IMG/VR virus record: IMGVR_UViG_3300038682_000023
Location: 1-29,264 of that record
DNA length: 29,264 bases
Strand: one strand, 5' to 3'
DNA from: a virus
Of the stretch, positions 1 to 29,264 are shown in pieces. How positions within the stretch are numbered: position 1 is the stretch's first letter; each line of letters starts with the position of its first letter. The notes beneath the pieces were generated by a model. The model worked only from the letters and a program-made list of their open reading frames with translations, did no database searches and was not told the DNA's origin. The position numbers and the translations under genes are program-made.

Positions 1-33
1 CGTGTTCTTGTTTCCCAGTCACGATCGGGGGGG
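1..33. other. Amplification-primer tag and G run at contig edge (artefact)
   Basis: Bases 10-26 read GTTTCCCAGTCACGATC, the fixed tag of a widely used random-priming (SISPA-type) amplification oligo, followed by seven G. Bases 1-13 are the exact reverse complement of bases 144-156, so the edge is a chimera of primer and nearby phage sequence joined through the shared AAAC. This is almost certainly not phage genome. It also implies that the true left neighbour of the phage sequence is unknown. Confidence 0.9.
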
Positions 34-233
34 CTACCTAAACCAAACTGCCAGAAAGGGGTAGAATTACACTCATACAAAATTACAAAATTTCCTACAT
101 GGAAGTTGGGTTGCATACTTGTCGTCTGTTCGATACCTCACAGAAACAAGAACACGAGTTTTACTCATGCTTTGTTTCTACCATAATGTAAATTTTAAGG
201 AATGCGTTAACCGTGGTAGCTACAGCGATAATC

Positions 234-277
234 TTGTTAATGAGAGCTTTAATATATTGTTAATAGGTCATTAACAA
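234..277. repeat. Inverted repeat TTGTTAATGA / TCATTAACAA with a middle copy (operator- or iteron-like)
   Basis: TTGTTAATGA at 234-243 is exactly inverted as TCATTAACAA at 268-277, and a direct partial copy TTGTTAATA lies at 257-265. The repeats sit just upstream of the promoter-like element and the winged-helix gene. Such a layout fits an operator for an autoregulating DNA-binding protein, or iterons for a RepL-like initiator; this is inference. The remainder of the gene-free leader (34-336) holds no reading frame or RNA gene that I can recognise. Confidence 0.5.
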
Positions 278-279
278 TT

Positions 280-311
280 AAGGTTCGTGTAAGGTACTGC
301 TAGGTATAATA
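280..311 (+). promoter_or_regulatory. Promoter-like element P1 (tandem AAGGT boxes + TATAAT)
   Basis: AAGGTTC (280-286) and AAGGTAC (291-297) are 11 nt apart, and a perfect TATAAT (305-310) begins 14 nt after the start of the second box. There is no good TTGACA -35. The RBS GAGGAAGG and the first gene follow. The same spacing recurs at five other positions (1772, 5006, 10871, 15114, 19111). Confidence 0.55.
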
Positions 312-336
312 TAGGAAACAAAGAGGAAGGAAGTAC

Positions 337-735
337 ATGGGAAAAAATGACCTATTTGGTACCAAGTCTCGACGTAAGGAAGGAGTTGTTATGCTTAAGA
401 AAGATGGTAAGTTATATGCGCATATGAAAGACATGACTAAGACGGAAAGAGCGTTACTAGATTATTTGGTAAAAGAGATGGCAGATGACTTAAATACCGT
501 AGTGGTGGGTGGTCCTGTAAGGGTGGAACTATTAGAAGAGTTAGGTATAACAGAAGGTAGTCTAAGAGTATTGCTTAGTAAACTAAAGAAGGAAGGGTTT
601 ATTGATAAGACTGCATTACCTAATGAGTACCTGGTAGACCCTAGGCTTGCCGTAGCAGGGAACGAAGCTGCTGTATATAGGAATATGGAAAAACTAGAAC
701 AAGAATTGAAAGAAAGGAAACGTAATGCAAAGTAA
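337..735 (+). CDS. RepL-like winged-helix DNA-binding protein
   Basis: A 132-residue protein. Residues about 35-95 form a predicted winged helix: a helical segment (TKTERALLDYLVKEM), then ELLEELGITEGSLRVLLSKLKKEGF as helix-turn-helix and a wing. The tail (NEYLVDPRLAVAGNEAAVYRN) resembles the 'xINPxxFxxG' end of RepL-type plasmid replication initiators. It could initiate replication or act as a transcription regulator of the phage; the inverted repeats 60-100 nt upstream are candidate binding sites. The start at 337 follows GAGGAAGG at a normal distance; an internal ATG at 391 (after AAGGAG) would give a shorter form that keeps the whole domain. It overlaps the next gene by 11 nt. Family assignment rests on motif memory, not a search. 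Confidence 0.6.
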   Translation: MGKNDLFGTKSRRKEGVVMLKKDGKLYAHMKDMTKTERALLDYLVKEMADDLNTVVVGGPVRVELLEELGITEGSLRVLLSKLKKEGFIDKTALPNEYLVDPRLAVAGNEAAVYRNMEKLEQELKERKRNAK

Positions 736-919
736 CCAATTCCAGCCAACGGATAAATTGGTGCTAACGGAAGAAGGACTGCAGCCTGTATATAGTAAAG
801 GAAAGTTTAGGTATATAAAGAATGATACCGATGGGTTTACGGTGTATGAACTGGTAGATAGTGGTGCTGTATTAGATAAAGAGGTAGCATTAGATAAGTA
901 TCCGGAGGAAGTACTATGA
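725..919 (+). CDS. Small hypothetical protein (64 aa)
   Basis: Sixty-four residues, acidic, with no membrane segment or recognisable motif. The ATG lies inside the end of the preceding winged-helix gene (11-nt overlap), and the stop overlaps the next ATG at 916 by 4 nt (ATGA-type coupling). AAAGAAAGG upstream serves as the ribosome site. It belongs to a tightly coupled run of small genes ended by the terminator at 1733. Function unknown. Confidence 0.6.
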   Translation: MQSNQFQPTDKLVLTEEGLQPVYSKGKFRYIKNDTDGFTVYELVDSGAVLDKEVALDKYPEEVL

Positions 920-1083
920 ATGAAGAAGAGTACCCGAAGTACGAGGAAATAGTAGAGGTTTACTTAGATAAGAAGGACAATAAGGACTTGTCGGGTAGAA
1001 TGATAGCGAATATGGCGATGGGAGACTTGAAAGAGAAGTATATGGATAGGCTGGTGGATGAGTATCCGGAGTGGCTACTGTGA
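916..1083 (+). CDS. Small hypothetical protein (55 aa)
   Basis: A 55-residue frame starting at ATG 916, ending TGA 1081-1083, with a strong GGAGGA site at 904-909. The protein is highly charged and rich in E, K and Y near its N-terminus (MNEEEYPKYEEIVEVYLDKK) and ends EYPEWLL. It fills the gap between two coupled genes and shares 4-nt overlaps on both sides, which supports that it is translated. No family recognised. Confidence 0.6.
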   Translation: MNEEEYPKYEEIVEVYLDKKDNKDLSGRMIANMAMGDLKEKYMDRLVDEYPEWLL

Positions 1084-1487
1084 AATTAAAGGTGACAAAG
1101 GCTGAGAATAGTGGGAGTGGGATACTGTATATATTAGTTATGGACATAGATGGAGAAGTAGTATATAAGGTAGGGGTGACACAGAGGGACAAGATAGAAG
1201 ATAGGGTATGTGAGATACTAGCTAGTTTCTTCAAGAGTTATCGGTACTTCTGCTGGCTACGACCTAAGCGGTTCAAAAAGACGGAAGATGTGTACGAGAA
1301 GGAAGCTAAAATGCATAAGTATCTAAAAGAGTACCGGTATATTCCAGAGAAGAGGTTTTCTGGAAATACTGAACTGTTTACGGGTATTGCTTTAGATACT
1401 TTGGTAGATTTGTACGAGAAGATAATTGTAGGGGATGAGCCGGCAATAGAGGAGTGGCAGAATGCAATTAAAAGTACAGAAGCCTGA
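1080..1487 (+). CDS. T5orf172 / GIY-YIG-like small protein
   Basis: About 135 residues. The N-terminal half reads ILYILVMDIDGEVVYKVGVTQRD followed by an arginine-containing helix, then a glutamate region (EKEAKMHKYL) and RFSGNTELF near residue 100. That order (Y-I-L...YKVGVT...R...E...H...F-G-TE-F) is typical of the T5orf172 / MUG113 branch of the GIY-YIG nuclease fold. The GTG at 1080 overlaps the previous stop (GTGA) and is spaced 7 nt from GGAG, so I prefer it; an in-frame GTG at 1071 is possible. It may be a nuclease used against host DNA or in phage DNA processing, but the role is unknown. Confidence 0.55.
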   Translation: MKLKVTKAENSGSGILYILVMDIDGEVVYKVGVTQRDKIEDRVCEILASFFKSYRYFCWLRPKRFKKTEDVYEKEAKMHKYLKEYRYIPEKRFSGNTELFTGIALDTLVDLYEKIIVGDEPAIEEWQNAIKSTEA

Positions 1488-1659
1488 GAGGGATCTGGAA
1501 GTGGAACTACGAGAAGAAGAGGCTTGGCTAATAGAGTTGACGGAAGACTTACTGCCTAGGGGGTTTTGGACGGATAGTGAGTGGAGTTGGATTGTGCAGG
1601 AAAAAGGGCGAGTTCGTGCGAAAATTAAGTGGATTAAGAAAGAACTAAGTAAGGCTTAG
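1462..1659 (+). CDS. Small hypothetical protein (65 aa)
   Basis: Sixty-five residues, very rich in E, K, R and W (WTDSEWSWIVQEKGR), predicted mostly helical. It overlaps the end of the preceding gene by 26 nt and has GAGGAGTGGC upstream as ribosome site. It is the last gene before the terminator at 1733-1762. No family recognised. Confidence 0.55.
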   Translation: MQLKVQKPERDLEVELREEEAWLIELTEDLLPRGFWTDSEWSWIVQEKGRVRAKIKWIKKELSKA

Positions 1660-1732
1660 TTATAATAACGGAGAAATACGAACATATCGGCGTAATAGGC
1701 TATTGAAATGATGTTTGTATAAAGAAATTTCA

Positions 1733-1762
1733 CCTCATTACCTCTGGTAGTGGGGTTTTTTT
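1733..1762 (+). terminator. Intrinsic (rho-independent) terminator
   Basis: A 10-bp stem, CCTCATTACC (1733-1742) with GGTAGTGGGG (1746-1755) including two G-U pairs, has a TCT loop and is followed directly by seven T (1756-1762). It is the strongest terminator in the window and separates the left small-gene module from the packaging genes. Confidence 0.9.
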
Positions 1763-1771
1763 ATGCCCGTT

Positions 1772-1803
1772 AAGCAAAGCTTCAATTTAACTTAGATATA
1801 CTA
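1772..1803 (+). promoter_or_regulatory. Promoter-like element P2 (weak match)
   Basis: AAGCAAA (1772-1778), a degenerate second box CAATTTA (1783-1789) and TATACTA (1797-1803) keep the 11/14-nt spacing of the other promoter-like elements. The position, just after a strong terminator and before the packaging genes, makes a promoter expected here. The second box is poor, so confidence is modest. Confidence 0.4.
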
Positions 1804-1828
1804 CGACATAAACATACAGGAGAAAAAA

Positions 1829-2050
1829 ATGAGTAAAGTAAAATTCTACTTTGAGGATGGAAGAACTAAGACTTTTAACTTGGCTGGTAGTACCAGAGGG
1901 TTGAGACATGAGGGTAAGAGGCCCTATATGGCAGCAGTCTATGGACCGGTTATCAGCAGACAACTAGAGATAGCGTTTGTGCAGGAAAGCGTACGACCCG
2001 CAGTACACCCAGAAGGGGTAGTAAAAATAATGAATGGATTAGATAAATGA
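1829..2050 (+). CDS. Small hypothetical protein (73 aa)
   Basis: Seventy-three residues beginning MSKVKFYFEDGRTKTFNLAG, with beta-rich composition and no membrane segment or known motif. AGGAGA lies 7-12 nt before the ATG. It is the first gene after the terminator, and its stop overlaps the start of the probable small terminase (ATGA), so the two are translationally coupled. A packaging-associated role is only suggested by position. Confidence 0.55.
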   Translation: MSKVKFYFEDGRTKTFNLAGSTRGLRHEGKRPYMAAVYGPVISRQLEIAFVQESVRPAVHPEGVVKIMNGLDK

Positions 2051-2763
2051 AAACAATAACTAAAGAAGATATACAGAAAGCACTGCCTAGCCGAAAGGGC
2101 GGAGTGACGGAGGAGATCGTTGAGATAATCAATAGGAGCCAGACAGAGCCTGAATTTCAGGGAGAGAGTCTGTTGCAAACGGCTACTACATATGAGAGAG
2201 TACTACAACAGAACAAAGCAGGGATAAAACAGTATCTAAATGCGATAAGATTTTGTAGTTACTTGATATCGCTAGATGATAACTTTACAGAGGCCTATAA
2301 AAAAGTGTTCTGGGATACGGAGTTTGTTAAGAATAGAATGGACTTGAAGTCAGATGATGGACAGTATAAGGAATTGACTAGTGCCGCTAGTAGGTATAGA
2401 AAGAGTAAACTGGTTGTAGATATACTGACGGTTAGTCAAGTACCGATGCATTTGATGTTTACGGGAATGCAGTATCAAGCAGTGGGGGTGTTACATGAAG
2501 TAATGATGACAGCTAGATTAGATAGAGATAAGATTAATGCAGCTAAGGAGTTGCTAGCAGCGACTAAGGCACCTGAAAACATTAAAATAGACCTGGACGT
2601 AGGGGTAAAAGAAAATAGTGCTATACAGCAGTTAAATGATCAATTGGCGCAATTGGCCGGATCACAGAAGACGCAGTTGGAAGCAGGGAATACTGACTTG
2701 AAAGAGTTGGGAGCGTTGAAAGTAAAAGATGAAGATATGCTAGATGCGGAGGTAATAGGATGA
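2047..2763 (+). CDS. Probable terminase small subunit
   Basis: A 238-residue, largely helical protein directly upstream of the large terminase (only a homing endonuclease intervenes), where the DNA-recognition subunit of the packaging motor normally sits. The C-terminal part (LDRDKINAAKELLAATKAPENIKIDLDVG, about residues 158-186, then a Q/L-rich tail) resembles the end of several podophage and myophage small terminases, which terminate in a segment that contacts TerL or portal. The N-terminal half (about residues 40-110) would carry the DNA-binding helices, but no textbook HTH is obvious. Assignment is mainly from position, size and C-terminal style. Confidence 0.55.
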   Translation: MKTITKEDIQKALPSRKGGVTEEIVEIINRSQTEPEFQGESLLQTATTYERVLQQNKAGIKQYLNAIRFCSYLISLDDNFTEAYKKVFWDTEFVKNRMDLKSDDGQYKELTSAASRYRKSKLVVDILTVSQVPMHLMFTGMQYQAVGVLHEVMMTARLDRDKINAAKELLAATKAPENIKIDLDVGVKENSAIQQLNDQLAQLAGSQKTQLEAGNTDLKELGALKVKDEDMLDAEVIG

Positions 2764-3440
2764 CAATAACCGGGTGTATATACAAGCATACAAGTAAGAC
2801 TACTGGAAAGGCTTACATTGGACAAACAATAAAAGGTATGGGATATCGCTGGAAGTCACACTGCTGGGACGCAGAGAACTGTACGATGCCTAACAACCAC
2901 TTTCACAAAGCAATAAGAAAGTATGGTGATGATGATTGGGAGCATGAGGTACTGGTAGATGACGTACCGCAGGAGTTACTGAATGCGTACGAGCAGAATC
3001 TAATTGAGAAGTATGATACATTCAATAGTGGGTATAACTCGAACATAGGTGGCGGAAGTGCTATAGGGTATAGACATACAGAAGAACAAAAAGCTAAGAT
3101 AGGAGCTACCCATAAAGGTAAGAAGAAGTCTAAAGAGTCTATAGAGAAGCAAAGAAAAGCGCTGATAGGGCGTAAGATGCCAAAAGACCAAAAAGATAAG
3201 CTAATAGAGAAACAAATAGGAACAAAAAGTCACTACTTTACACCATGGTGGATTAGTTATCCAGATGGTACGTATGAAGAGCACCATACAATAACAAAGA
3301 CTGACTATGCAAAACTAAATGGCTGGGATGCTGGGACGTTTAGAGATAGGTTCAGCAAATCTAAGAATGTAGGACACCCTGGTAAACGTGGTGCGTTTAA
3401 GGGTGTCTCTGTAGGAAATATAGGGGAAATATATGAGTAA
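2760..3440 (+). CDS. GIY-YIG homing endonuclease with NUMOD3 repeats
   Basis: A 226-residue free-standing homing endonuclease. The GIY-YIG domain spans about residues 1-100: CIYKHTSKTTGKAYIGQT gives the two-strand signature, R in GYRWKSHC is the expected catalytic arginine, and YEQNLIEKY supplies the catalytic-glutamate helix, followed by GYNSNIGGG. Residues about 100-150 hold NUMOD3-type DNA-binding repeats (HTEEQKAKIGATHKGKK; SKESIEKQRKALIGRK). It sits exactly between the terminase genes and overlaps both (4 and 8 nt), as mobile free-standing endonucleases often do. It is closely similar in its nuclease part to the gene at 17138 (shared HFHxAIxKYG and EVLVD), so the two look like paralogues. 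Confidence 0.9.
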   Translation: MTITGCIYKHTSKTTGKAYIGQTIKGMGYRWKSHCWDAENCTMPNNHFHKAIRKYGDDDWEHEVLVDDVPQELLNAYEQNLIEKYDTFNSGYNSNIGGGSAIGYRHTEEQKAKIGATHKGKKKSKESIEKQRKALIGRKMPKDQKDKLIEKQIGTKSHYFTPWWISYPDGTYEEHHTITKTDYAKLNGWDAGTFRDRFSKSKNVGHPGKRGAFKGVSVGNIGEIYE

Positions 3441-5007
3441 AGAATACCAACCAACAACAGAAGCGCTTAAACTGATTGCGTTTATAAGGGCCGCTGGGAT
3501 AGAAGATAACGCAAATTCGGAAATACACTACCGCTTAGCAGATAAGTACTTCGGAACAGATAAACAGGTGCTGATAGAGAGTTTTAGGGGAAGTGCAAAA
3601 TCTACAATGATGGAGTGGTTTATTATATATGCTGCGGCGATAGGGGAGGTGCCTAACTTCGGACAGGTGGAGTTTATCGCGTTTATCGGGGATAGTGCCG
3701 AGAATGGGTGTAAAAACTTCGCGAGAAACGTAGTTGGGAAGATAGACAAATCGGAGTTCTTACGACAGTTTCTGGAAATAAAAAGAAAAACCGATAATGA
3801 AATAGAGCTGGTAAATAAAGACGGGAAAGAGTTGAATATAAAAACGTATGGTATGAAAACCAATATCAGAGGGGTTAGGTACAAAGGGGTAAGGCCAGAT
3901 ATTGTAATAATGGATGACGTTCAGACCAATGAGAGTTTGACATCAGAAACAATACAGAATACGATTAATGATAATTTCTATAAAGCAATTGTACCGGCAT
4001 TACACCCTACTAGGTATAGAATGTTTGTAATCGGAACTCCAATCTCTGAACGAGATATTTTATTTCAGTTGGCGAACAACCCTAGCTGGGTAGTGCATAA
4101 GTTCCCGATCTGTAACAAGTTTCCGTGTGAAGAGTCGGAGTTTGAAGGGAATTGGACCGATAGGTTTCCCTACGAAGCAGTAAATGACAAATACCAGATG
4201 TACAAATCGTCTGGAAAGGCGCAGGATTTCGCACAAGAGTATATGCTTGAATTGCTTGATTTAAGTGACTTGTTAGTGGAGGAAGATGATATTAGATGGT
4301 TTGACCCTAATATGGTGTTGAAGAATAGGGGGAATTATAACTTTTACATTAGTACGGACTTTGCGACTAGTACTAAGAAGAGTGCCGATTTCAGTACGAT
4401 TGGGATTTGGGCAATATCTAATAATAGTGATTGGTTGCTTGTTGATGGGCAATGTAAGAGACAGACAATGCAAGAGAATATCGAGGACTTGTTTAGATAT
4501 GTACAGAAATGGAAGCCGTTGTCAGTCGGAATTGAGAGTTCTGGACAGCAAGGTGGGTTTATTAGTATATTGGAAGAAATGATGATACAGAGGAATGTGT
4601 GGTTTCAGTTTGCGAAGAAGCCGGGAAGTAAAGATCCGGGAATTAGACCTAATAAGGATAAAGTGCACCGGTTTGTTACTGGGGTTCAACCGAAGTTTAA
4701 GCAGAATAAAGTGTGGTTCCCGAAGCCGGAGTCAGTTGGGAAAAGTAATCCGAGACTGATGGAATTGCTGGAGGAAATGGAACATGAATTAGGTAAGTTT
4801 ACGATGGCTGGAGGCGTTAAGAGTCTGAAGCATGATGATGCTATTGACTTGTTGAATCAGTTAAGTGAGATGGAGATATACGTGCCTAGTGTGGATGCCG
4901 GGATTGATGAGAAGAGTAGCATGGGGCAAGATGGGTTAGTGTGGACTGGTATCTGGGAAGATGACATGGACGAAGACCAGGGAGTTGGTGGAAGTACCGT
5001 ATTTTAA
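3433..5007 (+). CDS. terL: Terminase large subunit (packaging ATPase/nuclease)
   Basis: A 524-residue packaging motor of usual length. The ATPase domain has a Walker A-type loop FRGSAKST (residues 51-58) and a Walker B strand IVIMDD (157-162), followed by the coupling motif region VIGTP (199-203). The RNase H-like nuclease domain has its metal-binding acids in STDFATS (D309), GIESSG (E368) and KHDDAIDLL (D468/D469). It cuts concatemeric phage DNA and drives it into the prohead through the portal. The start follows AGGGGAAATAT and overlaps the homing endonuclease by 8 nt. Unusually, the portal gene is not next but about 10 kb downstream. Confidence 0.95.
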   Translation: MSKEYQPTTEALKLIAFIRAAGIEDNANSEIHYRLADKYFGTDKQVLIESFRGSAKSTMMEWFIIYAAAIGEVPNFGQVEFIAFIGDSAENGCKNFARNVVGKIDKSEFLRQFLEIKRKTDNEIELVNKDGKELNIKTYGMKTNIRGVRYKGVRPDIVIMDDVQTNESLTSETIQNTINDNFYKAIVPALHPTRYRMFVIGTPISERDILFQLANNPSWVVHKFPICNKFPCEESEFEGNWTDRFPYEAVNDKYQMYKSSGKAQDFAQEYMLELLDLSDLLVEEDDIRWFDPNMVLKNRGNYNFYISTDFATSTKKSADFSTIGIWAISNNSDWLLVDGQCKRQTMQENIEDLFRYVQKWKPLSVGIESSGQQGGFISILEEMMIQRNVWFQFAKKPGSKDPGIRPNKDKVHRFVTGVQPKFKQNKVWFPKPESVGKSNPRLMELLEEMEHELGKFTMAGGVKSLKHDDAIDLLNQLSEMEIYVPSVDAGIDEKSSMGQDGLVWTGIWEDDMDEDQGVGGSTVF

Positions 5008-5037
5008 GGTTAATACAAGGTCACTTTAGCTAAAATG
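5006..5037 (+). promoter_or_regulatory. Promoter-like element P3
   Basis: AAGGTTA (5006-5012) and AAGGTCA (5017-5023), 11 nt apart, precede TAAAATG (5031-5037), which starts 14 nt after the second box. It lies in the 55-nt gap after terL, one of few gaps between 1829 and 10866, and fits a start of transcription for the adaptor, fibre and DGR target genes. Confidence 0.55.
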
Positions 5038-5062
5038 TAGGAAAAATAGTCAAGGAGTAGGA

Positions 5063-5677
5063 ATGACGGTACAAGAAGTTATTGATATGGCTAAGTATGG
5101 GGAACTACAGAACTTAGGTACTAGTACTAATGTTAGTCAGATACTTAGTTACCTGAATTTAGGAGTACTGGAGCTGTATAAAAGGTTTCCGTTGAAAGTA
5201 GAGGAGCATATTATTACGTTGGTTGAGGGGCAGAGTATTTATACAATGCCTGCAGATATGATGTGGATAGTGGCAGCATACGAAGAGGTGTCAGAGGATG
5301 ATGCAGTAAGTTATACGAAGATAATACCAATTAATAAGGAAGAAGACGTAAAGAGTTTGAATACGATTAGTTGGAATCAAGTTCAGGTTCCGTTGGTAAC
5401 AAATGGGGCGTATATTTCGGTAATATACGTAGCTGCACCAGAAACGTATACAGAAAATGATTTAGAAGAAACATTGGAAATTCCGTTGCAAATGGTAGAG
5501 GCATTGTTAGGGTATATGGCGTTTAGGGCACATAGTGCGATTAATAGTGGAGATGAAGAAGCTAGGGTCCTGTACCAGGAATTTGAGGCAAGTTGTGATA
5601 GGTTATTGACTAAAGGAATGTTTAATCAAGATGACTTATATATGAGTGATCGTATAAAAGATAAAGGATTCGTATAA
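5063..5677 (+). CDS. Head-tail adaptor-like protein
   Basis: A 204-residue protein beginning MTVQEVIDMAKYGELQNLG, with an early helix ILSYLNLGVLELYKRFPL, a beta region in the middle (HIITLVEGQSIYTMPADMMWIVAAYEE) and a helical C-terminus (LQMVEALLGYMAFRAHSAINSGDEEARVLYQEFEAS). This helix-beta-helix order and length match phage adaptor proteins (DUF6682-like) that bind under the portal ring and join it to the tail. AAGGAG lies 6-11 nt ahead of the ATG. It ends in a 1-nt overlap with the tail fibre gene (TAATG), consistent with a connector-tail unit. Confidence 0.6.
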   Translation: MTVQEVIDMAKYGELQNLGTSTNVSQILSYLNLGVLELYKRFPLKVEEHIITLVEGQSIYTMPADMMWIVAAYEEVSEDDAVSYTKIIPINKEEDVKSLNTISWNQVQVPLVTNGAYISVIYVAAPETYTENDLEETLEIPLQMVEALLGYMAFRAHSAINSGDEEARVLYQEFEASCDRLLTKGMFNQDDLYMSDRIKDKGFV

Positions 5678-8088
5678 TGGCAATGAGAAGTACAAGCCTT
5701 ACGCAGGATAGTGTAGTAGCTATAGGTAGGGAAATTGGAAGTCAGTATGACAATGTAAAAGTAGTAGGAGATAGTATTGCAGATGTTACGACAGTAGCAG
5801 AGAGCATAGGAGCTGTAGGAATAGTAGCAACTAGTGTAGGGGCAGTTGTAGCGCTGGTAAATATCGATGCAGCTATTACAAGTTTGTATACGGATAAGGC
5901 TACATTGGATAGCCTATATGCAGATAAGGTAGTACTGGATAGTCTATATACGGATAAAGTGACACTTGACTCGCTATATGAAGATAAGGCTACGTTAGAT
6001 AGCTTGTATGCAGATAAGGCTATACTTGACAGCATATTTGCAGATAAAACAACGTTGGACAGCCTGTACGCAGATAAGGCAGTATTAGATAGTATATACG
6101 CAGATAAAGCTAAGCTAGATAGTATCTTCGCTGATAAAACTACATTGGATAGGATATACACATCTATAGGGAATATAGATAGAGTACATTCATCTATAGA
6201 TAATGTGGATATAGTAGGAGCTAGTATAGCTAATGTAGATGTTACAGCGCCTAACATAGGAAGTGTTAATACGGTTGCTGCTGGTATAGTGAACGTAAGT
6301 ACGGTCGCAACGAATATAGTAGATGTGAGTACGGTTGCAGGTGATACATTACAAATAAATGAAATTTATAATAATAGAGCAGAGATATACCAAGCGGATG
6401 ATAATGCGGTAACAGCTACCGCTAAAGCCGGAGAAGCATTTGATAGCGCTAATTACGCAGAGGAGTGGGCTAATAAGGCGGAAAATGTACTAGTAAGTGC
6501 AGCTGCAGGGGGTGATCAGATAGGTGATTACTCAGCAATGCACTGGGCACAGAAGACAGCAGCAGATCGGGCACAAACAACACTAGATAGAGCAGCGACA
6601 GCAGCGGATTTGGTAGAGACTAACCAAGATACAATGGATACAGCAGCCGATCGAGTACAGACTGGTTTAGATAGGGTTGCTACTGGTAACGATGTAGATA
6701 CTACTAACGCTGACGTTGTAACTACGAATGCTGATAGGGTGATAACTAATGCAGATGCAGTGCAGACAGGATTGGATAGAGTAGCGACTGGGAATGACGT
6801 AGCAGCTACGGCTCAGGATGTTTTAGATACTGCGGCTGACTTGGTTTTAACTAATGCAGATGTTGTATTGACACATGCCGACGTGGTTAATACAAATGCT
6901 GATGTGGTGACTACTGGAAACAACGTGACAGAGGCACAGGCTGCGCAAGGGCTGGCGGAAGATGCAAGAGACGCAGCAGCAATATCGGAAATAAACGCAG
7001 AAGCAGCATGGGATAGTCTAGATGATAGGTATCTAGGTATGAAGGTAGTAGAGCCTACGGCGGATAACGATGGAGATGCTCTGGTAGAAGGAGCGTTGTA
7101 CTGGAATAGTACGGATAAACAACTTTACGTGTGGGACTCGTTAAGTTGGGTAGATGCTGCGTTTAGTATAAATGAAGTAGTTACTAGTTTTAATACGAGA
7201 CAAGGTGATGTGATACTGACAGATGCTGACGTAGATGCGGCGGTAGGGCTGGATGTGAATGCGGCTATAACAGCTAATACGGTACATAGTACAAGTACAG
7301 GGGCAGACCATACGTATATAGATCAGGATGTGACAAGCACCGGTACACCAAGCTTTAACAGTGTGCAGCTAAACGGTGGAAGTGGTAGCCAAGGGCTAGT
7401 GACATGGAATGCAGATGAAGAGACCCTAGACCTACAACAGAATAACACGACATTGCAAATGGGGCAAGAAATACAAGCACATGTGAGAAATGGCAGTGGG
7501 AGTACGATAGTGAATGGAACTGTCGTGATGGTGACAGGTACACTAGGTGCAAGTGGTAAAATACTAGTACAACCATATGATGGTGTGTCGCTACCAAAGT
7601 ATATACTAGGTATTGCTACAGAAAGTATTGCTGATGGTGAAGATGGTAAGATAACTACGTTTGGTAAGATCAGAGGGTTAGATACATCTGCGTGGAGTGA
7701 AGGTGATGAGCTGTTTGTGACAACAAATGGTGGGCTGGTTAACACTGAACCAACTACAGGAGTGAAGGTAGCTATTGCGTATGTGATAAACGTGCATGCT
7801 AGTAATGGTACAATAATGGCTAGGTTTACACCGTATGATGAGAACTTGGCATATACAAAAGCTGAATCAGATGGATTACTGGATGATAAGCAGGATATAC
7901 TGGCAGAAGGCGCGTTTGTAGATGGAGATAAGACAAAACTAAATGGTATTGAATCTGGGGCTAAAGGGGATCAGGCAGCTAATGAAGTTCCAGTTACAGC
8001 TAATGGTAATTTAAGCTCAACTAATGTACAATCAGCATTAGAAGAACTACAAGAAGAGATAAATACAATAAATGAAGGAGAGTGGTAA
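5677..8088 (+). CDS. Long tail fibre protein with tandem coiled-coil repeats
   Basis: An 803-residue fibrous protein. Residues 69-158 are nine 10-residue repeats of S-L-Y-x-D-K-x-x-L-D; about 160-225 follow an 11-residue 'NVxxVAxxI' pattern; about 295-420 are heptads of the TNADVVT / TGLDRVATGND type seen in many phage fibres. A 'LYWNSTDKQLYVWDSLSW' beta module follows near 465-490, then a compact beta domain (about 595-730), and finally YTKAESDGLL plus FVDGDKTKLNGIESGAKGDQ, a recurrent fibre motif. It should form a trimeric shaft attached to the tail near the adaptor encoded upstream. Absence of a distinctive receptor-binding tip is notable: the tip role may be taken by the DGR-variable proteins downstream. 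Confidence 0.9.
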   Translation: MAMRSTSLTQDSVVAIGREIGSQYDNVKVVGDSIADVTTVAESIGAVGIVATSVGAVVALVNIDAAITSLYTDKATLDSLYADKVVLDSLYTDKVTLDSLYEDKATLDSLYADKAILDSIFADKTTLDSLYADKAVLDSIYADKAKLDSIFADKTTLDRIYTSIGNIDRVHSSIDNVDIVGASIANVDVTAPNIGSVNTVAAGIVNVSTVATNIVDVSTVAGDTLQINEIYNNRAEIYQADDNAVTATAKAGEAFDSANYAEEWANKAENVLVSAAAGGDQIGDYSAMHWAQKTAADRAQTTLDRAATAADLVETNQDTMDTAADRVQTGLDRVATGNDVDTTNADVVTTNADRVITNADAVQTGLDRVATGNDVAATAQDVLDTAADLVLTNADVVLTHADVVNTNADVVTTGNNVTEAQAAQGLAEDARDAAAISEINAEAAWDSLDDRYLGMKVVEPTADNDGDALVEGALYWNSTDKQLYVWDSLSWVDAAFSINEVVTSFNTRQGDVILTDADVDAAVGLDVNAAITANTVHSTSTGADHTYIDQDVTSTGTPSFNSVQLNGGSGSQGLVTWNADEETLDLQQNNTTLQMGQEIQAHVRNGSGSTIVNGTVVMVTGTLGASGKILVQPYDGVSLPKYILGIATESIADGEDGKITTFGKIRGLDTSAWSEGDELFVTTNGGLVNTEPTTGVKVAIAYVINVHASNGTIMARFTPYDENLAYTKAESDGLLDDKQDILAEGAFVDGDKTKLNGIESGAKGDQAANEVPVTANGNLSSTNVQSALEELQEEINTINEGEW
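5881..6150 (+). repeat. Nine tandem 30-bp repeats inside the tail fibre gene
   Basis: Nine in-register 30-nt units (starts at 5881, 5911, 5941 and so on to 6121) each encode a 10-residue unit of the form SLYxDKxxLD. Units vary mainly at third codon positions and in a few residues (Y/F, L/I), so they are old enough to have drifted but the period is perfectly kept. Copy number may change by recombination, lengthening or shortening the fibre shaft. Confidence 0.95.
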
Positions 8089-8324
8089 TGGCTGGTACAG
8101 CAAAGGTAACTACGGATGGGCTACCAAATAGTCCGTTGGGCAATAAAGAAATAGGATATGATGTAATAGACGGTGAGCTATACATTGGAAGTGGTGCTGG
8201 TACTGCAGATGGTACGAAGCTGAGTAAAGATGCTGGTGAATACAAGGTAACAAAGAATAGGGAGTTGCAAGATGGTATAGATGCAATAGGGACAGTAGCT
8301 GAATTTGAAGCTACGCTAAATTAA
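8088..8324 (+). CDS. Small fibre-associated protein, Mtd-N-like
   Basis: Seventy-eight residues from ATG 8088 (MAGTAKVTTDGLPNSPLGNKE), overlapping the fibre stop as TAATG and preceded by AAGGAG at 8075-8080; an upstream in-frame GTG at 8082 is less likely. The segment IGYDVIDGELYIGSGAGTADGTKLS resembles the short beta-prism-like N-terminal region of major tropism determinant (Mtd)-type receptor proteins and many fibre linker domains ('xGELYIGxG'). Lying between the fibre and the first variable lectin, it may be an adaptor that docks the variable proteins onto the fibre. This is inference from style and position. Confidence 0.5.
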   Translation: MAGTAKVTTDGLPNSPLGNKEIGYDVIDGELYIGSGAGTADGTKLSKDAGEYKVTKNRELQDGIDAIGTVAEFEATLN

Positions 8325-8333
8325 GGAGAATGG

Positions 8334-9521
8334 ATGAGTTTAGTTACAAGAATAGCGGAAGAAATAAATACAGTTCGTGGTGAGATAGTAAGCAATATAG
8401 CAATATACGCTGAAACTCCTAGCTACGGCTTAACATGGAATGAGACACTTGATACATACACAAGGGTAGGTGATAGCGACTACACAAGAATACAGTCAAA
8501 GTTGAGAAGGTGTGTGCTTGATGAAAACGCGCAAGTTAAGTACTACTTGCATCCAAGCAATAGCGACTTAAAGATGGACGGAACTCCAGCTATATTAGAT
8601 GGCAGTGATGGAGATGTGATGGTAGAAGTCCCATTGACGTATATGAAGTATACGTATGAGACTACTGGAAATGTGACACATTCATGGGAAATAAGTGATG
8701 TGGCAGAGGAAGGCTTTGAACCACATCCTTGCTTCGTTAGAGCAGGTGAAGTAGTTAAGTATAGATACTACCCAGCTTACTTAGGTACTGTGATAAGCGG
8801 TAGGTTACGAAGTGTAAGTGGTCAGTATCCTACAACTAATATAACCAGAGCAGCGTTTAGGAATGCCGCTAAAGCAAATGGAGAAAACTACCATCAGCTA
8901 GATTGGTTGCTGTATGAGTTCATAACACTACTTGCTATAGTGGAGTATGGGACTATGAATATTCAGCAAGCGCTAGGACAAGGCAGAACAGCATTAAGTG
9001 GAGGAAGTTGGTCTCCTGGCTCGTATATAGGGATTAATGGGCTAAGTAATAGATTTGGAAATAGCAGTGCTAACTACACATTTACTGGAGATGCCAACGC
9101 TACAGGAGCAGATAGTTCGTTTATATCGTATAGGGGATGTGAGAACTTCTTCGGAAATGTATGGAGATTTGTTGATGGTATAAATATACAGAACAATGTG
9201 CCGTTTATCAATGACAATCATAGAACGTTTGGTGATGATGTGTTTACAGGGGACTACAAAAGTGCTGGTGTGACGATGTCCGCTACAAACGGATATGCTA
9301 GAACACTACACAATAGTAACAAAGGGTTCTTCCCGAAAAGCGTAAGCGGAGGTTCTTCAAGCACAGGGACTACAGACTACTATTACCAAGCTAGCGGGAA
9401 CAGAATAGCGCTGGTGGGCGGTAATGCGGATAATGGTCTGGCTGCCGGTCCGCTTTATCTGAATGCGGATCGTGTGGCTTCTCTTGTGTATGTGGATCTC
9501 GGTGGCGCGCTCTCAGCTTAG
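8334..9521 (+). CDS. DGR target protein 1, C-type-lectin/FGE-like variable adhesin
   Basis: A 395-residue receptor-binding candidate. Residues 1-20 (LVTRIAEEINTVRGEI) match a coiled-coil style common at phage fibre ends. The rest is a formylglycine-generating-enzyme / C-type-lectin fold as in DGR variable proteins: YGLTWNE, VMVEVP, GTMNIQ (206-211), LSGGSW, and the diagnostic YRGCENFFGNVWRFVDG (266-282). Residues 359-394 are the variable region VR1 (IALVG ahead of it, GGALS at its end), where side chains differ from those encoded by the template repeat only through adenine changes. It is about half identical to the next protein by eye. RBS AAGGAG precedes ATG 8334. Likely displayed on the tail to bind the host. 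Confidence 0.93.
   Translation: MSLVTRIAEEINTVRGEIVSNIAIYAETPSYGLTWNETLDTYTRVGDSDYTRIQSKLRRCVLDENAQVKYYLHPSNSDLKMDGTPAILDGSDGDVMVEVPLTYMKYTYETTGNVTHSWEISDVAEEGFEPHPCFVRAGEVVKYRYYPAYLGTVISGRLRSVSGQYPTTNITRAAFRNAAKANGENYHQLDWLLYEFITLLAIVEYGTMNIQQALGQGRTALSGGSWSPGSYIGINGLSNRFGNSSANYTFTGDANATGADSSFISYRGCENFFGNVWRFVDGINIQNNVPFINDNHRTFGDDVFTGDYKSAGVTMSATNGYARTLHNSNKGFFPKSVSGGSSSTGTTDYYYQASGNRIALVGGNADNGLAAGPLYLNADRVASLVYVDLGGALSA
9408..9515 (+). repeat. DGR variable repeat VR1
   Basis: A 108-nt, gap-free match to the template repeat at 10958-11065 (offset 1550). There are 24 mismatches, and every one is opposite an adenine in the TR (A to G, C or T); no C, G or T of the TR is changed. The region encodes the C-terminal 36 residues before the final alanine of target protein 1. 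Beyond 9515 similarity ends abruptly. The end GGTGGCGCGCTCT is GC-rich and likely contains the initiation-of-mutagenic-homing site. Confidence 0.97.
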
Positions 9522-9540
9522 CAAGTAAAAAGGAAAATAA

Positions 9541-10866
9541 ATGAAATTAGATATATCAATAAACAAGAATAACATGGTAACTAAAGAACTAATGGATTTA
9601 GCTACATTAGACAGAGAAGAGGTGATAACAGCTACAAAGAGATTTGAAACTACTCCTGAAATAGTACATGCACCAACAAGAAATAGAGATGCAGTAAATA
9701 AGTTGTACGTAGACACATTGGTAGGAGTAAACGCACTAGGTGTAGAAGACTACCAAGGAGCTTACGGACTAGCCTGGAATGAAACAGCAGATACGTACGC
9801 TAGAACAGGTGCTGCAGGATTCAAGTCAATACAAGCCAGAATGCGAAGATGCGTGCTGAATGCTGATGGAAGTGTGAACTACTACCTGCACCCACTAGAC
9901 AGTACAAAAAAAGTGGACGGCTCATTAGCTAAGCTTGATGGTACAGACGGTAATGTAATGGTAGAAATACCAAAGTTCTACTATAAGTATAACTACAATA
10001 CTACTAGTGGAGTAGTACATGAGCATAGTATAAGTTTGACACCTGATGCAGGCTACGTAGTACACCCAGCATTCGTACGAGACGGTGTGGAACTAGACTA
10101 CAGATACAGAGCTGCATATGATGGATACAGAAGTGGTGGTAAGCTATGGAGTAGAAGTGGAGTGTACCCAAGCACGAATGTAAACATAACTCAATTCAGG
10201 ACAGACGCTAGAGCAAATGGAGCCGGATGGGAGCAGTTAGATTGTCTACTACATGAAGCTATAACGCTACTGTGTATGATTGAGTATGGTACTATGAATA
10301 TACAAAGTGCATTAGGTGAAGGTAGAACTATGTTAAGTGGTGGAAGTTGGACAGGCGGAAGTTATATCGGAATTACAGGACTAAGCAACTCATTAGGTAA
10401 TGGTAGTGGAAATGTAACATATGTAGGTGATGCTGATGATGCAGCAGCTGATGGTTCGTTCATGTCATATAGAGGAATAGAGAACTTCTATGGTAATATC
10501 TGGAAGTTTGCTGATGGTGTGTTATTCCAGAATAATGTACCCTATGTAAACCAGCACCCAAGTACGTATGATAGCACTACGTTAGGAGCTAATGATATAA
10601 GTACAGGTGTAACTATGACAGCAAGTGACGGATACGCTAGAAACTTAGGAAATAGTAACAAAGGATTCTTCCCAACATCAGTAAGTGGTGGGTCAAGTGC
10701 TACAGGAACTACAGATTACTTCTATGCTAACGACGCTGGAGAATTAGGAATAGCGCTGGTGGGCAGTTCTGCGAATCTTGGTCTGAGTCCCGGTCCGCTT
10801 TCTCTGTCTGCGACTCTTGTGGCTTCTAGTGTGTATGTGTCTTTCGGTGGCGCGCTCTCTCGTTAA
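9541..10866 (+). CDS. DGR target protein 2, C-type-lectin/FGE-like variable adhesin
   Basis: A 441-residue paralogue of the preceding protein with a longer N-terminus: residues about 30-60 contain FETTPEIVHAPTRNRDAVNKLYVDTL, a fibre-type 'DAVNKxYVD' attachment segment absent from protein 1. The lectin/FGE body shows YGLAWNE, VMVEIPKFYYKYNYN, GTMNIQSALGEGRT, LSGGSW and YRGIENFYGNIWKFADG. Residues 405-440 are VR2. The different N-termini suggest the two adhesins sit at different places on the virion or form a stack. The gene follows protein 1 after 19 nt with AAAAGGAAAA as ribosome site. It ends only 92 nt before the template repeat. Confidence 0.93.
   Translation: MKLDISINKNNMVTKELMDLATLDREEVITATKRFETTPEIVHAPTRNRDAVNKLYVDTLVGVNALGVEDYQGAYGLAWNETADTYARTGAAGFKSIQARMRRCVLNADGSVNYYLHPLDSTKKVDGSLAKLDGTDGNVMVEIPKFYYKYNYNTTSGVVHEHSISLTPDAGYVVHPAFVRDGVELDYRYRAAYDGYRSGGKLWSRSGVYPSTNVNITQFRTDARANGAGWEQLDCLLHEAITLLCMIEYGTMNIQSALGEGRTMLSGGSWTGGSYIGITGLSNSLGNGSGNVTYVGDADDAAADGSFMSYRGIENFYGNIWKFADGVLFQNNVPYVNQHPSTYDSTTLGANDISTGVTMTASDGYARNLGNSNKGFFPTSVSGGSSATGTTDYFYANDAGELGIALVGSSANLGLSPGPLSLSATLVASSVYVSFGGALSR
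10753..10860 (+). repeat. DGR variable repeat VR2
   Basis: A 108-nt gap-free match to the template repeat (offset 205) with 29 mismatches, all opposite TR adenines. It differs from VR1 at many AAT-derived codons (for example TCT, CTT, AGT where VR1 has AAT, GAT, GCT), so the two have diversified separately. Thirteen adenine-derived positions carry the same new base in both VRs, concentrated at the two ends. Confidence 0.97.
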
Positions 10867-10870
10867 AGTT

Positions 10871-10902
10871 AAGTAAACTAAAAGCAAAGACATAGTAAAA
10901 TG
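10871..10902 (+). promoter_or_regulatory. Promoter-like element P4, upstream of the template repeat
   Basis: AAGTAAA (10871-10877) and AAGCAAA (10882-10888), 11 nt apart, precede TAAAATG (10896-10902) at the 14-nt distance seen in the other elements. Transcription would begin near 10908, some 50 nt before the TR. A short hairpin (AGACAT 10888-10893 with ATGTCT 10900-10905) overlaps the -10 box. Confidence 0.45.
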
Positions 10903-10907
10903 TCTGG

Positions 10908-11177
10908 TCTGGTTCGCTACAAGACCTTAAAGAGTAGCGAGGGTACAGAAACAGAACACACTAGTGAGCAGTAATGCGAATAATGGTCTGAATACCAGTC
11001 CACTTTATCTGAATGCGAATAATGTGACTTCTAATGTGAATGTGAATATCGGTGACACGAACTCATTAAATAAATGACCGAACATCTGTACCCCATCACT
11101 TGATGAAAGATATAAAAAATCCCATTATATGTTGGTAGGTCTGATGATGCGAAGACGTAGGGATGAAATGAGAGAAA
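10908..11177 (+). ncRNA. Predicted DGR template RNA (leader, TR, structured spacer)
   Basis: This gene-free stretch should be transcribed as the RNA that the reverse transcriptase copies. It has a 5' hairpin (TCGCTAC 10914-10920 with GTAGCGA 10934-10940), the TR (10958-11065), and a 112-nt spacer before the reverse-transcriptase start with a further stem ATATAA (11110-11115) / TTATAT (11125-11130). In the Bordetella phage DGR the spacer RNA is needed for cDNA priming; the same role here is inference. Ends are estimates from the upstream promoter-like box and the next start codon. Confidence 0.5.
10958..11065 (+). repeat. DGR template repeat (TR)
   Basis: The 108-nt master copy holds 36 adenines. 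Read in the VR frame it has ten AAT and one AAC codons, the hallmark of DGR templates, because randomising both adenines of AAY reaches many residues but never a stop. No TR codon can become a stop by adenine change alone. It lies 3' of both VRs and 5' of the reverse transcriptase, all on one strand. In this frame it stays open to TGA 11075-11077, but it has no start codon and is probably not translated. Confidence 0.97.
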
Positions 11178-12134
11178 ATGAAACGACATGGTAACTTATG
11201 GAATAAAATAATAGATATGGACAACTTACTATTGGCACACAAGAATGCACGTAAAGGTAAAAGTAAGTACAAAGCAGTGAAGTTGGTAGATGAGAATGTA
11301 CAGCGGTACTGTGAAGAGATTAGGAAGATGCTAGTAAATAAAACATTCACTACATCAGAATACGATATGTTCATAAAGAACGATAGGGGTAAAGAGCGAG
11401 AGATATACAAGCTACCATATTACCCTGATAGGATAATCCAACATGCAATTATGCAAGTACTAGAACCTATATGGAAGAGTACATTGATAGCCGACACATA
11501 TCAATCAATAAAAGGTAGAGGAGTCCATAAAGTACTCCCAAAAGTAGTTAAAGCCGTACAACAAGACAATATAGAGTACTGCTTAAAAATGGATGTACAA
11601 AAGTTCTACCCTTCAATAAATAAAGACATAATGAAGAAAGTAGTAAGAAGAAAAATAAAATGCAAAGACACTTTATGGTTATTGGATAATATAATAAATA
11701 GTAGTGTTAATGGATTACCAATAGGTAATTATATAAGCCAGTATTTAGGTAACTTATATTTATCAGAGCTGGACCATAAAGTAAAAGAAGAAATAGGTGT
11801 TAAGTACTATTATAGATATTGTGATGATATAATAGTGTTGGCACAAAGTAAAAAAGAATTGCATAGTATACGTAGCTATGTAAACCTAGAACTACAAAAT
11901 GTAAAATTAGTACTTAAACAAGATTATAGAGTATACCCTACAATACAGGGTGTTGATGTACTGGGTTATATAGTAAGTAAAAGTAAAGTAAAAGTAAGAA
12001 GCAATGTAAAACAAAACATGATATTAAATTACTCAAAAAGGAATACTTCAAGTTATGATGGTATTTTAAAACACTGTGACTGTAATAGGTTAAAAAATAA
12101 ATTAAAAAGGAAGTTAGATGACACAATCTCATGA
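11178..12134 (+). CDS. DGR reverse transcriptase
   Basis: A 318-residue reverse transcriptase of the DGR clade. Motifs in order: PYYPDRIIQHAIMQVLEPIW (80-99), KGRGVHKVL (112-120), catalytic strand KMDVQKFYPSI (137-147, first Asp D139), the DGR signature GLPIGNYISQYLGN (179-192, i.e. IGxxxSQ), active site YCDD (214-217; YMDD in most DGRs) and LGY (262-264). It should make error-prone cDNA from the TR RNA, misreading adenines, for transfer into VR1 and VR2. It lacks integrase, RNase H and endonuclease domains, as usual for DGRs. AT-richer and lysine-richer than neighbours. It overlaps the DUF4376 gene by 17 nt. The upstream ribosome site GAGAGAAAATG is weak and close, so translation may be low. 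Confidence 0.96.
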   Translation: MKRHGNLWNKIIDMDNLLLAHKNARKGKSKYKAVKLVDENVQRYCEEIRKMLVNKTFTTSEYDMFIKNDRGKEREIYKLPYYPDRIIQHAIMQVLEPIWKSTLIADTYQSIKGRGVHKVLPKVVKAVQQDNIEYCLKMDVQKFYPSINKDIMKKVVRRKIKCKDTLWLLDNIINSSVNGLPIGNYISQYLGNLYLSELDHKVKEEIGVKYYYRYCDDIIVLAQSKKELHSIRSYVNLELQNVKLVLKQDYRVYPTIQGVDVLGYIVSKSKVKVRSNVKQNMILNYSKRNTSSYDGILKHCDCNRLKNKLKRKLDDTIS

Positions 12135-12666
12135 AATACCTGAAAGGGTAATAGTAAAAGATAAGATAGAGTACAGGGTGAATGTACAAGAAGTAGTAAT
12201 AGAAGGCAACACTAGTTACACATATGATACACTAGCATTTCCTATAGGTACTCCTACAGAAGTATGTGAAAGAAAAGTAGCTAAGTACTTAATAAGTGTA
12301 GGTAATATAGACGAAGCTAAGTTTGCGTTAGCAAACGCGTATGGAGATGCGGATAACATACAAGCTAGACTTGAAACATACGAAGAATACCAAACGTATA
12401 AAGACTCAATTAAGAAAGATACACTAGATAAGCTGACAGTTACGACTACAAGTGGTAAGGTGTTCTACGCTGATACAGAAGCTAGAATTGATTTACAGAG
12501 TGCAATAGATGGGGCAAACTTAAAAGGACTAACAAGTACGTACTGGAAATTAGCAGAAGAGTTTGAAGGTAGTAGAATTGTAGGGGTTAGTTTAGACGAA
12601 ATAAGAGAAGCGGGTGCATTGGCACTAGAAGCTAAGGCGGGATTAGTAGGAGTAACAAATGCTTAA
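12118..12666 (+). CDS. DUF4376-like tail-fibre-associated protein
   Basis: A 182-residue protein starting inside the reverse-transcriptase gene after AAAAAGGAAG. The C-terminal half (about residues 95-175: DKLTVTTTSGKVFYADTEARIDLQSAIDGA...YWKLAEEF...GVSLDEIREAGALAL) matches the style of DUF4376, a domain common in proteins encoded just after phage tail fibres and often thought to help fibre assembly or act as a fibre chaperone. The N-terminal 60 residues are beta-rich and unassigned. It is too long and of the wrong character to be Avd. Position right after the RT suggests it serves the variable adhesins. Confidence 0.6.
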   Translation: MTQSHEIPERVIVKDKIEYRVNVQEVVIEGNTSYTYDTLAFPIGTPTEVCERKVAKYLISVGNIDEAKFALANAYGDADNIQARLETYEEYQTYKDSIKKDTLDKLTVTTTSGKVFYADTEARIDLQSAIDGANLKGLTSTYWKLAEEFEGSRIVGVSLDEIREAGALALEAKAGLVGVTNA

Positions 12667-12904
12667 AGAATATTTTCAAAAAGTAACATTACCGATTGAT
12701 AAAGCAAATCACGCGTTTCAAGGGCTGTTGATATATAGCTTGATTGCACTATATAGCCCGTTTGTGGCGTTAGTGGTGGTGTTAGCAGTTGGTGTTGGTA
12801 AAGAGATACTAGACAGTAAGATTGGCGGTACAGTAGATGGTTGGGATACAGTTGCTACGGTAGCTGCTCCGATAGGGTTGTATGTGGTAGGATTATTCGT
12901 ATGA
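12659..12904 (+). CDS. Small membrane protein (81 aa)
   Basis: Eighty-one residues with two hydrophobic segments (about 24-46, LIYSLIALYSPFVALVVVLA, and 65-81, VATVAAPIGLYVVGLFV). The start LPIDKANHAFQGLLIYS and KEILDSKIGGTVDGWDTVA resemble small phage and bacterial membrane proteins with a 'DKxNHxxxG...K(E)xxD...D..DxxAT' pattern, frequently found in lysis regions, including putative holin-like or YfiM/DUF2279-like proteins. It overlaps both neighbours (8 and 4 nt). Holin function is possible but not shown. Confidence 0.6.
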   Translation: MLKEYFQKVTLPIDKANHAFQGLLIYSLIALYSPFVALVVVLAVGVGKEILDSKIGGTVDGWDTVATVAAPIGLYVVGLFV

Positions 12905-13203
12905 TTAGGCCGTGTGGTAAGTATTACGTGACAACAGAAGATATGGAGTATAGGGGCGTTATCGTCCCTAAGGGATTCAGGACTGATGGGATTAGTTACA
13001 AGTTCAGATTGGTTGGTGTTTTCATTAATAAGTTTGACCCGTTGTATATTGAGGCGGTGATATTTCATGATTACTTGACGGATTTAGGTGACTGGGATAC
13101 AGCTAATAGAGTGTTTGAAGAATTGTTGCCGGATACTAGGGTTGCGAAAGTGATGGTAGTTGCTGTTAAACTGTATGGGAAGTTTGTAAGAGGAGGACGT
13201 TAA
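12901..13203 (+). CDS. DUF1353 family protein
   Basis: From ATG 12901, a 100-residue soluble protein beginning MIRPCGKYYVTTEDMEYRG. The motif VPKGFRTDGIS followed by EAVIFHDYLTDLGDW is the DUF1353 pattern ('vPkGFxTDxaS...A.viHDyLY'). The family is common near phage lysis and tail genes and has no settled function; the conserved D and H suggest a catalytic or metal site. I chose 12901, which overlaps the preceding stop (ATGA), rather than an upstream TTG at 12841 that would read through the previous gene. Confidence 0.8.
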   Translation: MIRPCGKYYVTTEDMEYRGVIVPKGFRTDGISYKFRLVGVFINKFDPLYIEAVIFHDYLTDLGDWDTANRVFEELLPDTRVAKVMVVAVKLYGKFVRGGR

Positions 13204-13511
13204 TGTCGAGTATTTACGGGTACGTGATTGCAGGAATGCTGGTACTTAGTTTACTAGGTACTGGGTACTGGAGGTATCAGGGTATGGTAAGTACGATTGA
13301 GAACCAGAAAGTGCAGATTGAGAATAGGGATAGGAAGCTAGCGATAAAGGATGCGAATCTAATGGAGCAGGCAAGGAAGTTCGATAGGGAGTTGGCGAGT
13401 AGAGTCGCAGAAACTAAACTGGAGACAAAGAAGAAAATACTGGAGAAGGAGATTAGGTATGATAAGAGTAACTCAAGGGATATTACTAGCACTCGTATTG
13501 ATCTTCCTTAG
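13203..13511 (+). CDS. Inner-membrane spanin (Rz-like)
   Basis: A 102-residue protein with one N-terminal membrane anchor (about residues 5-23, YGYVIAGMLVLSLLGTGYW) and then a long charged coiled coil (residues 30-90, rich in E, K, R, Q). This is the i-spanin architecture: it spans the periplasm and, with the lipoprotein encoded in the overlapping frame, fuses inner and outer membranes in the last step of lysis. The next gene starts inside it in another frame, as with Rz/Rz1. Start and previous stop overlap as TAATG. Confidence 0.8.
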   Translation: MSSIYGYVIAGMLVLSLLGTGYWRYQGMVSTIENQKVQIENRDRKLAIKDANLMEQARKFDRELASRVAETKLETKKKILEKEIRYDKSNSRDITSTRIDLP

Positions 13512-13755
13512 TACGGGATGTGCTAGCAAAGAGCCGGAGATCGTGGAGAGAATTGTTTACGTTAAGCAAGAACCGTTTAGGTTTGTCGATGTGGACTCAC
13601 GAGGGATGAGTGTAGATGCTGGAAGTAAGGAATTACAGAGAGTGTGTACACCGATGGTGATTGAGGCAGGAAAGCAATATAGGAGAGTGATTGACTTGTA
13701 TGAAGAACAGATAAGCGAATATAGGAAAATACATGACGATAGAGGACAAGAATAA
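13459..13755 (+). CDS. Outer-membrane spanin lipoprotein (Rz1-like)
   Basis: Ninety-eight residues with a lipoprotein signal: hydrophobic MIRVTQGILLALVLIFLSTG then Cys21 (lipobox STGC). After cleavage the mature chain would be anchored in the outer membrane. It overlaps the i-spanin gene by 53 nt in another frame. It is longer than lambda Rz1 and has a helical C-terminus (RRVIDLYEEQISEYRK) rather than a proline-rich one. The pair implies a host with an outer membrane. RBS AAGGAGATTAGG precedes the ATG. Confidence 0.8.
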   Translation: MIRVTQGILLALVLIFLSTGCASKEPEIVERIVYVKQEPFRFVDVDSRGMSVDAGSKELQRVCTPMVIEAGKQYRRVIDLYEEQISEYRKIHDDRGQE

Positions 13756-13975
13756 ATGGAGAGTACGATTTAAGGTGTTTGCTGCGTTACTGGTACTTGG
13801 AGTACTGGTAGGGGGTGTAGTATTGGCAGTGCTAGGTAAGATTGCAGGATTTGCAGGTATTGCAGGTGCTGTATGTACGTTCGCTACGGGAGTGTTTGGT
13901 ATAGACTACTGGACAGCACCAGTCGATGATAAGAGACGGACTAGGTCTAAAGATGACTTAGGTACAATGCCGTGA
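13733..13975 (+). CDS. Small membrane protein, holin candidate
   Basis: Eighty residues: a charged N-terminus (MTIEDKNKWRVRFK), a long hydrophobic segment that can form two membrane passes (about 15-36 and 38-58, with GFAGIAGAVCTFATGVFGI), and a basic C-terminal tail (DDKRRTRSKDD). This layout fits class II-like phage holins, which form inner-membrane holes and release endolysin, and the gene is within the lysis cassette. It overlaps the o-spanin by 23 nt. No family is recognised with certainty. Confidence 0.55.
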   Translation: MTIEDKNKWRVRFKVFAALLVLGVLVGGVVLAVLGKIAGFAGIAGAVCTFATGVFGIDYWTAPVDDKRRTRSKDDLGTMP

Positions 13976-13994
13976 CTAACTAGTAGGAATTAAT

Positions 13995-14198
13995 ATGAAG
14001 ATATATGATGAAGAAAACAATTTAATTAAGGACGCGCACGACGACCACCACAGAAGCCTGGAAGAAGTACTGGAAGAGCGTAAGGCAAAGAAAGAGCGTA
14101 CGGAAAAGGTGAAGACGTCAGTGATGTCTTCGGTGGTTATAGCGTTAGTTATGGCAGTAATATCCCTGATTTGGGATAGTATACAGAGAGGTGGTTGA
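13995..14198 (+). CDS. Small C-terminally anchored membrane protein
   Basis: Sixty-seven residues: an acidic/basic helical N-terminal two thirds (DDHHRSLEEVLEERKAKKERTEK) and a single hydrophobic segment near the C-terminus (about 44-61, SSVVIALVMAVISLIW). The N-in, C-terminal anchor topology is like some class III holins and antiholins. TAGGAATTAAT upstream is a weak ribosome site. The stop overlaps the region of the next start. Role in lysis is inferred from position only. Confidence 0.5.
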   Translation: MKIYDEENNLIKDAHDDHHRSLEEVLEERKAKKERTEKVKTSVMSSVVIALVMAVISLIWDSIQRGG

Positions 14199-14200
14199 GG

Positions 14201-14686
14201 ATGGCAACGTTGAGACGGTTGTTGGGTACGGTAAGTGGATGGAAAGAGATGGCTATTGACGTTAAAGGATGGCTAATAGCGGTAATGGTAGTAGGGGTAA
14301 TGTTTACGTACGTACAGAGTTTGGAGAGTCCGGTAAGAGTGCTGGAGTCTTCAACAAGTTCTTCAGTGGGTTACGTTGGGCATCATTACAAACTGTGTAG
14401 GAAAGTGGAGTATGTTAGAGATAGCGCGTTAGTGATTGACAGGGCGTTTATACAGAATAAGAGCAATGGAGACATCGTTACGCTTAGTTTACCTCCGCTT
14501 ACGGTTAAAAGAGATGTAGGCGTGTACAACGTTTGTAGACTGGTGATGATTCCTAATGAGATTGATGAGGGTGACTGGATTATAAAGACGTACATATCGT
14601 ATGATTATTGGATTTGGCATCATACGAAAGAAGCACCAGAGATACCGGTGTATATTAAGTATGATAGAGAAGGGAGATTTGAGTAA
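14201..14686 (+). CDS. Single-pass membrane protein of the lysis region
   Basis: From ATG 14201, 161 residues: a membrane anchor at about 22-42 (GWLIAVMVVGVMFTYVQSL), then a 115-residue beta-rich outer domain with two cysteines (YKLCRK and YNVCRL) that could pair in the periplasm. GAGAGG at 14186-14191 is 9 nt ahead of this ATG; a TTG at 14195 overlapping the previous stop is the alternative. A periplasmic domain in a lysis cassette recalls antiholin regulators, but no homology is claimed. Confidence 0.5.
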   Translation: MATLRRLLGTVSGWKEMAIDVKGWLIAVMVVGVMFTYVQSLESPVRVLESSTSSSVGYVGHHYKLCRKVEYVRDSALVIDRAFIQNKSNGDIVTLSLPPLTVKRDVGVYNVCRLVMIPNEIDEGDWIIKTYISYDYWIWHHTKEAPEIPVYIKYDREGRFE

Positions 14687-15126
14687 TGTATGCGTTTGGG
14701 GAAAAGAGTCAGAGTAAGTTAGATACTTGCCATGAAGATATACAAGTGATAATGAATGAAGTAATTAAAGTGTACGATGTGAGTGTGATTGAAGGACATA
14801 GAAGTCAAGAGACACAAATGAAGTATTTCCAAGAAGGAAAGAGTACACTGGATGGAGTGAATAAGAAATCTAAGCATCAGAGTTATCCGAGTAAAGCGAT
14901 TGACCTAATGCCGTATAAGAAGGGAACGAATGCGTTTAGTGGGAATGAATTAGATACTAGACGGTTTTACTTTATGATGGGTATTGTTAAGGCTACTGCT
15001 GAACGGTTGTTGGCTGAAGGTAAGATTTCGCATAAAGTTAGGTTTGGGATTGACTGGGATGGGGATGACGTGTTCCGGGATCAGAATTTCCACGATGCAC
15101 CACACTTCGAAATAATTGGACTTTAA
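14686..15126 (+). CDS. Endolysin, L-alanyl-D-glutamate peptidase-like (M15/VanY-type)
   Basis: A 146-residue enzyme that should cut the peptide stems of peptidoglycan. The M15/LAS zinc-peptidase pattern is visible: EGHRS (36-40), SKHQSYPSKAIDL with H64 and D73 as metal ligands, and HDAPHFE with D137 as catalytic acid region and H140 as third ligand. Length and motif order match the T5 endolysin-like group. No signal sequence, so export depends on the holin candidates upstream. Start overlaps the previous stop by 1 nt (TAATG). Confidence 0.85.
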   Translation: MYAFGEKSQSKLDTCHEDIQVIMNEVIKVYDVSVIEGHRSQETQMKYFQEGKSTLDGVNKKSKHQSYPSKAIDLMPYKKGTNAFSGNELDTRRFYFMMGIVKATAERLLAEGKISHKVRFGIDWDGDDVFRDQNFHDAPHFEIIGL

Positions 15127-15145
15127 GGTTAGATTAGATAAAATG
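15114..15145 (+). promoter_or_regulatory. Promoter-like element P5
   Basis: AAGGTTA (15125-15131) is followed after 7 nt by TAAAATG (15139-15145); the upstream box position (15114, AATTGGA) matches poorly. It spans the end of the endolysin gene and precedes the portal gene, so it would start transcription of the head-gene block. Confidence 0.5.
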
Positions 15146-15170
15146 GGGCAAAGAATGATAGGAAATATAA

Positions 15171-17141
15171 ATGGCTATTAAGAAAAATGAAATACTGAAT
15201 GCATTGAAGAATGACTTGAAGGCAGCTGACACGTTGAGGAGGACTTGGTTTAATAAGATCGAGGACTGGAAAAACGAGACTGCTGGAGAATTGTACGGGA
15301 ATGAAGTACAGGGTAAGTCGAAGATAGTATCTAAGGATATCTACAAGCAAAGAGAATGGATGATACCAAGTTTGGCAGATCCGTTCTTGAGTACTCCCGA
15401 TGTGGTTAAGTGTAATCCGGTGACGTTCGAGGATGCTGAGAGTGCACGACAGACTGAATTGCTGTTGAATACGCAGTTTTGTCGAAAGTTCCCAAGGTAT
15501 AACTTTATCATGAAGAGTTTACGGGTCTTAGCTACAGAAGGTACATTAGTGGTACAGACTGGATGGGACTATGAAGATGAAGAAGTAGATACTTACGTTG
15601 AGAAAGTAATGACGGATGAGTATGGGGTTCAGTATGTGGAAATGGTCGAAGAGACTGTTACGCAAGTGAAGAAGAATCAGCCTACTGCTGTTGTTTGTAG
15701 GAATGAGGATATTTACATTGACCCGACTTGTATGGATGATATGGACAAGTGCCAATTCGTGATACATAGATACGAGTCAGACCTAAGTACGTTGAGAGCC
15801 GATGGTAGGTATAAGAACTTGGAGAAAGTGGCTCAGAGAGAAGCAGGGAACGTTAGAGGGGAAGCGGATTATTATCCGGAAGACTTGACGTACTTTGACT
15901 TTGAAGATGCTGCTAGAAAGAAGATCGTGGTACATGAGTACTGGGGTAATTACGATGTAAATGGTGACGGGATAGCGGAGCCTATCGTATGTGCTTGGGT
16001 AGGGGATATAATTATTAGATTGCAGAGTAATCCGTATCCGGATCAGAAGCCACCGTTTGTGGTTGTACCGTTTAACGCTGTACCGTTTCAAATGCATGGA
16101 GAGAGTTTAGCGAGTTCAATCGGGGATAACCAGAAAGTGAAGACTGCGATTATTAGAGGTGTTATAGATAATATGGCACAGAGTAATAATGGACAAGTCG
16201 GAATGCGGCATGGTGCGTTAGATATGAATAATAGGAAGAAATTCCTGTCAGGAAAGAACTTCGAGTATAATGGGAATCCTGGGGATTTCTGGCAAGGAGG
16301 GTATAATAACATACCGTCGAGTGCGTTTGACATGCTTGGAGTACAGAGTAATGAAATCGAGAGTCAGACTGGAGTTAAGAGTTTCAGTGGTGGAATTAGT
16401 GGATCTAGCTTAGGTGGGACTGCTACGGGTGCAAGAGGTGCATTAGATGCGACTGCGACTAGAAGAATGAGTCTGGTACGAAATGTAGCAGAGAATCTAA
16501 TTAAGCCGTTAATGAGAAAGTGGATGGCGTATAACGCGGAGTTCCTTGAAGAAGAGGAAGTGGTTAGAATAACTAATGCAGAGTTTGTACCGGTTAGAAA
16601 AGATGACTTAGGTGGAAGAATTGATATTGAGATAGCAGTAGCTACAGCAGAGGATAACGCGGGCAAGGCAGAGCAACTAAGTTTCCTATTGCAAACAATG
16701 GGACCTAATCAGGATTTCCAAGTTACTCAACTAATGATGGCAGAGCTAGCTAGATTAAGCCGAATGCCTGAACTAGAAAAACAAATAAAAGAGTATAACC
16801 CGCAACCGTCACCAGAGCAACAAATGTTACAGCAGTTAGAGCTTGAAAAGAAACAACTAGAAAATAAAAAGTTACAAGCAGATATAGAAGATAAGCTAGC
16901 ACGAGCAGGTGAGAATATTGAGGACAGAAAGTATAAAGCATGGAAAGCAGAAGTAGAAAAAGCGAAAGCAAGAAAACTGGAGGCTGAAAGTGACTTAAAA
17001 GACTTGGACTTCCTTAAAGCAGACAATGAGTATGATAGAGTAGTGGAAAATGAACGAGCGTTGAGAGACCAAGCACATCAGAAAGAAATGGCAGTATTTC
17101 AGAAATTATCAGGTGATAAAAATATAGGGATGGTTAGATGA
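15171..17141 (+). CDS. Portal protein
   Basis: A 656-residue portal, the dodecameric ring at one capsid vertex through which DNA enters and to which the tail attaches. Support: N-terminal helix-rich part with RTWFNKIEDWKNE, QREWMIPSLADPFLSTPDVV (about 60-80), repeated acidic beta segments, the segment PPFVVVPFNAVPFQMHGESLASSIGDNQ (about 293-320), and SGGISGSSLGGTATGARGALDATATRRM (about 406-433), a pattern common in P22-like/podophage portals. Residues about 545-640 are a long E/K/Q-rich coiled coil, plausibly the barrel. Its distance from terL (10 kb) is unusual. Confidence 0.85.
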   Translation: MAIKKNEILNALKNDLKAADTLRRTWFNKIEDWKNETAGELYGNEVQGKSKIVSKDIYKQREWMIPSLADPFLSTPDVVKCNPVTFEDAESARQTELLLNTQFCRKFPRYNFIMKSLRVLATEGTLVVQTGWDYEDEEVDTYVEKVMTDEYGVQYVEMVEETVTQVKKNQPTAVVCRNEDIYIDPTCMDDMDKCQFVIHRYESDLSTLRADGRYKNLEKVAQREAGNVRGEADYYPEDLTYFDFEDAARKKIVVHEYWGNYDVNGDGIAEPIVCAWVGDIIIRLQSNPYPDQKPPFVVVPFNAVPFQMHGESLASSIGDNQKVKTAIIRGVIDNMAQSNNGQVGMRHGALDMNNRKKFLSGKNFEYNGNPGDFWQGGYNNIPSSAFDMLGVQSNEIESQTGVKSFSGGISGSSLGGTATGARGALDATATRRMSLVRNVAENLIKPLMRKWMAYNAEFLEEEEVVRITNAEFVPVRKDDLGGRIDIEIAVATAEDNAGKAEQLSFLLQTMGPNQDFQVTQLMMAELARLSRMPELEKQIKEYNPQPSPEQQMLQQLELEKKQLENKKLQADIEDKLARAGENIEDRKYKAWKAEVEKAKARKLEAESDLKDLDFLKADNEYDRVVENERALRDQAHQKEMAVFQKLSGDKNIGMVR

Positions 17142-17839
17142 GTACGTGGCTTATATACAAACACGAAAACGTACTAAATGGTAAGGTCTACATAGGCCTT
17201 ACGAAGTATACAATGGAAGCTAGATGGTCTAAGCACTGCTACTCTGCAAGATGTAAGCCAGAAGGGCATTTTCACCATGCAATAGCTAAATACGGCAGAG
17301 AAGTGTGGGAGTCTGAGGTTCTAGTGGACGGGTTACCTACGGAAGAGGAAGCCTTAGCAAAAGAGATGTACTATGTGGAAGTATATGATTCCATGAGGGA
17401 AGGGTACAACTCGACAGAAGGAGGGGACTACAACCCAATGATGGGAGCTGCGAAAGCTGACAGCGTAAGGAAACAACGAATAAGCCGAAAGGTACCGACC
17501 CACAAATTGTATAATGTTATCACAAGTAAAAGTTTTGAGGGATATGTAGGCGACTTAGCTAAATCGCTAGAACTAGGCGCTAGCGCCTTTTCTGGTGTAG
17601 TAGCAGGTAAACAAAGATCCGCACATGGCTGGGTGTTAGATACCCCAGCAAACCGAAATTACAAAATACTGAATAGGTACTGGTTTGTACATGATACCTA
17701 TGGTACAGACTACGCGACTATTGACGAAATGGTAAGAAAGTATCCTAGCATTACAAGTAGAGGTAACCTAAGTGGTGTTGTGTACGGTACAAGAAAATCC
17801 CACCAAGGGTGGCAAATAATACATAAGGATAAAAAATGA
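17138..17839 (+). CDS. GIY-YIG homing endonuclease 2
   Basis: A 233-residue free-standing homing endonuclease overlapping the portal stop and the next start by 4 nt each. Nuclease domain residues 1-105: WLIYKHENVLNGKVYIGLT, arginine in EARWSKHC, HFHHAIAKYG, and the glutamate helix near EEALAKEMYYVEVYD, then GYNSTEGG. The C-terminal half carries two copies of a short DNA-binding repeat ending VVAGKQRSAHGWVL and VVYGTRKSHQGWQII (NUMOD-like, 'xGxxxSxxGWxx'). Its nuclease domain is close to that of the gene at 2760, but the DNA-binding part differs, as expected for retargeting. Confidence 0.88.
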   Translation: MSTWLIYKHENVLNGKVYIGLTKYTMEARWSKHCYSARCKPEGHFHHAIAKYGREVWESEVLVDGLPTEEEALAKEMYYVEVYDSMREGYNSTEGGDYNPMMGAAKADSVRKQRISRKVPTHKLYNVITSKSFEGYVGDLAKSLELGASAFSGVVAGKQRSAHGWVLDTPANRNYKILNRYWFVHDTYGTDYATIDEMVRKYPSITSRGNLSGVVYGTRKSHQGWQIIHKDKK

Positions 17840-18339
17840 GATTAACGGAAAAGTATAGTTATGACGAGGCAAACAAACAGAAAGCACAAGCTTTTGATCA
17901 GATGCAAGCAGAGGCAGGACAAAGAAACTTAGTTAAGCAAGCGTACGATAAAGGTAAACAGGATGTAGTTACTACGATTGATCAAGACCTTGCAAGAGTT
18001 TACGGGCAAGGCGGACTAGCTGGAATGGCTAGAGACGAGCAAATACAAGTAATGAATCAGCAAAAGAATGACGTAGCGCAGGCAATACTGATGGGTAGTC
18101 CAGAAGAAGCAATGGCAGCAACTAAGTGGGCGATGGACAATAAGATACTGACAGAACCAGAACTACAAGGGGTAACACAGGCTAGAGGAATGAGAGAAGA
18201 ACAACTAAATCCTAGAGTACAGGAAATGACGCCTCAAGAGATGGCAATGTTAGATATGCAGGCAGAGACTGGACAAAGTAACTTCCAAGAGCAAGGGCCT
18301 ACCCCAGAACAACTAGGACTAGCAGGAGCGTTAAAATGA
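17836..18339 (+). CDS. Hypothetical virion-associated protein (167 aa)
   Basis: A 167-residue, predicted all-helical, Q/M/A-rich protein (LVKQAYDKGKQDVVTTIDQDLARVYGQGGLAGMARDEQ in the middle; QEMTPQEMAMLDMQAE near the end). It lies between portal and scaffold genes, shares 4-nt overlaps with both neighbours, and its composition resembles podophage head or ejection proteins. No specific family recognised; the reading frame itself is secure. Confidence 0.6.
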   Translation: MRLTEKYSYDEANKQKAQAFDQMQAEAGQRNLVKQAYDKGKQDVVTTIDQDLARVYGQGGLAGMARDEQIQVMNQQKNDVAQAILMGSPEEAMAATKWAMDNKILTEPELQGVTQARGMREEQLNPRVQEMTPQEMAMLDMQAETGQSNFQEQGPTPEQLGLAGALK

Positions 18340-18581
18340 TGGGACAAGGGCAAGGACTGGCACAACAGCAAGCAATGGGGCAACAACAACCTCAGCAGCA
18401 GCAAGTGGGAGTAGAACAGGTGGCAGCAATGCTAATGCAAGGAGTAACTCCGGAAGAATTAGTACAGAAAGGTGTACCGGTTCAAGTGATTGAGCAAGCG
18501 ATGATGCTGATTCAGCAACAACAGCAAGTTCAGGCAGGTGATGCAGGGCTAGCAGGGAGAGTGACTCAAGGCGGACTGTAA
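18336..18581 (+). CDS. Glutamine-rich small protein (81 aa)
   Basis: Eighty-one residues, about one third glutamine, starting MMGQGQGLAQQQ. The middle ELVQKGVPVQVIEQAMMLIQQQ could form an amphipathic helix. Low-complexity Q-rich proteins of this kind appear beside portal genes in several podophages, but no function is known. The final TAATG overlaps the next small gene. Confidence 0.55.
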   Translation: MMGQGQGLAQQQAMGQQQPQQQQVGVEQVAAMLMQGVTPEELVQKGVPVQVIEQAMMLIQQQQQVQAGDAGLAGRVTQGGL

Positions 18582-18703
18582 TGGCCGAAGGGAAACAAAA
18601 ACTAAAAGGGACTTACTCCGGGCCATTGAATCGGTACGGGAGTGGGGAGAAGAACGTGGTGAAACACTACTACGCAGGTAGTAAGAAAAGTAAAGGAAAG
18701 TAA
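18581..18703 (+). CDS. Small basic protein (40 aa)
   Basis: A 40-residue frame from ATG 18581 to TAA 18701-18703, strongly basic and Gly/Ser/Lys rich (MAEGKQKLKGTYSGPLNRYG ... AGSKKSKGK). It fills exactly the gap between two genes, overlapping the preceding stop (TAATG) and abutting the next ATG, with no other use of this DNA visible. It may bind DNA or capsid acid surfaces; this is speculation. Too short for most gene finders. Confidence 0.5.
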   Translation: MAEGKQKLKGTYSGPLNRYGSGEKNVVKHYYAGSKKSKGK

Positions 18704-19096
18704 ATGGCAGGATTAGCTAAAAGTAAAATGAAGAATAAGGCAGGGATGGCAGCAGAAATGTTAGGGTTAATGTTTGATAGTAGAGATTATGCTCACTTGG
18801 CTCACTTGAAGACTGGGAGTTACTCGAAGCATAGAGCGTTAGATACGTTTTATACGGAGTTGTTGGAGTTGACGGATGAACTGGCGGAAGTAGCACAGGG
18901 AATGTACGGTAAGTTAGATATAACGATATCTGGAGTGACTGAGAATGTAAATGACCCGATAGGCGTATTGCAGAAGCATATGGCGAAGATCGAAGCGTTA
19001 GGCGAAGAATGTGATGGTAGAGCGTTGAACAAGGTTCTAGACGATGTATCGGCGTTGTATGCACGTACAATTTATAAGTTAATTGAATTAGATTAG
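18704..19096 (+). CDS. DUF5856-like (Dps-like helical) protein
   Basis: A 130-residue protein. The core HLAHLKTGSYSKHRALDTFYTELLELTDELAEVAQGMYG (about residues 32-72) matches the pattern of DUF5856/Dps-like phage proteins ('xxxHW.T.SyaeHkALgeFYd.l.dl.DefvEayqG'), a four-helix bundle related to ferritin-like folds. The family occurs next to phage head genes and has no confirmed role; metal-binding H and E residues are present. RBS AAAGGAAAG just upstream overlaps the end of the small basic gene. Confidence 0.7.
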   Translation: MAGLAKSKMKNKAGMAAEMLGLMFDSRDYAHLAHLKTGSYSKHRALDTFYTELLELTDELAEVAQGMYGKLDITISGVTENVNDPIGVLQKHMAKIEALGEECDGRALNKVLDDVSALYARTIYKLIELD

Positions 19097-19110
19097 GAGA
19101 GTCCCAGTAT

Positions 19111-19142
19111 AAGGGGTTCTTAAGGTTAAGTGCGATAGAATG
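19111..19142 (+). promoter_or_regulatory. Promoter-like element P6
   Basis: AAGGGGT (19111-19117), AAGGTTA (19122-19128) and TAGAATG (19136-19142) keep the 11/14-nt spacing. It lies in the 118-nt gap before the gene starting at 19215, leaving a leader of about 65 nt. It would drive the scaffold and capsid genes. Confidence 0.5.
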
Positions 19143-19214
19143 TTGTCAAAGATGACCGATAGGATCGATGTCACTAAAAGCCAATTCAATATATCAATAA
19201 CTGGAGGACTTGTA

Positions 19215-19538
19215 ATGACAAGCAACCAAATGACAGCTGATAATGGATTTACAGCAGAAGAATTAGAAGAGTACAACTACTGGGTTGGAATGAGACAAGC
19301 ATTAGAGAGATTAGAAGCTAATCCTGACTTTAAGAAAGTAGTACTAGAAGGATACTTCAAGGATAGAGCAGTGAACGCAGTGAGTGCAATGGCGTCTAAC
19401 TATGTTAGAAAGTCTAACACTAGAGGTGAGCTGATTGAAGAACTGAATGCGATTAGTCAATTACAACAACACTTTATCATCATTAAGAGTATGGGAGCGG
19501 AAGCACCAGACGATGAGTTTGATGACGATGAGGAGTAA
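19215..19538 (+). CDS. Hypothetical protein (107 aa) before the scaffold
   Basis: From ATG 19215, 107 residues, helical, with an acidic tail (DDEFDDDEE). The start is set by GGAGG at 19203-19207; an ATG at 19140 in the same frame lacks a ribosome site and falls within the promoter-like element. The body (NYWVGMRQALERLEANPDFKKVVLEGYFKDRAVNAVSAMAS) follows a pattern ('L..n.dFk.vile.yf.e.a.rl...la') seen in small head-region proteins of podophages. Function unknown. Confidence 0.65.
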   Translation: MTSNQMTADNGFTAEELEEYNYWVGMRQALERLEANPDFKKVVLEGYFKDRAVNAVSAMASNYVRKSNTRGELIEELNAISQLQQHFIIIKSMGAEAPDDEFDDDEE

Positions 19539-19542
19539 GTAG

Positions 19543-20262
19543 ATGAATGAAGAAGAGTACTACGTATATCTTCATCGATTTTCAAATGGTACGTTCTACG
19601 TAGGTAAGGGGAAGCAGTACAGAAGCACCTCAAAAAAACGTAACGCTTATTGGAAAAATCTACAGCGTAAGTATGGTGATCCTATCATAGGTACTTATAG
19701 AGAAAGCCTTAAAGAAGAAGATGCATTTGAGTTAGAAGTAGCACTGCTACGTCTTTTTAAAGAAGCATCAATACCTGTATGTAACCTTACAGCAGGTGGT
19801 GAAGGGCTTAGTGGTTATAAGCACACAAAAGCAAGTAAAGAAAAGATTTCTAGAGCACTAGTTGGCAATAAGTACTCCAACCCTGAAATATTGCGTAAAT
19901 GGAATGTAAACAAAACTGATACTACTTTGTATACTTTTTACCACCCTTTACACGGGGTTGTAGAAGCCTACTGCAAAGAGCTAGCTACAAAATACAGTCT
20001 GTATCTTTCTGGAGTACACGCGGTCGCCAAAAATCGAGTGAAAAGTACTAAAGGTTGGACGCTTAAAGGCGCATCTAAGCAAGTACGTGGTAAAATATAC
20101 CAATTTACCAACGCTAATACACAGCAAGTAGTTGCAGGTACTTATAAGGATTTAGAGAGGGAGTATGACATATCTGCTAGCTCATTACACAAGCTAGTTA
20201 AAGGTAAAATAAAACAAACCCGACAAGGTTGGGAGTTTGACAAGGAAGTAAGAAATGATTGA
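19543..20262 (+). CDS. GIY-YIG homing endonuclease 3 with NUMOD3 and C-terminal repeats
   Basis: A 239-residue homing endonuclease distinct from the other two. The GIY-YIG signature is YYVYLHRFSNGTFYVGKG at the N-terminus; the acidic helix is AFELEVALLRLF and the domain ends CNLTAGGEG (about residue 90). A NUMOD3 repeat (YKHTKASKEKISRALVGNK) follows, then two C-terminal repeats ending HAVAKNRVKSTKGWTL and HKLVKGKIKQTRQGWEF. It lies between the gene at 19215 and the scaffold gene and overlaps the latter by 8 nt. Confidence 0.88.
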   Translation: MNEEEYYVYLHRFSNGTFYVGKGKQYRSTSKKRNAYWKNLQRKYGDPIIGTYRESLKEEDAFELEVALLRLFKEASIPVCNLTAGGEGLSGYKHTKASKEKISRALVGNKYSNPEILRKWNVNKTDTTLYTFYHPLHGVVEAYCKELATKYSLYLSGVHAVAKNRVKSTKGWTLKGASKQVRGKIYQFTNANTQQVVAGTYKDLEREYDISASSLHKLVKGKIKQTRQGWEFDKEVRND

Positions 20263-21448
20263 TAATGAAGATGAATTGTATAGCCTCAGCGATGAGGAAC
20301 TAGAAGCAGCGTTTAGGGAAGCTAAAGCTGACGAAGGTAGCCCGGTGACAGAGATCGAAGAAGACATCGGTCAAGACGATGTAGTGGAAGAAGAAGTAGA
20401 GTTAGATACGGAAGAAGTGGAAGAAGACGACTTGGAACAACCCTTAGAGGATTCCGATGATGATTTAGAGACTGACGACGATGTAGATGAAGATGAGTCG
20501 GAAGACTCGGAGACAGAGGAAACTGATCCTGACGAGGAAGTGGACGATGACGAAGAGCAAGCAGAAGACGAAGCAGAAGATACTGGAAAAGAAGCTCAAG
20601 AAGCACAGACATATAAGTTTAAAGCTAACGGTAGAGAATACGAGTTTAGTGAAAAAGAAATGAAAGAACAGTTCCCGAAAGTGTTTGGGCAAGCTATGGA
20701 CTATACTAAGAAGACGCAACAGCTGAAACCTTGGAGAAAGACGATAGATGCGATTGAACAAGCGGACTTAAATCATGACGATATTAACTTGATGATTGAT
20801 GTGCTTAAAGGTGACAAGGATGCAGTGGCTCAAGTACTGAAGAGAACAGGCGTAGATGCTCTCGATTTAGATACTGAGACAAGTAACTATGTACCTAACG
20901 ATTATGGTCGGGATGAGACGACATTAGAGATAAAAGATGTAGTTGATAGAATTAGTTCCGATCCGGAATTTGATAGAACTCAAAGAGTACTGTCGAAGGA
21001 ATGGGATGAGTCTAGCTTTAACGAGTTGACTAAGGATCCTAGGAATATTGAATTGTTACATGCTGACGTAAAGAGTGGTGTGTATGATAAAGTTAGCTCT
21101 ATTGCAGAGAAACTGAAAGTGTTCGATGGCGGAACTAAGACAGACTTAGACTACTACAAGCAGGCTGCAGGGCAGTATTTCCAGCAAGAGGGAGAGACTC
21201 AGAGAAGAGCTCAAGCTCAAGAGCAATCTAGATTAGATAGTGAAGCGAAAGCTGCGAGACAGGCTGAATTAGATAAGGCGAAACAAGCTGAGGCTAAGAG
21301 GAAGTCGGTGAAGACACAGGCTAAGAGAAGAAAGGCGGCAGCACCCGTGAGAGCGAATGCTGGAACTAAAAAGACTGTTGACTACTTAGATGACTCGGAA
21401 GAATCGTTTGAGCAATGGTATAAGGATAATGTAACCGACAAGATGTAG
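20255..21448 (+). CDS. Capsid scaffold protein
   Basis: A 397-residue protein directly before the capsid gene. Residues about 1-115 are extremely acidic (runs of D and E), then TYKFKANGREYEFSEKEMKEQFPKVFGQAMDYTKKTQQLKPWRK (about 122-165), a 'GxEYExsxxElxxxxxxGxDYTxKTQ.L' motif typical of podophage scaffold proteins, then helices and a basic A/K/R/Q-rich coiled coil (about 315-370) and a short C-terminal helix SFEQWYKDNVTDKM. Scaffolds guide assembly of the prohead and then leave. The acidic start and basic end are the usual charge layout. Confidence 0.82.
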   Translation: MIDNEDELYSLSDEELEAAFREAKADEGSPVTEIEEDIGQDDVVEEEVELDTEEVEEDDLEQPLEDSDDDLETDDDVDEDESEDSETEETDPDEEVDDDEEQAEDEAEDTGKEAQEAQTYKFKANGREYEFSEKEMKEQFPKVFGQAMDYTKKTQQLKPWRKTIDAIEQADLNHDDINLMIDVLKGDKDAVAQVLKRTGVDALDLDTETSNYVPNDYGRDETTLEIKDVVDRISSDPEFDRTQRVLSKEWDESSFNELTKDPRNIELLHADVKSGVYDKVSSIAEKLKVFDGGTKTDLDYYKQAAGQYFQQEGETQRRAQAQEQSRLDSEAKAARQAELDKAKQAEAKRKSVKTQAKRRKAAAPVRANAGTKKTVDYLDDSEESFEQWYKDNVTDKM

Positions 21449-21456
21449 TCGGTTGC
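21431..21456 (+). other. Hairpin between scaffold and capsid genes
   Basis: GTAACCGAC (21431-21439) pairs with GTCGGTTGC (21448-21456), nine pairs including one G-U, with an 8-nt loop. It spans the scaffold stop codon and lies 22 nt before the capsid start. There is no T run, so it is more likely an mRNA processing or stability element, or an attenuator, than a full terminator. Confidence 0.6.
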
Positions 21457-21478
21457 AAGCTAATTAAAGGAATAATAA

Positions 21479-22645
21479 ATGGCAACAAATGTATACGGAA
21501 ATGGTGTAAACTCTACAGCGGGTGAAAACACAATTGTACACTATTACGATAGGGCTGGTGTAAAAGCAGCAAATAGATCAAGTGTATATGGGCAATTCGC
21601 TTCAAGAAAGAATATGCCTAATAAAATGGGTAAAACGTTTAAGATCTCTAAGTTCTTACATATGTACGATAGACCACTAGATGATGGTGATTTCGCTGCA
21701 AAAGGTTTCATGACTGCTAGATCAGCTGACGAAGTATCTACTGCGTTAACTAATGCGTCATTAGCTGAAGGTGCACAAGATGTAAACAAGAGAACATTAC
21801 AAAAAGTAACGTTCGAAACTTCATTCGCTAGATACGGTGAAATGATTGACTATACTGACGAAGTAGATTTATTCTCTGAAGATTACATTCAAGTTAAGTA
21901 TAGAGAAGAATTAGGGGAATTAGCTAACTCAAGAATGGAAGACTTAATTCAATTAGATATGCTTGGTACTGGTACAGTAATGTATTCAGGGTCTGCAACT
22001 TCAAACGTAACTGTTGGTGATGGTATTGCTGATGATGGTACTGAAGATGCTGAATGGAAAGTATCGTATGATTTAATTAGAAAAGGTGTTAGAAAGTTAA
22101 CTAGAAATAGAGCTAAGAAAAATACTTCGATCGTTACTGGTTCAACTAAGATTGGAACTACTCCAGTTGCTAAATCGTTTTATGCGATTATCGATGCTGA
22201 TGTTAAGGCTGACTTAGAGAACTTAACTAGAGGTGCTTCATATGAGAAAGAATACGTTTACGTACCTGCTCACAAGTATGCTGGTGCAACTCAATTAGCT
22301 GAAGGTGAAGTTGGTTCAATGTACGAAGTAAGATTCATTGAGTCTGAAGGTGCTGTTGTTGGTGCTGGTGAAGGTGCTGCTGTTGGTGGTTCTTACGTTG
22401 GTGACTTAGCTAATGATGGTTCAAACTTCGATGTTCACTACATTTTATTCCCAACTGAAGGTTCGTTTGCAACTGTTGGTTTAAAAGGTCAAGGGAAAAT
22501 CAAATTCAACTCTAAATCGCCTGCGTCTGTTGAGTTAATTAATCCTTACGGAACGCAAGGGTTCTTTAGTTACAATTTCTGGTATGCTGGTATCATACTA
22601 GAAGAAGAGAAATTATTAAAAATAGCGTGTGCTGTTTCTAAGTAA
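21479..22645 (+). CDS. Major capsid protein (N4 gp56-like family)
   Basis: A 388-residue HK97-fold-type coat protein by position and motif. The stretch KTFKISKFLHMYDRPLDDGDFAAKGFMTARSADEVSTALTNASLAEGA (about 52-99), then VTFETSFARYGEMIDYTDEVDLFSED, is the 'G.T..fr.y......pl.EG..p....l....v.a....yG.....td' layout of the N4-gp56 family. Codons differ sharply from neighbours: GGT, GCT, GTT, ATT/ATC dominate, as expected for a highly expressed gene. RBS AAAGGAA precedes ATG 21479. It is flanked by hairpins at 21431 and 22658. Confidence 0.85.
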   Translation: MATNVYGNGVNSTAGENTIVHYYDRAGVKAANRSSVYGQFASRKNMPNKMGKTFKISKFLHMYDRPLDDGDFAAKGFMTARSADEVSTALTNASLAEGAQDVNKRTLQKVTFETSFARYGEMIDYTDEVDLFSEDYIQVKYREELGELANSRMEDLIQLDMLGTGTVMYSGSATSNVTVGDGIADDGTEDAEWKVSYDLIRKGVRKLTRNRAKKNTSIVTGSTKIGTTPVAKSFYAIIDADVKADLENLTRGASYEKEYVYVPAHKYAGATQLAEGEVGSMYEVRFIESEGAVVGAGEGAAVGGSYVGDLANDGSNFDVHYILFPTEGSFATVGLKGQGKIKFNSKSPASVELINPYGTQGFFSYNFWYAGIILEEEKLLKIACAVSK

Positions 22646-22657
22646 TAAGTAGAATGT

Positions 22658-22675
22658 GAGGGGGTTACGGCCCTC
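22658..22675 (+). terminator. Weak terminator-like hairpin after capsid gene
   Basis: GAGGG (22658-22662) pairs with CCCTC (22671-22675) across an 8-nt loop, 12 nt after the capsid stop. No T run follows, so termination would be partial at best; it may set the high level of capsid mRNA relative to downstream genes. Confidence 0.45.
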
Positions 22676-22717
22676 TCAACTAAGTTAACACTAAACAACC
22701 ATTAAAGGAATTAGAGA

Positions 22718-23245
22718 ATGTCAGAAAAATTAGAAGAATTAAAACAAGAAGCAAAAGATTTAGGAATTACGTTTAGCGCTAATATCGGTGAAACTAAGTT
22801 AGCAGAAAAGATTGAAGCATATTACGAGTCACAAGAGACTTCAGGTAAAGAAATCCAAGAAGCGGTAGAGAAGAACGAAGCTGAGGAAAAATCTGAAGAG
22901 AAATCTGCTGTGAGTGGTAATCCAAAAGCAAATAGGATTGCAAAAGCAAAGACTGCTGAAGAGAAAGCAAGAAAGACTAAGGTAGTTACGATTATCGATA
23001 ATGACCAGAGAGTGAATAACCAGACGACAGTAGCTACGGTTAACTGTTCGAATATGTACTTTGACTTAGGTACGATGCATATTCCGTTGAATATTCCGGT
23101 GGAAGTGAGACAAGGGCACTTGAACTCGTTGAAGGAGCTAAAGATTCCGTTACACGTTAAGGATCCGAAGACTGGTCTGCATAAGACTACGTTAAGACCG
23201 AGATACACGATTAGCTACGAAGATATGAAAGGCGATGACGCTTAG
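22718..23245 (+). CDS. Hypothetical head protein with HeH/LEM-like N-terminus
   Basis: A 175-residue protein. Residues 1-36 (LEELKQEAKDLGITFSANIGETKLAEKIEAYYE) match the short helix-extension-helix pattern used as an anchoring domain in phage structural proteins. A charged E/K linker (about 37-90) leads to a C-terminal beta domain (about 90-175, TIIDNDQRVNNQTTVATVNCSNMYFDLGTMHIPLN). Immediately after the capsid gene, it could be a capsid decoration or head-completion protein. AAAGGAA serves as RBS. Confidence 0.6.
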   Translation: MSEKLEELKQEAKDLGITFSANIGETKLAEKIEAYYESQETSGKEIQEAVEKNEAEEKSEEKSAVSGNPKANRIAKAKTAEEKARKTKVVTIIDNDQRVNNQTTVATVNCSNMYFDLGTMHIPLNIPVEVRQGHLNSLKELKIPLHVKDPKTGLHKTTLRPRYTISYEDMKGDDA

Positions 23246-23252
23246 TTATACC

Positions 23253-23272
23253 GGGCCCTCCTAGGAGGGTCT
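23253..23272 (+). terminator. Terminator-like hairpin (CCCTCCTAGGAGGG)
   Basis: A perfect 14-nt palindrome (23256-23269) extends to about eight pairs with two G-U, loop CTAG, just after the stop at 23245. Only a short TCTT follows, then an AT-rich stretch with TATAAT at 23276-23281 before the next gene. It may act as a terminator or as an RNase-resistant end. Confidence 0.55.
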
Positions 23273-23315
23273 TAATATAATATAAGATATACGAAATTTA
23301 AAATAAGGTAGATGT

Positions 23316-23690
23316 ATGAGTAATTTAGAGGATAAGTTTGTAATAGATAAGGATTTCGATAATCAGTACGTGCTAACAATTAAGAAAAGTGCGAGTACTT
23401 TACCTATAACAATTGGAGATACAGATACTTTTGAATTTAGATTGTATCCGTTAGTTGGAGGTGAAGCTACGGTGACTCTGGATTTAGCCGAAGGAGTAAC
23501 AGTAACTGATGCTGATAATGGTAAGATACAGATTGACATACCTCAAACAATTGCTGCTACACTAACTACTGAAGTTGGGGACAAGGCAGATAGGTACTAC
23601 ATTAGACCTACTTACAGAGGGGCTGTAAAATGTGTTACAGCTGCTGATGGAGAATTTGTCGCTTATATTGGCGAAGTGTACGTAAGGTAG
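23316..23690 (+). CDS. Beta-sandwich tail/appendage protein (124 aa)
   Basis: A 124-residue, nearly all-beta protein: YVLTIKKSASTLPITIGDTDTFEFRLYPLVGGEATVTLDLAEGVTVTDADNGKIQIDIPQTIAATL...YYIRPTYRG...GEFVAYIGEVYV. The order (GDTxxFxxxL, then 'gkixidIpqxxaatL', 'dxYyxrPtyrg', and a last 'GxVxV' strand) is that of the small Ig-like domains found at the start of phage baseplate or fibre proteins (BppU-N-like). It ends 4 nt before the large tail protein and probably assembles with it. Confidence 0.6.
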   Translation: MSNLEDKFVIDKDFDNQYVLTIKKSASTLPITIGDTDTFEFRLYPLVGGEATVTLDLAEGVTVTDADNGKIQIDIPQTIAATLTTEVGDKADRYYIRPTYRGAVKCVTAADGEFVAYIGEVYVR

Positions 23691-23694
23691 TTAA

Positions 23695-26600
23695 ATGGAG
23701 ATTACTGGAATTGAAGAGGTAGAAGCTGTAAGTGTTAAAGACTTAGACGTAGCAGGCAATAGTGAAGTAGTATCTATAGGGGCTGAAGACTTAGAGGTTA
23801 AGTCTGTTAGAAGGGTATATACGTTAGTAAATGATGATGTATACATTCCTACAGGTAACTACGATGATGCCCCTCAATGGGTAAAAGACTTAGTTACTGC
23901 TACTGTAAACTTTGAAGTGGACGTTAGGGATAACAGCATACTTTCTAACGTGGACAGTATTTTAAGTTTATTTGAGACTGGGTTTGTACCTAAAAACGAG
24001 TACGACAACTTTGTAGTATCTCAACAAACTGAAAATAGCAGTTTAAACGCAAAGTTTGAGTCCCTTAACAGCTCTATGGATACCTTGACAGGTACAGTAA
24101 CTAGTGAAATACAAAGAGTGGATCAAACTTACATTACAGAGGATAGAGCGAGTACTCTTGTCGGTGAGTATATAGAAGCAAGCATTACAGATGAAGCGGG
24201 TGTTGGTACTATAGGAAGTAAAATTGCAGACCTTAGTCAAACTGTAGCAGAAAGTGATGTTACTTGGGCTACTAACTATAATACTTTAATAAGTACTCTT
24301 GGAGATGAAAGTGAGAATAGGGCTATTGCAGTTTCTTACTTAAATACTAGAGTAGGTGTAGACGAAGCAGGAGGCCTTACAGGTACTGGGCTTTTAGCTA
24401 ACGTAGAAATACTTCAAAAGCAAAATGACGGAGTTATAGAAACAACTACTGGAACTTATGACGTTATGTTAAATAGTGTACCAGGAGATGGTGACTCTAG
24501 TGATGATGAACTGGTTGTTAGTGCTGAGCCTTACACTAGTTGGGTATCGGAAGAAGAAGCAGGGAGCGAAAACGTAAGGCTTGCCCATATTGGCGATGTT
24601 TACATTAAGTATAACCTAAATGCTAACGGAACTAAAGAGTACGTAGCTAGTTATAAGTTTATTAAGACAATTCGTGATGAAATAAGTCCTTTAAGTACGG
24701 ACATAGAAGGGTACACATGGGCTTTAGTAGTTGATCAAGCTGCACAGGATGCTTATGTAGCCGCCTTAAATGCTTACGATTTAGCAGACGATAAAAGAAG
24801 AGTGTTTGTAAACCTAGGATCAACTAGTACACCTAGTAGGCCGTATGATCAGGGAGATTTATGGCTAATTGATACAGAACGTACAGTTAACGGCATAACT
24901 TGTAAAGTAGGAGACCTACTTAGATGTATTGAAACTAAAGGGAGTACAGCAAGTTACGAACAAAATGACTGGGTACTGGCGTCTAGCTACCAAACAGCCG
25001 TAAACGCAGAAGCAGTAGCTTTAGAAGAGTGGAAAACAGCTGTTTACGGAGAGTTTGTTGAGGACATACAAAGTCAAGTAGACAGCAAAGCAGAAAGCTT
25101 TTATACTGATACTATGCCACATCCTGAGGGAACTGACAGTGAATACTCGGAATGGGTAGGCGACTTATGGAAAAAGCCAAGTGATAATACAGAATACGTA
25201 TACGACTTAGTAAATGGCAGCTATGTATGGGTTTTAACCGATGTGCCAGATATAGTATATGACACTATAGACACTAAAAAAACAATATACACAGGTAACG
25301 CACTACCTGCACCTGTGGCTCCTACTATTGTTGAAATAAACGATATGTGGATAACTGGCGATAACCCTGTCGGTGGAAGAGCTGCTGAAAGTATTTATAT
25401 ATGGGATGGCTCTGTATGGGACATACCTGTTAAATATACTGATGATGCTGCTGTGGTTGCACTTGAGACTGGGTTGGCTAATGGCACTGTGAACATAGAC
25501 TTAACAAGCTTGGTAGTGATTAATGGGCAGACTGTTAGCGAATACGTTGCAGAGCAGATTGATAATGAAGTGGTGGTGTATAGTGGTACCGATGTTACTC
25601 TACAGACTGGTATGAAGGTTGATGATATATACATTGAGAGTACTACTGAAACTGGTACGTCAGGAGTGGCTGTTGATGTTGTTAACACATATAAGTACAC
25701 AGGAACTGTATGGACACAGATAAATAACAATGATAACTTAACAGGACTAGCAGATTTAGCTGATGGTAAGAGGACTATATATAGTAATGAATCAAATGAC
25801 GCTCCTTTAGGTGAGTTAAATGATATATGGATACCTACTGCTGGTAGTAATGACTTAGTATATATTCCAGGAGAAGTTTATCAGTACAATGCAGGATGGC
25901 AATTAGCTACTAAGTATACAGAGGATTTAACGGCATTTGTAGATGAAGTTGCGGATACAGTGTCTGGGTTAGTAGACCAAATAGACGGCAAGATAGAATA
26001 CTGGTTCCAAGATACTGCTCCGAATACATGGAGTGTGGCAGATAGAATTAAGCATAATAAAGATGTGTGGTACAATACTGCTACGGATATTAGTTACTAC
26101 TATATTAGCGCTACAAATAGTTGGAATAAGATTACTGATTCTGATGCTATACAAGCATTGGAAGAAGCTGCAGTAGCACAAGAAACTGCTGATGGTAAAG
26201 TTACTACATTCTACCAAGAGGATGCACCTATAGCGGAAGGTGAAGGGGATATTTGGATAGACAGTGATGATAACAATAAGATGTACAGATGGAATGGTAT
26301 TTCATGGCAAGATAATTCAGATAAAAGAATTGTCGCCAATGCTGAAGCCGTTACACAGCTAGAGGCTGACTTGAATGACGGAGAAGGCACTTGGCTTGAT
26401 GCTGATAATCAAGTTACCCAAAGTTTGAACACTTCAATAACTAATGGTATGGCAGAAGTTGAGTCAAAGTGGGAATATAACTCAGTTATTGGTATAAATG
26501 GAATATACAAAAAGTCTGGATTTGGATTAACTACCAATTATACAAGTGGTAGTGGTACAGAAGTAGATCCGTACGTTAGTGAATTCTGGATAGATGCTAG

Positions 26601-27024
26601 TAGACTGAAGTTTACTAACAGTAACGTTACTGGACAAGTATTTCCGTTTACGATAGATGCTAGTGGTGTAGAACCAAAGGTAGCATTTAATGGAGAAGTT
26701 GCGTTTAGTAATGTGACTGGATATACCCCACCTGATGTAAGTGGAGATATAACTGCAAACAATGATATAATTGCGCAAAGTTTAGGGTTCAATAGCTACG
26801 ATGACATGGTTAATAATGCTCAGTTAGGTAAGACGCTGATTAGTGGTGGGTATATTAATACAGGGCTTGTTGATGCAGATAGTCTTAAGGCAGATTCTGC
26901 TATGATAAAGAAATTATTGGCTCAGAATATAGTTATGGATACTAATGTTGCCGAGTCAAAGATAACAAGTGCTGACGGTAGTATGGTTATTGATTTTAAA
27001 AATGGGAGTATATATATTGCTTAA
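23695..27024 (+). CDS. Large modular tail protein (1109 aa)
   Basis: An 1109-residue structural protein. After a short beta N-terminus and a coiled-coil region (about 80-180, QQTENSSLNAKFESLNSSMDTLTGTV), about eight degenerate modules follow, each built round 'P...GD(I/L/V)(W/Y)...Y.(Y/W)...W' (GDVYI, GDLWL, GDLWK, NDMWI, DDIYI, NDIWI, KDVWY, GDIWI). Its C-terminal 170 residues (YVSEFWIDASRLKFTNSN...FPFTIDASGVEPKVAFNGEVAF...DADSLKADSAMIKKLLAQ...FKNGSIYIA) resemble the DUF1983-type end of phage host-specificity protein J. It is likely a central tail tip or long side fibre. AAGGTAG lies upstream of ATG 23695. Confidence 0.8.
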   Translation: MEITGIEEVEAVSVKDLDVAGNSEVVSIGAEDLEVKSVRRVYTLVNDDVYIPTGNYDDAPQWVKDLVTATVNFEVDVRDNSILSNVDSILSLFETGFVPKNEYDNFVVSQQTENSSLNAKFESLNSSMDTLTGTVTSEIQRVDQTYITEDRASTLVGEYIEASITDEAGVGTIGSKIADLSQTVAESDVTWATNYNTLISTLGDESENRAIAVSYLNTRVGVDEAGGLTGTGLLANVEILQKQNDGVIETTTGTYDVMLNSVPGDGDSSDDELVVSAEPYTSWVSEEEAGSENVRLAHIGDVYIKYNLNANGTKEYVASYKFIKTIRDEISPLSTDIEGYTWALVVDQAAQDAYVAALNAYDLADDKRRVFVNLGSTSTPSRPYDQGDLWLIDTERTVNGITCKVGDLLRCIETKGSTASYEQNDWVLASSYQTAVNAEAVALEEWKTAVYGEFVEDIQSQVDSKAESFYTDTMPHPEGTDSEYSEWVGDLWKKPSDNTEYVYDLVNGSYVWVLTDVPDIVYDTIDTKKTIYTGNALPAPVAPTIVEINDMWITGDNPVGGRAAESIYIWDGSVWDIPVKYTDDAAVVALETGLANGTVNIDLTSLVVINGQTVSEYVAEQIDNEVVVYSGTDVTLQTGMKVDDIYIESTTETGTSGVAVDVVNTYKYTGTVWTQINNNDNLTGLADLADGKRTIYSNESNDAPLGELNDIWIPTAGSNDLVYIPGEVYQYNAGWQLATKYTEDLTAFVDEVADTVSGLVDQIDGKIEYWFQDTAPNTWSVADRIKHNKDVWYNTATDISYYYISATNSWNKITDSDAIQALEEAAVAQETADGKVTTFYQEDAPIAEGEGDIWIDSDDNNKMYRWNGISWQDNSDKRIVANAEAVTQLEADLNDGEGTWLDADNQVTQSLNTSITNGMAEVESKWEYNSVIGINGIYKKSGFGLTTNYTSGSGTEVDPYVSEFWIDASRLKFTNSNVTGQVFPFTIDASGVEPKVAFNGEVAFSNVTGYTPPDVSGDITANNDIIAQSLGFNSYDDMVNNAQLGKTLISGGYINTGLVDADSLKADSAMIKKLLAQNIVMDTNVAESKITSADGSMVIDFKNGSIYIA

Positions 27025-27033
27025 GGAGTACAT

Positions 27034-28161
27034 ATGTCCAAAGAATGGTATAGCAGGGTTAAGGAGTGGTTTATGAGTTTTTTTATAGGTAAAGGTAACA
27101 ATGATAGTGCTGTTATACATATAACAAGTGATACTGTTAGTGAATCTGTAATTAAGTCTGGAGAAATTTCTTCTACTATATTCCATAGCGATCTTCAGTA
27201 TCTTGGTTTTGAGGTATTTGAGCCTTCTGAGGTGTATACTAAAAATCCTACTTCTAGGTCAGGAAAAACTACGCCAGGAGGAAAAATGTGTTCTTTTACT
27301 GATGATTTTTACTTAAAGTTTTCAGGAAATAGTAGAAGAATGTTTTTTATGTCTGTTGCCGGTGAGTCATATATGACACCTATTCTTACAGGCACATACA
27401 TTCGTAACTTTGTATATACAGTGCATTGGTACAGTACAGCTAATCCAGACTTTTCTACAAGTGATGGGGTTTATAATTCTTTAGATTATCCTACTTCAAC
27501 ATATAAGTATGCTTTTATAATGACATCTTCTACAGATATAAAGGCTGTGTTATCAAACTATAGCGACGGGAATTTTATTGTGCCTCCAACATCCGGCAAT
27601 GATATTTACTTAGATAAAAATGAAATGTTAGTTAATGGAGTAGACTTAAGGGAGTATAGATATATATGTTCTGGTACTATAAATAGTATTGATGATACTA
27701 CAAATATTAATGGAAATACCTATCAGTTAATAAACTCTACCCCAAAGTCAGGTTCAATGTCAATATCTTCAAACGGATCTAGTACAGGTGAAATTTCTAT
27801 TGGAGGGGCTGCAATATTTAAAGAGTCTTCTTCTCAAGTTAAGCTTACTGCCGGTAGAAGGTATGCATCCACTTTAAGATGGGCGCCTGGTACTAGGACA
27901 GCTATATTGCTCAGTGGCGTTACTGATGGGGCTTTAGTACTAGTAAAGGTTAAAAGAGTTTTTGTAGGAGTGGCTTCAAGTCCTAGTTACATACGTACAA
28001 TATTTTCTGCTACTGCAGGTAGTAGCCTTAGAGTTTTAGGTCCTTCTTCTACACTAAACGTGTATATACAAGCTGATAGTGCAGGAAACCTAATATTTAA
28101 AGTCACCAATAGTCAGTCGTGGACTTATGACTGGGATGTGGAAGTAGATGAGTTTGCGTAG
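27034..28161 (+). CDS. Putative tail-tip / receptor-binding protein (375 aa)
   Basis: A 375-residue protein starting 9 nt after the 1109-residue protein (AAGGAGTACAT as RBS). The N-terminus has EWYSRVKEWFMSFFIGKGNNDS, then a Ser/Thr/Tyr/Gly-rich beta body and a C-terminal segment (about 235-375) with SGSMSISSNGSSTGEISIGG and YDWDVEVDEF. Composition and position suggest a fibre-tip or receptor-binding protein, but no family is recognised. Codon use is shifted toward TTT, TCT and other T-ending codons compared with neighbours, hinting at a different origin. Confidence 0.5.
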   Translation: MSKEWYSRVKEWFMSFFIGKGNNDSAVIHITSDTVSESVIKSGEISSTIFHSDLQYLGFEVFEPSEVYTKNPTSRSGKTTPGGKMCSFTDDFYLKFSGNSRRMFFMSVAGESYMTPILTGTYIRNFVYTVHWYSTANPDFSTSDGVYNSLDYPTSTYKYAFIMTSSTDIKAVLSNYSDGNFIVPPTSGNDIYLDKNEMLVNGVDLREYRYICSGTINSIDDTTNINGNTYQLINSTPKSGSMSISSNGSSTGEISIGGAAIFKESSSQVKLTAGRRYASTLRWAPGTRTAILLSGVTDGALVLVKVKRVFVGVASSPSYIRTIFSATAGSSLRVLGPSSTLNVYIQADSAGNLIFKVTNSQSWTYDWDVEVDEFA

Positions 28162-28205
28162 TAGATTAAGAATAAAACAAGAAGATGAATTAATAGGAGA
28201 ATAGA

Positions 28206-29066
28206 ATGGCGACAATATTGATAGAAACGGATTTAGATGTAATATCTAAGCAGAGAGAGTTAGTTACAGAGGCACTTAGTGCTGACGGAGTTTACATAAG
28301 AGCGAAAGAGACCCTAGAAGAGTTATTGGCTAAAGGTGAGATAAAAGGTACTGATAGAGCGAAAGTGGTAGCAGAGACTATTGCAGGGATGGCTTCACAG
28401 ATTACGGCGAGTACAATGAGTGCTGCTTTACAGTGGACGGCACAAGAGAAAGAGTTTGCACTTAAGAAGCAAGAAATGGAATATCAACTAGATATACTTG
28501 CTCAGAACAAACTACTAGTAGAAAATCAGGTAGAAGCAAGTCTGGCAGATAGGCAAATTAAACAAGCTCAATTAAGAAGAGTGTATGGTACTCCTACTAC
28601 TGATAGTAATGGAGATGTAATAGCATTAGGTAGCGATGGTAAAGAATATGTGGGTATACAAAATGTGCTTCAAGATACTGCTAATAAAGTAGTTCAGAAT
28701 GGCGTACTTGGTGCACAGAAAGAGCAGACATATGCAGCTACGCACAAGCTAGTGGCAGATACCTACGTTAATCACGGAGTATTTCAGTGGAGTTCGTTGA
28801 CTGGTACAGGGATGAGTGGAGTAACTAAAACAAGTACAGGTTATGTTACCTTGACTGATTTACAGAAAGAGACGGCTAAAGAACAAGCTAAAGGGTATGC
28901 GTGGAATGCGTGGTCAAATGCAGCTAGCTCTAGTGCAGGTATGTTAGGTACTTTAGTTGCTGCGGAAATACCAGAGTTAGTTGATGATGCTGCAGACGCA
29001 TTGGTGTTATGGACTAACGTAGTAACTAATTTAAAAAATGTTACAGAACCACAAATTAGTATCTAA
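28206..29066 (+). CDS. Helical virion protein, possibly internal/ejection (286 aa)
   Basis: A 286-residue protein. Residues about 10-135 are long helices rich in A, E, K, Q (LKKQEMEYQLDILAQNKLLVENQVEASLADRQIKQAQLRR), broken by a short Gly/Asp loop (DSNGDVIALGSDGKEYVG), then more helices with G-rich turns (SAGMLGTLVAAEIPELVDDAADALVLW). This looks like a structural protein of the tail or an ejected internal protein; no family recognised. RBS AGGAGA is at 28196-28201, four bases before the ATG. It overlaps the next start by 1 nt. Confidence 0.55.
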   Translation: MATILIETDLDVISKQRELVTEALSADGVYIRAKETLEELLAKGEIKGTDRAKVVAETIAGMASQITASTMSAALQWTAQEKEFALKKQEMEYQLDILAQNKLLVENQVEASLADRQIKQAQLRRVYGTPTTDSNGDVIALGSDGKEYVGIQNVLQDTANKVVQNGVLGAQKEQTYAATHKLVADTYVNHGVFQWSSLTGTGMSGVTKTSTGYVTLTDLQKETAKEQAKGYAWNAWSNAASSSAGMLGTLVAAEIPELVDDAADALVLWTNVVTNLKNVTEPQISI

Positions 29067-29264
29067 TGAAAACTTATATAGATTTCTTTGAAACTTTTAA
29101 GACGGAGATGATCGGTACTAAGCAGTTCAGGAATAAGTTTGTGAGAAGGTGGGGGACAGAGACTCTTGACGGAGTTCCTGTCCTTAAAGAGCGATTTACC
29201 GTATACCCAGGACATACTTCGAGCAACAGTATACAAAATATGTGTAAAATGCTTGGTATTTGGT
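29066..29264 (+). CDS. Unidentified protein, 3' truncated by the window edge
   Basis: ATG 29066 overlaps the previous stop (TAATG), and the frame stays open for 66 codons to the end: MKTYIDFFETFKTEMIGTKQ, then FRNKFVRRWGTETLDGVPVLKERF and a few more. The start shows helical, basic/aromatic composition, without a recognisable domain. Incomplete, so no function is assigned. Confidence 0.55.
   Translation, partial: MKTYIDFFETFKTEMIGTKQFRNKFVRRWGTETLDGVPVLKERFTVYPGHTSSNSIQNMCKMLGIW

Follow-up and report, generated by a model that had tools for sequence, protein, structure and literature searches.

The question raised by this locus is how the adenines of a single template (TR) of a diversity-generating retroelement (DGR) are read, and whether that template serves two adjacent target genes. 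The answer that we regard as highly probable is that an Avd-less phage DGR uses one TR to diversify a pair of adjacent, paralogous tail proteins of the C-type-lectin kind, and that the lineage to which it belongs reads template adenines in two ways.

The locus and its template alignment

The window, i.e. the whole stretch of DNA analysed, is the linear virus record IMGVR_UViG_3300038682_000023 of IMG/VR (positions 1 to 29,264; 29,264 bases). It encodes a terminase large subunit, an SU10-type adaptor, a tail fibre, a portal, an endolysin, and major head and tail proteins, and the terminase, portal, head and tail genes identify it as a fragment of a tailed phage. The tail fibre gene (5677–8088) lies directly upstream of the two DGR targets and contains 30-nt tandem units at 5893–6162, which encode 10-residue repeats similar to DKATLDSLYA. 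Four homing-endonuclease-like genes (T5orf172; three of the four assigned to phrog_314, GIY-YIG type) were found at 1071–1487, 2760–3440, 17138–17839 and 19543–20262, two of which adjoin the terminase and portal genes; another lies next to a tape-measure-like gene. The anatomy of the DGR is summarized in Table 1.

Table 1. Features of the DGR in the window, followed by Rfam RT-family RNAs located at other DGRs.
Feature	Record	Position	Strand	Basis or remark
Target gene 1 (VP1; 395 aa), variable phage tail protein with predicted C-type-lectin fold	window	8334..9521	+	phrog_5302, E 4e-84; VR1 at 3′ end
VR1	window	9408..9515	+	all 24 mismatches to TR face a template adenine
Target gene 2 (VP2), 441 aa, paralogue of VP1	window	9541..10866	+	phrog_5302, E 6e-86; VR2 at 3′ end
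VR2	window	10753..10860	+	all 29 mismatches to TR face a template adenine
Small inverted repeat AGACAT-AGTAAA-ATGTCT	window	10888..10905	+	sequence, folding; 28 nt after VR2
TR with 36 adenines, some lone and some in AAT/AAC pairs	window	10958..11065	+	TR/VR alignment, codon table
TR-RT spacer RNA, Rfam RT-17, core UUGGUAG...CGAAG	window	11089..11178	+	full-length match, 36.8 bits
DGR reverse transcriptase (RT), 318 aa, IGNYISQ and YCDD	window	11178..12134	+	RVT_1, E 5e-17; phrog_1423, E 2e-94; bRT 8ub7, E 1e-28
Rfam RT-family RNA	L188	3309–3458		
Rfam RT-family RNA	L194	3358–3474		
Rfam RT-family RNA	L187	3334–3477		
Rfam RT-family RNA	L197	3221–3403		
Rfam RT-family RNA	L115	4382–4485		

TR was realigned to both VRs without gaps, which reproduced the coordinates and the adenine-facing mismatch counts of an earlier note on this DNA exactly. 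VR1 is identical to TR at 84/108 positions (A>G 16, A>C 5, A>T 3) and VR2 at 79/108 (A>G 11, A>C 9, A>T 9), with zero mismatches at non-A template bases in either. With 36 adenines in 108 bases, the chance of every mismatch facing an A is 3.5e-12 for VR1 and 1.5e-14 for VR2. Both VRs lie in frame within their target genes, and no TR/VR pairs other than TR–VR1 and TR–VR2 emerged when the whole window was scanned independently. The VR ends, inspected for IMH/IMH*, have GGTGGCGCGCTCTC in common versus GGTGACACGAACTC in TR, with all differences at template A. A hairpin of the form GGTCT...AGACC was observed just 5′ of TR (10906–10926), and likewise in the close relative L026 (about 2588–2606).

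Reverse transcriptase, spacer RNA and Avd

The RT motifs IGNYISQ and YCDD named in the earlier note are both present in the open reading frame. The best solved relative of the RT by sequence is the BPP-1 bRT (8ub7, E 1e-28), compared with 4e-15 for the best group II RT, and the NCBIfam models for group II, retron and DRT enzymes scored far below their cut-offs throughout. Judged by these similarities, the RT is of DGR type, its resemblance to group II and retron RTs being weaker, in line with the DGR assignment of the earlier note. It further groups by similarity with the RTs of crAss-like phages and of Psychrobacillus phage Perkons.

The TR-RT spacer was compared with Rfam family RT-17 and matched over the full length (E 1e-4 to 6e-6), just missing the gathering score of 40.4; scores above the gathering score were obtained in the TR-RT interval of seven relatives. 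Other DGRs carry different families in this interval, namely RF03022 (Phage_DGR) in BPP-1, RT-3 in hankyphage, RT-4 in Epona and RT-14 in BalMu-1, while RT-15 sits between avd and TR in Magia. RT-3, RT-4, RT-14 and RT-17 thus map to DGR TR-RT spacers, and DGR is named in RF03022 only. A HEARO RNA (HNH endonuclease-associated) was observed at 4885–5113 of record L002, downstream of a related DGR.

A search for bAvd (PF22296) detected all positive controls (BPP-1, BalMu-1, YPCBV-1, VP58.5 and Magia) and gave no match in the window record, which may be an incomplete contig, nor in Perkons, four crAss-like phages and vir525; in the 282,855-base phage record L124, a single sub-threshold match was found. 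VR2 and TR are only about 100 nt apart, too close together for an Avd gene to fit there, and no convincing match to Avd or to any other known accessory domain came out of a scan of small open reading frames. The absence of Avd and the target-TR-RT order fit the Avd-less lineage 3 of the crAssphage LMMB DGR, as presented in PMC7290462. According to the same paper, that DGR also has its VR at the 3′ end of a tail-protein gene; the window differs in having two adjacent targets and in belonging to a phage not known as crAss-like. The crAss-like RTs are 40–47% identical to the window RT.

Two classes of template adenine

A lone adenine was defined as an A with a non-A base before it and G or C after it (NA[GC]). 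TR/VR pairs were collected with a script written for this analysis, which favours or tolerates mismatches at template A over others and was used identically for the controls. In the window, the adenines of AAT/AAC codons vary freely between VR1 and VR2, and lone adenines are mostly G in both (18/20 at NA[GC] sites), including the silent changes CTA>CTG and CCA>CCG. Across the viral lineage, lone NA[GC] adenines are G at 91% of 429 sites from 49 TRs (88–94% on bootstrapping TRs), and at 90% where rewritten AA adenines lie on both sides. Silent four-fold third positions are G in 94% of cases (n = 77), as are those flanked on both sides by rewritten adenines (94%, n = 36). The notion that the Gs common to VR1 and VR2 are unconverted flanks was dropped, the bias being equal at sites flanked by rewritten adenines. 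Among bacterial relatives, 73% of lone NA[GC] sites and 89% of the silent ones are G. The sharpest context is CAG, with G at 95% of the viral sites (n = 168) and 98% of the bacterial ones (n = 186); TAC and GAC are weaker in the bacterial relatives (about 0.4 G).

The controls behave differently at lone sites: Avd-type DGRs (61 TRs) have 25% G and 68% unchanged A, with 36% G at silent sites (n = 11), and Arawn/Epona-type DGRs (46 TRs) have 20% G and 61% unchanged A, with 5% G at silent sites (n = 21), figures to be read with the higher GC content of control TRs (0.54–0.57 vs 0.42) and their few silent lone sites. AA-type adenines are similar in all groups, with 40–44% A (44% in the viral lineage, 44% in Avd-type and 41% in Arawn/Epona-type DGRs) and the rest spread. 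Non-A template positions show 31 differences in 3,981.

Independent VRs on the same TR provide a further view of the two classes. Lone sites were G in all VRs in 28 cases, mixed in 14 and A in all in none, as against 9, 154 and 20, respectively, for AA sites. At bacterial multi-VR loci, CAG sites were G in every VR in 58/60 cases; over all lone NA[GC] contexts, every VR had G at 90 sites and A at 32, and 65 sites were mixed. At positions where one of two related TRs has A and the other G, both VRs carry G at 126/165 sites of the lineage and at 25/84 control sites, the pattern that equivalence of A and G at such TR positions would produce. Lone adenines number 8.8 per TR in the viral and 7.1 in the bacterial members of the lineage, compared with 2.3 and 3.1 in the controls. 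A cultured example is found in the complete genome of [Clostridium] asparagiforme DSM 15981, whose DGR of this lineage has G in the VR opposite 11/11 lone adenines of the template.

The two classes bear on the analogy with Bordetella phage BPP-1 drawn in the earlier note. The TR/VR/RT logic and the adenine specificity of that system held, as did a C-type-lectin tail protein (Mtd) and a structured TR-RT spacer RNA as points of likeness; it needs correcting on two points, in that Avd is absent from the window and lone adenines become G rather than being scattered at random. BPP-1 further differs in having one target, a spacer of family RF03022 and almost no lone template adenines. Its bRT has been mapped (PMC12875486), which is the only context map of a DGR RT in the literature searched: misincorporation averages 31% and depends on context, being steered by the neighbouring bases and chiefly by the 3′ one, and of all errors dC is the most frequent. 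This resembles the situation described here, except that no context with near-complete A-to-G conversion is reported in the text of that study. An earlier DGR survey took adenine substitutions as essentially random (PMC3521204). The crAss-like DGRs likewise turn lone adenines to G, and two-mode template reading is not mentioned for the crAssphage LMMB DGR in the available text of PMC7290462. The literature searched, with subscription papers lying outside it, contained no description of a lone-A-to-G rule, which may be known elsewhere.

As an explanation, we lean towards an RT ribonucleoprotein (RNP) that, throughout a large Avd-less lineage, works in two modes set by the neighbouring bases, so that AA pairs are randomized and a lone A before G or C almost always yields G. 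One TR would then encode both variable and fixed bases, and A and G would be interchangeable at its lone positions. The RT would hold the TR transcript by way of the RT-17 spacer RNA and reverse-transcribe it, and the cDNA would replace the 3′ end of either target gene. In this process, the RT or its RNP would insert dC opposite lone adenines almost always, so these would nearly always be copied as G, while adenines of AA pairs, mostly in AAT/AAC codons, would remain A in about 40–50% of cases and otherwise become G, C or T. The lone adenines would thus act as hidden Gs that hold the scaffold constant, and the AA pairs would diversify the binding surface. We infer this role of the RT or RNP as the best explanation because silent sites are G, which protein selection cannot cause, and because the AA adenines serve as internal controls. 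Codon- or RNA-level selection may contribute to G at lone sites, as the VRs are seen after selection.

Two other explanations were weighed and both appear improbable. A plain BPP-1-like DGR might convert A to N at random everywhere, the G excess at lone sites then reflecting purifying selection on scaffold residues of the targets; many lone adenines do lie in codons with conserved Gly or Ala in the VR form, and VR scaffold residues are known to be constrained (PMC7290462). We nonetheless consider this unlikely, as it is contradicted by the 94% G at silent four-fold third positions, including those flanked by rewritten adenines, and by the absence of the bias in BPP-1/Avd-type and Arawn/Epona-type DGRs. 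Similarly low credence is given to conversion of the lone TR-RNA adenines to inosine, or some other modification, by a host or phage enzyme ahead of reverse transcription, after which any RT would read G. Editing would produce just such a near-complete, context-dependent A-to-G pattern; against it, no deaminase was identified in the cassette, and the trait tracks the RT lineage, in phages as well as in hosts from different phyla. On our own 70-row RT tree, the trait needs 2 changes, compared with 7.7 when shuffled; the deep branches of this tree are weak, so the mapping shows clustering rather than a single origin. The preferred reading remains dC insertion by the RT or RNP of this lineage.

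Two targets on one template

The earlier note had described a DGR with two adjacent paralogous targets and one template, which was borne out: both targets are phrog_5302 tail proteins (56% identical), and copying from TR has left its mark in each VR. The coding DNA upstream of the VRs is 63.2% identical (669/1058). In the variable ends, VR1, VR2 and TR agree at 72/72 non-A columns (p about 5e-15 at the upstream identity), and VR1 and VR2 differ from each other at template adenines only. Such agreement despite 63% upstream identity points to TR as the source of both, the straightforward reading of the alignment being that both target 3′ ends have been rewritten from the window TR. The competing proposal that a single target is served, and that the second VR is a passive copy derived from recent gene duplication or gene conversion between paralogues, would suit adjacent paralogues of which VR2 alone has a nearby inverted repeat, but is the least probable of the readings considered given the low upstream identity and the agreement of both VRs with TR at all non-A columns. 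A recent duplication was rejected on the tree, which leaves VP1, VP2 and the relatives L101 and L026 unresolved at similar distances; because VP1 is as far from VP2 as each is from L101 and L026, recent duplication does not account for the agreement between VR1 and VR2. We thus retain service of both targets from one TR.

The inverted repeat after VR2 has no equivalent after VR1. It is a possible, if weak, counterpart of the BPP-1 target hairpin and is not conserved in relatives, in which a search for a BPP-1-like hairpin after the VR gave nothing consistent; VR1, lacking it, may be a poorer target.

A structure model of VP2 was computed from 30 aligned sequences (pLDDT 81). Its only strong PDB matches were to the DGR protein TaqVP (E 1e-11, prob 1.00), followed more weakly by BPP-1 Mtd (prob 0.75), with modest TM-scores of 0.24–0.45. 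A C-type-lectin fold like that of TaqVP and Mtd is therefore predicted for the targets. By analogy with the family, VP1 and VP2 would act as receptor-binding adhesins and vary as a pair. The DGR is probably active at present, to judge from one assembled sequence. An exact-pattern search of viral contigs found no other copies of the window TR/VR, so population-level variation cannot be read from assemblies.

The frequency of this layout was assessed in relatives of the same RT, phage relatives being counted only where 2.5 kb or more of sequence preceded the VR. Two VRs were found in 2/50 phage relatives, namely the window and L124, and more than one VR near TR in 27/69 bacterial relatives, consistent with the earlier statement that two-target DGRs are less common in phages. 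L124, of the same RT lineage, likewise has two adjacent paralogous targets and one TR, with VRs at 2542–2648 and 4049–4155. A survey recorded multiple VRs in 271/948 DGRs (28.6%; PMC6642488), with one TR and several targets, a survey-level class of which the window locus is one more member; a figure of about 13% of DGRs with two targets is cited in PMC10743442. The latter also describes the gut phages nd4 and nd12 (tentaclins), which share with the window one TR, two VRs and two phage proteins with C-type-lectin domains; their targets differ in architecture and one of the two VRs sits close to the 5′ end, whereas the window has paralogues with both VRs 3′. Taken together, the survey and the counts in relatives indicate that the two-target layout is uncommon in phages of this lineage yet already known, and the window locus is one more two-target phage DGR.

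The locus provides natural evidence that the variable ends of two paralogues, although these have diverged to 63% identity, can be kept in step by one TR. Should reading of lone adenines as G be the rule, both the repertoire of the DGRs of this lineage and the selection acting on them would be overestimated at lone sites. If the explanation is true, the RT of this lineage would be a natural variant with strongly context-dependent fidelity, which is directly testable.
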